From: Alphaproteobacteria bacterium
GTDB lineage: Bacteria; Pseudomonadota; Alphaproteobacteria; Thalassobaculales; Thalassobaculaceae
Direction: 5' to 3'
NCBI GenBank assembly: GCA_024742605.1
Contig: JANSYC010000018.1
Span: 1 to 61,037, forward strand
DNA: 61,037 nucleotides
In this document: piece after piece, positions 1 through 61,037 of the stretch
Position numbering within the stretch: position 1 is the stretch's first letter
How the letters are laid out: every line of letters starts with the position of its first letter
The notes under the pieces: model-generated
Told to the model about the DNA's origin: nothing
Database searches by the model: none
What the model saw: only the letters and a program-made list of their open reading frames with translations
Made by a program: the position numbers and the translations under genes

Positions 1-343
1 CCATGCCCCCACCGGGGGCCTTGGTGTTCAGCTTGCTGGTCTGCAGGGTGACATTGTCGCCCAGCAGATCGCGCAGAACCTCGGTCATTGCCGAGTTTCT
101 GATCACGTCCCAGAACATCGGATCGACCTTGTGGGGCAGCTTGATCCGGGTGAGGCGCGGATTGCTGGCGGAATGGCCCTCGTCCAGATCGAATACGTCG
201 TTGCTTTCGGTAACCGGACGCGACTCGTCGATCAGCTCGAGGGTCCTTGTGCGCAGCATGGACAGCTGTTCCGGCGTGATGGCGTCTTCCACCAGGATGT
301 AGCCGTTGTCGTCGTAGGACTGGATCTGTTCTGGGCTCAGCAT
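1..343 (-). CDS. Phytanoyl-CoA dioxygenase (PhyH) family protein, N-terminal part
   Basis: Only the first 114 codons are in the window; the gene continues past its left edge. Read leftward from an ATG at 343, the protein opens MLSPEQIQSYDDNGYILVED, the usual start of PhyH-family Fe(II)/2-oxoglutarate dioxygenases, and later has a TRIKLPHK stretch and a FWDVIRNS segment typical of the family's helical N-terminal part. The metal-binding His/Asp residues would lie beyond the edge, so activity cannot be judged. A GAGGAG ribosome site sits about 9 bases before the ATG, which supports the start. The substrate is unknown, as family members act on many small molecules. Confidence 0.8.
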   Translation of the reverse strand, partial: MLSPEQIQSYDDNGYILVEDAITPEQLSMLRTRTLELIDESRPVTESNDVFDLDEGHSASNPRLTRIKLPHKVDPMFWDVIRNSAMTEVLRDLLGDNVTLQTSKLNTKAPGGGM

Positions 344-550
344 CGGACGCCTCCTCACGTGGACGGTCTCATGCCGTCATTCTTAAATGCTATCGGTAAC
401 CCAGTGCGGATTCCAGGACTGGATGCCCTACCTTTCGCCGCGCCCCAGCATGACAGCCGTTCCGCTCAGGCCTCCGTCCCGGTCTTTTCACGGAACCGTC
501 TTCGGGGGAGAGTGGGTCAACGTCGAAAGAACACCCTAGGGAGAATGCGG

Positions 551-1009
551 ATGTCCGAGATCAAGACCGAATTCGTGATGGAGATGCGCCTGTCGGTCGA
601 GACACCGTTGCAGATGGTCGGCAACACGCAGTTCGGCGACCGTCGGATCGCCAAGGTCACCGGCGGTACCTTCGAAGGCCCGAACATCAAGGGTACGGTC
701 GAGGGCGGCGGCGACTGGATCCTGAACCGGACCGACGGCGTCACCCAGCTCGACGTGCGGCTGGTGATGAAGGCCGAGAACGGCGATCTGATCTACATGA
801 CCTATACCGGCCTGCGCCACGGCCCGGCCGAGGTGATGGCGAAGATGGCGGCCGGCGAGCCGGTCGACCCGGCCAGCTATTATTTCCGGACCACCCCGTA
901 TTTCGAGACCGGGTCCGAGACCTATGCCTGGATGAACAAGTCCTGCTTCGTCTCCACCGGCAACCGGGAGCCGTCCGGTCCGGTCTACCGGGTGTTCCGG
1001 GTGCTGTAG
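551..1009 (+). CDS. DUF3237 domain-containing protein
   Basis: A 152-residue protein beginning MSEIKTEF. It matches the small single-domain DUF3237 family in length and pattern: an opening strand (FVMEMRLSV), a GGTFEGPNIKGTV glycine-rich segment, a GGGDWILNR turn, a YMTYTGLRHG strand and a YYFRTTPYFETG segment near the end. Family function is not known; a beta-barrel ligand-binding role is sometimes assumed. The ATG at 551 was preferred over the one at 545 because AGGGA at about 537-541 is then properly spaced. It is convergent with the M42 peptidase gene, with a perfect hairpin between them. Confidence 0.85.
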   Translation: MSEIKTEFVMEMRLSVETPLQMVGNTQFGDRRIAKVTGGTFEGPNIKGTVEGGGDWILNRTDGVTQLDVRLVMKAENGDLIYMTYTGLRHGPAEVMAKMAAGEPVDPASYYFRTTPYFETGSETYAWMNKSCFVSTGNREPSGPVYRVFRVL

Positions 1010-1021
1010 AGTCGGGTCGGG

Positions 1022-1054
1022 CACCCCATGGGCAATTTGGATGACCATGGGGTG
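1022..1054. terminator. Perfect 10-bp inverted repeat between convergent genes
   Basis: CACCCCATGG at 1022-1031 and its exact complement CCATGGGGTG at 1045-1054 enclose a 13-base loop. It sits between the stops of the DUF3237 gene (1009) and the M42 peptidase gene (1093), so a two-way terminator is the simplest reading. Neither side carries a clear T run, so rho-independent action is uncertain. Confidence 0.45.
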
Positions 1055-1092
1055 GCGTTGCGCCGTCTCAGACCACGCAAGCCCGCATCCGG

Positions 1093-2259
1093 CTATTCCT
1101 GCACGGTCGGGAAGCCCTCGATCGGGCCGAGATCGACCTTGTCGCGGGCGACCATCGGCGGGGCCAGCGTGTAGATCGCGATCAGGCGGCTGAGGGCCAC
1201 CAGCGAGTCCACATGCACCCGTTCCCAGCCGTGGCTGCCGTCCAGCCCGAAGGCGATGAGCGCCGTCCGGATGTCGTTGCCCGCCTCCACGGCGGAGGCG
1301 GCATCGCAGCGATAGTGTTTGAACACATCCCGCTGATGATCGATCCCGTAACGGCGGGCGAGATCGATCAGGCCGTGGGTCAGGTGATAGTCGAACGGTC
1401 CCATCATGTCGCCCATGGCGATGGTGACACCGTATTCGGCGGAGTTCTGGCCGGGTGCTACGGTGGCGTTGTCGATCGCCAGCAGCTCCGCCACATCCCC
1501 GTGCAGCACGGCCGACGCACCCGACCCGGTCTCCTCGGAGATCGTGAACAGGAAGTGGCAGTCGACCGGAAGACTGGCATCGGCCTCCAGCAGGGAGTCC
1601 ATGGCCACCATCATCGCCGCCACCCCGGCCTTGTCGTCCAGATGGCGCGAGCTGATGAAGCCGCTCTTCGTGACTTCCGGGTTCGGGTCGATGGACACGA
1701 TATCGCCGACATTGAAGGCGCGGCCGATCAGGTCCTTCTGGGTGACCACCCGCTCATCGACCCGGATTTCCAGGTTGGACCAGCTGCTTTCCTGGGTCTC
1801 GATCTCCTCGTTGAAGGCGTGGCCGGACGCCTTCAGCGGCAGGATCGTCCCACGGCGCGGGCCGGCATCGGTGTAGACCGTGACCCGCGCCCCTTCGGCA
1901 AATCGGGCTGCCCATGTCCCGATTGGCCGAACGGCGAGGCGTCCGTTGTCTTTCAAGGCGGTGACCTGCGCGCCGAGCGTGTCCAGATGTGCCACCACGG
2001 CGCGATCGGGACTGGAGACCTTACCGGACATGTTGGCGCGGATGGCGCCGCGCCGGGTCAGCTCATAGTCGATCCCGCGTTTCGTCAGCCATGCGCAGAT
2101 GTGGTGGACGATGCTGTCGGTATAGGCCGTCGGGCTTGGGATGGCCTGCAGTTCCAGCAGGTAGTCAATGATCCGCTGGGACTGAATTCCAGCGATCGCC
2201 TTGGAAGTTTCGCTATAGGCTTTCATGCTGTCGTCTGCGGATCTATCTAATGGCGCCAT
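1093..2259 (-). CDS. M42-family peptidase of the NAGGN osmoprotectant system
   Basis: A 388-residue metallopeptidase of the M42/glutamyl aminopeptidase type. Metal-binding motifs are visible: AHLDTLG near residue 90, RHLDDKAG near 205 and SEETGSG near 240, with a late SHGWERVH. It is the third gene of the asnO-ngg operon, where a dedicated M42 subfamily accompanies N-acetylglutaminylglutamine amide synthesis. Its exact role is not established; turnover or trimming of the dipeptide is an inference. Its start overlaps the 3-prime end of ngg by 17 bases, so translation is probably coupled. A later ATG at 2226 is possible, but GGGAAGGA lies just before the one chosen. Confidence 0.88.
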   Translation of the reverse strand: MAPLDRSADDSMKAYSETSKAIAGIQSQRIIDYLLELQAIPSPTAYTDSIVHHICAWLTKRGIDYELTRRGAIRANMSGKVSSPDRAVVAHLDTLGAQVTALKDNGRLAVRPIGTWAARFAEGARVTVYTDAGPRRGTILPLKASGHAFNEEIETQESSWSNLEIRVDERVVTQKDLIGRAFNVGDIVSIDPNPEVTKSGFISSRHLDDKAGVAAMMVAMDSLLEADASLPVDCHFLFTISEETGSGASAVLHGDVAELLAIDNATVAPGQNSAEYGVTIAMGDMMGPFDYHLTHGLIDLARRYGIDHQRDVFKHYRCDAASAVEAGNDIRTALIAFGLDGSHGWERVHVDSLVALSRLIAIYTLAPPMVARDKVDLGPIEGFPTVQE

Positions 2260-4066
2260 GCGTCCTTCCCTTCGTGTGTCCCAATTCGGATGGGTCTCTT
2301 CTTATCACCGTACGCGGAAAAAGCATGTCGATGAACCTCTCGGCCGTCGGTTGCGGTTCATGGTTGGCGAGACCGGGGCGCTCATTGGCCTCAATGATCA
2401 CGTAGTCGTCCTGGGTCACGTCAGGGACCAGGAAGTCGAACCCGACGACCGGAATGTCCAGAATCTTTGCACCGGCCTCGGCCGCCTGTTTCAAGACGGG
2501 GGAGACCTGATCGGTGACGTCGTGGATGGTGCCTCCGGTATGCAGATTGGCTGTCTTTCGAACCGCAAGCTCTTCACCCGAGGGCAGAATGTCGTCCATT
2601 TCGTAGCCGGCGGAATGCACGCACCGTTCGGTTTCCGCATCCATCGGAATTCGGCTCTCGCCGCCCGTGGCGGCCGCCCGGCGCCGGCTCTGCTTTTCGA
2701 TCAGCGTTCGGATATCGGTCTTGCCGTCGCCCAGCAGGGTCGCGGGTTTCCGGATCGCGGCGGCGACCATCTCGAAATTGATCACCACGATGCGCAGGTC
2801 CGCGCCTTCGCAGAACTGTTCGAGCAGGACCCTGTCCGACACCTGTTTGGCGGCCTCGATCGCCCGCCGCATGTCTTTGACCGAGCGGATGTCGACCGAG
2901 ATCCCTCGGCCCTGTTCGCCCTTGGCCGGTTTGACGACGATGCGGCCGAAGCGCTCCAGAAAATCCTCGTCCGCCTCGTCGTCGGTGACGGCCCGTTGAC
3001 CCGGCACTTTGTAGCCGTGCTTGGCCAGCAGCCGATGGGTCAGCGCCTTGTCGTCACAGCGGCTGAAGGCCACCGCACTGGTCAATTCGCACAGGCTCTC
3101 GCGGCAGGCGACCTTGCGCCCACCATGTTGCAGAACGAACAGGCCGGCGTCCTGATCCTCGACCTCCACACCGATCCCGCGCCGCAGGGCTTCATTGATT
3201 ATCAGCCGCGCATAGGGGTTCAAACGCCCTTCCGGTGCGGGGGCCGAGTAGAGCTTCTCATTGATCGGGTTCTTGTACTTCACGCTGAAAAGGGGAAGTC
3301 GCTCGAAGCCGAGCTTCTCATAGAGGGCAATCGCCTTGTCATTGTCGTGCATGACGCTGAGATCGATATGGGACAGGCCGCGGGTCTGGAAGGTCTCGAT
3401 CAGATGCCGGACCAGAATCTCGCCGATCTTGGGAAGCGGGGCCTGCGGGTCGACCGCCAAGCACCACAGGCTGCCGCCGTTTTCCGGGTCGCCCCAGGAT
3501 CTAGCATGATCGATGCCGGTGACGGTGCCGACCACCTCTCCGGTGGCTTCGTCCTCTGCCACGAAATGCAGGATCCGTCGGGAGCCCCGATGGTTCATGA
3601 AGAACTCCCGTTCGACCGGCACCATGGTCGCCTTGGCGTAGATCCGGTTTATCGCGATCGCATCCTCGATTGAACGGACCCGCCGCACGAACACGCCCGC
3701 CACCCGATCCCGCATCGGCCGGTAGTGGGACAGCGGCAGCCGGAACGTGTGCGAAGGGTCCAGAAACAGGGCCTCGGGCGCCTGTGCCAGCAGCACGTGC
3801 GGGTCGGAGAGATAAATTGCGATATCCCGCTCATCCGCTGCCTCCTGCCGGATGGCCTCGGCCAGCACGCCCATATCCGCAAAGGTGTTGCCGAACAGCA
3901 GCCGGCCCCATCCGACATGCATGATCGCGTCCGGGTCTCCGCCGCGATCCTCCTCGGTTTCAGGCGCCATCCCCGGGCGCCAGGTCCGCCGCATCTGATC
4001 TCTCATGCGCGCCCTCTTCTGTCGGTACTCTGACTGTGAGCGATCTGTGTTGAGCGGGCGTGCCAC
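2243..4066 (-). CDS. ngg: N-acetylglutaminylglutamine synthetase (GNAT + ATP-grasp)
   Basis: A 607-residue two-domain enzyme of N-acetylglutaminylglutamine amide (NAGGN) synthesis, made as a compatible solute. The N-terminal half is a GNAT acetyltransferase: SLWCLAVDPQ and the ALYEKLGFERLPLF motif around residues 180-260 bind acetyl-CoA. The C-terminal half is an ATP-grasp ligase, with RIVVKPAKGEQGRG near 370 as nucleotide loop and IIEANERPGLANHEP near 570 carrying metal-binding residues. It presumably acetylates glutamine and joins a second glutamine. Translation starts at GTG 4066 after AGAGGAA, 23 bases downstream of asnO. The assignment follows from the domain order together with its neighbours. 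Confidence 0.92.
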   Translation of the reverse strand: MARPLNTDRSQSEYRQKRARMRDQMRRTWRPGMAPETEEDRGGDPDAIMHVGWGRLLFGNTFADMGVLAEAIRQEAADERDIAIYLSDPHVLLAQAPEALFLDPSHTFRLPLSHYRPMRDRVAGVFVRRVRSIEDAIAINRIYAKATMVPVEREFFMNHRGSRRILHFVAEDEATGEVVGTVTGIDHARSWGDPENGGSLWCLAVDPQAPLPKIGEILVRHLIETFQTRGLSHIDLSVMHDNDKAIALYEKLGFERLPLFSVKYKNPINEKLYSAPAPEGRLNPYARLIINEALRRGIGVEVEDQDAGLFVLQHGGRKVACRESLCELTSAVAFSRCDDKALTHRLLAKHGYKVPGQRAVTDDEADEDFLERFGRIVVKPAKGEQGRGISVDIRSVKDMRRAIEAAKQVSDRVLLEQFCEGADLRIVVINFEMVAAAIRKPATLLGDGKTDIRTLIEKQSRRRAAATGGESRIPMDAETERCVHSAGYEMDDILPSGEELAVRKTANLHTGGTIHDVTDQVSPVLKQAAEAGAKILDIPVVGFDFLVPDVTQDDYVIIEANERPGLANHEPQPTAERFIDMLFPRTVIRRDPSELGHTKGRTHGAIR

Positions 4067-4089
4067 TGTTCCCGTTCCTCTCTAGCCGG

Positions 4090-5868
4090 TCAAAGACCGT
4101 GGGTTTGCAACCAGGATTCCAGCAGACAGACCTGCCAAAGCTTCGAGCCGCCGAGATTGGTGATATGGGATTCCGGATTGGCCAACAGATTGTCCACATA
4201 CTCCCGATTGAACAGGCCCCGTTCCCGGGCCACCGGCGCATCCAGCACGCCGCGCACATAGTCGAGCGTGTCGCCCTGTATGTATTTCAGGGCGGGCACC
4301 GGGAAGTAGCCCTTGGGCCGGTCGATCACATCGGCCGGGATCACGTCGCGGGCGGCTTCCTTGAGCACGTGTTTGCCACCCTCGGCGACCTTGTATTCGG
4401 CCGGAATTCGGGCCGCAAGTTCCACCAGATCGTGGTCGAGGAATGGCACCCGGGCCTCCAGGCCCCAGGCCATGGTCATGTTGTCGACCCGCTTCACCGG
4501 ATCGTCGACCAGCATCACATTGGTATCCAGGCGCAGGGCTTTGTCGATGGTCCGCTCTGCACCTGGGGCGTCGAAGGCCTTGGCGAGGAAGTCGGCGGTA
4601 TGGTCGCCGTCGCGCATCGCCGGGCCGGCCGCCGCCAGGAAATCGGCATGGTCGCGGTCGCGGAACAGCCGGGCATAGTCGTCGACCGTGGCGTTCGGCT
4701 CCATCAGCGGCGGATACCAGTGATAGCCGCCGAACACCTCGTCGGCACCCTGTCCGGACTGCACCACCTTGACCCGTTTGGCGACCTCCTGGGACAGCAG
4801 GTAGAAGCCGATACAGTCATGGCTGACCATCGGCTCCGACATCGCCGCGATGCAACTCGGCAGGGACGGCAAGAGCCGGTCCTTGCTGTTGACCCGGATC
4901 TGGTGATGGGTGGTGTCGTAGTGTTTGGCGATGACGTCGGAGTACTGGAACTCGTCGCCCCGCTCGTTGCCGACGGTCTCGAACCCGACCGAGAAGGTCT
5001 CCAGGCCCACGCCGCCGGTCTCCTCGGCGATCAGACCGGTGATCAGCGAGCTGTCGACACCTCCAGACAGCAGAACGCCGACCGGCACATCCGCGACCAG
5101 CCGACGGCGCACGGCAACCCGCAGACTGTCGAGCACCCGCACCTTCCAGTCATCGAAGCTGAGAGTGCGCTCGTCTTCCGGCGTGGCGTAGGTCGGAGCC
5201 CAATAGACCCGCTCTTCGCGTTTGCCGTCCGGCTGGATCGTCAGCGTGGTGGCGGGCGGCAGTTTGCGAACGCCCTTCAGGATCGTGCGCGGCGCCGGCA
5301 CGACGGCGTGAAAGTTCATGTAGTAATGAAAGGCCACGGGATCGATCTCGCTGTCGATCTCGCCGGTGGCGAGCAGCGCCTGCATATTGGAGGCAAAGCG
5401 GAGCGCACCCTTGGTTTCGGCCAGATACATCGGCTTGATGCCCAGCCGGTCCCGCGCCAGGGTGACAACTCCAGTGGTCCGGTCCCAGATCGCGAAGGCG
5501 AACATGCCGTGAAAGCGTTCGACGCAGGCCGCTCCCCATTTGTGGAAGGCCTTCAGGATCACCTCGGTGTCGCCATCCGAGAAGAACTGGTACCCGAGCG
5601 CCTGCAGATCCGTCCGCAATTCCTTGTAATTGTAGATCGCTCCGTTGTACGCGATCGCCAGCCCAAGGGTCTGGTCGACCATCGGCTGCTGCGCCCGGTC
5701 GGACAGGTCGATGATCGACAGCCGCCGATGCGACAAGCCCAACCGGCTCTGCTGGAACAATCCTGCGGCATCGGGCCCGCGCGTGACCATCGCGTCCGCC
5801 ATTGCCGATAAAGCCACCGCCGACGCGTATCCCCCGTCGAACCGGATCTCGCCGGCCAACCCACACAT
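4090..5868 (-). CDS. asnO: N-acetylglutaminylglutamine amidotransferase (asparagine synthase-like)
   Basis: A 592-residue class II glutamine amidotransferase and first gene of the NAGGN operon. MCGLAGEIRF gives the catalytic Cys2, RGPDAAG and SHRRLSIIDLS are glutaminase motifs, and AYNGAIYNY follows. The synthase half has the PP-loop LLSGGVDSSLITG near residue 265 and GQGADEVFGGYHWY near 380. It should convert the terminal carboxyl of the dipeptide made by Ngg to an amide. Length fits AsnB/AsnO relatives. AGGAAG precedes the ATG by 4-5 bases. The long AT-rich leader upstream is where osmotic control would be expected. Confidence 0.92.
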   Translation of the reverse strand: MCGLAGEIRFDGGYASAVALSAMADAMVTRGPDAAGLFQQSRLGLSHRRLSIIDLSDRAQQPMVDQTLGLAIAYNGAIYNYKELRTDLQALGYQFFSDGDTEVILKAFHKWGAACVERFHGMFAFAIWDRTTGVVTLARDRLGIKPMYLAETKGALRFASNMQALLATGEIDSEIDPVAFHYYMNFHAVVPAPRTILKGVRKLPPATTLTIQPDGKREERVYWAPTYATPEDERTLSFDDWKVRVLDSLRVAVRRRLVADVPVGVLLSGGVDSSLITGLIAEETGGVGLETFSVGFETVGNERGDEFQYSDVIAKHYDTTHHQIRVNSKDRLLPSLPSCIAAMSEPMVSHDCIGFYLLSQEVAKRVKVVQSGQGADEVFGGYHWYPPLMEPNATVDDYARLFRDRDHADFLAAAGPAMRDGDHTADFLAKAFDAPGAERTIDKALRLDTNVMLVDDPVKRVDNMTMAWGLEARVPFLDHDLVELAARIPAEYKVAEGGKHVLKEAARDVIPADVIDRPKGYFPVPALKYIQGDTLDYVRGVLDAPVARERGLFNREYVDNLLANPESHITNLGGSKLWQVCLLESWLQTHGL

Positions 5869-6039
5869 GTGTCTTCCTATCTTTCACCGGTTGAACTCAC
5901 GCTCGAAGGTAAGGATGTTACCTCAAAAATAAAGGCATTCTGACAAATTCATAAAAATAATATAATATAAACTCAGTATTGATCTTGCTGAAAACGCAAA
6001 CTCCAGAAAATATTAGGTATTTTATGTAAATTTGTCGAG
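5869..6039 (-). promoter_or_regulatory. AT-rich upstream region of the NAGGN operon
   Basis: This is among the most AT-rich DNA in the window, with long A/T runs around 5925-5985 and 6005-6035, in an otherwise very GC-rich sequence. It lies directly ahead of asnO and holds no credible gene. Several TATAAT-like hexamers occur (for example round 5970-5980), so I cannot fix one promoter. Osmotic control is expected from the pathway, but no known operator was recognised. Confidence 0.45.
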
Positions 6040-6065
6040 GCGTCGGCAAGCGGTATTTGCGACGC
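6040..6065 (-). terminator. Hairpin downstream of the 6119-7402 gene
   Basis: GCGTCG at 6040-6045 pairs with CGACGC at 6060-6065, and the inner CAA/TTG pairs extend the stem with one bulged base. It lies about 55 bases past the stop of the leftward gene at 6119. The T run is weak on the leftward strand, so this is only a candidate terminator. Confidence 0.35.
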
Positions 6066-6118
6066 TTTCAGTTTATTTATTCAAGTTTGGTTTTATTGCG
6101 GTCCGCTTAGCCGTCGAC

Positions 6119-7402
6119 TCAGGTATCTCCCGAATATGCGATCGGATGCTTGACGGTCTTGAGGCTTTCGCCGACGCCGAGGGCGACCGGTATCAAGGTC
6201 TCGGCCTTGGCCAACTCGGAGAATGCGTCGATCGCCCGTCCCGGATCCTTGAATCGGGCCTCGACACGATCCATCACCGCGATGGTGATGCCGCTGCCGG
6301 CGAGCCCGATGAGATCGGTCTGTGGGTCGCCGACACGCATCCCGACTGCCGGCAGTTTGCGTTTCACGGCGAGGACGACCCCCGCGAGGCCGCGTCTGGC
6401 GCGCGGGGAGGGGGTCGAAAGAACGGGCACCATCTGCCGCAAGATCCGAGAACCCAGCTTCTCCAGGCTCTCCGCGACGTTCGCGAAATACAGCGGGTTG
6501 ATCAGACCCTCTGTCCGAAGCGGCAGCAGAATACGCAGATCGTCCTGGCCGCCCGTGATCTTGGGGCCGAGTTGCGCGAGCTTTTCGATCACCACGCAGT
6601 CGAACTCCGACCCCGAGGCCCCATCCATGTCCAGGAAGCTCGCGTCCTCAAAGGCTGCGCCGTCCTTCGACCTCTTAAACACCCGAATCTCGAAGCCGAA
6701 CATGGCCCCGGAGCGACTGTCGAGGATCGGCTCCCAGCGGATTTCGATCTCGCTGGCGAACTGTTTCGCGATGCCGCGCTGCTTCTGGACATAGCCCTGG
6801 TGGGCGATCCGTACGAAGCGGATCAGGTCGTCGATCGTGTCGATCGTCGCACCCTCCAGCACCGCCTCCAGTTCGTAACCGAACCCTTCCGCCATGAACT
6901 GGTCGCCGCCGCCGACATGCCCCAGGGCTTCGGTGACTTTGTCGGCGATGCCCCGGCTTCGGGTCTCGGCTTCCTCCCTGCTGGCGCCGTCGAACAGGAT
7001 GGCAATTCCGTCCGGCTTCATGACGATCACCGTGTCGGATGGGCGGACCATCTTGCGTGTCACCGTCTCGGCGATCTGCAGCGCCTTTGCGGGGGTCAGG
7101 CTGGAGTCCTTGGGCGCCTGCTCCAGGAGGGCGTGCATATCGAGCAGATGCACGTGCCCGGCCACCAGTCGGCCCGCCTTCTGCCGTTGCCGGTGGACGG
7201 CATCGGAGAGATCCTCGGAACTGAGGTCGCCCGGAGCGGCCGGACGGCGTTGCGAGGGGACGGGAAGGCTGTCGGATTTTCTCCGGGCCGGGTGCACGGG
7301 TTCCGACGGCGCCTCGGTCTGCCGGCCTCGGCTCCAGAGGACGAAGACCAGGGCGACAATGGCGGCGAGCACCAATCCCCCGACAAGAATCAACAGGCCC
7401 AA
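6119..7402 (-). CDS. Membrane-anchored protein resembling a degenerate GGDEF/EAL protein
   Basis: A 427-residue protein with one N-terminal membrane helix (residues about 2-24, rich in Leu/Val/Ala), then a charged Pro/Arg/Ser linker to about residue 65. The middle (about 85-160) has the look of a nucleotide-cyclase fold, with DTVIVMKPDGIAILFDG where GGDEF proteins have their strand-turn-strand, but no GGDEF motif. The section from about 215 (IRWEPILDSRSGAMFGFEIR) resembles the start of EAL domains, where YQPIVDLxTGxxxGFE is usual, but the EAL and later metal motifs are absent. If related, it would be a non-catalytic sensor or scaffold. I do not recognise a named family, and the resemblance is inference from pattern only. 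Confidence 0.6.
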   Translation of the reverse strand: MGLLILVGGLVLAAIVALVFVLWSRGRQTEAPSEPVHPARRKSDSLPVPSQRRPAAPGDLSSEDLSDAVHRQRQKAGRLVAGHVHLLDMHALLEQAPKDSSLTPAKALQIAETVTRKMVRPSDTVIVMKPDGIAILFDGASREEAETRSRGIADKVTEALGHVGGGDQFMAEGFGYELEAVLEGATIDTIDDLIRFVRIAHQGYVQKQRGIAKQFASEIEIRWEPILDSRSGAMFGFEIRVFKRSKDGAAFEDASFLDMDGASGSEFDCVVIEKLAQLGPKITGGQDDLRILLPLRTEGLINPLYFANVAESLEKLGSRILRQMVPVLSTPSPRARRGLAGVVLAVKRKLPAVGMRVGDPQTDLIGLAGSGITIAVMDRVEARFKDPGRAIDAFSELAKAETLIPVALGVGESLKTVKHPIAYSGDT

Positions 7403-7468
7403 GACACGCCGCTCCCTAAAGTCCTCAATCTATTATGCCATGGGCGTGGAGCGCCCGGCAAATCTCTC

Positions 7469-8329
7469 TCATCGCGCGCCCAGGAACGCGCGCAATATCC
7501 GCTCGGTCTCTTCGGGTCGATCCCGGTGGGTGCCGTGTCCGGCATTTGCCACCGGTTCAAACTGGACCAAGGTTTTCGGCAGGTGCGCGGCGATCTCCCC
7601 CGCGTCGGAAAGCGGGGTCACCGGATCCCGGTCTCCGGCCAGGACCAGGGTCGGACAGCGGATCTTGGCGAGTTCGGCCCGGTAATCCATCCGCCAGCGT
7701 TCACCGCCGCGTGCGAAGAAACGCCGCTCCGTCGTCTCCCGCTTGATCGTGCGTCTGCGGGCCTCCGGGTCCTGCGGCGTGGTGTTGTAGAACGGCAGAC
7801 AGTGGGTGACCCAATCGTCCAGCACGGTGGCGTCGTCGGCGATCCCGCCGCCCCAGAACCGTTCCGCCACACGGCGCGCTTCCATCCCTGCGATCGCCTC
7901 GAAGGCATCGTATTTGCGCTCGAAGACCGAGCGGCAGGCGGTGGAGGCCAGGATCAGCTTTGAGGGCAGATCCGGGTGTCGGCTCGCCACCGACTGTGCC
8001 ACGAACCCGCCGAAGGACAGCCCGTAGATCACCGGCTTCTGGATTTCCAAGGCGAGACAGAAGCCGGCCACGTCATCGCCCCACTGTGCAAGGGTCTGAC
8101 GCTCCGGGGGGCCGTCGTCGCTGCGGCCGTTGCCACGATGGTCGATGTAGACGACCTGAGCGATGTCGGTGAGGCGCGAGAAGTACGGCTTGAACCCGGA
8201 ATGGTCGGCGCCCGGGCCGCCATGCAGAACGATCAGGGTCGGCTTTTCCCGCAGGCGCGGGCCGTCCGGTGTCCATTTTTCTCCGTCCACATCGAAGAAC
8301 AGCCGCACACCATTGATCTCGACGCGCAT
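7469..8329 (-). CDS. Alpha/beta hydrolase, proline iminopeptidase-like
   Basis: A 286-residue alpha/beta hydrolase. HGGPGADHSG near residue 35 forms the oxyanion-hole region, DHRGNGRSDDG near 70 is the usual second motif, GLSFGG near 108 carries the nucleophilic serine, AGDRDPVTP near 225 the acid and NAGHGTHRD near 260 the histidine. The HGGPG and GxSxGG pattern matches the proline iminopeptidase and related esterase group. The substrate is unknown. The ATG at 8329 has GGGAGA about 6 bases upstream and was preferred to the ATG at 8347. It is divergent from the epimerase gene with about 75 bases between them. Confidence 0.85.
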   Translation of the reverse strand: MRVEINGVRLFFDVDGEKWTPDGPRLREKPTLIVLHGGPGADHSGFKPYFSRLTDIAQVVYIDHRGNGRSDDGPPERQTLAQWGDDVAGFCLALEIQKPVIYGLSFGGFVAQSVASRHPDLPSKLILASTACRSVFERKYDAFEAIAGMEARRVAERFWGGGIADDATVLDDWVTHCLPFYNTTPQDPEARRRTIKRETTERRFFARGGERWRMDYRAELAKIRCPTLVLAGDRDPVTPLSDAGEIAAHLPKTLVQFEPVANAGHGTHRDRPEETERILRAFLGAR

Positions 8330-8404
8330 CCCGGTCTCCCTTTTCATACGGACTTGGTGCCCACTATGCTCCGCGATGCGACGGCAAATCCAGGGATCGA
8401 AAGA

Positions 8405-9319
8405 ATGACCAAGCCCAAGATTCTGATCACCGGCGGCGGCGGGCTGCTCGGCCACCACGTCATCGACGCCATGGCGGCGGATCACCAGGTCGAGGTGCTG
8501 GATCTGAAGCAGCCGGACCGGGATGTGAGATTTCACCGGGTCGATATCCGGGACTTCGATGCGGTGGTCGCCGCGGTTCAGGGGCATGACCGGATCCTGC
8601 ATCTGGCGAGCATCGACGACGGTACACCTGTGCCGGAGACGGAATACGCGACCGTCAACATCCAGGGCACCTGGAATCTGTTCCACGCGGCGGAGGCCGC
8701 CGGCGTCAGCCGGGTGGTGATCGCGTCCTCCAGCGCGTCCTTCGGGATAGCCGCCGACCAACCGCCTTTGCGCCTGCCGATCGACGAGACCCATGTGCAG
8801 CGCCCGCGCCGGACCTATGATCTGACCAAGCAGATGATGGAGCGGATCGCCGATAGCTATGCCGGACGCGGCGCGATCGGCTCCGTCATCGCCTTGCGAC
8901 CGACCCTGGTCGCCCGGCCCGAGAAGACCGCAGAGATGGTCGCCGAACTCTCCACCCTGTCGGAGGAGGACGGCAATCCGGGGGTCACGGTCACGGCGCC
9001 GATCTATGGCGGGCTGCCGCTGCTGCGGACCTATGTGACATCGCGGGATTGCGCGGCGGCCTTCCGGGCCGCTGTTCTGTCCGACCTTCCGGGCTATCAC
9101 TGCTACGTGGTGGCCGCGGACGACACCCTGGGCGCGGTCGAGACGCTGGGATGGCTGCGGCGGAAATTCGGTGTGTTGCCGGATATCGCCGACGCCGGCT
9201 ATTTCGCCGAGCGGCCGACCCGCAGTCCGCTCGACAATCGGCGGGCGAAGGCGGCGCTGAACTGGTCCCCTCAGGATGACTGGGCGGCGGTGGTGCGGGA
9301 CGTAATGGCGCGCGGCTAG
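8405..9319 (+). CDS. NAD-dependent epimerase/dehydratase family protein (extended SDR)
   Basis: A 304-residue extended short-chain dehydrogenase. ILITGGGGLLGHHV at the N-terminus is the NAD-binding glycine motif (GxxGxxG). HLASIDD near residue 65, the SSSASFG strand near 107 and YDLTKQMME near 138 (YxxxK active site) complete the family signature. It probably acts on a nucleotide sugar or another hydroxyl substrate, which the sequence does not reveal. GAAAGA lies just before the ATG. Its stop is 6 bases from the convergent TVP38 gene, leaving no room for a conventional terminator. Confidence 0.85.
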   Translation: MTKPKILITGGGGLLGHHVIDAMAADHQVEVLDLKQPDRDVRFHRVDIRDFDAVVAAVQGHDRILHLASIDDGTPVPETEYATVNIQGTWNLFHAAEAAGVSRVVIASSSASFGIAADQPPLRLPIDETHVQRPRRTYDLTKQMMERIADSYAGRGAIGSVIALRPTLVARPEKTAEMVAELSTLSEEDGNPGVTVTAPIYGGLPLLRTYVTSRDCAAAFRAAVLSDLPGYHCYVVAADDTLGAVETLGWLRRKFGVLPDIADAGYFAERPTRSPLDNRRAKAALNWSPQDDWAAVVRDVMARG

Positions 9320-9325
9320 CCGGTT

Positions 9326-10042
9326 CTAGCGGCCGATGCTCATGCGCTCCAACCTGCGGCGCACGAAAATCGGCAGCAGCGACAGCGCGGCCAAGCCGAA
9401 CAGCGGCAGCAGAAGCTGCGGTGTGAAGACCTCGCCCGGGCTGACCGCGCTTATTTCGGTCAGCGACTGCAGCTCCGAGCCCAGAGAGGCAACGACGAAG
9501 GAGATCGGCAGCACCCCAAGGGCTGTCGCCACCCAGACGTTGAGGGGGTGAATCGGAAGCGGGATCGGCACCAGATTTCCGAACCAGGCCGGTGTGATTG
9601 GTGTCAGGCGGAGAGCCACCACAACCCAGAAGATATCCCGACCGAGCGCCTGCTGAATTGCTACGATCCGGCTTCCATGCCGGTCGAGCAGCCAGTTTTC
9701 GAAGAACCTCCGGCCGATGACGGTGACCAGCATGGCGCTCAGCCCACCGCCGATGGCGGACAGTAGGGCACCTGCCACCCCCCCGAACAGGAATCCGCCG
9801 GACAGCATCACCACCAATCCGCCCGGCACCGGGCCGATCTTTCCCAGAACGGCGAACAGGAAGTAGCCGGCGACGGCCGGAATCGGGTTGGCCGCAACCC
9901 AGTCACTCACTGCCTGACTCTGGCGCAGGATGGTGGCGGTGTCGATGTAATGGCTGGCTACAAGGAACGCGATTCCGGTCGCCAATATAGCCGCCAGACC
10001 GAATGCGGCGCGGGGGTGGCGTTTGAGCTTGGCAATCGGCAT
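9326..10042 (-). CDS. TVP38/TMEM64 family (DedA/VTT domain) inner-membrane protein
   Basis: A 238-residue integral membrane protein. After a short basic N-terminus there is a membrane helix at about 13-33, then the VTT/SNARE-associated core: KIGPVPGGLVVMLSGGFLFG with its G/P-rich re-entrant loop near residue 70, GGGLSAML and GRRFFENWL, then RLTPITPAWFGNLVP, another hallmark of the family, near 150. A final helix near 210-230 is followed by RRRLERM. Family members are thought to act in lipid scrambling or membrane homeostasis. The ATG at 10042 was chosen because the family begins near here; upstream in-frame sequence looks non-coding. Confidence 0.85.
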   Translation of the reverse strand: MPIAKLKRHPRAAFGLAAILATGIAFLVASHYIDTATILRQSQAVSDWVAANPIPAVAGYFLFAVLGKIGPVPGGLVVMLSGGFLFGGVAGALLSAIGGGLSAMLVTVIGRRFFENWLLDRHGSRIVAIQQALGRDIFWVVVALRLTPITPAWFGNLVPIPLPIHPLNVWVATALGVLPISFVVASLGSELQSLTEISAVSPGEVFTPQLLLPLFGLAALSLLPIFVRRRLERMSIGR

Positions 10043-10242
10043 TGGGTTCCTGTCCGACAGGGAAAAGGGGATCTGGTACAGGACGCCATGTGTGGCCGAT
10101 AGAGTGGCTTGTCCAGCTTGAACCGGACGTAGCTTTGGACAGCCGACGGAAAATCGACAGCCGGTCCCCCTTCCGAGACCGCATTTGGAGGACAATATGC
10201 TACAAGCGCTTCCGCTGCCCCGCGTCCAACCGATTCAGGCCG

Positions 10243-10992
10243 ATGACCCAACCGACTCAAATGTCCGCTCTGTTCTCGACCACCTTGCGGATTTTCGCCG
10301 ACCGGTTCCAGGATCTCCTGGTGGTCTCGGTCCTGGCCTCCGTGCTGATGGCCCTGCTGGGGTGGATCCTGTTCAACGTGCTGCTGGGCGACGGTGCCGA
10401 GATGATCCAGTTCAGCCAGGATTCCGACGGGAACGTGACCGATGTCGCGATCGATGGGCTGATCCTGGGCGCCATGCTCGTTCTGGTGGTTCTGGTGATG
10501 GCCCTTTGGGTGATCCCGGTCACCCTGATCGCCGATGGTGAGATCCGCGGCCAACCGGTGGATCTGATCACCGGCCTTCTGGCAATCCCGGCGCTCTTCC
10601 CGCGCGTCGGTCTGGTTCAGATGGCCTGGACCCTGCTCATCTTCCTGGGATGGATGATGTTCTTCGTGCCGGGAATCTACGCCTTCGTGCGCTATTGGGT
10701 GGTGACCGTCACCGCAATCCTCGAAGGGCGGGGCGATTTCCAGGCCTTCAGCCGGGCCAGCGATCTGACGGAGGGTTTCCGGTTGAATTTCGCGGGCATC
10801 CTCATCATCGGCGGTGCGGCGCTGTTCATGACCCACATCATCCTTTTGGGAATTCTGGAATCCCTCGGATTTTCGGACCTGTTCGTCGCGTTCACCGCCA
10901 GCCTGATGACCCAGTTCATTTTCACGACCGGCCTGTTCGTCTTCCAGACCGTGTCCTATCACGCCGCCCTGACGCGGAACGCCGCCGAATGA
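10243..10992 (+). CDS. Predicted integral membrane protein, about 250 residues
   Basis: A 249-residue hydrophobic protein that I cannot place in a named family with certainty. It has about five to six membrane segments: about 24-46, 76-100, 118-150 (including FLGWMMFFVPGIYAFVRYWVV), 183-205 and 215-240. The stretch FFVPGIYAFVRYWVVTVTAILEGRGDFQAFSRASDLTEG resembles, in its separate parts, the glycerophosphodiester-phosphodiesterase-associated or YciC-like membrane families, where a VxPGIxxxxR loop precedes A(x)xRSxxLTxG. The start at 10243 is tentative, as only a weak CAGG lies upstream; ATG 10261 is an alternative. It is divergent from the TVP38 gene. Confidence 0.65.
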   Translation: MTQPTQMSALFSTTLRIFADRFQDLLVVSVLASVLMALLGWILFNVLLGDGAEMIQFSQDSDGNVTDVAIDGLILGAMLVLVVLVMALWVIPVTLIADGEIRGQPVDLITGLLAIPALFPRVGLVQMAWTLLIFLGWMMFFVPGIYAFVRYWVVTVTAILEGRGDFQAFSRASDLTEGFRLNFAGILIIGGAALFMTHIILLGILESLGFSDLFVAFTASLMTQFIFTTGLFVFQTVSYHAALTRNAAE

Positions 10993-11024
10993 GGCTCAGG
11001 TCGCGGGCAGCTGCGGGCCGGGTA

Positions 11025-12512
11025 TCAGTATCCGTCCGGCAGGTGGTCCTCGGCGACGTAGTTCGAGAACTTGGTGGTGGCGCCCTCGAAGTGCAGGGTG
11101 ACGGTGCCGGTCGGACCATGACGCTGCTTTGAGACGATGACCTCGGCCTTGCCGTAGGCCTTCTCGCAGCGTTCCTGCCACTGGTCGTGGCGCTCGTTGA
11201 ACTTCTCGTCGTTCTCGTCGGCGCGCTGGGTCGGCTCGGCCTTCTGCAGATAGTATTCCTCGCGGAAAATGAACATGACGACATCCGCGTCCTGCTCGAT
11301 CGATCCGGATTCCCGTAGATCCGCAAGAACCGGCTTCTTGTCTTCCCGCTGCTCCACCGCGCGGCTCAACTGGGAGAGGGCGATGACCGGAACCTCAAGC
11401 TCCTTGGCGATCGCCTTCAGACCCTGCGAGATCGCTGAGATCTCCTGTACCCGGTTGTCCGAGCGCGTTCCGAGACCCGGACGCATGAGCTGAAGATAGT
11501 CGACCACGATCAGCGACAGCCCGTGCTGGCGTTTCAGCCGACGGGCGCGGGTGCGCATGGTGGAAATCGGCAGCGCGGGGGTATCGTCGATGAACAGCGG
11601 TGCGCGTTCCAGATCCTGAACCGCATCGACCAGCCGGCCGAAATCATCGTCGCCCAACATGCCGCGCCGCAGTTTCTCGGAAGATATCGCCGTGCGCTCG
11701 GCCAGAATACGTGTGGCCAGCTGCTCGGACGACATCTCCAGCGAGAAGAACGCCACCGGCTGGCGCGGCTGGGTCGGATCGTCGAGCCCGGCGGTTGCCG
11801 CGTGAAAGGCGATATTGGTGGCGAGCGCCGTCTTGCCCATGGCCGGACGGGCCGCCAGGATCAGCAGATCGGAGGGGTGCAGGCCCCCCAGCAGGTTATC
11901 GATGTCGATCAGTCCGGTGGACAGGCCCGCCAACCCGCCCTCGCGCTTATAGGCGGCCTCGACCATCGAGATCGAATTGACCAGTGCGGTCTTGAATTCG
12001 ACGAAGCCGCCTTCCGAGGCCCCGTCCTCCGCCAGATTGAACAGCTGGGATTCCGCCTTTTCGATCTGGCTGGTCGCCGGGGTATCCAGGTCGCGGTCGA
12101 AGGCGTCGTTGATGATCGTCTCGCCGACCTCGATCAGCTCGCGCCGCAGGAAACAGTCCCGAATCTCGCGGGCGTAATCCTCGGCGTTGATGACCGACAC
12201 CACAGAGGCGGCCAGTTTGACCAGATACTGCGCGCCGCCGACCTCCTGCAGCGCCTCGTCCTGGTCGAACAGGCCTTTCAGGGTCACCGGGCTCGCGATC
12301 TGTCCGCGCTCGATCAGCCGGGCGCAGGCCTCGTAGATCCGGCCATGGGCGGCATTGGCGAAATGGATGGCCTGCAGGAAGTCGGAGACCCGCTCATGGG
12401 CCCGGTTGTTGATCAGGATGGCGCCCAATAGGGCCTGCTCCGCCTCATTGTTGAACGGAGGTTCCCGGTACTCCGGCGTGGTCTCCACGAGCGAGGCATA
12501 GGCGTTCGACAT
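11025..12512 (-). CDS. dnaB: Replicative DNA helicase DnaB
   Basis: A 495-residue hexameric replicative helicase that unwinds DNA 5-prime to 3-prime at the fork. The N-terminal domain (about 10-110) has PPFNNEAEQALLGAILI, and the RecA-like C-terminal domain has Walker A ARPAMGKTALA near residue 210, Walker B IVVDYLQLM near 330, and LSQLSRAVEQR plus DLRESGSIEQDADVV further on. Length is typical. ATG 12512 is preceded by AGGAGAG; a TTG three codons upstream overlaps that site and is unlikely. dnaB lies downstream of rpsF-rpsR-rplI as in many alphaproteobacteria, here with an opposite-strand VOC gene between. Confidence 0.97.
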   Translation of the reverse strand: MSNAYASLVETTPEYREPPFNNEAEQALLGAILINNRAHERVSDFLQAIHFANAAHGRIYEACARLIERGQIASPVTLKGLFDQDEALQEVGGAQYLVKLAASVVSVINAEDYAREIRDCFLRRELIEVGETIINDAFDRDLDTPATSQIEKAESQLFNLAEDGASEGGFVEFKTALVNSISMVEAAYKREGGLAGLSTGLIDIDNLLGGLHPSDLLILAARPAMGKTALATNIAFHAATAGLDDPTQPRQPVAFFSLEMSSEQLATRILAERTAISSEKLRRGMLGDDDFGRLVDAVQDLERAPLFIDDTPALPISTMRTRARRLKRQHGLSLIVVDYLQLMRPGLGTRSDNRVQEISAISQGLKAIAKELEVPVIALSQLSRAVEQREDKKPVLADLRESGSIEQDADVVMFIFREEYYLQKAEPTQRADENDEKFNERHDQWQERCEKAYGKAEVIVSKQRHGPTGTVTLHFEGATTKFSNYVAEDHLPDGY

Positions 12513-12783
12513 CGGGCGCAACTCTCCTGTTGCCGAGTATACACGGTCCGGTTTCCGGATGCTTCACCGCGTGCCAGCGGCGAAGCGGAAGTTTTAGCAA
12601 GGGGGAGGGGGCGGGAGGAAGCGGAATCGCCCGGCCAGTCTGAATTTGCGGTGGACAACAGGCTGTGAGAGCTGGGGATAGTTTTCGGATCGCGGTGCCG
12701 CCCTAAAGGCTTGCGGGCTGACCGGAACTTGTGAATTATTTGACATCGAATCGGTTTTTATCGGCGCGCGGTGGGGTGGAGAC

Positions 12784-13182
12784 ATGGTCGAGCCGGACAG
12801 CATTCTCAGCCACGTATCGCTGGGCGTGGATGACACCGAGGCCGCCGGCCGCTTCTACGACGCGTTTCTGGCGCCGCTGGGAATAGCCCGAATCATGGAG
12901 GCGCACGGTGCGATCGCCTGGGGCCGGGCATTCCCGGAATTCTGGGTCGGGGCGCCGCTCGACGGTGAACCGGCCTCGGTCGGCAACGGCACCCATGTCT
13001 CCTTCCTGGCGACCAGCCGGTCCCAGGTCGATGCGGCCCATGCCGCCGGTCTGACCGCCGGAGGGTCGGACGACGGCGCCCCCGGGCTCAGAGCCTATGG
13101 CGAGGGATACTACGCCGCGTTTCTCCGGGACCCGTTCGGCCACCGGGTCGAAGTCCATACCATCGACGGGATGTTCGACTAG
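12784..13182 (+). CDS. VOC family (glyoxalase/bleomycin-resistance fold) protein
   Basis: A 132-residue single-domain protein of the vicinal oxygen chelate fold. ILSHVSLGVDD at the start supplies the first metal His, the GNGTHVSFLA strand another candidate, and YYAAFLRDPFGHRVEVH at the end the usual DPxGxxxE/H motif. Such proteins are metal-dependent lyases, isomerases or ligand binders; the substrate cannot be deduced. It sits on the opposite strand between rplI and dnaB, splitting a normally continuous group, with 270 bases of non-coding sequence before it. Confidence 0.85.
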   Translation: MVEPDSILSHVSLGVDDTEAAGRFYDAFLAPLGIARIMEAHGAIAWGRAFPEFWVGAPLDGEPASVGNGTHVSFLATSRSQVDAAHAAGLTAGGSDDGAPGLRAYGEGYYAAFLRDPFGHRVEVHTIDGMFD

Positions 13183-13202
13183 ATCGGGCCGATCCGTTCC
13201 GA

Positions 13203-13238
13203 AACCGAAAACGGCCGCACCCAGAGGGGTACGGCCGT
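13203..13238 (-). terminator. Rho-independent-like terminator of the rpsF-rpsR-rplI operon
   Basis: ACGGCCG at 13211-13217 pairs with CGGCCGT at 13232-13238, and after one mismatch ACCC pairs with GGGT round an AGAG loop. Read leftward, the stem is followed by TTTCGGTTTC. It is about 30 bases past the rplI stop and just past the stop of the convergent VOC gene. Confidence 0.75.
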
Positions 13239-13269
13239 CTTCAAAGGCTTCAGGTCAGGGGCAGATCGA

Positions 13270-13881
13270 TCAGGCGATCTGCTCGTCCTCGTCTTCGGAC
13301 ACCGGCTCGACCTCGGCGGCGTCTTCCGGACGCTCCAGCAGCTCTTCGGCGGCCGGGGCATCGTCCAGATCACGCTGCTCTTCCATGGCCTCACGATCCA
13401 GGGCCCGGCCGAGCTTGGCCTGGGTCTGGGCTTCGTCGAGGCTGCGGGCGATGTTGACGGTCACTTCCACCGAAACCTCCGGATGCAGCTGCACGCGCAG
13501 CGGCTCGAGACCGAGCTGCTTGAGCGGGCGGTCCATCCGAACCTGGTTGCGGTCGATGGTGAAGCCACCTTCGCCGACGGCGTCGGCAATGTCGCGGGCC
13601 GTCACCGAGCCGTAAAGCTGACCGGCTTCACTGGCGGCGCGCACCAGCGAGATGATCAGACCTTCCATCTTCTTGGCGATCTTCTCGGCCTCGCCCTTCC
13701 TGGACAGGTTCTCGGCCTCGAGCTGGGCGCGGCGTTCACCGAACACGGCACGGTTCGCCTCGGTCGCGCGCAGCGCCTTCTTCTGGGGCAGAAGGAAGTT
13801 CCGGGCGTAGCCCGGCTTCACCTTCACTTCGTCGCCCATCTGGCCGAGATTCTCGACCCGCTCCAACAGAATGATTTGCAT
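13270..13881 (-). CDS. rplI: 50S ribosomal protein L9
   Basis: A 203-residue L9. The N-terminal rRNA-binding domain reads MQIILLERVENLGQMGDEV, then VKPGYARNFLLP, the universal signature, followed by the long connecting helix (about 40-80) and C-terminal domain with GQLYGSVTARDIADA. L9 is usually about 150 residues; here about 50 extra residues form a strongly acidic Glu/Asp/Ala tail ending EPVSEDEDEQIA. L9 helps keep the reading frame and spaces ribosomes. It is the last gene of rpsF-rpsR-rplI, followed by a hairpin terminator. Confidence 0.97.
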   Translation of the reverse strand: MQIILLERVENLGQMGDEVKVKPGYARNFLLPQKKALRATEANRAVFGERRAQLEAENLSRKGEAEKIAKKMEGLIISLVRAASEAGQLYGSVTARDIADAVGEGGFTIDRNQVRMDRPLKQLGLEPLRVQLHPEVSVEVTVNIARSLDEAQTQAKLGRALDREAMEEQRDLDDAPAAEELLERPEDAAEVEPVSEDEDEQIA

Positions 13882-13909
13882 GTCTATCTCCTTCCCGGTC
13901 GTCCGGCCG

Positions 13910-14164
13910 TCACTTCAGGATGTACGGCAGGAGCGACAGGAACCGGGCGCGCTTGATGGCGCGTGCGAGTTCCCGCTGCTTCTTGGCGGACACGGCGGTG
14001 ATCCGAGACGGTACGATCTTGCCGCGCTCGGAGATGAACCGACCGAGCAATTTGACGTCCTTGTAGTCGATCTTCGGCGCGTTGGTGCCGGAGAACGGGC
14101 ACGCCTTGCGGCGGCGCATGAAGGGCCGACGAACTGCGGCCCGAGCGATTTGCAACTGAGTCAT
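13910..14164 (-). CDS. rpsR: 30S ribosomal protein S18
   Basis: An 84-residue S18, which binds S6 on the platform of the small subunit. The core [20 protein letters not shown] and the basic helical end [18 protein letters not shown] are family hallmarks, with RRKACPFSG near the N-terminus. Length is normal. It lies between rpsF (23-base gap) and rplI (28-base gap) on the same strand, so the three are cotranscribed. Confidence 0.97.
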
Positions 14165-14187
14165 GATCTATGCTCCTTCCGCGCGTT

Positions 14188-14664
14188 CTAGTCGTCACCG
14201 CGGGCGTCGCCGCCCCGGTCGCCACCACGATCACTGCCGAACCGGCCGCCATCGCGACGCGGACCGCGATCCCGATCACCGCCTTCGCGGCGCGGGCCCC
14301 GGTCGCCGCGATCACCCCGGTCGCCACGATCGCTGCGCTCCCCGCGGGACTGCAGCATGACCGACTGACCTTCCTCGTGCTCGTCCACCCGAATGGTGAG
14401 GTAGCGGAGGACGTCTTCGTTCAGGCGCATCAGACGTTCCATCTCCTGCACCGCGCCCGACGGGGCCTCGATGTTGAAGAGCACGTAATGGCCCTTGCGG
14501 TTCTTGTTGATGCGGTAGGAGAGGTTCTTGAGACCCCAGCTTTCGCGCTTCTTCACCTCACCGCCACCGGCGGCGATGATGCCCGCGAACTCTTCCTGCA
14601 ACTGATCGACCTGAGTCGACGAGATGTCTTGGCGTGCGATGAACACGCTCTCATACAACGGCAT
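14188..14664 (-). CDS. rpsF: 30S ribosomal protein S6 with an extended Arg/Gly/Asp-rich tail
   Basis: A 158-residue S6 and first gene of the operon. Residues 1-100 are the normal S6 fold: [15 protein letters not shown], then [19 protein letters not shown] and [10 protein letters not shown]. After about residue 110 comes a low-complexity tail made of RGD, RRDGG and GGDRG repeats and ending DARGDD, about 45 residues long. Some bacterial S6 proteins have extended or glutamylated tails, but this RGD-rich form is notable. AAGGAG precedes the ATG. A good sigma-70 promoter and a leader hairpin lie upstream. Confidence 0.96.
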
Positions 14665-14714
14665 TGCCCACTCCTTGTGGATGTTGCGCCCGTGCTGTTG
14701 CGGCTTCGGGCAAA

Positions 14715-14737
14715 GCCGTCCGGACAATCCGAACGGC
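14715..14737 (-). promoter_or_regulatory. Candidate leader hairpin of rpsF (possible S6:S18 autoregulatory site)
   Basis: In the rpsF leader, read leftward, GCCGT pairs with ACGGC; after a T-G wobble CGG pairs with CCG round an ATTGT loop, giving about 9 pairs. S6:S18 complexes are known to bind CCG-containing hairpins in many rpsF leaders. Position and CCG content fit, but the known bulge geometry was not verified. Confidence 0.35.
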
Positions 14738-14795
14738 AAGGAGTTATGTGAAACTCTGTCACCTCCGCCGAGCGACGCCCGGCGAAGGAGCGCGC

Positions 14796-14823
14796 ACTAT
14801 ACGCAGGAGTTCCGTCGAATCAA
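14796..14823 (-). promoter_or_regulatory. Sigma-70-type promoter of the rpsF operon
   Basis: Read leftward, TTGATT (14823-14818), a 16-base spacer, then TATAGT (14801-14796). Both boxes are close to consensus, which is unusual in this GC-rich window. The predicted transcript start near 14788 gives a leader of about 125 bases before rpsF. Confidence 0.65.
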
Positions 14824-14959
14824 GCGGAACTTGGCGGCGCGGCTCGGCATACGGGACGGGGCGCGCGGCTTGGCGGAGCCGAAGGACCCTTAACGGTTTC
14901 CGGTCCCCCTGGTAGGCTTCGGCCAAGCCCGCATCAGATCGGGCACATGGGAGGCCGGA

Positions 14960-15931
14960 ATGTCAGACGGGATGATCGCGTCCGCGGTCGCCGCAGAGGC
15001 GGCGTTTCAGATCATGAGCAAGGCCGGGATCGAAATCCCGGACGACTACCTCGGCGGCATCCAGGCGATGGCCAATACCGAGGAGGGGGATCTGTCCGCC
15101 TTCGTGCTCCGGGCCATGCTGGAGAACTACGAGGCCGCCAAGCAGGATCGCCGGGCCATGTGCGCCGATACCGGGGTGCCGCGCTATTACGTGAAAATCG
15201 GCAACGAGGCCCGGATGGAAGGCGGTTTCGTCGAGCTGGAGCGCTGCATCCGACAGGCGACCGCCCGGGCCACCCAGGAGGTACCGCTGCGGCCCAACCG
15301 GGTCCATCCGGTCAGCCGCCAGGACAACAACAACAATGTCGGCATCAACGCGCCGGAGATCGAATACAGCTTCGAGCCGAATGCCGACTGGATCGACGTC
15401 ACGACCGTGCACAAGGGCGGGCTGTTCGGCACCGACTACCGGATGCTGTTCCCCGGCGACGGGATCGACGGGATCAAGCGGTTCTACCTGGATACTCTCG
15501 TGGCCTTCGGAAAGCGCGGGCTGGCCTGCCAGCCGGCGATCGTCGGGATCGGGCTGGGCGGCTCGAAGGACACCTGCATGGTGCTGGGCAAGCAGGCGGC
15601 CTGCCTGCGGGTGGTCGGCGACCGCAATCCGGACCCGGAGCTGGCGGCGCTGGAGCTGGAGCTGAAGGAGCTCGGCAACTCGATCGGGATGGGCGCGATG
15701 GGCTTCGTCGGATCCTCCATGGTGGTCGATTGCCATATCGAGGTCGGCTACACCCATACCGGTGGCATGCCGATGAGCGTGCACTGCTTCTGTCTGTCCT
15801 CGCGCCGTGCCACCGCGCGACTGCACCCCGACGGTCGGGTGGAATACCGGACCGACCCCGACTGGTTCACGCCGTACCTGCGGCGAGAGTCGGTCGAGTG
15901 GTCGCATCTCGCCACGGAGGCCGCGGAATGA
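14960..15931 (+). CDS. Class I fumarate hydratase/tartrate dehydratase-type hydro-lyase, alpha subunit
   Basis: A 323-residue alpha (N-terminal) subunit of the oxygen-sensitive [4Fe-4S] class I hydro-lyases. Cysteines in conserved settings are MCADTGVPRYYV near residue 69, GGSKDTCMVLGK near 200 and VDCHIEV near 260, and one cysteine of each likely ligates the cluster. The PLRPNRVHPVSR segment is typical. Fumarate, tartrate or a related hydroxyacid could be the substrate; the two-gene organisation does not decide. GGGAGG precedes the ATG. The stop overlaps the beta-subunit start by four bases, so the subunits are translated together. Confidence 0.88.
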   Translation: MSDGMIASAVAAEAAFQIMSKAGIEIPDDYLGGIQAMANTEEGDLSAFVLRAMLENYEAAKQDRRAMCADTGVPRYYVKIGNEARMEGGFVELERCIRQATARATQEVPLRPNRVHPVSRQDNNNNVGINAPEIEYSFEPNADWIDVTTVHKGGLFGTDYRMLFPGDGIDGIKRFYLDTLVAFGKRGLACQPAIVGIGLGGSKDTCMVLGKQAACLRVVGDRNPDPELAALELELKELGNSIGMGAMGFVGSSMVVDCHIEVGYTHTGGMPMSVHCFCLSSRRATARLHPDGRVEYRTDPDWFTPYLRRESVEWSHLATEAAE

Positions 15932-16605
15932 CCGGTAAGACGCTCAGGGAGGTCCGGCTGCGGACCCCGGTGACGCCCGAGGCTCTTGCGAAGCTGGAGC
16001 TCGGCGACGTGGTCTATCTGGACGGGGTGATCTACACCGCGCGGGAGGGGGTCTACAAACGCATCCTTCAGGACGGTGAGCAGCCGCCCGTCGATTTCGC
16101 CACCACCACCAATGTCAATTTCCACTGCTCGCCGGCCGCCTCGGTCAACCCGGACGGCAGCTTCAACATCGGGGCTGTCACCGCGACCGCCAGCTTCCGC
16201 TTCTCGAAATGGCTGCCGAAATGGTTCGAGGTCTCGGGCGCCAAGATCATCATCGGTAAGGGCGGGATGAGCGAGGCGGATTACCGGGAGGTCTTCGTCC
16301 CGGCCGGGGCGATCTACCTGACGACCGTCGGCTACGGCACCGGTGCGCTTCTGGGGCGCGGGATCCGGAAGGTCCGGGCCGCCCATTGGCTCGACCGGCT
16401 CGGTATCGCCCAGGCCATGTGGGTGCTGGAGGTCGAAAAGTTTGGCCCGCTGCTGGTCGAAAGCGACCTGGAGGGCAACTCCCTGTTCGAGCGCAACAAC
16501 AAGATCGTCAACCAGGGGCTCGCCAGGCTCTATGAAGGTCTCAGACCGCCCAGTCTGGCCCGCTACGGCGAGACCGATGACCGGGGCAAGGAAGTGATTG
16601 GATAG
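15928..16605 (+). CDS. Class I fumarate hydratase/tartrate dehydratase-type hydro-lyase, beta subunit
   Basis: A 225-residue beta (C-terminal) subunit partnering the gene just upstream, with an ATGA overlap. LGDVVYLDGVIYTAREG near residue 30, GPA-type family pattern replaced here by NFHCSPAAS, then IIIGKGGMSEADY and GYGTGALLGRGIRKV near 110-150 mark the swivelling C-terminal domain. The late EKFGPLLVESDLEGNSLFE resembles the substrate-binding end of fumarase beta chains. It is slightly longer than TtdB (about 200 residues). No transporter or regulator adjoins to reveal the substrate. Confidence 0.87.
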   Translation: MTGKTLREVRLRTPVTPEALAKLELGDVVYLDGVIYTAREGVYKRILQDGEQPPVDFATTTNVNFHCSPAASVNPDGSFNIGAVTATASFRFSKWLPKWFEVSGAKIIIGKGGMSEADYREVFVPAGAIYLTTVGYGTGALLGRGIRKVRAAHWLDRLGIAQAMWVLEVEKFGPLLVESDLEGNSLFERNNKIVNQGLARLYEGLRPPSLARYGETDDRGKEVIG

Positions 16606-16660
16606 CGCGGCATCATCGCCATATTGAATCCGGGGCGAGTGAACTGTCAGGGTGACGGCG

Positions 16661-17320
16661 ATGCGCGCACTGTTTTCAGTTCTGATCGCCGGTCTTTTGG
16701 CCGGTTGCGTGACGGCGCAGAACACGGCCGGGCTTCCGGATTCCGAGGCCCGCCGGGATTATCTGCGCTATGCGGGCGCTTCCGGGCCGGTGTATCTGCG
16801 GGTGATGACCTGGCCGCTGCGCCTGGGCGAACAGCCGGAGGTGGGCGCGGCGATGGCGGCGGCCGCGACCGGCGCGGTCTTCGGTCTGCCGACCGCGTTC
16901 ACAGCCGATCCCGGCGCGGCCCCTCAGCCGCAGTTCCGGATTGTCGCCACGTTTGATTATCCGCCGCCGCTGTCCCCGAGCGCCCTGTGCGCCGCCGACC
17001 GGGCGGACCGGGGACCGGCGGTGTCACCCGACGGCCGCGAGACCAGCCTGCTGCTGGCCTTCTGTACCCGCGGCGAACTGCGGGCCGGAACCCGTGTACG
17101 CGGCCCCTGGATTGGAACCGTCAGCGATCCGGAGTTCCGCCGGATGGTGCGCTCGGGCATCCGGGAAATGTTCTCCTTCGACGACCCCCGATACGACGAG
17201 CCCCGTCTGGTGGGCGGCTTTGGCTACGGACACCACCACAGCTTCGGCCACCACACCGGCTTCCATCGCCGCCATCATCACGGCAGCTCGGCCGTATTCG
17301 GTTTCGGAACCGGCTGGTAG
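16661..17320 (+). CDS. Predicted lipoprotein with a His-rich C-terminal tail
   Basis: A 219-residue protein. MRALFSVLIAGLLAGC is a short lipoprotein signal with lipobox LAGC, so it is probably lipidated at Cys16. The body has the pattern of DUF4136-like or periplasmic anchor proteins but is not firmly placed. The last 30 residues are rich in His and Gly (GYGHHHSFGHH, then HRRHHHGSS), suggesting metal binding, and end FGFGTGW. The ATG at 16661 was preferred to the GTG at 16652 because it gives a clean signal peptide. It is convergent with acetyl-CoA synthetase, 12 bases away. Confidence 0.75.
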   Translation: MRALFSVLIAGLLAGCVTAQNTAGLPDSEARRDYLRYAGASGPVYLRVMTWPLRLGEQPEVGAAMAAAATGAVFGLPTAFTADPGAAPQPQFRIVATFDYPPPLSPSALCAADRADRGPAVSPDGRETSLLLAFCTRGELRAGTRVRGPWIGTVSDPEFRRMVRSGIREMFSFDDPRYDEPRLVGGFGYGHHHSFGHHTGFHRRHHHGSSAVFGFGTGW

Positions 17321-17331
17321 GGCCCGTCCGC

Positions 17332-19269
<1,938 letters not shown>

Positions 19270-19605
19270 TTGGGGAGGCTCCCTTGATCTCGTCTTCTCA
19301 CGCTCCGACTGAGGCGGAGCTTTTCTGAGCGCAGTATCAACATTCGGTATTGGGTTAACAAGCCGTGGTGGCGCGAGCGCCTTGGTCTGGCTCGCATTCT
19401 GTAAAATGCCATGCGGCCAACCGGGACGGTTTGTAAAGTTCTTCAGTGGGTTTTTTACAAGCCGAGCGGTCGGATAAGAACCACCTTACCAGGATTTTCG
19501 ATTCAAAAATCATGCTAAGGTATTATTTTATGTATATATTCTTAATATAAGTGTATTTTCATGTTTTTTCAGAAATCACGCGCGCAGAATGCGGAGAGAG
19601 AGGTG
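19270..19605. other. Gene-free AT-rich gap with several inverted repeats
   Basis: No credible gene is seen. It should hold the leftward acsA promoter. It contains a stem GCTCCG/CGGAGC (19302-19320) followed on the plus strand by TTTT, an inverted repeat TTGTAAA/TTTACAA (19431-19460), and GATTTT/AAAATC (19493-19511). The last 100 bases are strongly AT-rich and lead straight into a decayed lipoprotein gene, so they may be the remains of its promoter. Confidence 0.6.
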
Positions 19606-20574
19606 ATGATATCCAAAAACATTCTGTAGACCGCCGCCAGTTTGTCCGTTGTGGCGATGGTGGGCTGCATACCCATGGAGCCGGGCCCGGTCATCGAAGG
19701 CGCGACCCTGCCGGTCTGCGCCGCCGATGTCCCGGTCAGTTCGGTCACGGTCTCTTCTAAGAGTCCGTGCGACCATCCCGAGATGTCAAGCCTGGACGGG
19801 ACCCGTCTCGCACGGTTCGCCTGGAACATCTTCATCGCCATGAACTGGCCGGCGAAGGATCCCTTCGATACACCCTCCAGCCGGGGCGTGCCGGACACCT
19901 CGAAAGCCTTCGGGGCGCAGGCCGATGCGGTCGTCTGGGACACATGGCGGGAGACGCGGGAGCTGTTTCGGATCGTGACGTCCGGCAGCACCTACAAGTT
20001 CGCCGAGCCGCCCGCCTTCAACGACGGCCGCTCTCCAAGCGGCTCCGGCCCGAGCACCGCGATCCCGATGTGTGTGACGGTGGCCTAGGTTCCTCAGCGT
20101 TTCGTCACCGCTCTGCAAAGCAACAAGATCGAAAACCATCTGGATGAAACCGACGAGATCGGGCTCGCGGTTCTCTGGCGGGATGGGCTGACCGCTCCCG
20201 GCAATTCCGGCGTCCTGGCGGCGGGCCCCGTACTTCTCCTTCTTCTCCACCTTACAGCACCTGGCCAATTATCCGGGGAAGTTCGTCTACACCAACGCCA
20301 ATGGAAAGGCGAAAGACGGGGTGCACTTCTCCTCGACCCCGAAGAACCCGTTCGGCGTCACCTATCCGCAAGCGGAAACGCCATCGCGCCCAGCATCGAC
20401 ATGGGCGGCAGCATGGGCTGCCACGGCAATACCCAGAGCACCGATTTCAGCTTCACCTTGGGCAATGCGACGGCGGAGCCGACGGGGTTTGCCGCGGGGA
20501 CGACCGAGGATGTCTGCCAGGAAATCGGCCTGGTCTACAACGGCATGAATGCCTGTCAGGCCGCGGCACCGTAA
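19606..20574 (+). pseudogene. Decayed lipoprotein gene with two TAG stops and two frameshifts
   Basis: A GAGAGAGGT ribosome site leads to ATG 19606. Reading on gives MISKNIL, TAG (19627-19629), then TAASLSVVAMVGC, a clear lipoprotein signal interrupted by the stop. The frame continues through SLDGTRLARFAWNIFIAMNWP and TWRETRELFRI to a second TAG at 20086-20088, then VPQRFVTALQ. Near 20220 coding shifts to the next frame (RAPYFSFFSTLQHLANYPGK, then NPFGVTYPQAE), and near 20375 it returns (SIDMGGSMGCHGNTQSTDFSF) to end at TAA 20572-20574. The WNxFxAMNWPA and GCHG patterns recall a family of exported heme-associated or hypothetical proteins. Continuous protein-like sequence over three frames indicates a recently broken gene of about 320 codons. 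Confidence 0.8.
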
Positions 20575-20605
20575 CAGCCGGTTCTGCATCGTCGGGGCGA
20601 GGGGG

Positions 20606-21208
20606 TCAGTCGATCTCCTCGCCCCGTATGACCGCTTCCAGCGCGTCGACATCCGCGAGCTCCAAAACCCGCCGGGAGATCCGATGCGAGAACCCGGCGC
20701 GGGCCATGGCGGCGAGGTCCTTGGTGCGGCGCTCTTCCCGCTCCTCCGCCGGCCGCATCGGGCCGAGGCGCCGCCGCTGTGCCAGCCGCGCCGCCGCGAT
20801 CAGTTCCGGGTCTCCGTCGACGGTCTGGTCATGGGCGTCGAGCGCGTGGTCGATCAGCTCTGCGTCGACGCCCTTCTGGGACAGGGTCATGCGGATCTTT
20901 CGTGCGCTGTCGCCCCGGCGCCGCAGGCTCACGGCCTTGGTCTCGGCGAAGGCGAAGTCGTCCAGATAGCCGAGCCGTTTGAACTTCTCGATCACCGGCT
21001 CGATCCAACCTGCGGCCTCTTCCCGCTCGCAGCGCCCGTCCCGCGCCGCCCGCTCGATCCGTCGCAGCAGGACCGCTCGGAGCCCGGCCTCGCTGGCCGA
21101 GAAGCGCTGCAAATAATGCAGGGCCGAGCGCTCGACCGTGATCGGCTTCAGCGGTCCGGTCTTGCGGCGGCGGTTGTTTTTCGGCGGGTCGCGGTCCATC
21201 TCCGACAT
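20606..21208 (-). CDS. recX: Regulatory protein RecX family
   Basis: A 200-residue RecX, which binds RecA filaments and limits recombination and SOS activity. Three-helix repeats are visible: ALHYLQRFSASEAGLRAVLLRR, then GYLDDFAFAETKAVSLRRRG (the most conserved RecX stretch) and KIRMTLSQKGVDAELIDHAL. The end is more variable. The ATG at 21208 (MSEMDRD) is a better start than the one 20 codons upstream, which would overlap the promoter space shared with the divergent permease. recA is not in the window, so regulation cannot be inferred. Confidence 0.88.
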   Translation of the reverse strand: MSEMDRDPPKNNRRRKTGPLKPITVERSALHYLQRFSASEAGLRAVLLRRIERAARDGRCEREEAAGWIEPVIEKFKRLGYLDDFAFAETKAVSLRRRGDSARKIRMTLSQKGVDAELIDHALDAHDQTVDGDPELIAAARLAQRRRLGPMRPAEEREERRTKDLAAMARAGFSHRISRRVLELADVDALEAVIRGEEID

Positions 21209-21274
21209 GCCGCAACTATTGCAGCTTGGCCGCTGTCTGCCTATGGTCCGCCGCTTTCGGAGAGACACGACTCA

Positions 21275-22093
21275 ATGGCCCATATCCAAGACCTTCGCAG
21301 CCCGACACCGCAGCCGCGCCGGATCACCGGCGTGAACTGGATCGGTGTCTGGACTCTGTACGCCAAAGAGGTGCGGCGGTTCCTGAAGGTGATCAACCAG
21401 ACCGTCTCGGCGCCGATCGTGACCACCTTGATGTTCCTCGCGGTGTTCACCCTGGCTCTCGACCGGCGGATCGAGATCGGCGACGGAATCGGATTCTCGG
21501 TGTTCCTGGTGCCCGGTCTGGTGATGATGGCGATCCTGCAGAACTCCTTTGCCAACACCTCCTCGTCGATCGTCACCGGCAAGATCCAGGGCAATATCGT
21601 GGACGTTCTGATGCCGCCCCTGGGTCCGGGCGAGCTGACCTTCGCCTATGCGGCCGGGGCGGTGACCCGGGGCCTCGTGGTGGGGACCGGTACCGTCATC
21701 GTGCTGTCGGCTGTGGTCGGAATCCTGCCGGTGAACCCGCTGCAGATGCTGTTCTTCGCGGTCATGGGGTCGCTGATGCTGGGGCTCGTCGGCATCATCG
21801 CGGGCATGTGGGCGGACAAGTTCGACCACCTGTCCAGCGTGACGAACTTCGTGATCACCCCGCTCACCTTTCTGTCCGGCACATTCTATTCGATCGATCG
21901 GTTGCCGGGATACTGGAACACGCTGGCCCATATGAACCCGATCTTCTACCTGATCGACGGGTTCCGGGGCGGCATGATCGGCTGGTCCGATACCGCCCCA
22001 TGGATCGGTGCGGTTCTCGTGGCGGGGATCAATCTGTTGTTGATCGCGGTCAGCTATCGCTTGCTGCGTTCGGGCTATAAGCTGAAGGCGTGA
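21275..22093 (+). CDS. ABC-2 type transporter permease
   Basis: A 272-residue ABC-2 permease with six membrane helices. The N-terminal amphipathic part WTLYAKEVRRFLKV precedes helix 1, followed by GFSVFLVPGLVMMAILQNSFANTSSS, VLMPPLGPGEL, and the late LTFLSGTFYSIDRLPGYWNTLAHMNP motif that marks the ABC-2/NodJ group. It most resembles the alphaproteobacterial YadH/NodJ-like permeases. No ATPase gene adjoins, so its partner must be encoded elsewhere. GGAGAGA precedes the ATG. The stop overlaps the GTG of the next gene by four bases. Confidence 0.88.
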   Translation: MAHIQDLRSPTPQPRRITGVNWIGVWTLYAKEVRRFLKVINQTVSAPIVTTLMFLAVFTLALDRRIEIGDGIGFSVFLVPGLVMMAILQNSFANTSSSIVTGKIQGNIVDVLMPPLGPGELTFAYAAGAVTRGLVVGTGTVIVLSAVVGILPVNPLQMLFFAVMGSLMLGLVGIIAGMWADKFDHLSSVTNFVITPLTFLSGTFYSIDRLPGYWNTLAHMNPIFYLIDGFRGGMIGWSDTAPWIGAVLVAGINLLLIAVSYRLLRSGYKLKA

Positions 22094-23238
22094 CAGGGGT
22101 GGCGGGGTCGGATGTGAAGATCGGCGGAGAGCAAGGGCCCTCGGGCGTATTGGCGAGCCAGCACCTGCGGGCGCTGATCGGCGACGAGGTGATCTCGGCG
22201 GATCAGCCGATCGACGAGAACCAGGTTCAGCCGGCAAGCCTCGATCTGCGTCTCGGGGACGTGGCCTATCGGGTCCGCGCCTCCTTCCTGCCCGGTCCCC
22301 GGGCCACTGTTCAGGACAAGCTCGACAAGCTGCAAATGCACAGGATCGATCTGCGCGGCGGGGCGGTTCTGGAGAAGGGCTGCGTCTACATCGTGCCGCT
22401 GCAGGAGCGGGTTCGGCTGCCCGCCACCCTGTCGGGCATGGCGAACCCGAAAAGCTCGACCGGCCGGCTCGACATCTTCACCCGCCTGATCGCGGATCGG
22501 GCGGTGGAGTTCGAGACCGTGACCCCCGGTTATGACGGCCCGCTCTATGCCGAGATCTCGCCGCGCACCTTCTCGGTTCTGGTCCAGCCCGGCACCCGGC
22601 TGAACCAGTTGCGCCTGCGTCAGGGCTCGGCCCAGATGACCGACGGCCAGATGCGGGAACTGCAGGCGCGGCTGCCGCTGGTCGACAGCGATCTGGCCGA
22701 TATCAAGGAAGGCGTCGGCTTCTCCGTCGACCTGACCCCGCCGGAGATCGGTCCGAACGGCACGGGCCTCGTCGGCTTCCGCGCCAAGAAGCACACCGGT
22801 CTGATCGACGTGGACAATGTGGCCGGCTATGCGGTGGAGGAGTTCTGGGAACCGTTGCACCTGCCCGCCACGCCGAATGACGGTCTGGTCCTGAACCCGG
22901 ACGAATTCTACATCCTGCGCTCAAAGGAAAGCGTCACCGTCCCGCTGGATCACGCGGCCGAAATGCGGGCCTACGACACCCGCGTGGGGGAATTCCGGGT
23001 GCATTATGCCGGTTTCTTCGATCCCGGTTTCGGCCATCCGGAAGTGGGTGCCGTCGGCACCCGCGCGGTCCTGGAAGTCCGCAGCCACGAGGTGCCGTTC
23101 CTCCTGGAGGACGGCCAGATCGTCGGCAGGCTGGTCTATGAGCCGCTGGTCGAAAAACCCGATAAGATCTACGGTGCCGACGGCCTCGGCTCGAACTACC
23201 AGCGCCAGGGCCTCAAACTCAGCAAGCATTTCCGGTAG
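22090..23238 (+). CDS. dcd: 2-prime-deoxycytidine 5-prime-triphosphate deaminase, double-domain form
   Basis: A 382-residue dCTP deaminase of the long alphaproteobacterial type, about twice the size of E. coli Dcd. The first trimer-type dUTPase fold has QPASLDLRLGDVAYRV near residue 47, MANPKSSTGRLD near 117 (phosphate-binding S/R motif) and VTPGYDGPLYAEI near 143, with the likely catalytic Glu. The second half repeats the fold: DEFYILRSKESVTVP and FFDPGFG near 310. It should supply dUTP for dTMP synthesis. It begins at a GTG overlapping the permease stop; in-frame GTG codons slightly downstream are possible starts. Confidence 0.9.
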   Translation: MTGVAGSDVKIGGEQGPSGVLASQHLRALIGDEVISADQPIDENQVQPASLDLRLGDVAYRVRASFLPGPRATVQDKLDKLQMHRIDLRGGAVLEKGCVYIVPLQERVRLPATLSGMANPKSSTGRLDIFTRLIADRAVEFETVTPGYDGPLYAEISPRTFSVLVQPGTRLNQLRLRQGSAQMTDGQMRELQARLPLVDSDLADIKEGVGFSVDLTPPEIGPNGTGLVGFRAKKHTGLIDVDNVAGYAVEEFWEPLHLPATPNDGLVLNPDEFYILRSKESVTVPLDHAAEMRAYDTRVGEFRVHYAGFFDPGFGHPEVGAVGTRAVLEVRSHEVPFLLEDGQIVGRLVYEPLVEKPDKIYGADGLGSNYQRQGLKLSKHFR

Positions 23239-23250
23239 GGTACGAACCGC

Positions 23251-23628
23251 CTAACCGATGATCTTCCAGTAGGTGTCCTTCTTCGTCACCTTGCCGCCCT
23301 CGAATTCCCAGAGGTCGCAGCCGGTATACTCGAAGGGTTTGCCGTCCTTGGTGCCGCGAACGATCCACTCGCTTATCGCTTTGCTGTCGTCGACGATCCA
23401 GTGGCGGATGTCGTCCCACCGCATGTCGGTGATCTGCGCGTAGCGCTCACGCAGCACGTCGCCGATCTCTTTCTTGCCGTGGCAGACCCGGCCTTCCGGC
23501 GCTTTCGGCCCGCTGGCCATGACCCAGACGGAGTCGTCCACGAAATGGGACAGGATACCGTCCACGTCGTGCCGGTTGAAACCGTCCTGAATCTCATCCA
23601 ACAGCGCGATCGTCACCAGTCCGGCCAT
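23251..23628 (-). CDS. Nuclear transport factor 2 (SnoaL-like) family protein
   Basis: A 125-residue small cone-fold protein. The opening helix LLDEIQDGFNRHDVDGILSHF, then VDDSVWVM and the CHGKKEIGDVLRERYAQI segment are typical of SnoaL-like NTF2 domains, and the last strands read EFEGGKVTKKDTYWKII. Members are isomerases, hydrolases or ligand binders; the substrate is unknown. ATG 23628 was chosen because GGAGG lies 6 bases upstream; an earlier ATG at 23652 would bury that site. It is convergent with dcd (12-base gap) and divergent from hyuA. Confidence 0.82.
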   Translation of the reverse strand: MAGLVTIALLDEIQDGFNRHDVDGILSHFVDDSVWVMASGPKAPEGRVCHGKKEIGDVLRERYAQITDMRWDDIRHWIVDDSKAISEWIVRGTKDGKPFEYTGCDLWEFEGGKVTKKDTYWKIIG

Positions 23629-23788
23629 GTTCCGCCTCCCGTGTTCAAACAAGTCCCTATCTTAACGGGACAGATGGGGCCCGGCGCAAGTGCCCGCATC
23701 GAACGGGTGAGCACGCGCGGGGGCCAGAACCGATCTTGACGAAACCGTTCGCATACAAACAAACTGCTGCGCGGCAACGGAGGTCTGG

Positions 23789-25870
23789 GTGAACGGCACA
23801 AGTGAGCGGAAAGCCGGGGCGGGAACACGGCTGGTCGGGGTCGATGTGGGCGGGACCTTCACCGATCTGATCCTGCTGGACCCGAGCGTGCCCGGCGGTC
23901 TCAAGCTCGCCAAGGTGCCGACCACGACCGACAACCAGGCCGGCGGCGTGCTGGCGGCGCTGGCGGCGGCGGGGGTGGATCTCGCGACCCTCGACCAGAT
24001 CGTGCATGGCACGACCACCACCACAAATGCCCTGCTGGAGCGCAAGGTGGCGCGGGTCGGCCTGATCACCACCAAAGGCTTCCGCGATGTCCTGGAACTG
24101 GGCCGCCGGACCCGACCGACCTCCTACGGGATGACCGGGTCGTTCGAGCCGCTGATCTCCCGCGAGTTCCGGCTGGAGGTGGCCGAGCGGGTGGACGCGG
24201 ACGGCGAGGTCCTGACCCCGCTTGACGAGGACGGGGTGCGGTCGGCGGTCGCGGATCTGCGGGCGCGCGGCTGCGAGGCGATCGTGGTGCACTACCTCCA
24301 CAGCTACGCAAATCCGAGCCATGAACGGCGCACGGTCGAGCTGACCCGCGAGATCTGGCCGGAGGTCGACGTGACCGCCGGCTCCGCCATTCTCAGCGAG
24401 TTCCGGGAATACGAACGCGGCACGACGGCGGCGGTGAATGCGGCCGTGCAACCGGTGCTGCGGCGCTATCTGGCGCGGTTGACCGAGGCGCTGGCCGAGC
24501 GCGGGTACGGGCGCGAGTTGCTGGTGATGCAGGGCAATGGCGGGGTGATCGCGGCGCCGCTCGCCCATGAGAAGGCGGTCAACACGGTTATGTCCGGACC
24601 AGCCTCGGGCGTGATGGCGGCGGCGACCGTGGGCGCACGGTCCGGGTTCCCGAACGTCATCACCTACGACATGGGGGGAACCAGCTCCGACGTGGCGCTG
24701 ATCCGTGACGGGACGCCCAGTATTCATGCCGAACTCGATCTGGAATACGGCATGCCGATCCATGTCCCGATGGTCGACGTGCACACGATCGGCGCCGGCG
24801 GCGGCTCGATCGCGCGGGTCGACGAGGCCGGGCTTCTGCGGGTAGGCCCGGAGAGCGCGGGCGCCAGTCCGGGGCCGATCTGCTACGGGCGGGGCGGGAC
24901 CGAACCGACGATCACGGACGCCAATCTGGTCCTGGGACGGCTCGATCCGAATGCGCTTCTGGCGGTCGATGCGCCGGTCACCCTGGCCGATGTGGAGGCG
25001 ATCATCCGGGATCGGATCGGCACGCCGCTGGGCCTGTCGGTCGAGGAGGCGGCCGCCGCCATCCTGCGGATCGGCAATGATAAGATGGCGGGCGCGATCC
25101 GGATGGTCTCGCTGTCGCGCGGGCACGATCCCCGGGATTTCGCCCTGTTCGCCTTCGGCGGGGCGGGGCCCTTGCATGCCACCTCTCTGGCCGCGGAGCT
25201 TTCGATCCCGACCGTGGTGATTCCGGCCCGTCCGGGGATCACCAATGCGATCGGCTGCGTGGTGGCGGATCTGCGCCACGACTACGTCAATACAGTGAAT
25301 GCGCCGCTGCCGGATCTCGACATGAGTCAGGTCCACGCCCTGCTGGCCGAGCAGGAAGCCGAGGGGCGTCGGGTGATCGCCGGTGAGGCCGTCGAGGTGG
25401 ACGAGGTGGTCTGCCGCCGTTCGGTCGACATGCAGTTCCTGGGGCAGAGCCACATCCTGTCGGTCGCTATCGAAAACGCCACGCCGAGCCGTGGGGATCT
25501 GGCGGCCTTGTTCCAGAGTGCCTATTGGGCACGGTTCGCGGTCGACCTGCCGGAAATCCGACCCGTGGTGGTGAACCTGCATACCGCGGTCCTGGGGCGG
25601 CGCAAGCCGGTTCCGATCGCCGCCTTTGCCGGCACGGCGGAACGGGCGGCGGACGTGGCGGGGGCGGTCGAAAGCCGCAGACGAGCCTGGTTCCCGCAAA
25701 CCGGCTGGGTCGAGACCCCAGTGTTGGCCCGGGACCGGCTGCCGCCCGAAGTCGGATTCCAGGGACCGGCGATCATCTCCCAGTTCGATGCGACGACGGT
25801 GATCGAACCGGGTCAGACCGCTCGAACTGATTTTCATGGCAACTTGTTGGTCGATGTCGCGTTGATGTGA
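23789..25870 (+). CDS. hyuA: Hydantoinase/oxoprolinase family protein, subunit A
   Basis: A 693-residue HyuA-type ATP-dependent hydrolase subunit. The ASKHA-fold ATPase signature GVDVGGTFTDLILLD is near residue 13, VHGTTTTTNALLERK near 72, VMSGPASGVMAAA near 268, YDMGGTSSDVALI near 293 and GGAGPLHA near 455. Such subunits pair with HyuB to hydrolyse N-methylhydantoin, 5-oxoproline, or acetone-like substrates. The GTG start has GGAGG 5-6 bases upstream. HyuB follows after a small lipoprotein gene on the same strand. The substrate is not determined. Confidence 0.93.
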   Translation: MNGTSERKAGAGTRLVGVDVGGTFTDLILLDPSVPGGLKLAKVPTTTDNQAGGVLAALAAAGVDLATLDQIVHGTTTTTNALLERKVARVGLITTKGFRDVLELGRRTRPTSYGMTGSFEPLISREFRLEVAERVDADGEVLTPLDEDGVRSAVADLRARGCEAIVVHYLHSYANPSHERRTVELTREIWPEVDVTAGSAILSEFREYERGTTAAVNAAVQPVLRRYLARLTEALAERGYGRELLVMQGNGGVIAAPLAHEKAVNTVMSGPASGVMAAATVGARSGFPNVITYDMGGTSSDVALIRDGTPSIHAELDLEYGMPIHVPMVDVHTIGAGGGSIARVDEAGLLRVGPESAGASPGPICYGRGGTEPTITDANLVLGRLDPNALLAVDAPVTLADVEAIIRDRIGTPLGLSVEEAAAAILRIGNDKMAGAIRMVSLSRGHDPRDFALFAFGGAGPLHATSLAAELSIPTVVIPARPGITNAIGCVVADLRHDYVNTVNAPLPDLDMSQVHALLAEQEAEGRRVIAGEAVEVDEVVCRRSVDMQFLGQSHILSVAIENATPSRGDLAALFQSAYWARFAVDLPEIRPVVVNLHTAVLGRRKPVPIAAFAGTAERAADVAGAVESRRRAWFPQTGWVETPVLARDRLPPEVGFQGPAIISQFDATTVIEPGQTARTDFHGNLLVDVALM

Positions 25871-25916
25871 GGTCGCCTGAGAGGGCGGACTCAGTCATTC
25901 TTGAAAGAGGAAGCTC

Positions 25917-26303
25917 GTGAACCGTCTTAAATCCTCTAGACTCTGCTCGGTCATTGGCCTTGCCATGTTCACCGCGTCCTGCGGGTATTACGGATCCGGA
26001 GCCCAGCCGACCCAGCAAGCTGCCACGTCGACACCGGACTCTCAGTACCGTGACTACAATTTCGCGATCAATGGCGAGGAACTCTGCGGTGAACTCGACA
26101 TGGATCAGGATGAGGCTTTCGCGCTTGAGCAACGGGTCCACAGGCTGATGGGCCAGGAACTCGCAGCCGGAAACGCGCTGTTCCTGATTCAGAGCGCCGA
26201 GGAGCAACTCAACGATCTGCGTTCCGGCGGCGGATGTACCGAGCCTGAGATCGTCGCCGGGCGTGCCGTGTTCGACTCGGATCTTAAGAGCGCCCTGCAA
26301 TAG
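25917..26303 (+). CDS. Small predicted lipoprotein between hyuA and hyuB
   Basis: A 128-residue protein starting at GTG 25917 with AGAGGA upstream. Residues 1-22 form a lipoprotein signal with lipobox TASC followed by GYYGSG, a Gln/Thr/Ser linker, then a small domain containing ELDMDQDEAFALEQRVHRLMGQEL, probably helical. Two cysteines in the domain (near residues 59 and 103) could form a disulfide. I do not recognise the family. It lies 46 bases after hyuA and 10 before hyuB, an unusual interruption of a pair that is normally adjacent; base composition is a little less GC-rich than its neighbours. Confidence 0.75.
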   Translation: MNRLKSSRLCSVIGLAMFTASCGYYGSGAQPTQQAATSTPDSQYRDYNFAINGEELCGELDMDQDEAFALEQRVHRLMGQELAAGNALFLIQSAEEQLNDLRSGGGCTEPEIVAGRAVFDSDLKSALQ

Positions 26304-26313
26304 CGGAGACGAC

Positions 26314-27996
26314 ATGACCGACAGCTTGGCCCCGACCGGCCTTGATCCGATCACCCTGGCGGTGATCCAGAGCGGCTTGCAGCAGGTCTGCAACGAGATG
26401 GACGTGGCCTTCTCGCGGGCTGCGTTTTCCCCGGTGATTTCCGAGACCTACGACCGCTCAGACGGGATCTATCACCGCGACGACGGTGCCCTGATTGCGC
26501 AGGGCGAGGACGGGTTGCCGGTCTTCGTCGGCACCATGCAGGACTGCACCGGAGCCGTGATCGCGCGGGCCGGTGGCCGGGTGGCACCGGGCGATGTGTT
26601 CATCGTCAACGATCCCTATCTCGGCGGCACCCACCTGATGGACGTGAAGTTCGTCAAGCCGTTCTTCTACAAGGACGAACTGTTCTGCTGGCTGGCGAAT
26701 ACCGGACATTGGCCGGACATCGGTGGGGCCGTGCCGGGCGGGTTCTCGGCCAGCGCCACCGAGAGTGAGCAGGAGGGACTGCGGCTCCCGCCGGTCAAGC
26801 TCTACAAGTCGGGCGTTCTCGACGAGGAGATCCTGTCGATCATCCTCTCCAACATCCGGATCGCGGATCAGCGGATCGGCGACATCAAGGCGCAGGCGGC
26901 GGCCCTGACGGTGGGGGAACGGCGGCTGACCCAGATGCTGGACCGCTACGGCCGGGATACGGTCGACGGCGCCATCACCGAACTGCGGGCCCGGGCCGAG
27001 CAGCAGATGCGCGCCAAGATCGCGCCGATCCCGGACGGGGTCTACGAGAGCACCGCGATCGTCGACAGCGACGGCGTGGTGGACGCGCCGCTGACCATCG
27101 CGCTTACCATGACCAAGCGGGGCGAGGCACTGGTCTTCGACTTCTCACGCTCCTCTCCGCCCTGCGACGGTCCGATGAACAGCGTGATCGCCACCACCAA
27201 GTCGTCGGTCTATCTGGCGCTGAAACACATTTTTCCGGACGTGCCGATCAACGCCGGCACCTTCGCGCCACTCCATGTCGAGCCGCCGGAGGGCACCTTC
27301 CTCTACGCCCACTACCCGCGCCCGGTTTCCGGCTGCGCAGCGGAAGTCAGCCAGCGCATCGCGGAAGCCGTGTTCGCGGCCATGACCACGGCGCTGCCCG
27401 ACCAGTTGTTCGCGGCCCCGGCCGGGACCAGCGGGAACTTCTCGCTCGGCGGGCTGGATCCGAAGACCGGTCGGCCCTTTGTCTGCTATCTGATCTCGGG
27501 CGGCGGCTACGGCGGTCATCCGGGCGGCGACGGGCTGAGCAACGGGTGCTCGACCATCGGCATCTCGAAGACCACGCCGATCGAGGTGGTCGAGCAGCGC
27601 TATCCGATCCTGTACGAGGAATACGCCCTGCGCGAAGGGTCCGGCGGCGCGGGCGAGTCCCGCGGCGGGTTCGGCGTGCGTTACAAGGTGCGGCTGCGGC
27701 GCGGACGGGCGCGGGCCAGTTTCGTGATGGATCACGGCCGGGTCGGCCCCCAGGGCGCGCTCGGCGGCGCCGACGGCGCCTGCAACACCGTCTCCGTCGA
27801 ACGCGGCGGCGAGACCTACACGCCGCTGCATCTGTCGAAGGAACAGGGCATCCCGATCACCGAGGGCGACGCGATCACGGTCGAGACACCGGGCGGCGGC
27901 GGCTACGGCGATCCGGCCAAGCGGTCCGAAACCCTGAAGGCACGCGACCTGGTTCGGGGATACTACACGCCGGCACAGCTTAAGGGCTGGTCGTAA
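26314..27996 (+). CDS. hyuB: Hydantoinase B/oxoprolinase family protein
   Basis: A 560-residue HyuB subunit. DPITLAVIQSGLQQVCNEMD at the start, RAAFSPVISETYDRSDGIY, then GDVFIVNDPYLGGTHLMDVKFV near residue 95 and LANTGHWPDIGGAVPGG near 130 are the metal- and substrate-site motifs of the family. Later RYPILYEEYALREGSGGAGESRGG and the final VETPGGGGYGDPAKR are diagnostic. With HyuA it should make an ATP-dependent cyclic-amide or ketone hydrolase. GGAGAC precedes the ATG. Confidence 0.93.
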   Translation: MTDSLAPTGLDPITLAVIQSGLQQVCNEMDVAFSRAAFSPVISETYDRSDGIYHRDDGALIAQGEDGLPVFVGTMQDCTGAVIARAGGRVAPGDVFIVNDPYLGGTHLMDVKFVKPFFYKDELFCWLANTGHWPDIGGAVPGGFSASATESEQEGLRLPPVKLYKSGVLDEEILSIILSNIRIADQRIGDIKAQAAALTVGERRLTQMLDRYGRDTVDGAITELRARAEQQMRAKIAPIPDGVYESTAIVDSDGVVDAPLTIALTMTKRGEALVFDFSRSSPPCDGPMNSVIATTKSSVYLALKHIFPDVPINAGTFAPLHVEPPEGTFLYAHYPRPVSGCAAEVSQRIAEAVFAAMTTALPDQLFAAPAGTSGNFSLGGLDPKTGRPFVCYLISGGGYGGHPGGDGLSNGCSTIGISKTTPIEVVEQRYPILYEEYALREGSGGAGESRGGFGVRYKVRLRRGRARASFVMDHGRVGPQGALGGADGACNTVSVERGGETYTPLHLSKEQGIPITEGDAITVETPGGGGYGDPAKRSETLKARDLVRGYYTPAQLKGWS

Positions 27997-28030
27997 CGGT
28001 GCACGCTTTTCCGACGATCTCCGATCCGGC

Positions 28031-29116
28031 TCAGCCCCGATACCGGTCCGCCAGTTCGACCGATTGCTGGCGGTGGGCCTTTGCGCTATCCGCGGCCTGA
28101 TGGAAGCCGTTTTCCCGCAGGAAGCTCTCGAGCTTGGTTTCCTCGGTTCCGCGAACCCGATCGATTTCAGCGCGGTAGTGGGCATACCAAGCTGCACGGA
28201 TTTCCTTCGAGGCTTGTTTCGGCATCGGAAACCCGCCTTCGCCCTCAGACAGCAGTTGAGCGACGGCGAGGGCGAATTTGACGTAGTCCGGCATTTGCCT
28301 TGGCAGGCGATCGTGGCCGCGTTCGATCAACTCCGGGATCACCGAGGTCAGCATTTGGCTGGTGTACAGCAGATCGCCCTGACCCGCATGGAAGACTGCA
28401 GCCTTCAGTGCGGCGCGGAGCGGGTCCTTCATCTCAGAGATGAGCCGCGGATCCTTGACGAATTCGGCATGACCGCTAACCGGGAATCCTTTGGTTGGCA
28501 GGTTCGAGCGGCGCTTTAACGGAGTCCAGTTTCCGAAATTGCCGCCCGCCAGCAAGAACCCGCAGGACCGCATCAGCTGCAGGATCTCGTCGAACAGATG
28601 CTGGCCCTCGAACATCGGGACCACCTGCACCTCCAGGTCGATCCGAAGCACCGAATTCTTCAGCGTGTCGACGGCTGCCGCCAGTACGTCGTACTCCCCG
28701 CCCTCGACATCGATGTAAATCAGGTCCGGGGGGCCGCATTCCGAGTCCTTTACAAGACCATCCAGAGTGACCGTATCCCGGGGCGCGATTCGGCCACTGC
28801 GTTGCAGTTGCTTCATTTGAAGCGGCAATCCGGGGCGCAAATATGTCCAATCCGCGAAGTCCGTCGCAAAGGCGCGGGTCGAGGAGATGAAGGGATACAT
28901 CTGGTTGTCGAAGAACGTCCCGGGCTCGCCTGATCCAACGATGGCAGTGAGCTTTTTCTCGGATCGGAAGTCCACCTGACCAAGCCTCTGATGCGGCTCG
29001 CCCATCCAGCTGTTTCTGCCGTCGACCGCGACCACATTGGTTTCATGAGCGAAGCGCTCTACGGCTGGCGGGAGGGGAAATGTATCAGCAGCTCCAATAA
29101 CATAATAATTGAACAC
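28031..29116 (-). CDS. FkbM-type SAM-dependent methyltransferase
   Basis: A 361-residue protein. The central DLIYIDVEGGEYDVLAAA (near residue 130) is the FkbM-family signature, and TVTLDGLV just before it is also typical. The protein starts almost inside the SAM-binding strand (YYVIGAADT), with VVAVDGR as the acidic second strand. So it has essentially no N-terminal extension. The last 150 residues are a separate helical part. The first codons are unusually AT-rich for this genome. Likely role: O-methylation of a sugar or other surface molecule. GTG start with GGGAG upstream. Confidence 0.72.
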   Translation of the reverse strand: MFNYYVIGAADTFPLPPAVERFAHETNVVAVDGRNSWMGEPHQRLGQVDFRSEKKLTAIVGSGEPGTFFDNQMYPFISSTRAFATDFADWTYLRPGLPLQMKQLQRSGRIAPRDTVTLDGLVKDSECGPPDLIYIDVEGGEYDVLAAAVDTLKNSVLRIDLEVQVVPMFEGQHLFDEILQLMRSCGFLLAGGNFGNWTPLKRRSNLPTKGFPVSGHAEFVKDPRLISEMKDPLRAALKAAVFHAGQGDLLYTSQMLTSVIPELIERGHDRLPRQMPDYVKFALAVAQLLSEGEGGFPMPKQASKEIRAAWYAHYRAEIDRVRGTEETKLESFLRENGFHQAADSAKAHRQQSVELADRYRG

Positions 29117-29151
29117 CTGAGGCTCCCGGATAGTAGATCAGAAGCTGTCTA

Positions 29152-29664
29152 TCATGTCTTATGGGGCCGGTCGAACACCTGTTCGGTGACGTAGGTGCCC
29201 CAGGTGCTGTCGCCGTGTTCGCTCACCAATTCAAAGCCGGCGCTCTCGTAGAGGTGGCGGGCGGCGTCCAGGCCGCGGAAGGTGGTCAGCCAGACCTTCG
29301 GCATCCGTTTGGCATCCGCGAAGGCCAGCGCACGTTCCAGCAGATGACGGCCGAGGCCGGTGCCGCGCGCCTCCTCCGAAGTGATGAACCAGCGCAGATG
29401 GCCGCCGGAGTCCGGTCCGAACTGCGGATCGCTGCCGTCGATGGTGATGGTCCCGAGCAGGGCGCCGGTCTGCCGGTTCCAGCTCGAGAGCGTGATGTCC
29501 CGATAGGCGACATGGCGGTCGGCGAAAGCCGCCAGATCCCGCGCCACCTTGGCCTCGAAGAACAGCCCGAATCCCCACTCCCGGGCATAGTGCCGCGCGT
29601 GCAGGGTCACGATCTGGCCCAGCAGGCCCGGTGTCAGGCCGGTGACGATCTGATGTTCGGTCAT
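29152..29664 (-). CDS. GNAT family N-acetyltransferase
   Basis: A 170-residue single-domain acetyltransferase. HLRWFITSEEARGTGLGRHLL (near residue 90) holds motif A with the acetyl-CoA pyrophosphate loop R/Q-x-x-G-x-G/A, and DAARHLYESAGFELVSE (near 132) is motif B. LTPGLLGQIVTLHARHYAREWGFG at the start resembles MarR-associated or stand-alone GNATs acting on small amines. The acceptor is unknown. It ends the leftward run cobA-cobB and lies 7 bases after cobB, so may be cotranscribed, but no link to B12 is known. Confidence 0.83.
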   Translation of the reverse strand: MTEHQIVTGLTPGLLGQIVTLHARHYAREWGFGLFFEAKVARDLAAFADRHVAYRDITLSSWNRQTGALLGTITIDGSDPQFGPDSGGHLRWFITSEEARGTGLGRHLLERALAFADAKRMPKVWLTTFRGLDAARHLYESAGFELVSEHGDSTWGTYVTEQVFDRPHKT

Positions 29665-29671
29665 GGAGAGC

Positions 29672-31009
29672 TCACCCGTCGCTACGATCTATCAGATGCA
29701 GGTATGACCCGTACACGCTCCCGCGCGCCAGCCCTGTCGACCCCAGATCTTCGTCGCGTGCGTCGGTAACCTGGAAAGGCCGGTCGGCCTCGCCCTCTTC
29801 GCCGATCACCGAGTAGTGAAACTCGTGGCCGCGGAGCCGGGTGCCGGCCGGGCCGAACGGCGTGTCTCGGAGGGTGGTGACGATACGGTAGCCAAGGTGC
29901 AGGCGGCGGCGGTCGAACCGGGTGACCAGCGGCAGCAGGTCGAGCATCGGATGGCGCGCGCCCTTCGCATCGATCAGCGCCGTGCCCAGCACCATGAAAC
30001 CGCCGCACTCCCCGAACACGGCAGCACCCCGGCCCGCCGCCGCAGCCATTCCGGCGCGGAAATGTGCCGCCTGGGACACCTGCGCGGCATGCAGCTCCGG
30101 ATAGCCCCCGGGCAGATAGACGGCGTCCGCCTGCAGGTCGGGCGCCTGATCGGCCAGCGGCGAGAACGGAAGGATCTCGCTGCCGGCCCGCCGCCAGCCG
30201 TCCAGAACATGCGGGTAGAGAAAGCTGAAGGCGGCATCCTGTGCCACCGCGATCCGACCGCCGAGCGGAGGAAGGGTCAGAGACGGCGGGCCCGATATGC
30301 GGCTCGGCTGCGCCAGATTTCGGAGGACGTCCAGATCCAGGGTTCGCTCCACCACATCGGCCAGCCGGTCGAGATAGCCGGACAGATCGGCATCCTCGCC
30401 GGCCTGCTCCAGTCCCAGATGGCGGGACGGACGTTCGGTGCCCGTCTCGCGGGGGATTGCGCCCAGAACCGGCATGCCGGTCCCGGCCAGCGCGTCCCGC
30501 AGCAAGGCCACGTGCCGGTCCGAGCCGACACGGTTCAGGATCACGCCCGCGATGTCGACATCCGACCGAAAATCGCGAAACCCCTGGACCAGTGCCGCCA
30601 CCGATTGCGCCTGCCGGGCGGCATCCACCACGAGGATCACGGGCCATCCGGTGCGCGCGGCGAGATCGGCGGTCGATCCGGTGTCGCAGGCACCCACAGC
30701 CGGGCTGCCGTCGAACAGACCCATCACCCCTTCCACCAGAATCAGATCGGAATCCCGTGAAAGATCGGCGATCAATCCGTCCAGGACCTTGGGGCGCATC
30801 GCCCAGCCGTCCAGGTTGATGGAGATCCGATCGGTGGCGGCGTCATGAAAGCGGGGATCGATATAATCGGGGCCGATTTTGGCCGGGGCGATCCGCAGAC
30901 CCGAACGGCTGAGCGCCCGCATCAGCCCCATGGACAGGGTGGTCTTACCCGCGCCCGAGGTCGGGGCGGCGAGGATCAGGCCCGGCGCTGTCGTGAGCGC
31001 GTCCGTCAC
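29672..31009 (-). CDS. cobB: Cobyrinate a,c-diamide synthase
   Basis: A 445-residue CobB/CbiA. It amidates the a and c side chains of the corrin ring using glutamine and ATP. The P-loop of its dethiobiotin-synthetase-like half is APTSGAGKTTLSMG at residues 14-27, with KIGPDYIDPRFH near 43 and LVEGVMGLFDG near 95. The glutaminase half has FGECGGFMVLG near 335 (nucleophilic Cys) and a late LRGHEFHYS. The GTG start overlaps the cobA stop by four bases. In this window it fits the CbiA role (cobalt already inserted). Confidence 0.93.
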   Translation of the reverse strand: MTDALTTAPGLILAAPTSGAGKTTLSMGLMRALSRSGLRIAPAKIGPDYIDPRFHDAATDRISINLDGWAMRPKVLDGLIADLSRDSDLILVEGVMGLFDGSPAVGACDTGSTADLAARTGWPVILVVDAARQAQSVAALVQGFRDFRSDVDIAGVILNRVGSDRHVALLRDALAGTGMPVLGAIPRETGTERPSRHLGLEQAGEDADLSGYLDRLADVVERTLDLDVLRNLAQPSRISGPPSLTLPPLGGRIAVAQDAAFSFLYPHVLDGWRRAGSEILPFSPLADQAPDLQADAVYLPGGYPELHAAQVSQAAHFRAGMAAAAGRGAAVFGECGGFMVLGTALIDAKGARHPMLDLLPLVTRFDRRRLHLGYRIVTTLRDTPFGPAGTRLRGHEFHYSVIGEEGEADRPFQVTDARDEDLGSTGLARGSVYGSYLHLIDRSDG

Positions 31010-31863
31010 CCGGTGCGGATGTCCCGAGCCAGGCCCAGGGGATCGGCCTCCAGCACCCGCCCGTGCTGCAGGGCGCCGAGCCAGTCGAGCCCGGAGCGGA
31101 GCTTCACCACCGGGCCGATCACCACAACGCAGGGCGGTGACATGCCGTGCAGCCGTGCGTCCGCATCCGCTCCGCCGAGGGTGGTCTCAAGAACGGTCTG
31201 TGTCGGCAGCGCGGCGTTGGAGACGATCGCCACCGGCTCGTCGGCAGCGCGTCCGCCGGCCATCAGCTCCTCGGTGATCCGCGCCAGATGCTTCATGGCC
31301 ATGTAGATCACCAGCACCGGCGATCCCTGCGCCATGGCCCGCCAGTTGAGCCCGCCGGTCATGTCGCCGGTCGCGTCATGGCCGGTGACGAAGGTCACGG
31401 CGTGATTGGTGTCCCGGTGGGTGACCGGGATACCGGCATAGGCCAGCCCGCCGATTCCGGCCGTCACACCCGGCACGATCCGAAACGGAATGCCCGCCGC
31501 CACCAGCGACAGCGCCTCTTCCCCGCCCCGGCCGAAGACGAACGGATCGCCGCCTTTCAGCCGCAGCACCCGTTTGCCGGTGCGGGCCAGCTGAATCAGG
31601 CGCAGGGAGATGTCCACCTGCTTGGGTGAGGGCTTGCCGCCGCGCTTTCCGGCGTACTCGAGGACCACGTCCGGGCGCGCCATGGCCAGGATCTGCTCGT
31701 TCACCAGCGCGTCGTAGACCACCGCATCCGCCTGCCGCAGGGCGTTCACCGCGTGCAGGGTCAGCAATCCCGGATCGCCCGGCCCGGCACCGCAAAGCCA
31801 GACTTGGCCGGGCTCGAACTCGGGCGCTTCAAAGGTAGGCATGGGGGGCTCGATCTCTGTCAT
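31006..31863 (-). CDS. cobA: Uroporphyrinogen-III C-methyltransferase
   Basis: A 285-residue SUMT that methylates uroporphyrinogen III at C2 and C7 to precorrin-2, the first committed corrinoid step. [18 protein letters not shown] near residue 22 is the N-terminal signature, [16 protein letters not shown] near 105 the substrate loop, and [20 protein letters not shown] near 135 the SAM pocket; the end has [11 protein letters not shown]. It starts the leftward cobA-cobB unit and is divergent from cbiD with about 70 bases between, so they may share a promoter region. No B12 riboswitch is seen there. Confidence 0.94.
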
Positions 31864-31933
31864 GCACGAAAGTTAGCAGGGTTCACCTTAGGGGGCCTAG
31901 TCCGATGGCGACGTCGCAGGGTAGAAATCGGTC

Positions 31934-33028
31934 ATGTCACGAAAACCGGACGGACCACTGCGGCGGGGATGGACGACGGGCGCTTGTGCTACGGCGGCGA
32001 CCAAGGCCGCTCTGACGGCGCTGGTGACCGGCGCATTCCCGGATCCGGTGCGAATCCGCCTGCCGAAAGGAGAGGAACCGGCCTTTCCCCTGGCCCGGGA
32101 ATCCCAAGGCGAGGGGTGGGCGTCGGTTGGGATCGTGAAGGATGCGGGTGACGACCCCGATGTTACCCACGGGGCAACCGTGATCTCGACCGTAAGGCGC
32201 GGCGCCGTCGGCAGCGGCGTGGTGTTTCGCGCCGGTGACGGGGTCGGCACCGTTACACAGCCCGGCCTGCCGCTGCCGGTCGGGGAGCCCGCGATCAACC
32301 CCGTGCCGCGGCGCCTGAGGAGGGGGGTGGTGGCGGGGGCGGCCGCCGATCTGGGCGGTCCCGCGGATGTGGTGATCGAGATTTCGATCCCGGACGGCGT
32401 GGCGCTGGCAGCCAAGACCTGGAACCCGCGACTCGGAATCCTGGGAGGTTTGTCGATTCTGGGGACCACCGGGATCGTTCATCCGTTTTCCTGTGCAGCC
32501 TGGATTCACTCGATTCATCGGGGCATCGATGTGGCCCGTGCGACCGGCCTGCCGCATGCGGCGGCCTGCACCGGTTCGACCTCGGAAGCGGCGGTCGCCG
32601 CACTCTACGATCTGCCGGAGACCGCATTCCTGGATATGGGCGACTTCGCGGGCGGTGTGCTGAAATACCTGCGGAACCATCCGGTGCCACGGGTGACCCT
32701 GGCGGGTGGCTTCGGGAAGTTCACGAAACTGGCCCAAGGGCATCTGGATCTGCATTCCGGTCGCAGCCAGGTGGATTTCGACTGGCTTGCAGACCGGCTG
32801 ATGGAGATCGGCGCCGCCTCCGATCTGGTTGCGGCGGCGCGAAGCGCCAACACCGCGAACCAAGTTCTGGGTCTGGCCGAAGAGTCGGGGCTGCCTTTGG
32901 CGGAACGGGTGGCACGGGGTGCGCTGGCGACGGCTCGGGGGGCGCTGGAGACGGCACCGGTCGCTCTGGAGGTGATCGTGATCGATCGCTCGGGGCATGT
33001 TCTGGCGCGGGTGACCGACGATGGCTGA
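31934..33028 (+). CDS. cbiD: Cobalt-precorrin-5B C1-methyltransferase
   Basis: A 364-residue CbiD. LRRGWTTGACATAATKAALTAL near the N-terminus is the family signature. GSGVVFRAGDGVGTVTQPGLPLPVGEPAINPVPRR, in its shorter motifs GDGVGTVT and GEPAINPVPR, is also diagnostic, followed by GGLSILGTTGIVHPFS near residue 172. It methylates C1 of cobalt-precorrin-5B in the early-cobalt pathway. Some alphaproteobacteria carry CbiD in place of CobF. It overlaps cobK by eight bases, indicating a two-gene unit. Confidence 0.94.
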   Translation: MSRKPDGPLRRGWTTGACATAATKAALTALVTGAFPDPVRIRLPKGEEPAFPLARESQGEGWASVGIVKDAGDDPDVTHGATVISTVRRGAVGSGVVFRAGDGVGTVTQPGLPLPVGEPAINPVPRRLRRGVVAGAAADLGGPADVVIEISIPDGVALAAKTWNPRLGILGGLSILGTTGIVHPFSCAAWIHSIHRGIDVARATGLPHAAACTGSTSEAAVAALYDLPETAFLDMGDFAGGVLKYLRNHPVPRVTLAGGFGKFTKLAQGHLDLHSGRSQVDFDWLADRLMEIGAASDLVAAARSANTANQVLGLAEESGLPLAERVARGALATARGALETAPVALEVIVIDRSGHVLARVTDDG

Positions 33029-33830
33029 CGCCTCGGATCGCATTGAGGTCATGCCGCGCATTCTGATCCTCGGCGGCACCGGGGAGGCGCGGCTTCTGGC
33101 CGAACGTCTTGTGGCGGAAGATCTGGCGATCCCGGTCACCTCCCTGGCGGGTGCGACCGACCGCCCGGTAGTACTTCCGGGTCAGGTGCGCGTGGGCGGA
33201 TTCGGCGGCGTACCCGGGCTGACCGCGCATCTATGGCAGGGAGCCTATGCGGCGGTCGTCGATGCGACCCATCCGTTTGCCGCTCGGATTTCGGCCAACG
33301 CCGCAGAGGCCTGCGACGCCACGGCGGTTCCCCGGCTGAGCCTTGTCCGGCCACCCTGGGAGCCGGCCTTGGGCGAGCGCTGGGTCGACGTGGCTGACGA
33401 GACCGACGCCGCGCGGGTTCTTCGGAGTCTCGATCTGCCGTCCGACCAGCGGGTGTTCCTGGCCCTGGGTCGGCAGCGGGTCGCGCCATTCGCCGAGGTC
33501 TCCGGCATCGACTTCCTGCTTCGGACCACCGATCCGATCGACCCTCCGTTCGAGGGGTGCGAGGTGATCGTCGGGCGGGGACCGTTCTCGCTCGAGGCCG
33601 AGGAGGCGCTGTTCCGCAGGGAAAGGGTGGCGGCGCTGGTCTGCCGGAACAGCGGCGGCGAGGGGGAGGCCAAACTGGAGGCGGCGCGGGCGGTCAAGGC
33701 CGCCATCGTAATGATCCGGCGACCGGAACTGAGCGCCGGATCGGTGGGACGTGACGGTGGGGCCGGTGCCGTTGCTGCCGACGTCGATGCCGCGCTCACC
33801 TGGATCGTGGAATGCCTGCGAAGGCGATAG
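33021..33830 (+). CDS. cobK: Precorrin-6A/cobalt-precorrin-6A reductase
   Basis: A 269-residue NADPH-dependent reductase. ILILGGTGEARLLAERL at residues 14-30 is the nucleotide-binding start, VRVGGFGGVPGLTAHL and DATHPFAARISANAAEAC follow, and KxxG-type late motif RNSGGEGEAKLEAARA (near 212) is the usual substrate-side segment. It reduces the macrocycle after the CbiD step. An internal ATG at 33051, with GAGGT upstream, would remove ten residues that precede the fold and is a reasonable alternative start. Confidence 0.92.
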   Translation: MADASDRIEVMPRILILGGTGEARLLAERLVAEDLAIPVTSLAGATDRPVVLPGQVRVGGFGGVPGLTAHLWQGAYAAVVDATHPFAARISANAAEACDATAVPRLSLVRPPWEPALGERWVDVADETDAARVLRSLDLPSDQRVFLALGRQRVAPFAEVSGIDFLLRTTDPIDPPFEGCEVIVGRGPFSLEAEEALFRRERVAALVCRNSGGEGEAKLEAARAVKAAIVMIRRPELSAGSVGRDGGAGAVAADVDAALTWIVECLRRR

Positions 33831-33868
33831 CCGCGTCGCCGCCGTTTCTCAGATTAACCGAGTACGGC

Positions 33869-34648
33869 TTAGTCGGAATTTGCCTGGGCGACGACCTTGG
33901 GCCGCAGCACATGCGGGATCGCGCCGTCGTACAGGGCCGAGTCCCGGAAGTCCCGGGCGCCGATCGCGCGCCCGACCAGGATCAGCGCCGTCCGGGTGAT
34001 CTTCTCGGCGCGGACCTTGTCGGCGATATCGGCGAGGGTGCCGAGGATCACTTTCTGGTCCGGCCAGCCGACCCGGTAGACCACTGCCACCGGACAGTCC
34101 TCTCCATAGGTCGGCTCCAGCGCCCGGCGGACCGCCCGCAGGTTCCGGATCGACAGGTGGATCGCCAGGGTGGCCCCGGTCTTGGCCAGAGTCTCCAGCT
34201 CCTCGCCCGGCGGCATGGACGAGGACTTCATTGCGGTCCGGGTCAGGATCACGGTCTGCGCCACCTCCGGCACCGTCAGCTCGACCCCCAGAACCGCCGC
34301 CGCCGCCGCATAGGCGGGAACGCCCGGGGTGATGTCATAGGGGATGCCGAGCGCCTGCAGACGGCGGATCTGCTCGGCGATGGCCCCGTAGAGTGAGGGG
34401 TCGCCGGAATGCACCCGAGCCACCTCCTGGCCCTTGGCGTGGGCCTCCTCCATCAGTGCGACGATCTCATCCAGCGTCATGGGGGCCGTGTCCCGTACCA
34501 GCGCGTCGGCGGGTGCGTGGGCAACGACCGCCTCGGGGACCAGAGAGCCCGCGTAGAGACAGACCGGACAGCGCGCGATCAGGTCGCGGGCCTTGATGGT
34601 CAGCAGTTCCGGATCGCCCGGCCCCGCGCCGATGAAATGGACGGTCAT
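33869..34648 (-). CDS. cobM: Precorrin-4/cobalt-precorrin-4 C11-methyltransferase
   Basis: A 259-residue SAM methyltransferase of the corrin family. [18 protein letters not shown] near residue 4, [16 protein letters not shown] near 78 and [21 protein letters not shown] near 107 are diagnostic of CobM/CbiF, as is [15 protein letters not shown]. It methylates C11 before ring contraction is completed. Last gene of the six-gene leftward unit; its start overlaps the stop of cbiG-cobJ by four bases. It is convergent with cobK. Confidence 0.94.
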
Positions 34649-36468
34649 CCTGCCCCCGTTTCGCGTGTGTCCGGCCGGTCGGGGCCGTGTCCGATGGCGG
34701 AGCCCGCTTTACCGGCATATCCGCGCGGGGTGTAGACCCAGACGCCGCCGTCGCCACGTGCCACCCGACGTGTCGCCGACGAGCCGACCAGCACCAGCGT
34801 CAGCATGTCGACGGTTTCAGGGTCGAGTTCCGCCAGGGTGACCGTCTGCAAGCGCTCCTCCGGGCGGCCCAGCGACCGGGCCAGCACGACCGGTGTGTCG
34901 CCGGGACGGTGTCGCAGCAGGATTGCCTTGGCGGCGTGGAGCTGGGTCCGGCGGCGGCGGGAGACCGGATTGTAGAACGCCACCACGAAATCGCCCGCGG
35001 CCGCCGCCTGGATGCGCGTCTCGATCGCCTCCCAAGGTGTCAGAAGATCGGACAGCGAGATCGTGCAGAAATCGTGGCCGATCGGGGCGCCGATCCGGGC
35101 GGCGGCGGCCTGGATCGCCGAGATGCCGGGGGCCACCCGCACCTCGATCCGGCGCCAGGCGTCGTTCGGGGTTCGGTCGAGCAGTTCGAAGACCAGGGTC
35201 GCCATCGCGTAGATTCCCGGATCGCCGGAAGAGATCAGCGCCACCTGACGGCCCTCTGCCGCCAGCTCCAGGGCGGCGCGGGCGCGGGCCTCCTCCTCAC
35301 CCAGGTCGAACCGGTGCGGGTGTCCCGTCGCTCCCAGATCGGCGGCCAGATCGAGGTAGAGCCCGTAGGCCACCAGATCGTCTGCCGCCAGGATCAGGCT
35401 GTCCGCCTCAGGCGTGCGCCACTCGGCGGAGCCGGGGCCGAGACCGACGACTGAGACGCTGCCGCGCTTGCGGCCAGTCTCTGCCATGTCCAGCGGAGTG
35501 TCGGCGGCACCGATCGCGCAGGTCGCCCGTGCCGAGCGCCGCTTTTCCACCATCAGCTGGCCGGTGGCGCCGACCGCCGCGAGCGCCGCGCCCTCGGACA
35601 CGCCATGACAGCCGACTTCGCGAAACACGACCAGCGACGGATTGGCGAGCCGAGGCGTCTCGGCCTCCAGGGTCGCGGCGTCGAAGAACCGGGCCGGCAC
35701 CCCCAACCGTTCCGCCACCGCATGCACGGCGGGCTCGTCCATCTTCACGTCGATCGAGACCACGCAAGCGATCGCCTGGGGCGCCAACCCGATCTCGGAG
35801 AGGGTCGACTGCACCAGCGACCAGAGCTCCTCGGGGTCGCATCCCCGCTCGCAGCCCACCCCGAGGGCAAGCGCGCGCGGGTGGTAGATCAGACGGTCGG
35901 GTCCGCCGCTCTCCGCCATCACCGTTGAAACCAGGGCGAGCGCCCCGTCCGGCGCCAGGGGCACAGCGGTTCCGAGCAGCCAGGGCAAATGGCCGTCAAT
36001 CCGCGCCGAGGCACCGTCGAGCAGGGCCCTGGCGGCGGTCTTGTGGTCGGCGGGATTGGCCAGCGTCCAGCCCAGGGGCGGATCGTCCAACGCGATGCCG
36101 AAGCGCACGTCGCTGGCGGTGGTGATCGCGGCAGGAACGCCCAGGGCTATGCCGATGCTGCGGGCCAGGTCGTTGGCCCCGCGGTGGCCGCCGAGCAGCG
36201 GCACCACGGCCGAGCCGTCTTCGGCCACCACCACGACCGGTGGCTCCGATTGCTTGTCGGCGACCAGCGGGGCCAGGACGCGGATCGCGATCCCGGCGGC
36301 GCCCACCAGCACGATCGGTCGGTCGGCGGCGAAGGCCCGGCGCAGCGGGTCGGCGACCGGGCGATCAGTGGATAGCTCTCCATCGAGGGTCTCCGACAGA
36401 CGCGCGGCAAGCGCTTCTCCGGTTCCGGTGACCGAGAGTATGAGGGGCGGGCGGGCGGTCGAGATCAT
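34645..36468 (-). CDS. cobJ: CbiG-CobJ fusion: cobalt-precorrin-5A hydrolase + precorrin-3B C17-methyltransferase
   Basis: A 607-residue fusion. Residues about 1-210 are the CbiG N-terminal and middle parts ([29 protein letters not shown]), 210-330 the CbiG C-terminal domain ([26 protein letters not shown]), and about 345-590 CobJ ([65 protein letters not shown]). CobJ methylates C17 and contracts the ring; CbiG opens the resulting lactone and removes C20 as acetaldehyde. Sequential steps in one chain suggest channelling. Start ATG 36468 overlaps the cobI stop. Confidence 0.93.
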
Positions 36469-37202
36469 TCCGCCACCTCGCGTGCGGGTGCGGTTTCGGA
36501 CAGCCAGGCGTCGCCGCGCCGGTGCACCAGGATGGTCGAGAAATAGGGGGCGGAGTCTTCGCCGGCGTGGCTGAGCGGCAGAACCCGCTCGGTCGCCATG
36601 GTCGCCCGCTCGATATACCGCGCCCGCTCGGACAATCCCAAGCGGGTCAGCAGCGCCCGGATCCGCGGCAGGTGCCGGCCGACCTTGATCAGGACCGCCG
36701 CGTCCGAGGCGAGCAGACGGGGCTCGAGTATGTCGTCCGACAGCGGCGCGGGCAGTACGACGAGGGTGTCGTTGCGGGCCGCGAGCGGGGCTTCCAGCCG
36801 GGCGGCGCAGGCGGTGAGGGACGAGACGCCGGGCACCACCGTTACCCGGTGACGTTCCGCCAGCCGCCCGAACAGATACATGAACGAGCCGTAGAAAAAC
36901 GGATCGCCCTCGCACAGCACCGCGACGGTCCTGCCGGCATCCAGGGCGGCGCCCAGATCGGCCGCAGCCCGATCGTAGACGTCCTGGGCGGGGAAGCGTT
37001 CGACGACCATGGGCATGCGGATGGCGTATTCCTCGATCCCCTCCGGCAGGTGCTCGGCCACGATGCCGCGGGCCAGGCTGTCGCCGGTCTCCGGCGCCGG
37101 ATAGGCGACGATATCCGCCGACCGCAGGATCCGCAGCGCCTTCAGGGTGATCAGTTCCGGATCGCCCGGGCCGACGCCCAGACCGTAGAGGGTGCCGCTC
37201 AC
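36465..37202 (-). CDS. cobI: Precorrin-2/cobalt-factor II C20-methyltransferase
   Basis: A 245-residue SAM methyltransferase. LYGLGVGPGDPELITLKA at the start, VLCEGDPFFYGSFMYLFGRL near residue 95 and PGVSSLTACAARLEAPLA near 122 mark CobI/CbiL. It adds the C20 methyl group that drives later ring contraction. The GTG start at 37202 overlaps the cobL stop as GTGA and has a GGAG site in the end of cobL, favouring translational coupling; an in-frame ATG slightly upstream lies within cobL and is less likely. Confidence 0.93.
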   Translation of the reverse strand: MSGTLYGLGVGPGDPELITLKALRILRSADIVAYPAPETGDSLARGIVAEHLPEGIEEYAIRMPMVVERFPAQDVYDRAAADLGAALDAGRTVAVLCEGDPFFYGSFMYLFGRLAERHRVTVVPGVSSLTACAARLEAPLAARNDTLVVLPAPLSDDILEPRLLASDAAVLIKVGRHLPRIRALLTRLGLSERARYIERATMATERVLPLSHAGEDSAPYFSTILVHRRGDAWLSETAPAREVAE

Positions 37203-38425
37203 GATGTGCTCTCCATCGGCTTTCGGATGCGCCATTGGGTGACGGGCATCAGCGACCGCCAGCCATGATACGGACCCACCGGCTCCGCCCGCGAGACCGC
37301 CAGCCGGATCAACTCGCCGCCCAGGGTCTCGAATCGGCGCAGCAGTTCGGTTTCGCCCTCGAGGGTCACGCAGTTGGCGACCAGATGACCGCCGGGCTTC
37401 AGCGCCGACCAGCACGCATCGATCACGCCGTCGCTTGAGGCCCCGCCACCGACGAAAATCGAATCCGGTTCCGGAAGTCCGTCGAGGGCATCTGGCGCGG
37501 TCCCGTCGACGATCTCCAGCCCCGGCACGCCCAGAGTCTCCGCATTCTCCGCGATCATGGCGCGCCGCGCGGCCTTCGGCTCGATCGCCACGGCCCGGTT
37601 CAGGGGATCGGCCCGCATCCACTCGACCGAGACCGAGCCGCAGCCCGCCCCCACATCCCAGAGCAGCCCGCCGGGAAAGGGTGACAGCGCGGAGAGCGTG
37701 ACCGCGCGGGTCTCGCGCTTGGTCATCTGTCCGTCATGGCGGAAGGCGTCGTCAGGCAGGCCGCCGACGGTCGCGAGCGGGCGGGCGTCGGGTCCGGCGG
37801 CCAGCTCGACGGCGAGTGTGTTCAGGTCGTCGAAATCCGTGCGGATCAGCTCGTCGGCCCGGTGCTCGCTGCGCCGCTCTCCAGGGCCGCCCATGCGTTC
37901 GAGAACCAGAATCCGGCTTTCGCCGAAACCGTGTCGTGTCAGGTGGGCTGCGGCCTGGGCGGGAGTGGCGCCGTCCTCGGACAGGATCAGCAGCCGCGCG
38001 CCGGGCTGCAGGTGCGGGCTCAGCAGGGCCAGGGGACGGCCGTGCAGGGTGATCAGCCGTGTCGTGTGTTCGGGCCAGCCCAGCCGGGCGCAGGCGAGCG
38101 ACCGGGCGCCCGGTGCCGGAATCACCACCATCTGCTCCGAGCCGATCCGGCGGGCGAGCGTGGTGCCGATCCCGAAACAGAACGGGTCACCGCTGGCCAG
38201 CACGCAGACCGGGCGGGGCCGATAGCTTTCGATCCTGTCGACCAGCGCCTTCAGCGGTGAGGGCCACGCGACCCGGTCGCGGGTGTCCGTGTCCGGAAGC
38301 ATCGCCAGATGCCGCTCGCCGCCGATCACGATCTCCGCCTGGTCGAGCAGTGCGCGGGCGGCGGCAGACAGCCCGTCCAGCCCGTCTTCGCCGATCCCCA
38401 CGACCGAGAGCCACGGCCCGGTCAT
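37199..38425 (-). CDS. cobL: Precorrin-6Y C5,15-methyltransferase (decarboxylating), CbiE-CbiT fusion
   Basis: A 408-residue two-domain enzyme. The N-terminal CbiE part (about 1-205) has WLSVVGIGEDGLDGLS, ASGDPFCFGIGTTLARR and PAPGARSLACARLGWP. The C-terminal CbiT part (about 215-400) has MTKRETRAVTLSALSP, DVGAGCGSVSVEW (SAM loop) and FVGGGASSDGVIDACW. It methylates C5 and C15 and removes the acetate carboxyl at C12. The ATG at 38425 follows the cobH stop by one base. Confidence 0.94.
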   Translation of the reverse strand: MTGPWLSVVGIGEDGLDGLSAAARALLDQAEIVIGGERHLAMLPDTDTRDRVAWPSPLKALVDRIESYRPRPVCVLASGDPFCFGIGTTLARRIGSEQMVVIPAPGARSLACARLGWPEHTTRLITLHGRPLALLSPHLQPGARLLILSEDGATPAQAAAHLTRHGFGESRILVLERMGGPGERRSEHRADELIRTDFDDLNTLAVELAAGPDARPLATVGGLPDDAFRHDGQMTKRETRAVTLSALSPFPGGLLWDVGAGCGSVSVEWMRADPLNRAVAIEPKAARRAMIAENAETLGVPGLEIVDGTAPDALDGLPEPDSIFVGGGASSDGVIDACWSALKPGGHLVANCVTLEGETELLRRFETLGGELIRLAVSRAEPVGPYHGWRSLMPVTQWRIRKPMESTS

Positions 38426-38426
38426 C

Positions 38427-39095
38427 TCATACCCCTTCCCGGGCCAGGGCGTTGACTCCGGCAGCCGCGATCGCGCTGCCGCCCTTGCGGCCCAGCAGGG
38501 TGACGAAGGGCAGGTCGCTCTCACTGAGCAGATGTTTCGATTCCGCCGCTCCGACGAATCCGACCGGAAAGCCCAGAATCGCGGCGGGGCGCGGTGCGCC
38601 CTCCCGGATCAGGTCCAGCAGCCGGAACAGTGCGGTCGGCGCATTGCCGATCGAGACCACAGCCCCCTCCAGATGCGGCAGCCAGAGATCGACGGCGGCC
38701 GCCGAGCGGGTGGTCGCGTCGCGGCTGGCGATTTCCGGGGTGCGCGGATCGGTCAGGGTGCAGATCACCGGATTGTCGGCCGGCAGACGGGCGCGGGTGA
38801 TGCCGTGTTCGACCATGCGGGCATCGACCAGGATCGGCGCCCCGCGGGCCAGAGCCGCCCGCCCGGCGGCCACAGCACCCGGCGCGAAACGCAGGTCCGG
38901 AGCGATCTCGACAATCCCGCAGGCGTGGATCAGGCGGGTCGCCACCCCCCGTTCGAGCGGGGCGAGCGTGCCGAAATCGGCTTCGGCCTCGACGATGGCG
39001 AAGGAGCGGCGGGTGATCTCCGCCCCATCCGCCAGCCAATCGCGCGCCTCCGAGTGGCCGTCTCGATCACCGTTCATGGCCGCCGCCAGGGTCAC
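38427..39095 (-). CDS. cobH: Precorrin-8X/cobalt-precorrin-8 methylmutase
   Basis: A 222-residue methylmutase that moves a methyl group from C11 to C12, forming (hydrogeno)cobyrinate. IVEAEADFGTLAPLERGVATRLIHACG near residue 35 carries the conserved histidine (in RLIHACG); VEHGITRARLP near 95, GNAPTALFRLLDLI near 150 and GFPVGFVGAAESK near 175 complete the signature. Start overlaps the cbiX stop by four bases. Normal length. Confidence 0.94.
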   Translation of the reverse strand: MTLAAAMNGDRDGHSEARDWLADGAEITRRSFAIVEAEADFGTLAPLERGVATRLIHACGIVEIAPDLRFAPGAVAAGRAALARGAPILVDARMVEHGITRARLPADNPVICTLTDPRTPEIASRDATTRSAAAVDLWLPHLEGAVVSIGNAPTALFRLLDLIREGAPRPAAILGFPVGFVGAAESKHLLSESDLPFVTLLGRKGGSAIAAAGVNALAREGV

Positions 39096-40222
39096 CCGCC
39101 CAGGCCCTTGCGCAGGGTCTTGGGCCCCATCGGATGGTCGGCATGCGGATAGGGGTGATGGTGATGACCATGATCGTGGTCATGCCCGTGATCATGGTCA
39201 TGAGAATGGCCATGCTCGTGGTCATGGGAATGGCCGTGCTGGTGCTCATGCCCGTGCTCATGGCCGTGGTGTTGATCGTGCCCATGGTCGTGATCGTGGG
39301 AATGCCCATGATCATGTCCGTGGCCGTGACCCTGATCCTCCGCCGGGCCGGTGCCGATGCCCTCCACATGATGGTGGTGGCTTTCCTGCTGCAGGCCGAC
39401 CTCGTCCTCGAAGCCGAGCACCTGCTGGCGGTACTTGCACATCTGGCAGTTCATGTTGCCGGTGCCCTCCAGGATCTCCTCGATCCGGGCCTCGAAGGTC
39501 TGCAGCACCATCTCGTGATCGTTCAGGTAGCCGGCCTTGATGAACTCGATATCCGGAAATTCCTTCGCCACGATGTCGGTGTAGTCGTAGATCCGCCGCA
39601 CCAGCACACCGGTGAACAGGAAATACGGGAACACCAGAACCCGCTTGAAGCCCAGCTTGGCGACCTGACGCAGGCCGGGTTCGACCAACGGGAAGGTCAC
39701 GCCGGAATAGCAGGTCTCGCCCCAGCCAAAGCCCAGGCCCTCCCACAGCATCCGCATGACCTTGACCACGTTGGAGTTGGCATCGGGATCGCTGGCGCCC
39801 CGACCCACCACCATCAGAAGGGTCTCGTGGCGGGGCACGTCGCCACCGGCCGCGTCCAGCGCCTGTTCGATCCGGTCGCTCGCCGCCTTCAGCATGCGCG
39901 GGTCGATCCCAAGCTCGCGGCCGTAGCGGACGGGCAGGCCGTTCTGCGCCATGTAGGTGTTGAGCACCGAGGGAATGTCGTTCTTGGCATGGCCTGCGGC
40001 GAACAGCATGCCGGGCACCGCGAGAACCTCTTCGGCCCCGCGCGCCTTCAGGCCGTCGAGTCCCTTGTTGATCACCGGGTTGGCGAACTCCAGATAGCCG
40101 TAATCCACATCGTACCGGTCGGCCATCCGCGCCCGCAGCTTCATCGCCACGGCGGCGAATTCATCGACCGCTCCCTGGTCCCGGCTTCCGTGTCCGCACA
40201 GCATCACGCCGCGTTTGGTCAT
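39092..40222 (-). CDS. cbiX: Sirohydrochlorin cobaltochelatase, CbiX-long type with His-rich tail
   Basis: A 376-residue chelatase that inserts Co(II) early in the pathway. The first chelatase half has RGVMLCGHGSRDQGAVDEF (His near residue 11) and VPGMLFAAGHAKNDIP (His near 76); the second has MVVGRGASDPDANSN and FPYFLFTGVLVRRI. Near residue 270, MNCQMCKYR fits the MxCxxC Fe-S motif reported for CbiX-long proteins. The last 75 residues are a run of HG, HD, HE and HS pairs, over 30 histidines, probably for metal storage or delivery. AGGAGG precedes the ATG. First gene of the six-gene cob operon. Confidence 0.93.
   Translation of the reverse strand: MTKRGVMLCGHGSRDQGAVDEFAAVAMKLRARMADRYDVDYGYLEFANPVINKGLDGLKARGAEEVLAVPGMLFAAGHAKNDIPSVLNTYMAQNGLPVRYGRELGIDPRMLKAASDRIEQALDAAGGDVPRHETLLMVVGRGASDPDANSNVVKVMRMLWEGLGFGWGETCYSGVTFPLVEPGLRQVAKLGFKRVLVFPYFLFTGVLVRRIYDYTDIVAKEFPDIEFIKAGYLNDHEMVLQTFEARIEEILEGTGNMNCQMCKYRQQVLGFEDEVGLQQESHHHHVEGIGTGPAEDQGHGHGHDHGHSHDHDHGHDQHHGHEHGHEHQHGHSHDHEHGHSHDHDHGHDHDHGHHHHPYPHADHPMGPKTLRKGLGG
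39136..39332 (-). repeat. Degenerate His-codon repeat tract in cbiX
   Basis: About 65 codons alternating CAT/CAC with GGC, GAT/GAC, GAG or AGC codons, encoding the HGHDHGHSH tail of CbiX. The unit length is 6 bases with many variations, which makes the tract prone to length change by slippage. Confidence 0.85.
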
Positions 40223-40496
40223 TCCACATCCTCCTGTCACGCGCGACCGGACGTGGCTGGAACGCACGGCTCCATCGACCAAATGCCCGACGACGCGGAT
40301 ATCGTTCCCGATCTATCCGGCCCGTCCAGATGCGCCGAACCCGTTCGGCGTGCCGGAAGGCGTCCGTCACGACTGGCGTGTCCCGGACCGTTATCCTATG
40401 TCCTAGGGGAACGTCCCCCGGACCTGTCCACTCTTAGCCTCCAAGGCGGGGGCGGGCAAGCCGACGACGCCCGGTAAACGCTGAACGGTTGCGACC

Positions 40497-41417
40497 ATGA
40501 CACAGTCTCTCGACCCGACCCTCCCGAAACCGACCGGTCCTGCCGGTCACGTGTTCTTTTTCGGCCTCGGCTACACCGCCCAGCGGCTGGCGCAGCGGCT
40601 TCTGGCCGCAGGATGGAAGGTATCGGGCAGCGTGCGGGACGCGGAGAAGGCGGCGCGTCTGTCCGTTGACCTCGGCCTCACATGCCATGTGCTGACCGAT
40701 GCGGCCCCGATTCCCGACCCGAAAGCGGCCTTCGCCGGCGTGACCCATGTGATCGACTCGATCCCTCCGGGCGAGGGGGGAGACACCGCTTTGCTGCATC
40801 ATGCCGGGGATCTGCAGGCCGCATCGCAGATCCGATGGATCGGCTATCTCTCGACCCCCGCCGTCTACGGCGACCGGCAGGGCGGCTGGGTCCGGGAGGA
40901 GGAGGCACCGACCCCCGGCAGCGCGCGCGGCGCCCGTCGGGCGGCGGCGGAACAGGCCTGGATGGACGCGTTCTCCGGCACCGATGTGGCGGTGCAGGTC
41001 TTCCGGATCGCCGGGATCTACGGCCCGGGTCCCCGCCGCAACGCGCTGGAAAGCGTGCGTAACGGCTCCGCCCGGATCATCGACAAGCCGGGACAGGTGT
41101 TCAACCGCATCCATGTGGACGACATCGGCTCGATCCTGCTGGCCTCGATGGCGCGGCCCCGGGATGGCGGGATCTACAATGTGGCGGACACGCTGGCCTG
41201 CGATCCGGGAGATCCGATCCGGTTCGCGTGCGATCTGCTCGGGGTCGCCCCGCCCGACCCGATCCCGTTCGACAGTGCCGAGCTGTCCGACATGGCCCGC
41301 AGCTTCTATTCCGAGTGCAAACGGCTGGATACCTCCAAGCTGACCGAGGAGCTGGGCGCCGAGCTCCGCTATCCGACCTACCGGGACGGTCTGACCGCGA
41401 TCCACGCCGCCGAGTGA
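40497..41417 (+). CDS. SDR/NAD-dependent epimerase-like protein (YeeZ-like)
   Basis: A 306-residue Rossmann protein. HVFFFGLGYTAQRLAQRLLAAGW near residue 18 is a GxGxxxxxL nucleotide-binding start, HVIDSIPPGEGGD near 78 replaces the usual SDR motif, YLSTPAVYGDRQGGWVREE near 110 and FRIAGIYGPGPRRNALE near 160 are typical of the YeeZ-like group common in alphaproteobacteria. The tyrosine of YxxxK is not followed by a lysine three residues on, so catalysis may differ. No partner gene shows its role. Divergent from cbiX with 274 bases between; no B12 riboswitch consensus was seen there. Confidence 0.8.
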   Translation: MTQSLDPTLPKPTGPAGHVFFFGLGYTAQRLAQRLLAAGWKVSGSVRDAEKAARLSVDLGLTCHVLTDAAPIPDPKAAFAGVTHVIDSIPPGEGGDTALLHHAGDLQAASQIRWIGYLSTPAVYGDRQGGWVREEEAPTPGSARGARRAAAEQAWMDAFSGTDVAVQVFRIAGIYGPGPRRNALESVRNGSARIIDKPGQVFNRIHVDDIGSILLASMARPRDGGIYNVADTLACDPGDPIRFACDLLGVAPPDPIPFDSAELSDMARSFYSECKRLDTSKLTEELGAELRYPTYRDGLTAIHAAE

Positions 41418-41506
41418 GACCTCCCCGCGCGAGCGATCCGACGGACCCGGCGGATGCCGGTCCGGTCGGACACCCCTGTTCGAGGTTTGGGGGTTGCGCA
41501 AATCAA

Positions 41507-41528
41507 GACATAAGGATATCTTTATATC
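41507..41528. promoter_or_regulatory. 22-bp imperfect palindrome ahead of sahR: candidate SahR operator
   Basis: The sequence GACATAAGGATATCTTTATATC reads almost the same on both strands (18 of 22 positions symmetric), centred on GATATC (41515-41520). It lies 30 bases before the sahR start in a short AT-rich island. ArsR-family regulators bind such palindromes; autoregulation and control of the met genes by SahR is an inference from family and position. Confidence 0.65.
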
Positions 41529-41557
41529 GTTATTGAAATTGACCGGACGGGCCTGGC

Positions 41558-42550
41558 ATGGCGATTGGCGGATCGGACACGACAGAGAGTTTGCTTGCCG
41601 GGCTGCGCGCGGTGGCGGAGCCGACGCGGCTGCGGATTCTGGTGCTCTGCGCCCAGGCGGAACTGTCGGTCACCGAACTGGTCCAGATTCTCGGGCAGAG
41701 CCAGCCACGGGTGTCCCGCCATCTCAAGCTGATGGTGGAAGCCGATGTGCTGGAGCGGCATCAGGAGGGGGCGCGCGCGTTCTATCGGCCGTCGGAGACC
41801 GGCGTGACCGGCGCTCTGGTCGCGCGGCTGGTGGATCTGGCGCCGAAGGAGGGCGCCGAGGCGGCCGAGGATCGGGCGCGGCTGGACGGCATCCGGGCAG
41901 CCCGCAGCGAGAAGGCGGCGGACTATTTCCGCAGCAATGCGACCAATTGGGAAGACCTGCGCGGCCTCTACGCCGATGAGGCCGCGATCGACGCGCGGCT
42001 GGCGGCGGCGGTGGCCGAGCGCGCGGGCGGCGAACTGCTCGACATCGGCACCGGGACCGGCCGGGTTCTGGAAGCGGTCGCCCCGTTCGTACGCGGCGCC
42101 ATCGGGGTCGACAACGCGCGTCCGATGCTGGATGTGGCGCGCGCCAAGCTCGACGGTCCGCATTTCCATCATTGCCAGGTGCGGCTGGCCGATATGTACC
42201 GGCTGCCGTTCCCGGCAGAGCGGTTCGACACGGTGACCGTCAACATGGTGCTGCGCTACGCGGAGAACCCCGAGCGGGTTCTGGCCGAGGCGGCACGGGT
42301 GCTGCGTCCGGGCGGCCGGATCCTGATCGTCGATTTCGCCCCGCACCGGATGACCGCGCTGCGGGACGAGCACGCCCACCGCTGGCTCGGGTTTTCCGAT
42401 GAGGAGATCGCCGGCATGGCCGAGAGCCTGGATCTGCGGGTTGCCCCCGCCGACCGGATCAAGGGCGATCCGCTGACCGTCTGTTTGTGGTCCGCCGAAC
42501 CCACCGAGGTCCGGGCCGCCAATGCCAACCGCGCCGCGCTGGCGTCCTGA
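41558..42550 (+). CDS. sahR: ArsR-family regulator fused to SAM methyltransferase-like domain (SahR type)
   Basis: A 330-residue two-domain regulator. Residues 12-90 form an ArsR winged helix (LRAVAEPTRLRILVLC, then LGQSQPRVSRHLKLMVEADVL). Residues about 130-290 form a methyltransferase fold with GGELLDIGTGTGRVLEAVAP and RVLRPGGRILIVDFAP. This architecture is that of SahR, which senses S-adenosylhomocysteine and controls methionine-cycle genes in Proteobacteria. Here it is followed directly by metF and metH, 10 bases before metF, and preceded by a palindromic operator, which makes the assignment strong. Confidence 0.88.
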   Translation: MAIGGSDTTESLLAGLRAVAEPTRLRILVLCAQAELSVTELVQILGQSQPRVSRHLKLMVEADVLERHQEGARAFYRPSETGVTGALVARLVDLAPKEGAEAAEDRARLDGIRAARSEKAADYFRSNATNWEDLRGLYADEAAIDARLAAAVAERAGGELLDIGTGTGRVLEAVAPFVRGAIGVDNARPMLDVARAKLDGPHFHHCQVRLADMYRLPFPAERFDTVTVNMVLRYAENPERVLAEAARVLRPGGRILIVDFAPHRMTALRDEHAHRWLGFSDEEIAGMAESLDLRVAPADRIKGDPLTVCLWSAEPTEVRAANANRAALAS

Positions 42551-42560
42551 GGAGAATCTG

Positions 42561-43427
42561 ATGACCACCCACCCCCTCGTGAGTTTCGAGTTTTTCCCGC
42601 CCAAGGACGAAGTGGGCGAGGGCAAGCTGTGGAATTCGTTCGAGAAGCTGGCGCCGCTGCGGCCGCGCTTCGTGTCGGTCACCTACGGCGCCGGTGGCAG
42701 CACGCGGGACCGGACCAGCAACATCGTCAAGCGGATCGAGGGCCAGACCGGCCTGACCGCCGCCGCCCACCTGACCTGCGTGGAGGCGACCCGGGCTGAG
42801 ATCGACGCCCAGGCGCGGGACTGGTGGGATGCGGGTATCCGGCACGTGGTGGCCCTGCGCGGGGATGCGCCCGGTAAGGACGGGATCTACACCCCGCACC
42901 CCGGCGGCTACGCCTATGCCAGCGATCTGGTAGCGGGCCTGAAGCGGATCGGGGATTTCGAGATTTCGGTCGGCGCCTATCCCGAAGTGCATCCCGACGC
43001 CGCCTCGGCCCGGGACGACATGGACAACCTGAAGCGCAAGATCGACGCCGGTGCGACCCGCGCGATCACCCAGTATTTCTTCGAGGCGGACACGTTCCTG
43101 AGGTTCCGGGACGCGGCGGTCGCCGCCGGGATCACCGCCCCGATCGTGCCGGGCATTCTGCCGGTCACCAATTTCAAGACGGTCGCCCGGTTCTCGGCCT
43201 CCTGCGGGACGGCGGTGCCGGACTGGATGGCGGAGCTGTTCGAGGGCCTGGACGACGACCCGGAGACCCGGGCCCTGGTGGCGGCCTCCACCGCCAGCGA
43301 GCTGTGCCTCAAGCTGATGGCGGAAGGGGTGGACGAGTTCCATTTCTACACCCTGAACCGGGCCGAGCTGACCAATGCGATCTGTCGGCGCCTGGGCGTG
43401 CGCCCGGAAATGGAGCAGGCGGCATGA
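42561..43427 (+). CDS. metF: 5,10-methylenetetrahydrofolate reductase
   Basis: A 288-residue FAD-dependent reductase producing 5-methyl-THF for methionine synthase. VSFEFFPPKD at the start has the catalytic Glu, FVSVTYGAGGSTRDRT near residue 35, AHLTCVEA near 73, HVVALRGDAPG near 100 and ITQYFFEADTFLRF near 170 are diagnostic, with EFHFYTLNRAELT near the end. Length is typical of MetF. GAGGAGA precedes the ATG. The stop overlaps the next gene by four bases (ATGA). Confidence 0.95.
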   Translation: MTTHPLVSFEFFPPKDEVGEGKLWNSFEKLAPLRPRFVSVTYGAGGSTRDRTSNIVKRIEGQTGLTAAAHLTCVEATRAEIDAQARDWWDAGIRHVVALRGDAPGKDGIYTPHPGGYAYASDLVAGLKRIGDFEISVGAYPEVHPDAASARDDMDNLKRKIDAGATRAITQYFFEADTFLRFRDAAVAAGITAPIVPGILPVTNFKTVARFSASCGTAVPDWMAELFEGLDDDPETRALVAASTASELCLKLMAEGVDEFHFYTLNRAELTNAICRRLGVRPEMEQAA

Positions 43428-44377
43428 CGGCGCAGGCGCGTTTCGGTTTCGGGACCGCGACCACGCTGATCTCCGGCGGGATGGCGGAGCCGCTGGGCGG
43501 GATCGGGGCGCCGTGCCTGGAGCTGCTGAACATCACCAACCCCCGCGAGGTGCGGGCCGCTCATGACCGCTATCTGGCGGCCGGGGCGAGGGTGCTGCGG
43601 ACCAATACCGCCAATGCCTCGCCGGAGCGGCTGGATCGCTATCGAATGGACGACGAGGCGTTCATCATCAGCTACATGGCGGCGGAACACGCGCAGGACG
43701 CGGTGACGCGGGCCCGGAAGTCGGACGGGATCGCGCGCAGCGTCCTGGGTGTGGCGCGGGTTGAGACCCGCTTCGGCGCGTCCGGGTTTCTGTCTCTCGA
43801 TCGGGTCGCGGCGGCGACGCGCACCATGGCCTCCGGTCTGGTCGGCGGCGGAGCGGATGCGATTCTGCTGGAAGCCGCCCAGGATCCCGCCCGTCTGACG
43901 GCGGCGGTGGCGGGGGCCAGACATGGAATGGCCGATGCCGGACGGATCGTGCCGATCCATCTGAAACTGCGCTACGACCCGGTGTTCAGTGTTCCGTCCC
44001 GCGCCAGGGTGACCTCTGATCTGGTGGCGGCGGCGAGTCAGGCGGCCGGGCTGAATCTGACCGGGCTGTCCCTGGCGCCGGTCAATCTGGTCGACGGATG
44101 GCGGGAGACCCTGGGCGCGATGGCGCGGGTGTTCGGCGGCAGCCTGTTCGCCGAGAGCGCGCGCGACCTGCCGGATCTGGCCGGTTTGATCGCGGATCCG
44201 GTGATCGGGCCGCGTCTCGCCATGATCGGCGGCGGTCTCACCCCGGACGACACCGCGCTGCTGAACCGGTTGCTGGTGCGGGCCGGGCATCCGGCTGCGC
44301 TGCCGGTCGGGTTCGCGGCGAACGACACCGGTCGAGACGGTGATCTCGGACACATCCGGAGCGGGCAGGCCGGCTGA
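43424..44377 (+). CDS. Homocysteine methyltransferase-like protein lacking the zinc site
   Basis: A 317-residue protein resembling the N-terminal barrel of Met[17 protein letters not shown] matches the TNTFxA segment, and [14 protein letters not shown] matches GGxDxILxET. Yet the three zinc cysteines are missing: where MetH has GLNCALG this has [11 protein letters not shown] (near residue 208), and where MetH has [10 protein letters not shown] this has GGGLTPDD (near 267). It therefore should not bind homocysteine in the known way. Its position between metF and metH, with an ATGA overlap to metF, suggests a role in methionine synthase function or methyl transfer, unknown so far. Confidence 0.8.
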
Positions 44378-44420
44378 CGGCCCGCGACCGCTCTTCACTC
44401 AGACTTCCATGGAAGGTTCG

Positions 44421-45478
44421 ATGGACAGAAACGCACGTATTGCGGCCCTGAAGGAAATCGCCACCCGGCGCATTCTGGTTCTGGACGGGGCCATGGGCAC
44501 CATGATCCAGGCCCTGAAACTGGACGAGGACGGCTATCGCGGAACCCGGTTCAAGGATCACCCGAGCGAGCTGAAGGGCGACAACGATCTGCTCAATCTC
44601 ACCCGGCCCGACGCGATCCAGGCAATCCACGAGCAGTATCTCGAGGCCGGCGCCGATATCGTCGAGACCAACACCTTCAACGCGACCACGGTCAGCCAGG
44701 CCGATTACGGCCTGGAGGCGATCGCCCGCGAACTGAACGCCGTCGGCGCCGAGATCGCCCGCAAGGCGGCGGATGTGGTGGCGGACCGGGAAGAGCGGGT
44801 GGTGTTCGTGGCCGGCGGACTCGGCCCGACCTCCAAGACCGCTTCGATCTCGCCGGACGTCTCCGATCCCGGCGCCCGCAACACCAGTTTCGACGAGCTG
44901 CGCGAGACCTATCGGGAGGCGACGCTGGGCCTGATCGAAGGCGGCAGTGACATGATCCTGGTTGAGACCATTTTCGACACCCTGAACGCGAAGGCCGCCC
45001 TGTTCGCGGTCGATGAGGCGTTCGAGCAGAGCGGCGTCCGGCTGCCGATCCTGATCTCCGGCACCATCACGGACAAATCCGGCCGCACGCTGTCGGGGCA
45101 GACCCCGGAAGCCTTCTGGAACTCGGTCAGCCACGCCCAGCCGTTCAGCGTCGGTCTGAACTGCGCGCTGGGCGCCAAGGACCTGCGCGAGCACGTGGCG
45201 GAGCTGTCCCGGGTGGCCGACTGTCTGGTCAGCGCCTACCCGAACGCCGGTCTGCCGAACGAGTTCGGCGGCTATGACGAGACCCCGGACGAAACGGCGG
45301 CCCATCTCGGCCGCTGGGCGGAGCAGGGCATCGTGAACCTGGTCGGCGGATGCTGCGGCACCACGCCGGACCACATCCGCGCGATCGCGAACGCGGTCAG
45401 AGGGGCCGCCCCGCGCGAGATCCCGGTCCGCGAGCGACGCCTGCGGCTGTCCGGGCTGGAACCCTTCGAGGTACGGGC

Positions 45479-45482
<4 letters not shown>
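44421..45482 (+). CDS. metH: Methionine synthase, homocysteine-binding part
   Basis: A 353-residue polypeptide equal to the first MetH module. [13 protein letters not shown] near residue 18, [27 protein letters not shown] near 60, [14 protein letters not shown] near 215, GLNCALG near 246 and [13 protein letters not shown] near 308 (zinc cysteines) are intact. The rest of MetH is encoded by the next gene, which overlaps as ATGA. Split MetH occurs in a number of alphaproteobacteria. GGAAGG lies 5 bases before the ATG. Confidence 0.94.
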
Positions 45483-48196
<2,714 letters not shown>

Positions 48197-49131
48197 TTGG
48201 CGAGAGCTACCGCGCGGCTTTCACGCTCCACAACTTCCAGCAACCACTTCAGGAACCGATTGAGCTTTGCGGGGGTCCGGCTTGTGGTCGGACTCACGAG
48301 CCACACCGATTGACCGTCCGGCAATTGCAGATCGAAAGGCTGGATCAACCGGCCGTCGTCGAGGGCGGCGCGATGGTAAAGCGGCGTCAAATGCCCGACT
48401 GCCTGTCCGGAGAGAACGGCGGCCACCTCCAAGGCTTGCGCGGCACCCAATTCGGGGCGTGTAAGGCTGGTTGAGGGCATCTCGCTCGTCCCGGCAGCAG
48501 CGAACCATGCCTGCCACCAAGCCTCATCACCCTTCACCCTTGGAAGCTTCAACAGATCTTCAGGCGTCCGGATTCCACCGACGGACGCGGCAAGCTGTGG
48601 GGCCAACATGGGCGTGGACCGGCTTTCGAAGATTAATGTGCTGGACAGGCCAGGCCACTTGCCACCTCCGGTTCGGAGCCCGGCGTCGAGACTTCCATCG
48701 GTGAAATTGGATTGCCGTTCGCTGACCTCGAGGTCGACGGTCAGGCTGGTATTCGCGCGGCTAAATTCCGCGAGGTGCTGCGCGAGAAAGAATGTCGCGA
48801 ATGTAGGGGTAACGCTCAGAATCAGCGTCTTGGAGCCCTTTGCCAAGACGGCCCCGAACACATCGCGCAGGACATCGAGAGCGTCTGTCGTCGGTTCCGC
48901 GAGCCGCTGGCCGGTTTCCGTCAGTTCAACACCGCGCGGACGACGAACGAACAGGGGCGTGCCGACGCGGTCTTCCAGAATTTTGATCTGATAGCTCACG
49001 GCCGATTGGGTCATGCACAGCTCACGGGCGGCCGATGTGAAGTTCAGATGGCGCGCGACAGCCTCGAACGCGCGAATGGCGGCCAGAGGTGGAAGAGGCA
49101 TCCGCTCGGTTTTCGTGCTCCATGGGCGCAT

Positions 49132-49464
49132 GGCATTAACAGGCCTTATGCCTCAACGGTGAGATTTTATTGGTAAAAACTCAATCGAAAGAGAAGTTTA
49201 GAGCCAGTTCTAAACGCTCGGAGCAAATATCATATGTTTGGTCGACTTGGAAAGTATATGCGCCAAAGGATGCAGGGAGTCCGGCGTCTTCGAGCAACTC
49301 CCGCACGGCAAAACGACATCGCAAGTGCGCGGGAGCGCGATATTTGCTGGGAGTTGAAGCACATATCCCACAAGACCCAACGGGATATCGGGCTCTGCCG
49401 AAGCTGACATGGTCAGATCAACCGATGCACCCCGATATCGCTTTGGTCAGAAAGGAATGCCTTC
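49132..49464. promoter_or_regulatory. Divergent intergenic region between lysR and ridA-like gene
   Basis: A 333-base gap, lower in GC than its neighbours, with no convincing gene; an open frame on the plus strand across it has no recognisable protein pattern. ATTG-N9-CAAT at 49169-49185, close to the lysR start, resembles a LysR box (T-N11-A type). It probably holds the divergent promoters and the operator. Confidence 0.5.
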
Positions 49465-49863
49465 ATGATAAACAGACTGAACCCGTCCACCGTACGACCG
49501 GTCACCGGTCCGTTTGAGCGGATCTACAGCCATGGCAGCCGAGTCGAGAATCCAGATCTCATTGTTCTGCTGTCTGGCCAGATCGGTGTTTCGCTCTCCG
49601 GCGAGGTGCTTGAGACCTTCGAGGCGCAATGCCTGCAGGCGATGGCCCATGTAGAGGCTTTGCTTGCCGGCTCCGGCCTGAATATCCAAGACATACTGCG
49701 CGTGACCTACTACGTGACTGACCCGTCGTATTTGGACGCCCTCGTGGGTCTGCGCCGTCGTCGTTGGGGAAGCGATGAGCCGCCTGCGGTGACAACCCTG
49801 GTCGTCCAGGCGTTGGCGGCGACCGAACTACTGGTTGAGATTGAGGTCACGGCCGGGCGTTGA
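49465..49863 (+). CDS. RidA/YjgF-family protein lacking the key arginine
   Basis: A 132-residue RidA-family protein with LSGQIGVSLSGEV near residue 35, EAQCLQAMAHVEALLAGSGLNIQDILRVTYYVTD near 60 and the final ATELLVEIEVTAGR. Standard RidA deaminates reactive 2-aminoacrylate with Arg105 in a PARSCVEV motif; here that segment reads PPAVTTLVV, so the arginine is replaced by valine. That places it with the Rid subgroups that lack deaminase activity. Divergent from a LysR regulator, which suggests induction by an amino compound. Confidence 0.85.
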   Translation: MINRLNPSTVRPVTGPFERIYSHGSRVENPDLIVLLSGQIGVSLSGEVLETFEAQCLQAMAHVEALLAGSGLNIQDILRVTYYVTDPSYLDALVGLRRRRWGSDEPPAVTTLVVQALAATELLVEIEVTAGR

Positions 49864-49929
49864 GGCAAGCCGTCCAAGAGTTGGAAAATCTGTTTCGACA
49901 GGGCTCTGGGTGTAGGTTACAAGATCCGC

Positions 49930-50634
49930 ATGTCCTATCTGGGTGATCTCGGCCAACTCGATCTGACCGCCGTCGGGGTGTTCCTGGCGGCGTGGGCGGT
50001 CTACGAGGTGGTGGCCGCGCGGGCCACCAGGCGTGGCGGGAATCTGGCGTCCCGCATGAAGGTCTGGCGGGTCGAATGGATGGCCAGCGTGCTGGAACGG
50101 GACAACCGGATTCTCGACATCCAGATCCTGCGCTCGCTGGTCGGAAACTCCTCGTTCCTGGCCTCGACCGCGATCTTCGTGATCGGCGGTCTGGCGGCGC
50201 TGCTGGGCGCGGCCAAGGACATCGTCGAGGTGATCAACCATTTCGACTATGTCGAGGCGACCAACCAGAACCGGTTCGGAGTCCAGGTCAGCCTGCTGAT
50301 CGTGATCTTCATGCACGCCTTCTTCCGGCTCGCCTGGTCGATGCGGCTGCACAACAACGCGGCGGTGGTTCTGGGCTCGATCCCGCAGCCGCAGCCGCCC
50401 GGCCAGGACCCGGCGCGCGACGCGCTGGCGGCCAAGCGGGCCGAGACCACCGCCCAGCTCGTCACCCTCGCGGCCAAGCACTACAACGGCGGCATGCATG
50501 CGTATTATTTCGGGCTTGCGGCGGTCGCCTGGTTCCTGCACCCGGTCGCCCTGATCGTCAGCACCCTCTGGGTGGTCGCCACCCTGTACCGACGCGAGTT
50601 CAAGTCCCAGGCCTACGGGGTACTGTCGGTATAG
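49930..50634 (+). CDS. DUF599 family membrane protein
   Basis: A 234-residue membrane protein. LDLTAVGVFLAAWAVYEVV forms the first helix; MKVWRVEWMASVLERDNRILDIQILRSLVGNSSFLASTAIFVIGGLAALL includes the conserved R-x-x-W and second helix; a third is near 115-135 and a fourth and fifth near 190-220 (YYFGLAAVAWFLHPVALIVSTLWVVATLYRREF). This pattern is DUF599. Function is unknown. The stop abuts that of the convergent ABC1 kinase gene with no gap. Confidence 0.88.
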   Translation: MSYLGDLGQLDLTAVGVFLAAWAVYEVVAARATRRGGNLASRMKVWRVEWMASVLERDNRILDIQILRSLVGNSSFLASTAIFVIGGLAALLGAAKDIVEVINHFDYVEATNQNRFGVQVSLLIVIFMHAFFRLAWSMRLHNNAAVVLGSIPQPQPPGQDPARDALAAKRAETTAQLVTLAAKHYNGGMHAYYFGLAAVAWFLHPVALIVSTLWVVATLYRREFKSQAYGVLSV

Positions 50635-51996
50635 CTATTCCGGACGCTCGGACATGCCCGCCGCCGCCATCGCGGCGTTCTGTCTGGCCTCGAGCTCCGC
50701 GACCTCGAAGCTGCGGATCAGATCGTTGAACAGCTGGTACCAGTTGATCTCGGCCTTCAGGTGCATGAACACCGAACCCAGCCCCAGGGCCGCCCGGTCC
50801 ATCAGTACGAATTCCCGCGGCGGCCGGACACCGTTCAGGCGCCGAAGCTCGCCATGCACCTTCTCCGCCACCTCGCGGCCGTACAGCCCGGTATTGTTCT
50901 CCTGTATTGTCCGGACCTTGTCTTCCATAAGCGGTCCGTAGATGAACCGGGCCCACATGTTCAGGACGTCGATCGTCTCCTTGTCGAGATTGTCGAATCC
51001 CCAGCTGCGGTAGGCCTCGACCGCCAGGTCCATGTCGTCGTCGCTGAGCGCGCGGTACAGGTCGATCACGCCCTTCACGAAGGCCGGCGAGAAGACCCGG
51101 ATGCAGCCGTAATCCAACAGGTTGATCGAGCCGTCGTCGCGCACCGTGTAGTTGCCCAGATGCGGGTCGCCGTGGATCACGCCGTAGTAATAGAACGGCA
51201 CGTACCAGGCCCGGAACATGTTCATGGCGACCCGGTTGCGATCCTCCTGGTCGGGATGGGTCTCGATGAACTTCATCATCGGGGTACCCTGCAGCCAGGT
51301 CATGGTGATCAGCCGTTTGGTGGACAGCGACTCGATCACATCGGGCACGTGTACCTGCTTCTCCTCGGCCAGCATGTGCCGGTAGAGCGCCATGTTGGTG
51401 GCCTCGCGGGCGTAGTCGAGCTCCTCCTTCAGGCGCGCGGACAGTTCCTTGTGGATCAGGCTGGTATCGATCGCATGGTCGTAGCGCTTGTAGATCGAAA
51501 AGATCCAGTCGAGCTGTTTCAGATCGGCTTCGACCGCCGAGGACATGTCCGGATACTGCAGCTTCACGGCCACATCGGTGTCATCCAGGGTGGTGGCCTT
51601 GTGGACCTGCCCCAGGGAGGCGGCCGAGCTGGCCTCGCGGTCGAAGGTCGAGAACTTCTTCCGCCAGTCGGGCCCGAGTTCGCTGATCATCCGCCGTTTC
51701 ACGAAGGGCCAGCCCATCGGCGGCGCGTCGGCCTGAAGATGGCTGAGCTCGTTCACGTATTCCTTTGGCAGGGCATCGGGAACCGTGGAGATGATCTGCG
51801 CCACCTTCATAAGCGGACCTTTCAACCCGCCGAGCGCCTGACGCAGTTCCGAGGCATGCTCCCCCTTGTTCAGGTTCCAGCCCAGATAGCGCTCGCCCGC
51901 CACCCGCGCGGCCAGACCGCCGACCGCCGAGCCGACCCGCGCATAGCGCCGCACCCGGCCGCCCAAGGAATTCCGTTCTGTGTCCGTATTGCTCAT
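50635..51996 (-). CDS. ABC1/UbiB-like atypical kinase (AarF domain)
   Basis: A 453-residue protein-kinase-like ATPase. LKGPLMKVAQIISTVPDALP near residue 58 corresponds to the KxGQ region (here KVAQ), FDREASSAASLGQVHKA near 120 to the alanine-rich nucleotide loop, VKLQYPD near 143 holds the lysine, VIHGDPHLGNY near 275 the catalytic loop and LLDYGCIR near 293 the metal-binding DFG-like motif. UbiB/COQ8 relatives support ubiquinone synthesis or lipid handling; this short soluble type (no C-terminal membrane helices) is of uncertain role. Confidence 0.9.
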   Translation of the reverse strand: MSNTDTERNSLGGRVRRYARVGSAVGGLAARVAGERYLGWNLNKGEHASELRQALGGLKGPLMKVAQIISTVPDALPKEYVNELSHLQADAPPMGWPFVKRRMISELGPDWRKKFSTFDREASSAASLGQVHKATTLDDTDVAVKLQYPDMSSAVEADLKQLDWIFSIYKRYDHAIDTSLIHKELSARLKEELDYAREATNMALYRHMLAEEKQVHVPDVIESLSTKRLITMTWLQGTPMMKFIETHPDQEDRNRVAMNMFRAWYVPFYYYGVIHGDPHLGNYTVRDDGSINLLDYGCIRVFSPAFVKGVIDLYRALSDDDMDLAVEAYRSWGFDNLDKETIDVLNMWARFIYGPLMEDKVRTIQENNTGLYGREVAEKVHGELRRLNGVRPPREFVLMDRAALGLGSVFMHLKAEINWYQLFNDLIRSFEVAELEARQNAAMAAAGMSERPE

Positions 51997-52086
51997 GTGC
52001 TCTTAAGTGGTGCGCGGCAGTCCGAAGGACAGCCCTGGTTTCGGAATGCCGGACGCGTCATTCGGACGCTGGCGGAACTGTCACGG

Positions 52087-52650
52087 CTATCCGCCCGATG
52101 TGACCTTCAGGTGGAACAGCGCCCAGGTCAGTCCGGAATCGTCCTCGACCGCGCCGCCCTTGGCATCGGAAGGATAGACCAGCCAGACCGGCCCGCGCCC
52201 GCCGACCGACAAGGGGGTGCCGTCCGCCTCCAGAGCCAGCACCGCCGGCGCATCGCCCAATTCTGAAAGCTTGAGGGAGGGGGAATACCCGTCGACCGCC
52301 TGCGCCAGAACGGTGTCGCCGGTCGCTCCGGCCTCGCCCAGCACGTCGGCCAGCAGCGGCCCCCGGGCGGCGACCGGAACCGGCCAGTTCGGATAGGACA
52401 CGGTGATCTCGACCTGTGGCAGCGCGAGCAGATCCGCGCGACTGAACGCGAAGGCCCGCTCGAACGGCTCATCCAGGGCGCCGAACAGGGAGTCCCGGAA
52501 GGCGTCGAACGGCGGCCGGTTGGTGTGCTCGATCGCTCCGGTCACGGTCAGGATCGCGGGATCCTGGGCATGGGCGGAAGAGGCCGCGGCCGGTGCAGCG
52601 AGGAGGACCAGCAGGGCGACGAGTGTTCTGCGGAGTTGTGCGCGTATCAT
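52087..52650 (-). CDS. Secreted protein with oxidoreductase molybdopterin-like fold
   Basis: A 187-residue exported protein. Residues 1-29 are a Sec signal (RRTLVALLVLLAAPAAASSAHAQ). The body resembles the sulfite-oxidase molybdopterin-binding fold in short form: ILTVTGAIEHTN, then FSRADLLALPQVEI, GPLLADVLGEAGA, AVDGYSPSLKLSEL and GRGPVWLVYP. The cysteine that binds molybdenum in sulfite oxidases is absent, so it is likely a cofactor-free relative. Several proteins like this lie near sensory or two-component genes, but none is seen here. Confidence 0.72.
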   Translation of the reverse strand: MIRAQLRRTLVALLVLLAAPAAASSAHAQDPAILTVTGAIEHTNRPPFDAFRDSLFGALDEPFERAFAFSRADLLALPQVEITVSYPNWPVPVAARGPLLADVLGEAGATGDTVLAQAVDGYSPSLKLSELGDAPAVLALEADGTPLSVGGRGPVWLVYPSDAKGGAVEDDSGLTWALFHLKVTSGG

Positions 52651-52767
52651 GACGAGATCCTTCTCTGGCTCTGGATTGCGAGAGATACATTAAAAGCTGG
52701 CCGCTGCAACGCGAAGTGATAGAGAATTTCCAGTCGCTTCACGGGCCGCAACCGAGACCGCAGAGCC

Positions 52768-53730
52768 ATGACGGAGTCTGAAGACCAGATCGAACACCGG
52801 CTCAAAGCGTTCGACGCCCATTGGCGGGAGATCCAGCCTGATCTTAACCGGATCGAGGCCGGCCGGTGGACGAAGGTGCTCGGCGGCGGCGCGCTGTTCG
52901 CCGTCGGAATCGTCTGCTTTTTCCTGGGAGAGCCGATCCTCAACGGCGCCTTCGCGCTGGGATGGAGTTCTGATGCAGCCGGATTTGCCGGTGGCGCGGT
53001 CGGTGTCGGTCTCACAGGGTACGGCTCGGTCCTGGCCACCGGACCGTCCCGGACCGCGGGACGGATGATCAAGGAAAAGGTCATCGGTTTCCTGGGCTTT
53101 GAGTACGACAGCGACGCCGACAGCTTTCCGCTCGCCACCTTCGACGACGCGGACATGCTGCCCTATCACACCAAGAGCCGTCTCGAGGACCGGATCGAAG
53201 GCGAGATCGGCGGTCTGCCGGTCCATTTCTGCGACGCCAAGCTCACCAAGACCACCGGGTCCGGCAAGAGCCGCCGGACGGTGACCGTGTTCCGGGGACC
53301 CCTGGTGATCTCGCGGTTCCCGAAACGGTTCTCCGGACGCACCCTGGTGGTGCCGGACGCGGGCGGCATCGGGAATTTCTTCGGGGATCTGTTCAAGGGG
53401 TCGGAGGGGCGCGTACGTCTGGAATCGGCGGAGTTCGAGGAGGTCTTCCAGGTCTATGGCACCGATCAGGTCGAGGCGCGCTATCTGCTCACCCCGACCA
53501 CGATGGAGCGGCTGGTGGCCTTCAAACGGCGTTTCGACTGCAAGCTGCGTCTGGCCTTCGTGGATGACACCCTGCTGATCGCGATCGACGACCGCCGGGA
53601 CTGGTTTCCGAACCCCGGCCTGTTCGACCGGCTGACCGACCCGGCTCTGGTCCGCACCCAATTCGAGGAAATCGCCCGCCTCGCCGAGATCGTCGAAGCG
53701 TTGAACCTCAACGCGCGCAGCAGGATCTAG
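52768..53730 (+). CDS. DUF3137 domain-containing membrane protein
   Basis: A 320-residue protein. Two membrane helices near residues 37-55 (VLGGGALFAVGIVCFFLG) and 70-90 are followed by a soluble domain with FDDADMLPYHTKSRLEDRIEGEIGG, FRGPLVISRFPKRFSGRTLVVPDAGG and EEVFQVYGTDQVEARYLLTP, which is the DUF3137 pattern; the FxVYxxDQxEARYLLTP segment is especially characteristic. Function unknown. Divergent from the secreted protein at 52087-52650. Confidence 0.85.
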   Translation: MTESEDQIEHRLKAFDAHWREIQPDLNRIEAGRWTKVLGGGALFAVGIVCFFLGEPILNGAFALGWSSDAAGFAGGAVGVGLTGYGSVLATGPSRTAGRMIKEKVIGFLGFEYDSDADSFPLATFDDADMLPYHTKSRLEDRIEGEIGGLPVHFCDAKLTKTTGSGKSRRTVTVFRGPLVISRFPKRFSGRTLVVPDAGGIGNFFGDLFKGSEGRVRLESAEFEEVFQVYGTDQVEARYLLTPTTMERLVAFKRRFDCKLRLAFVDDTLLIAIDDRRDWFPNPGLFDRLTDPALVRTQFEEIARLAEIVEALNLNARSRI

Positions 53731-53750
53731 AACCGCTTCGCGGGTCGGAG

Positions 53751-53774
53751 GGCGATGTCGCGTCGCCGTTTCTT
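53751..53774 (+). terminator. Candidate terminator of the DUF3137 gene
   Basis: GGCGATG pairs with CGTCGCC (one T-G pair) round a TCG loop at 53751-53767, followed by GTTTCTT. It lies 20 bases past the DUF3137 stop and before the convergent meaB stop. Confidence 0.4.
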
Positions 53775-53851
53775 CACACAGACATATGTTGTAAAAATCA
53801 ATGATCCGGCAATCATTTGATTGGACCGGCAGAGCAGGCCGTAGCGCGCGC

Positions 53852-54904
53852 TCACGACGGCATGCCACGCCCCAGCCCAAAGGCCTTGAGCAACCGCTCC
53901 GCCGCCAGGGCGGGAGTGGTGTCGCCGGTGGCGACGGCGGTTTCCAGGTCGGCGGCTTCGGCGCGCACCCGGGGGTGGGTCTCCAGGGCCGAGATCAGCC
54001 GGTCCCGCACCATCGCCCACATCCAGCGGACCTGCTGGCCCCGGCGTTTGGCGGCGAAGGCATCGGTGTCGCCCACCGTCGCCGCTTCCAGTGTTTGCCG
54101 GTGGTCCTTCACACTGTCCCAGACCGTATCGATTCCCTGTTTCGACAGGGCCGAACAGGTCAGCACCTTGGCCGACCAGTTCGGGTCGTGCGGCTGCATG
54201 ATGTGCAGCGCGGTCGAGTACTCGCGGGCGGCGACGCGGGCCCGGTCCATGTTGTCGCCGTCGGCCTTGTTCACCACCAGCAGATCGGCGATTTCCAGCA
54301 CCCCCTTCTTGATGCCCTGCAGCTCGTCGCCGGCACCGGGCAGCATCAGGACCATGAAGATGTCGACCATCTCGGCGACCGTCACCTCCGATTGCCCGAC
54401 GCCGACCGTTTCGACCAGCACCACGTCGTAGCCGGCGGCCTCCACCACCACCATGCTCTCGCGGGTGGCACGGGCGACGCCGCCAAGGGTTCCGGCCGAG
54501 GGGGAGGGCCGGATATAGGCGTCCGGATCCTGCACCAGGGTGGCCATCCGGGTCTTGTCTCCCAGGATCGAGCCGCCGGTGCGCCCCGAGGTCGGGTCGA
54601 CCGCCAGCACCGCCACTTTGTGTCCCTGCCCGGTCAGATGCTTGCCGAGGGCCTCGATGAAGGTGCTCTTGCCGACGCCGGGCACACCGGTGATTCCCAC
54701 CCGGTGGGCCGCCCCCGCATGCGGCAGCAGCGTGAGCAGCATCGCCTGGGCCTGCTCCCGGTGGGCGGGTTTGCGGCTCTCGACCAGGGTGATGGCGCGG
54801 GCCACCACCGCCCGATCCCCGGCCAGGACCCCGGCCACGTAGTCGTCGACTGAAAGCTGACGCCGGCGCGGCGCCGCCTCGAAGGTGTGGATCCCGTCTG
54901 TCAT
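53852..54904 (-). CDS. meaB: MeaB/ArgK-family G-protein chaperone of B12-dependent mutases
   Basis: A 350-residue GTPase that protects and reactivates methylmalonyl-CoA mutase and gates its adenosylcobalamin loading. HRVGITGVPGVGKSTFIEALG near residue 67 is the P-loop, AVDPTSGRTGGSILGDKTRM near 98 the switch region, VETVGVGQSEVTVAEMVD near 155 the base-recognition area and NKADGDNMDRA near 213 the GTP-specificity motif. No mutase gene adjoins. ATG 54904 with AGGA upstream was chosen; longer starts would lie in the leader shared with the divergent peptidase gene. Confidence 0.94.
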   Translation of the reverse strand: MTDGIHTFEAAPRRRQLSVDDYVAGVLAGDRAVVARAITLVESRKPAHREQAQAMLLTLLPHAGAAHRVGITGVPGVGKSTFIEALGKHLTGQGHKVAVLAVDPTSGRTGGSILGDKTRMATLVQDPDAYIRPSPSAGTLGGVARATRESMVVVEAAGYDVVLVETVGVGQSEVTVAEMVDIFMVLMLPGAGDELQGIKKGVLEIADLLVVNKADGDNMDRARVAAREYSTALHIMQPHDPNWSAKVLTCSALSKQGIDTVWDSVKDHRQTLEAATVGDTDAFAAKRRGQQVRWMWAMVRDRLISALETHPRVRAEAADLETAVATGDTTPALAAERLLKAFGLGRGMPS

Positions 54905-55068
54905 GCCCGAGTCCTGACCCAGAGCGCCGATCTTGTCGAGTGGGGATCGGTCTGGACGGGGAGAAAGCCCCAGCAAGACCGACTGTGCGCATGGACTGGT
55001 GCGGAGAGCGACCTTTTCAGCGGGTCGGTCGCGGATTACGGTCTCACCTCGCAACCTGGAGTGAGACC

Positions 55069-56199
55069 GTGCCGCAGATTTCCACCGCCTTCGACGGCGG
55101 CAATATCAAGATCCTGGACCAGTCCGATTCTGCCAACATCCGCTTGGAGATCCAGAAGGACGGGCAGGCCGATTTTTATCAATGGTTCTATTTCCGCGTC
55201 TCGGAGACCGGCGGTGCGCCGTTGCGGCTGGTGATCGAGAATGCCGGCGGGTCCAGCTATCCCAAGGGCTGGACCGACTACCGGGCGGTGGCCTCGACGG
55301 ATCGGAAAACGTGGACCCGGGTGGACACCGGCTTCGACGGCACCGCCCTGACCATCACCCATACGCCCGAGGGTGAGGTCTGCTGGTTCGCCTATTTCGC
55401 ACCCTACACCCTGGAGCAGCATGAGGATCTGACCGGCCGCGCGTCGGCAAGCCCGCTTGCCAAGGTCGACCGCCTGGGGGCAACCCTGGATGGCCGCGAC
55501 CTCGACATGATCACCGTCGGCACCGGCCCCAAGCCGCTCTGGATCATCGCCCGTCAGCATCCCGGCGAGAGCATGGCCGGCTGGTTCATGGAGGGGGTGA
55601 TCGACCGTCTGCTGGACCCGCAGGACCCGATCGCCCGCGGCATCGCCAAGGCGGCCACCCTGCATCTGGTTCCCAACATGAATCCCGACGGTGTCTATCG
55701 GGGCCATCTGCGCACCAATGCGGTTGGCACCAATCTGAACCGGGAATGGAAGGATCCAAGCCTAGAGAAAAGCCCGGAGGTGTTTCACGTGGTGCGCCGG
55801 ATGGAGCGGACCGGGGTCGCCTTGTGTCTGGACGTGCACGGGGACGAGGGCCTGCCGTATAATTTCATCGCCGGTTACGAGGGCGCGCCGGATGTGACCG
55901 AGGCGCATCTGGCGCGGCTGAACGGCTACCGCGATCTGTTGGCGACCCTGACGCCGGATTTCCAGACCGAGCACGGCTACCCGAAGGCGGCGCCGGGCAA
56001 GGGCAATCTGACCACGTCGACCGGACACATCGCCAACACGTTTCGCTGTGCCGCGATGACGCTGGAGATGCCGTTCAAGGACACTGCCAACAATCCGATG
56101 CCGGAGGTCGGCTGGTCGCCGGAGCGGTGCAAGACGCTTGGAGCCGATTGTCTGCAGGCGATCTGGATGATGATGGAGCAGTGGGAGAGCGGATTATGA
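55069..56199 (+). CDS. M14-type zinc carboxypeptidase (cytosolic carboxypeptidase-like)
   Basis: A 376-residue peptidase. Residues 1-115 form the beta-sandwich domain usual in this bacterial CCP-like group (AFDGGNIKILD, then DFYQWFYFRVS). The catalytic domain has RQHPGESMAGWFMEG near residue 162 (zinc His and Glu), PNMNPDGVYRGHLRTNAVGTNLNREW near 205 in its parts, LDVHGDEGLPYNF near 257 (zinc His) and MTLEMPFKD near 330 (catalytic Glu). It should trim C-terminal residues from peptides in the cytoplasm. The GTG start at 55069 has TGGAGTGA upstream. First gene of a run of overlapping genes to 60798. Confidence 0.9.
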   Translation: MPQISTAFDGGNIKILDQSDSANIRLEIQKDGQADFYQWFYFRVSETGGAPLRLVIENAGGSSYPKGWTDYRAVASTDRKTWTRVDTGFDGTALTITHTPEGEVCWFAYFAPYTLEQHEDLTGRASASPLAKVDRLGATLDGRDLDMITVGTGPKPLWIIARQHPGESMAGWFMEGVIDRLLDPQDPIARGIAKAATLHLVPNMNPDGVYRGHLRTNAVGTNLNREWKDPSLEKSPEVFHVVRRMERTGVALCLDVHGDEGLPYNFIAGYEGAPDVTEAHLARLNGYRDLLATLTPDFQTEHGYPKAAPGKGNLTTSTGHIANTFRCAAMTLEMPFKDTANNPMPEVGWSPERCKTLGADCLQAIWMMMEQWESGL

Positions 56200-56549
56200 T
56201 CACGGTCTGGGGGCTTAAGAACTGCGACACCTGCAAGAAGGCGCGGAAGGCCCTGGACGCGGCGGGAGCCGCCTACGTGTTCAAGGACGTGCGCGCCGAC
56301 TCGGTCGGTGCCGACGAGATTTCCGGGTGGCTGAAGGCAGTCGGTGGCGATGTGCTGATCAACCGGCGTGGCACCACCTGGCGTGGTCTGCCCGATGCAG
56401 ACAAGGCGCGGGGCGACGGATCCCAGGCGACGGCGCTGCTGGCCGAATCCCCGGCCCTGATCAAGCGCCCGGTTTTCGTCTTCGAGGACGGAACGGTGAT
56501 CGTCGGGTTCGGGGCAAAGGAGAAGGCGTCGGTCGAGGCGCGGCTTTGA
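56196..56549 (+). CDS. ArsC/Spx-like thioredoxin-fold protein
   Basis: A 117-residue protein of the ArsC/YffB/Spx fold. WGLKNCDTCKKARKALDAAG near residue 4 has a CxxC pair, YVFKDVRADSVGADEI follows, NRRGTTWRGL near 57 and ALIKRPVFVFEDG near 88 are the later family motifs. Members reduce arsenate, interact with glutathione or, as Spx, with RNA polymerase; which applies is unknown. It overlaps the peptidase stop as ATGA and the next gene as TTGA, so is part of the operon. Confidence 0.85.
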   Translation: MITVWGLKNCDTCKKARKALDAAGAAYVFKDVRADSVGADEISGWLKAVGGDVLINRRGTTWRGLPDADKARGDGSQATALLAESPALIKRPVFVFEDGTVIVGFGAKEKASVEARL

Positions 56550-57679
56550 GCGAGACCGGCTACGACATAGCCGTGATCGGCGGCGGTCTGGTCGGCTCGG
56601 CGGTGGCCTGGGGGCTGGCGCGTGGCGGCGCGCGGGTCGTGGTTCTGGACGAGGGGGACGATGCGTTCCGGGCCAGCCGGGGCAATTTCGGGCTGGTCTG
56701 GGTGCAGGGCAAGGGCGACGGCCTGGCGGATTACGCCGCCTGGACCCGCGGCAGCGCCGAGATCTGGCCGGACCTGGCGGCCACGCTTGCCTCGGAGGAA
56801 GGGGTGGATGTCGGGCTCCGGCAGCCGGGCGGGATCGAGGCGTTTCTGACCGACGCGGACCGGGACGCGGCGGCGCTCGAGATCAAGCGCATGCACAATC
56901 AGGGCCTGCCGGGCCGCCCCGGCGACGGCGCCAACGACACCAAAATCATTTCCGCCGAGGAGGCCCGGGCGCTTGAACCCTCCCTGGGTCCCGAGGTGAT
57001 CGGCGCCGCGTTCAATCCCCATGACGGACACGTGAATCCGCTCTATCTGCTGCGGGGTCTGCATGCGGGCATGCACCGGCTGGGGGTCGACTACCGGCCC
57101 GGCCAAGGGGTCGCACGGGTGGCGCGGGACGGTGCCGGGTATCGGGTGGTCACCGCGATGGGCGACATCCTGGCGGATAAGGTGGTGCTCGCCGCCGGGC
57201 TCGGGAATATTCCGCTGGCCCCGGCACTCGGTCTTAATGTGCCGACCCGCCCGGATCGCGGCCAGATCCTGGTCACCGAACGGCTGGCGCCGATGCTGGA
57301 CTACGCCCACGTCAATTTCCGCCAGACCGAGGAGGGCACGGTGATGATCGGCGCCAGCTCGAGCGATGCCGGGTTCGACACCTCCCTCGATATCGACACC
57401 TCGGCCCGGCTGGCCGCGCGGGCCCGACGGATCTTTCCCGCCCTGGCCAAGGCGCGGATCGTGCGCACATGGTCGGCGCTGCGGATCATGTCGCCGGACG
57501 GGTTTCCGATCTACGATGAATCCGAGACCTATCCCGGGGTGTTCGTGGTTACCTGCCACAGCGGCGTGACCCTGGCGGCCGTCCACGCGCTGGAACTGGC
57601 ACCCGAGATCCTGGCGGGGCAGCTGTCGGACCGTCTGGCACCCTTCTCCCCGAAACGTTTCGAGAAACTGGAGGCGTGA
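56546..57679 (+). CDS. FAD-dependent amino-acid oxidase/dehydrogenase (DAO family), HcnC-like subunit
   Basis: A 377-residue flavoprotein. YDIAVIGGGLVGSAVAWGLARGG near residue 5 is the FAD dinucleotide motif, FGLVWVQGKG near 48, GGIEAF near 95, GHVNPLYLLRGL near 155 and the late VVTCHSGVTLAAVHALELAPEI are typical of DAO/glycine oxidase relatives. With the small [2Fe-2S] and FAD/BFD proteins downstream it matches the beta subunit of HcnABC-like enzymes such as D-hydroxyproline or opine dehydrogenases. It appears to start at TTG 56546, overlapping the ArsC-like stop. Confidence 0.85.
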   Translation: MSETGYDIAVIGGGLVGSAVAWGLARGGARVVVLDEGDDAFRASRGNFGLVWVQGKGDGLADYAAWTRGSAEIWPDLAATLASEEGVDVGLRQPGGIEAFLTDADRDAAALEIKRMHNQGLPGRPGDGANDTKIISAEEARALEPSLGPEVIGAAFNPHDGHVNPLYLLRGLHAGMHRLGVDYRPGQGVARVARDGAGYRVVTAMGDILADKVVLAAGLGNIPLAPALGLNVPTRPDRGQILVTERLAPMLDYAHVNFRQTEEGTVMIGASSSDAGFDTSLDIDTSARLAARARRIFPALAKARIVRTWSALRIMSPDGFPIYDESETYPGVFVVTCHSGVTLAAVHALELAPEILAGQLSDRLAPFSPKRFEKLEA

Positions 57680-57680
57680 G

Positions 57681-58316
57681 ATGCCAAGTCTGGAGGCTCT
57701 GCTGGTGTTCACCGCGGCGGCGATGGTTCTGAACATCTCGCCCGGTCCCTCGAATCTGTACGTGATGGCCCGCAGCATATCCCAGGGACCGAACGCGGGC
57801 ATGCTGGCGGCGGCGGGACTGGCGCTCGGCTCGCTCGTGCACGTGTTCGGCGCCGCGCTGGGATTGTCGGTTCTGTTCCGGACTTCGGCGGTGGCTTACG
57901 AGATCCTGAAATACGCCGGTGCGGCCTATCTGATCTGGCTGGGTCTCCAGGCCTGGCGCGACAGTGCCCGGCCGATGGACGCGGTGCGGGTCAGCCTGCC
58001 GAAGGCGCCGCGCACGATTCTCCGGGAAAGTGTTCTGGTCGAGGCGCTCAATCCGAAGACCGCGCTGTTTTTCCTCGCCTTCCTGCCGCAGTTCGCCGAT
58101 CCCGGCGCCGGTCCCCTGGTTCCGCAGATCCTGGTCCTGGGCCTGATCGTCACCGTCACCGCGATCCCGTGCGATCTGCTGGTGGCGTTCGCGTCCGGCA
58201 AGGTGGCGGGAGCCCTGCGGCGTGGTCCCTGGATCAAGCGGTTGCAGGATCAGGTGTCGGGATCGATCCTGATCGGCCTCGGCCTGCTGGTCGCGACCTC
58301 CGAACGGACACGATAG
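57681..58316 (+). CDS. LysE-family amino-acid/metabolite exporter
   Basis: A 211-residue membrane protein with six helices. LVFTAAAMVLNISPGPSNLYVMARSISQG near residue 8 carries the LysE/RhtB PGP motif, GLALGSLVHVFGAALGLS follows, AAYLIWLGLQAWR near 81 and VEALNPKTALFFLAFLPQF near 120 are diagnostic. It sits inside the oxidase operon, one base after the DAO gene and 3 before the [2Fe-2S] gene, so it probably exports a product or overflow amino compound of that pathway. Confidence 0.92.
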   Translation: MPSLEALLVFTAAAMVLNISPGPSNLYVMARSISQGPNAGMLAAAGLALGSLVHVFGAALGLSVLFRTSAVAYEILKYAGAAYLIWLGLQAWRDSARPMDAVRVSLPKAPRTILRESVLVEALNPKTALFFLAFLPQFADPGAGPLVPQILVLGLIVTVTAIPCDLLVAFASGKVAGALRRGPWIKRLQDQVSGSILIGLGLLVATSERTR

Positions 58317-58319
58317 GGC

Positions 58320-58625
58320 ATGCAGTTCTCCCGGCTTGAAAGCGCGAATGCGGCTTCACCTGTCCGTTTCACGTGTAACGGACAGGTGGTTGAGGCGCGC
58401 GCCGGCGACAGCGTGGCGACGGCCTTGTTGCTGGCCGGGATCGGCAGCACGCGGGACACCGCCCTGTCGGGTGAAGGACGGGCGCCCTACTGTCTGATGG
58501 GTGTCTGCTTCGAATGCCTGGTTGAGATCGACGGGGTGCCGAACCAGCAGGCCTGTCTGGTCCCGGTTTCCGACGGCATGAGCGTTCGACGACAAGAGGG
58601 CGCGCCGCAGGTATGGGACGGATGA
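58320..58625 (+). CDS. Small [2Fe-2S]-binding subunit, HcnA-like
   Basis: A 101-residue ferredoxin-like protein. VRFTCNGQVVEARAGDSVATALLLAG is the usual opening of HcnA/OoxA-type gamma subunits, YCLMGVCFECLVEIDG near residue 60 holds three cluster cysteines (CxxxxCxxC) and QQACLVPV near 80 the fourth. It carries electrons between flavins of the heterotrimer encoded around it. It overlaps the next gene as ATGA, as expected for subunits made in fixed ratio. Confidence 0.92.
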   Translation: MQFSRLESANAASPVRFTCNGQVVEARAGDSVATALLLAGIGSTRDTALSGEGRAPYCLMGVCFECLVEIDGVPNQQACLVPVSDGMSVRRQEGAPQVWDG

Positions 58626-60013
58626 GCGCGGTGCACGATCTGGTGATCATCGGCGCCGGTCCGGCGGGGATCGCCGCCGCCCGCTCCGCCCGAGCGGATG
58701 GATTGGACGCCGTCCTGCTGGACGAGCAGGCCGAGCCGGGCGGCCAGATCTGGCGCGCGGTCGGTCGGGTCGCGCGGGAACGGCCCGGCGATCTCGGGAT
58801 CTTCGGCGGAAGCTACGCCAAGGGCGCGGGGCCGGTGGCCGACCTGTGGGGCTGCGAGCTCCGTTTCTGCGCGACCGTCTGGCATCTTCACCGAGCCGAG
58901 GACGCCTGGGAGGTGGTCTTCAGCCGGTCCGGCGCGGCCGAGCGGGTGCGGACCAAAACCCTTCTGATTGCGACCGGCGCGATGGAACGCCCGGTGCCGA
59001 TCCCCGGTTGGACCTTGCCGGGCGTCACCACGATCGGCGCCCTGCAGCTGGCCCTCAAACAGTCCGGCGCCTATCCGACCGGGCGCGTGGTGCTGATGGG
59101 TGGCGGGCCACTGGCCCTGCTGCTGGCGTCCCAGTTCAAGGCGGCGGGGGTGCCGATCGCGGCGGAGCTCGACACGGCGCCGGCCAACCGGTTGAGCGTG
59201 GCTGCCCGGTATCTGCCGGGGGCTGTTCTCGGAGCCGCCGACACACTGCTCGACGGGCTGCGGCTGCTGCGCGGCCGCACGGCCATCACCGGTGTCGCGC
59301 CGCTTGAGATCCTGGGCGAGGGGAAGGTCGAGGCGGTGCGGTACCGGGATGGGTCCGGCCTCCATGAAGTTCCCGCCGATCATGTGGCCCTGCACGAAGG
59401 CGTGGTGCCAAATACCCAACTCACACGTCTGCTCGATCTCAATCATGTCTGGAACCCGGTCCAGCGCTGTTTTCATCCGGTGCTCGACCCTTTCGGAGAA
59501 TCCTCGGTAGCGGATGTCTTCGTGGCCGGAGATGGCGGCGGGATTCTCGGCTGGCGCGCGGCGCAGGCGGCCGGCGCCCTGGCGGCCGCTCAGATCGCCT
59601 GGCGCCTCGGAGCCATAGTCGAAAGCGAGCGGGACCTTCGGGCGGCCCACCATCATGGCCGGATCGCGGCGGAGCGGAGGTTGCGCCGCTTCCTCGATGC
59701 GCTGTATCCGGTCCCGGACTGGCTGCGCCTTCCCGAGGACCGAACCACCATCTGTCGGTGCGAGGAGATCAGCGCCGGCCGGGTGCGGGAGATGGCGCGG
59801 CTTGGCTGCGCCGGGCCGAACCAGCTGAAAGCCTATCTGCGGGCAGGCATGGGCGCCTGCCAGGGTCGGATGTGCGGGCTGTCCGTCACAGAGATCCTGG
59901 CCGAGACCCAGGGCCGGACCCCCGAGGAGATCGGATACGGCCGCATCCGCCCTCCAATCAAGCCGGTCACCCTCGACGAACTCGCGAGCCTCTATCAGGA
60001 GCCGACATCATGA
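58622..60013 (+). CDS. FAD/NAD(P)-dependent oxidoreductase with BFD-like [2Fe-2S] domain, HcnB-like
   Basis: A 463-residue alpha subunit. VHDLVIIGAGPAGIAAARSARADG near residue 4 binds FAD; LLIATGAMERPVPIPGWTLPGV near 118 and GRVVLMGGGPLALLLA near 155 form the second nucleotide-binding fold; SVADVFVAGDGGGILGW near 293 closes the FAD domain. The C-terminal BFD-like part has TICRCEEISAGRVREMARLGCAG near 375 and AYLRAGMGACQGRMCG near 405, with four cysteines for an iron-sulfur cluster. The arrangement matches HcnB, OoxA and hydroxyproline dehydrogenase alpha subunits. Confidence 0.92.
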   Translation: MSAVHDLVIIGAGPAGIAAARSARADGLDAVLLDEQAEPGGQIWRAVGRVARERPGDLGIFGGSYAKGAGPVADLWGCELRFCATVWHLHRAEDAWEVVFSRSGAAERVRTKTLLIATGAMERPVPIPGWTLPGVTTIGALQLALKQSGAYPTGRVVLMGGGPLALLLASQFKAAGVPIAAELDTAPANRLSVAARYLPGAVLGAADTLLDGLRLLRGRTAITGVAPLEILGEGKVEAVRYRDGSGLHEVPADHVALHEGVVPNTQLTRLLDLNHVWNPVQRCFHPVLDPFGESSVADVFVAGDGGGILGWRAAQAAGALAAAQIAWRLGAIVESERDLRAAHHHGRIAAERRLRRFLDALYPVPDWLRLPEDRTTICRCEEISAGRVREMARLGCAGPNQLKAYLRAGMGACQGRMCGLSVTEILAETQGRTPEEIGYGRIRPPIKPVTLDELASLYQEPTS

Positions 60014-60798
60014 CCCTTCCTCCCCTCACAACGGCCGAACTGCCCGGCGGTGGCATCAGTTTCCGGAAAACCGGCGACGGACCCGGCCTGTTCTGCCTGC
60101 ACGGGCTGGGCGGCGGGTCGAAGTCCTGGCAGCGCCAGCTGGCGGGCCTGTCGGACAGCTTCACCGTGGTGGCCTGGGACTGCCCCGGTTACGGCGGCTC
60201 CCAGCGTCGGGCGCCGACCGCGCAGAGCTATGCGGACGCCGCGGCCCAACTCATCGAGCATCTGGGGATCGGCCCCTGCTACGTGGTCGGCCATTCCATG
60301 GGCGGGATCGTGGCGGGCCGTCTGGCCGGCAGCCGCCCGGATCTGGTCAGCCGCCTGGTCCTGTCCTGCACATTCTGGGGTGAGGGCGGGGCCGCCGACG
60401 CGCCGATCGGTGCGAACTGGGCCAAGCGCCTGGACGACCGCCGCACGATGGACGACGACAGTTTCGGTCTGGCCCGTGCCACCGGCATGACCGGCCCGGA
60501 CGTGGATGAGGAGACTTTCGAAGCGGTCGCGGAGATCGCAGGAGAGATCAGACTGGACGGCTACGAGGATGCCTGCCGGGTCCTGAGCAGTTCCGACAAC
60601 CGCGATGTGCTGCCCGGCCTGAAGATGCCGGTGATGGTGGTTGACGCCGAGCATGACAGCGTGGTCCGCCGCGACCGGATCGAGCCGCTGGTGGCGATGA
60701 TCCCCGGATGCCGCACGACCACGATGCAGGGGGTCGGCCACGCCCCCTATATCGAGGATGCGGACGGGTACAACGCGATGCTGCGGGCGTTCTTCTAG
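60010..60798 (+). CDS. Alpha/beta hydrolase
   Basis: A 262-residue hydrolase. LFCLHGLGGGSKSWQRQLAGL near residue 27 is the oxyanion-hole strand, VVAWDCPGYGGSQR near 53, VVGHSMGGIVAGRLA near 92 with the nucleophile, VVDAEHDSVVR near 213 the acid and GVGHAPYIEDADGYN near 239 the histidine. It resembles 3-oxoadipate enol-lactonase-type esterases. Its start overlaps the dehydrogenase alpha subunit as ATGA, so it should act on a lactone, ester or amide linked to that pathway; the substrate is not known. Last gene of the operon. Confidence 0.87.
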   Translation: MTLPPLTTAELPGGGISFRKTGDGPGLFCLHGLGGGSKSWQRQLAGLSDSFTVVAWDCPGYGGSQRRAPTAQSYADAAAQLIEHLGIGPCYVVGHSMGGIVAGRLAGSRPDLVSRLVLSCTFWGEGGAADAPIGANWAKRLDDRRTMDDDSFGLARATGMTGPDVDEETFEAVAEIAGEIRLDGYEDACRVLSSSDNRDVLPGLKMPVMVVDAEHDSVVRRDRIEPLVAMIPGCRTTTMQGVGHAPYIEDADGYNAMLRAFF

Positions 60799-60900
60799 GC
60801 GCGCCGGAGGGACGGCTGGAAGACGGTCGCGACCATGCTGCTTGCGTGACGCGCAGTGGGCGATAACATGTGACGAGTTTCCTAGCCGGATGGTCTCTCC

Positions 60901-61037
60901 GTGGTCCTGACCCTCTTTCCTCCGTCCCGCAATGATCCCCGGATCGTGCTGCCGCGCACCCTGCTGCGACCGCCGCACAGGGGGGATTGGCAGGAATGGG
61001 CGGAATTGCGGGCGCTCTCGCGGAGCTTCCTGGTGCC
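60901..61037 (+). CDS. RimJ-like ribosomal-protein-alanine N-acetyltransferase, N-terminal part
   Basis: The first 45 codons of a gene that runs past the right edge. The only possible start after the in-frame TAG at 60883 is GTG 60901. The translated end RPPHRGDWQEWAELRALSRS followed by FLVP closely matches the start of RimJ-type GNATs, which go on WxPxW. The acetyl-CoA motif would lie beyond the edge. The 102 bases before it hold no gene. Confidence 0.75.
   Translation, partial: MVLTLFPPSRNDPRIVLPRTLLRPPHRGDWQEWAELRALSRSFLV

Follow-up and report, generated by a model that had tools for sequence, protein, structure and literature searches.

To understand the function of a compact gene run near one end of an alphaproteobacterial contig, we are interested in whether its seven products serve a single pathway or only share a transcript. 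The window, meaning the whole stretch of 61,037 nucleotides analysed here, comes from a marine-type alphaproteobacterium. The run occupies positions 55069-60798 on one strand and encodes an M14 peptidase, an ArsC/Spx-like protein, a DAO-type oxidase, a LysE-type exporter, a [2Fe-2S] subunit, an FAD/BFD subunit and an alpha/beta hydrolase. The earlier note had already named these seven protein types and described overlaps or gaps of 1-3 bases between their genes; the predicted Pfam domain of each product and the mapped gene boundaries bear out both descriptions. We consider it reasonably probable that the run is one transcription unit built around an opine-type dehydrogenase core acting on an N-substituted amino acid, with accessory roles proposed for the other products. 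We regard the operon as a known kind of dehydrogenase operon in a form specific to its lineage, and not as a new kind of system.

The six junctions measure, in gene order, -4, -4, +1, +3, -4 (or -13) and -4 bases, i.e., the genes overlap at most junctions and leave gaps at only two (1 and 3 bases). The GC content at the third codon position lies between 0.75 and 0.86 for all seven genes. The arrangement is not due to chance, because the succession M14-ArsC-DAO is found again in other members of the family, and the gene anatomy is best explained by one predicted transcription unit. Since the contig stops 239 bases past the hydrolase gene, the 3' end of this unit lies out of view.

Three of the products form the presumed redox core. 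The beta (catalytic) subunit of the DAO family (56546..57679, plus strand, TTG start, 377 aa; PF01266, 8.8e-62) resembles OdhB, OoxB, and NoxB. The OdhC-like [2Fe-2S] gamma subunit (58320..58625, plus strand, 101 aa) carries a Fer2_4 domain (PF13510, 2.3e-27), and the OdhA/OoxA/NoxA-like alpha subunit with FAD and a BFD-like [2Fe-2S] site (58622..60013, or from 58613, plus strand, 463 aa) matches PF07992, PF04324, and PF17806, including the Pyr_redox_2 and Fer2_BFD domains. The order beta-gamma-alpha, interrupted only by the LysE gene between beta and gamma, is also the order in the characterised OdhB-C-A enzyme (PMC4575208). The beta subunit shares 44% identity with OoxB and 40% with NoxB, the alpha subunit 43% with OoxA and 38% with NoxA, and the gamma subunit 53% with the OoxB-linked gamma. 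Every opine-dehydrogenase cofactor motif tested is present in the trimer. The ADP-binding GxGxxG motifs are found at the N-termini of alpha (GAGPAG at 14) and beta (GGGLVG at 12), the gamma subunit contains C-X4-C-X2-C-X12-C (CLMGVCFECLVEIDGVPNQQAC), which fits the required C-X4-C-X2-C-X11-12-C, and the BFD-type cysteines of alpha (CRC ... CQGRMC, CxC...CxxxxC) align with those of OoxA and NoxA. The putative FMN site of beta, Arg-X-Trp, corresponds to R307-T-W309, of which R307 and W309 are invariant in 31 homologues.

The operon shares its subunit plan, subunit order, and cofactor motifs with OdhABC, OoxAB, and NoxAB of Pseudomonas putida, Bradyrhizobium japonicum, and the Agrobacterium Ti plasmids. 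Unlike those systems, it has a LysE gene between beta and gamma, it has no adjoining importer, RidA, arginase, or ornithine cyclodeaminase, and its neighbours are instead a peptidase, an ArsC-like gene, and a hydrolase; its substrate can also be proposed only as a class. The core beta1-gamma-alpha is likewise found in the Bradyrhizobium-type OdhB1-C-A-B2 clusters of Reyranella, Azospirillum, and Paraburkholderia, which adjoin polyamine-type ABC importers. The operon lacks beta2, whereas beta2-like genes were also found in three other family members (G004, G015, and G023).

The peptidase (55069..56199, plus strand, GTG start, 376 aa) is a zinc carboxypeptidase of the bacterial cytosolic type (M14D, PaCCP/BcCCP-like). 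It has the features of this class, namely the CCP N-terminal domain and the M14 zinc site (M14_N, PF18027, 4.9e-39; Peptidase_M14, PF00246), matches the PDB entries 3l2n (1.7e-116), 4b6z, and 4a37, and retains the zinc motifs HPGE and VHGDE together with the glutamate of EMPFKD. The similarity to PaCCP and BcCCP is full-length and includes the zinc and catalytic residues. The solved enzymes carry Lys or Asn at the S1' position, whereas the operon's peptidase has Gly319 aligned with Lys330 of BcCCP and Asn321 of SdCCP and PaCCP, a position that marks specificity and is not a criterion for the fold family. Lys330/Asn321 have been proposed to bind glutamate or acidic substrates in bacterial CCPs, for which clear activity has so far not been demonstrated (PMC3940198). 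Because the key S1' residue is a glycine here, we did not transfer the glutamate specificity of BcCCP to this peptidase; we count this glycine, like the absence of clear CCP activity, against the explanation favoured here.

The ArsC/YffB/Spx-like protein (56196..56549, plus strand, ATG start, 117 aa; PF03960, 7.2e-14) has a thioredoxin fold with a CxxC motif (NCDTCKK); among the NCBIfam models, TIGR01617 scores above its cut-off and PRK10853 below. The LysE/RhtB-type amino acid exporter (57681..58316, plus strand, 211 aa; PF01810, 1.6e-36) is nearest to NCBIfam models of homoserine/threonine efflux, all under cut-off. In the alpha/beta hydrolase (60010..60798, plus strand, 262 aa; PF00561/PF12697), Ser96, Asp216, and His244 are invariant in an alignment of the operon-linked copies. 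The fold names no hydrolase substrate, because the top matches of the model tie among esterases, lactonases (3-oxoadipate enol-lactonase), and haloperoxidases, and we rejected a functional assignment on this basis.

How far these genes belong together can be read from their relatives. Inside the family, the ArsC-like gene adjoins the DAO gene in 21 of the 22 genomes with a DAO gene, the sole exception being a locus split between contigs, whereas the M14-ArsC-DAO order occurs in none of 11 cases outside the family. The gene-order check set by the earlier note, whether peptidase and ArsC-like genes are ever linked to the trimer, gives two answers: outside the family they are not, inside it they are. 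The note had also pointed out that the exporter lies between subunits and that peptidase and hydrolase are unusual partners; for the placing of the exporter and for the peptidase this is borne out, importers being the normal partners elsewhere. Outside the family, 47 of 56 loci have ABC or TRAP importers within 6 kb of the trimer; inside it, none of the 12 distinct loci does. We do not count the Fisher p-value for this contrast as evidence, because the family is one clade. None of the queried importers was found within 6 kb at any family locus; at the operon's own locus, this search covers the upstream side, since the contig breaks off behind the hydrolase gene. RidA, a protein dealing with imines, recurs beside relatives, which we count in favour of the opine-type core; a search of the family loci found no RidA gene next to the trimer, which we count against it. 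The LysE gene between the subunits is genus-specific, and among the other genera are some with an M81 metallopeptidase at the same spot, some with a second DAO, and some with a CMD protein.

These patterns bear on the view that two unrelated housekeeping modules, one the peptidase-ArsC pair and the other a catabolic opine-dehydrogenase cassette, share one promoter without having a substrate in common. This view deserves consideration, even if we regard it as less probable than not. The peptidase-ArsC pair stands alone in two other families (f34 and f135), the trimer is found alone or with importers elsewhere, and the loss of the modules is differential. However, nearly every family genome holding both modules has preserved their linkage, and an additional metallopeptidase entered at that same spot, which together suggest selection for the neighbourhood. 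We also count this second metallopeptidase, M81, in favour of an opine-type core with accessory partners.

The earlier note went further and suggested that the set could form a route freeing, oxidising and exporting a modified amino acid from peptides. Spelled out as one pathway for all seven products, the peptidase would release the modified amino acid, the trimer would oxidise it, the hydrolase would trim a product, and LysE would export the amino acid. Such a route is possible and finds some agreement in the translational coupling across all seven genes, the gene order conserved in the family, the combination of no importer with M14 or M81 peptidases and, in some genera, an exporter, and the hydrolase gene closing the beta-gamma-alpha or beta-gamma-alpha-beta2 run at its 3' end in several genera. 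As a single obligate pathway, it is nevertheless unlikely. LysE is missing from most genera, the hydrolase orthologue is located elsewhere in genera g9 and g12 and was not found in g3, and peptidase-ArsC pairs occur without the trimer in the two other families. Moreover, the trimer is lost or decaying in four small-genome relatives (G016, G017, G024, and G028), where peptidase, ArsC-like protein, and hydrolase are retained. Because of the trimer-free pairs and the loss of the trimer from among its partners, the seven genes are, judging from gene content, not an obligate unit.

As for the enzyme class, the earlier note likened the redox trio to HcnABC-like dehydrogenases of imino acids or opines. 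This holds, and identities, motifs, and trees narrow it to the opine type. More precisely, the trimer is predicted to be a heteromeric dehydrogenase with flavin and iron-sulfur centres, of the opine-dehydrogenase type (OdhB-C-A). In trees whose rows did not include HcnC, the beta subunit joins OoxB and NoxB in the type-1 group (SH-aLRT 99 with 69 rows, 91/90 with 29 rows). The two trees disagree on the position of the family, one setting it between these two enzymes and the other next to the pair. We count this disagreement, and the many uncharacterised branches of the type-1 group, against our favoured explanation. The modelled beta subunit matches L-proline dehydrogenase (1y56_B, Z 37.0, 3.0 Å, 355 aligned residues), opine dehydrogenase (7fgp, Z 33.6, 3.4 Å, 357 aligned), and iminodiacetate oxidase (6pxs, Z 33.4, 3.2 Å, 353 aligned). 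A D-hydroxyproline, L-proline, or HCN-synthase-type (glycine) enzyme has the same subunit plan and would suit the ThiO-like fold of beta, but is very improbable, as a joint clade of the operon's beta with D-hydroxyproline dehydrogenases, a reference set defined by being encoded beside hydroxyproline epimerase and forming its own branch, is rejected (p-AU 0.011), alpha carries the GPNQ block common to OoxA and NoxA and missing from the D-hydroxyproline dehydrogenase alpha, and the operon has no proline racemase/epimerase gene, the one clear Pro_racemase match of the genome lying on another contig. We also sought a heteromeric hydroxyproline cluster as a reference in named plasmid records and found it in none of the four regions examined.

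Under the favoured explanation of an opine-type core with accessory partners, the beta-gamma-alpha trimer would act as a dye-linked dehydrogenase oxidising the C-N bond of its substrate, most likely an N-substituted amino acid of the secondary-amine, opine-like kind. The FAD of beta would accept the hydride, and electrons would reach the respiratory chain through FMN, located where beta and alpha meet, and the iron-sulfur clusters; the resulting imine would split, leaving a 2-oxo acid and the free amino acid. As the usual importer is gone in the family, the substrate probably arises within the cell or enters through a carrier encoded elsewhere. The M14 peptidase might plausibly free it from small peptides or conjugates, LysE might bleed off excess amino acid, and the ArsC-like protein and the hydrolase may have independent accessory functions travelling with the operon.

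Opine-type dehydrogenases are known from plant-associated bacteria importing opines. In a whole marine-type family, such an enzyme is kept with no importer linked to it, and its operon includes peptidases or an exporter; this suggests another substrate source. A long shot, to which we give very little weight, is that the trimer in this family shifted from imported opines to clearing intracellular N-carboxyalkyl amino acids, e.g., glycation adducts or endogenous opines. Peptidases would then free these compounds from peptides, the trimer would cleave them to a 2-oxo acid and an amino acid, and any surplus would be exported by LysE. If true, clearing of this kind by a cytosolic operon would give the family a new physiological role. 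We found no paper tying Thalassobaculum to opines, and the titles and abstracts seen do not describe clearance of glycation products by bacterial opine dehydrogenases. The operon offers a compact, testable set through which an uncharacterised branch of the opine-dehydrogenase group could be given a substrate, and it provides genomic context for bacterial CCP-type M14 peptidases, for which we know of no established substrates.

Upstream of the operon, we found no sigma-70-like site. A perfect 10-base inverted repeat (55038-55047 / 55061-55070) touches the GTG start of the peptidase gene; we rejected it as an operator, the repeat not being perfect in a copy from the same genus (L003). The peptidase gene and the divergent meaB (minus strand, ATG at 54904) are separated by an intergenic region of 164 bases (54905..55068), which is the sole room for the operon promoter.

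The seven genes at 55069-60798 lie on one strand at the window's end and encode an M14 peptidase, an ArsC-like protein, a DAO protein (beta), a LysE exporter, a [2Fe-2S] protein (gamma), an FAD/BFD protein (alpha) and an alpha/beta hydrolase. The close packing described in the earlier note was confirmed, and a domain search bore out all seven domain assignments. Successive junctions (5' to 3') measure -4, -4, +1, +3, -4 and -4 bases, and because they are so short, translation is probably coupled along the whole run. Upstream, a 164-base divergent region adjoins the minus-strand gene meaB; the contig ends 239 bases past the last gene, placing the 3' limit of the run beyond view. An inverted repeat whose 10-base arms match perfectly across a 13-base spacer (55038-55070) overlaps the peptidase start codon; in the same-genus copy the match is only imperfect.

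The DAO, Fer2_4 and FAD/BFD proteins make up the trio of beta, gamma and alpha subunits that characterises heteromeric dye-linked dehydrogenases. The beta subunit shares 44% identity with OoxB and 40% with NoxB from annotated plasmid records, in which the gamma and alpha genes are ordered as in the window. The characterised enzyme of this type, OdhABC from Pseudomonas putida (nopaline) and Bradyrhizobium (octopine), contains FAD, FMN and [2Fe-2S], and the Bradyrhizobium gene order is B1-C-A-B2 (PMC4575208). Every motif listed there for OdhABC was checked and is present in the window's trimer, with the alpha cysteine spacing assessed by alignment with OoxA and NoxA instead of the printed spacing. 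In a 69-row tree the beta subunit joined OoxB and NoxB in a cluster of 46 rows (SH-aLRT 99), and a 29-row tree placed it with them again (support 91/90). The two trees conflict as to whether the family lies between OoxB and NoxB or beside them, so that the substrate is not readable from tree position. A clade of the window's beta with D-hydroxyproline dehydrogenases, represented by trimers located by coordinates beside Pro_racemase genes in five Burkholderiales genomes, was rejected (p-AU 0.011). The beta model (pLDDT 86) best matched glycine oxidase 4ysh (Z 40.1, 2.5 Å, 360 aligned), followed among others by L-proline dehydrogenase 1y56_B (Z 37.0) and, lower, by opine dehydrogenase 7fgp (Z 33.6) and iminodiacetate oxidase 6pxs (Z 33.4); the common fold of the predicted structure, taken alone, assigns no substrate. 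The run is most likely an opine-dehydrogenase-type operon handling an N-substituted amino acid, which would arise in the cell or enter by unlinked means, with the peptidase and LysE as plausible helpers of the dehydrogenase.

The peptidase is a full-length bacterial cytosolic carboxypeptidase (CCP) with the zinc ligands and catalytic Glu present. A Lys or Asn at the S1' position of structurally solved CCPs has been proposed to confer a preference for acidic residues (PMC3940198); the window's peptidase has Gly at this position, and the same specificity should therefore not be assumed. The Ser, Asp and His of the hydrolase are invariant in the alignment, and the closest matches to its model, esterases and one enol-lactonase, are tied at Z 31-32.

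DAO is present in 22 of the 36 family genomes. ArsC adjoins it on one contig, directly or across an M81 gene, in 21 of these 22, and the two are divided over two contig ends in the remaining one. M14 and ArsC are neighbours in 25 of the 26 family genomes having both; outside the family, neither was found near DAO in the 11 DAO genomes of the same 98-genome set. Of 30 M14 loci read in a wider class sample of 385 genomes, three (the window's and those of two family members) show the complete order, and 21 have no ArsC within ~1.5 kb of M14. M14-ArsC pairs without the trimer occur in two other families, f34 and f135, each represented by three genomes. Because the pair occurs elsewhere without the trimer, it represents a module in its own right whose linkage to the trimer arose in this family. 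These same pairs favour the weightiest alternative, two modules sharing one promoter and no common substrate, which we consider possible, if somewhat unlikely.

The trimer has been lost in four relatives (G016, G017, G024 and G028), all retaining peptidase, ArsC and hydrolase. Between the ArsC and hydrolase genes, G017 keeps a frameshifted beta N-terminus (L116, 7439-7650) and G024 an alpha C-terminus with lost cysteines (L117, 6985-7281); no recognisable trimer remains there in G016 and G028. One TAA was counted in the M14 match of G017, and likewise in that of G008, whose trimer is whole. Since the three genes outlast the trimer, they probably have their own use. Read strictly as seven steps, the route of the earlier note, in which the peptidase frees a modified amino acid that the trimer oxidises and LysE exports, is possible but weakened by this loss pattern.

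Other positions vary within the family. LysE separates beta from gamma in the window's genus, in g5 and in those g12 genomes that were read; in loci L005 and L008 an XRE-cupin regulator replaces it, and a CitMHS-type carrier lies downstream. This carrier and more distant DMT genes could transport substrate in either direction, a caveat on the importer contrast below. An M81 (MlrC-like) metallopeptidase gene sits exactly between the ArsC-like and beta genes at L119, L121 and L122 (G004, G009, G018). The hydrolase gene is preceded by a CMD protein in Nisaea (L010, L013) and G013 and by a second, OdhB2-like beta in G004, G015 and G023, and lies away from the operon in g9 and g12; family hydrolases nevertheless form a single clade (23/23 in the tree, support 99/97). 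Downstream of the operon (L007, 14333-18050, and equivalents in several members), three genes recur: a DUF1194 (vWA-like) gene, an opposite-strand gene (581 aa) that matches no Pfam family, and a DUF6635 gene.

A survey of polyamine-type, opine-type and TRAP importers found one within 6 kb of beta in 47 of 56 outside loci flanked by 5 kb or more on both sides, whereas none of these types was found within that distance in 12 distinct family loci (15 loci, three duplicates), a contrast that counts as one event because the family is one clade. That the operon clears N-carboxyalkyl amino acids of intracellular origin, a role drawn solely from this importer loss and the peptidase linkage, is very improbable. 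RidA is common next to the trimer outside the family and was not found beside it in family loci. On Rhizobium indigoferae and Palleronia plasmids (L177, L179), opine-type trimers lie a few kb from RidA-type genes and a succinylglutamate desuccinylase/aspartoacylase, another hydrolase partner of the trimer. On a Paracoccus denitrificans plasmid (L137), an opine-type trimer, possibly acting on another substrate class, stands right behind an aspartate/glutamate racemase and a UbiD/UbiX decarboxylase pair.
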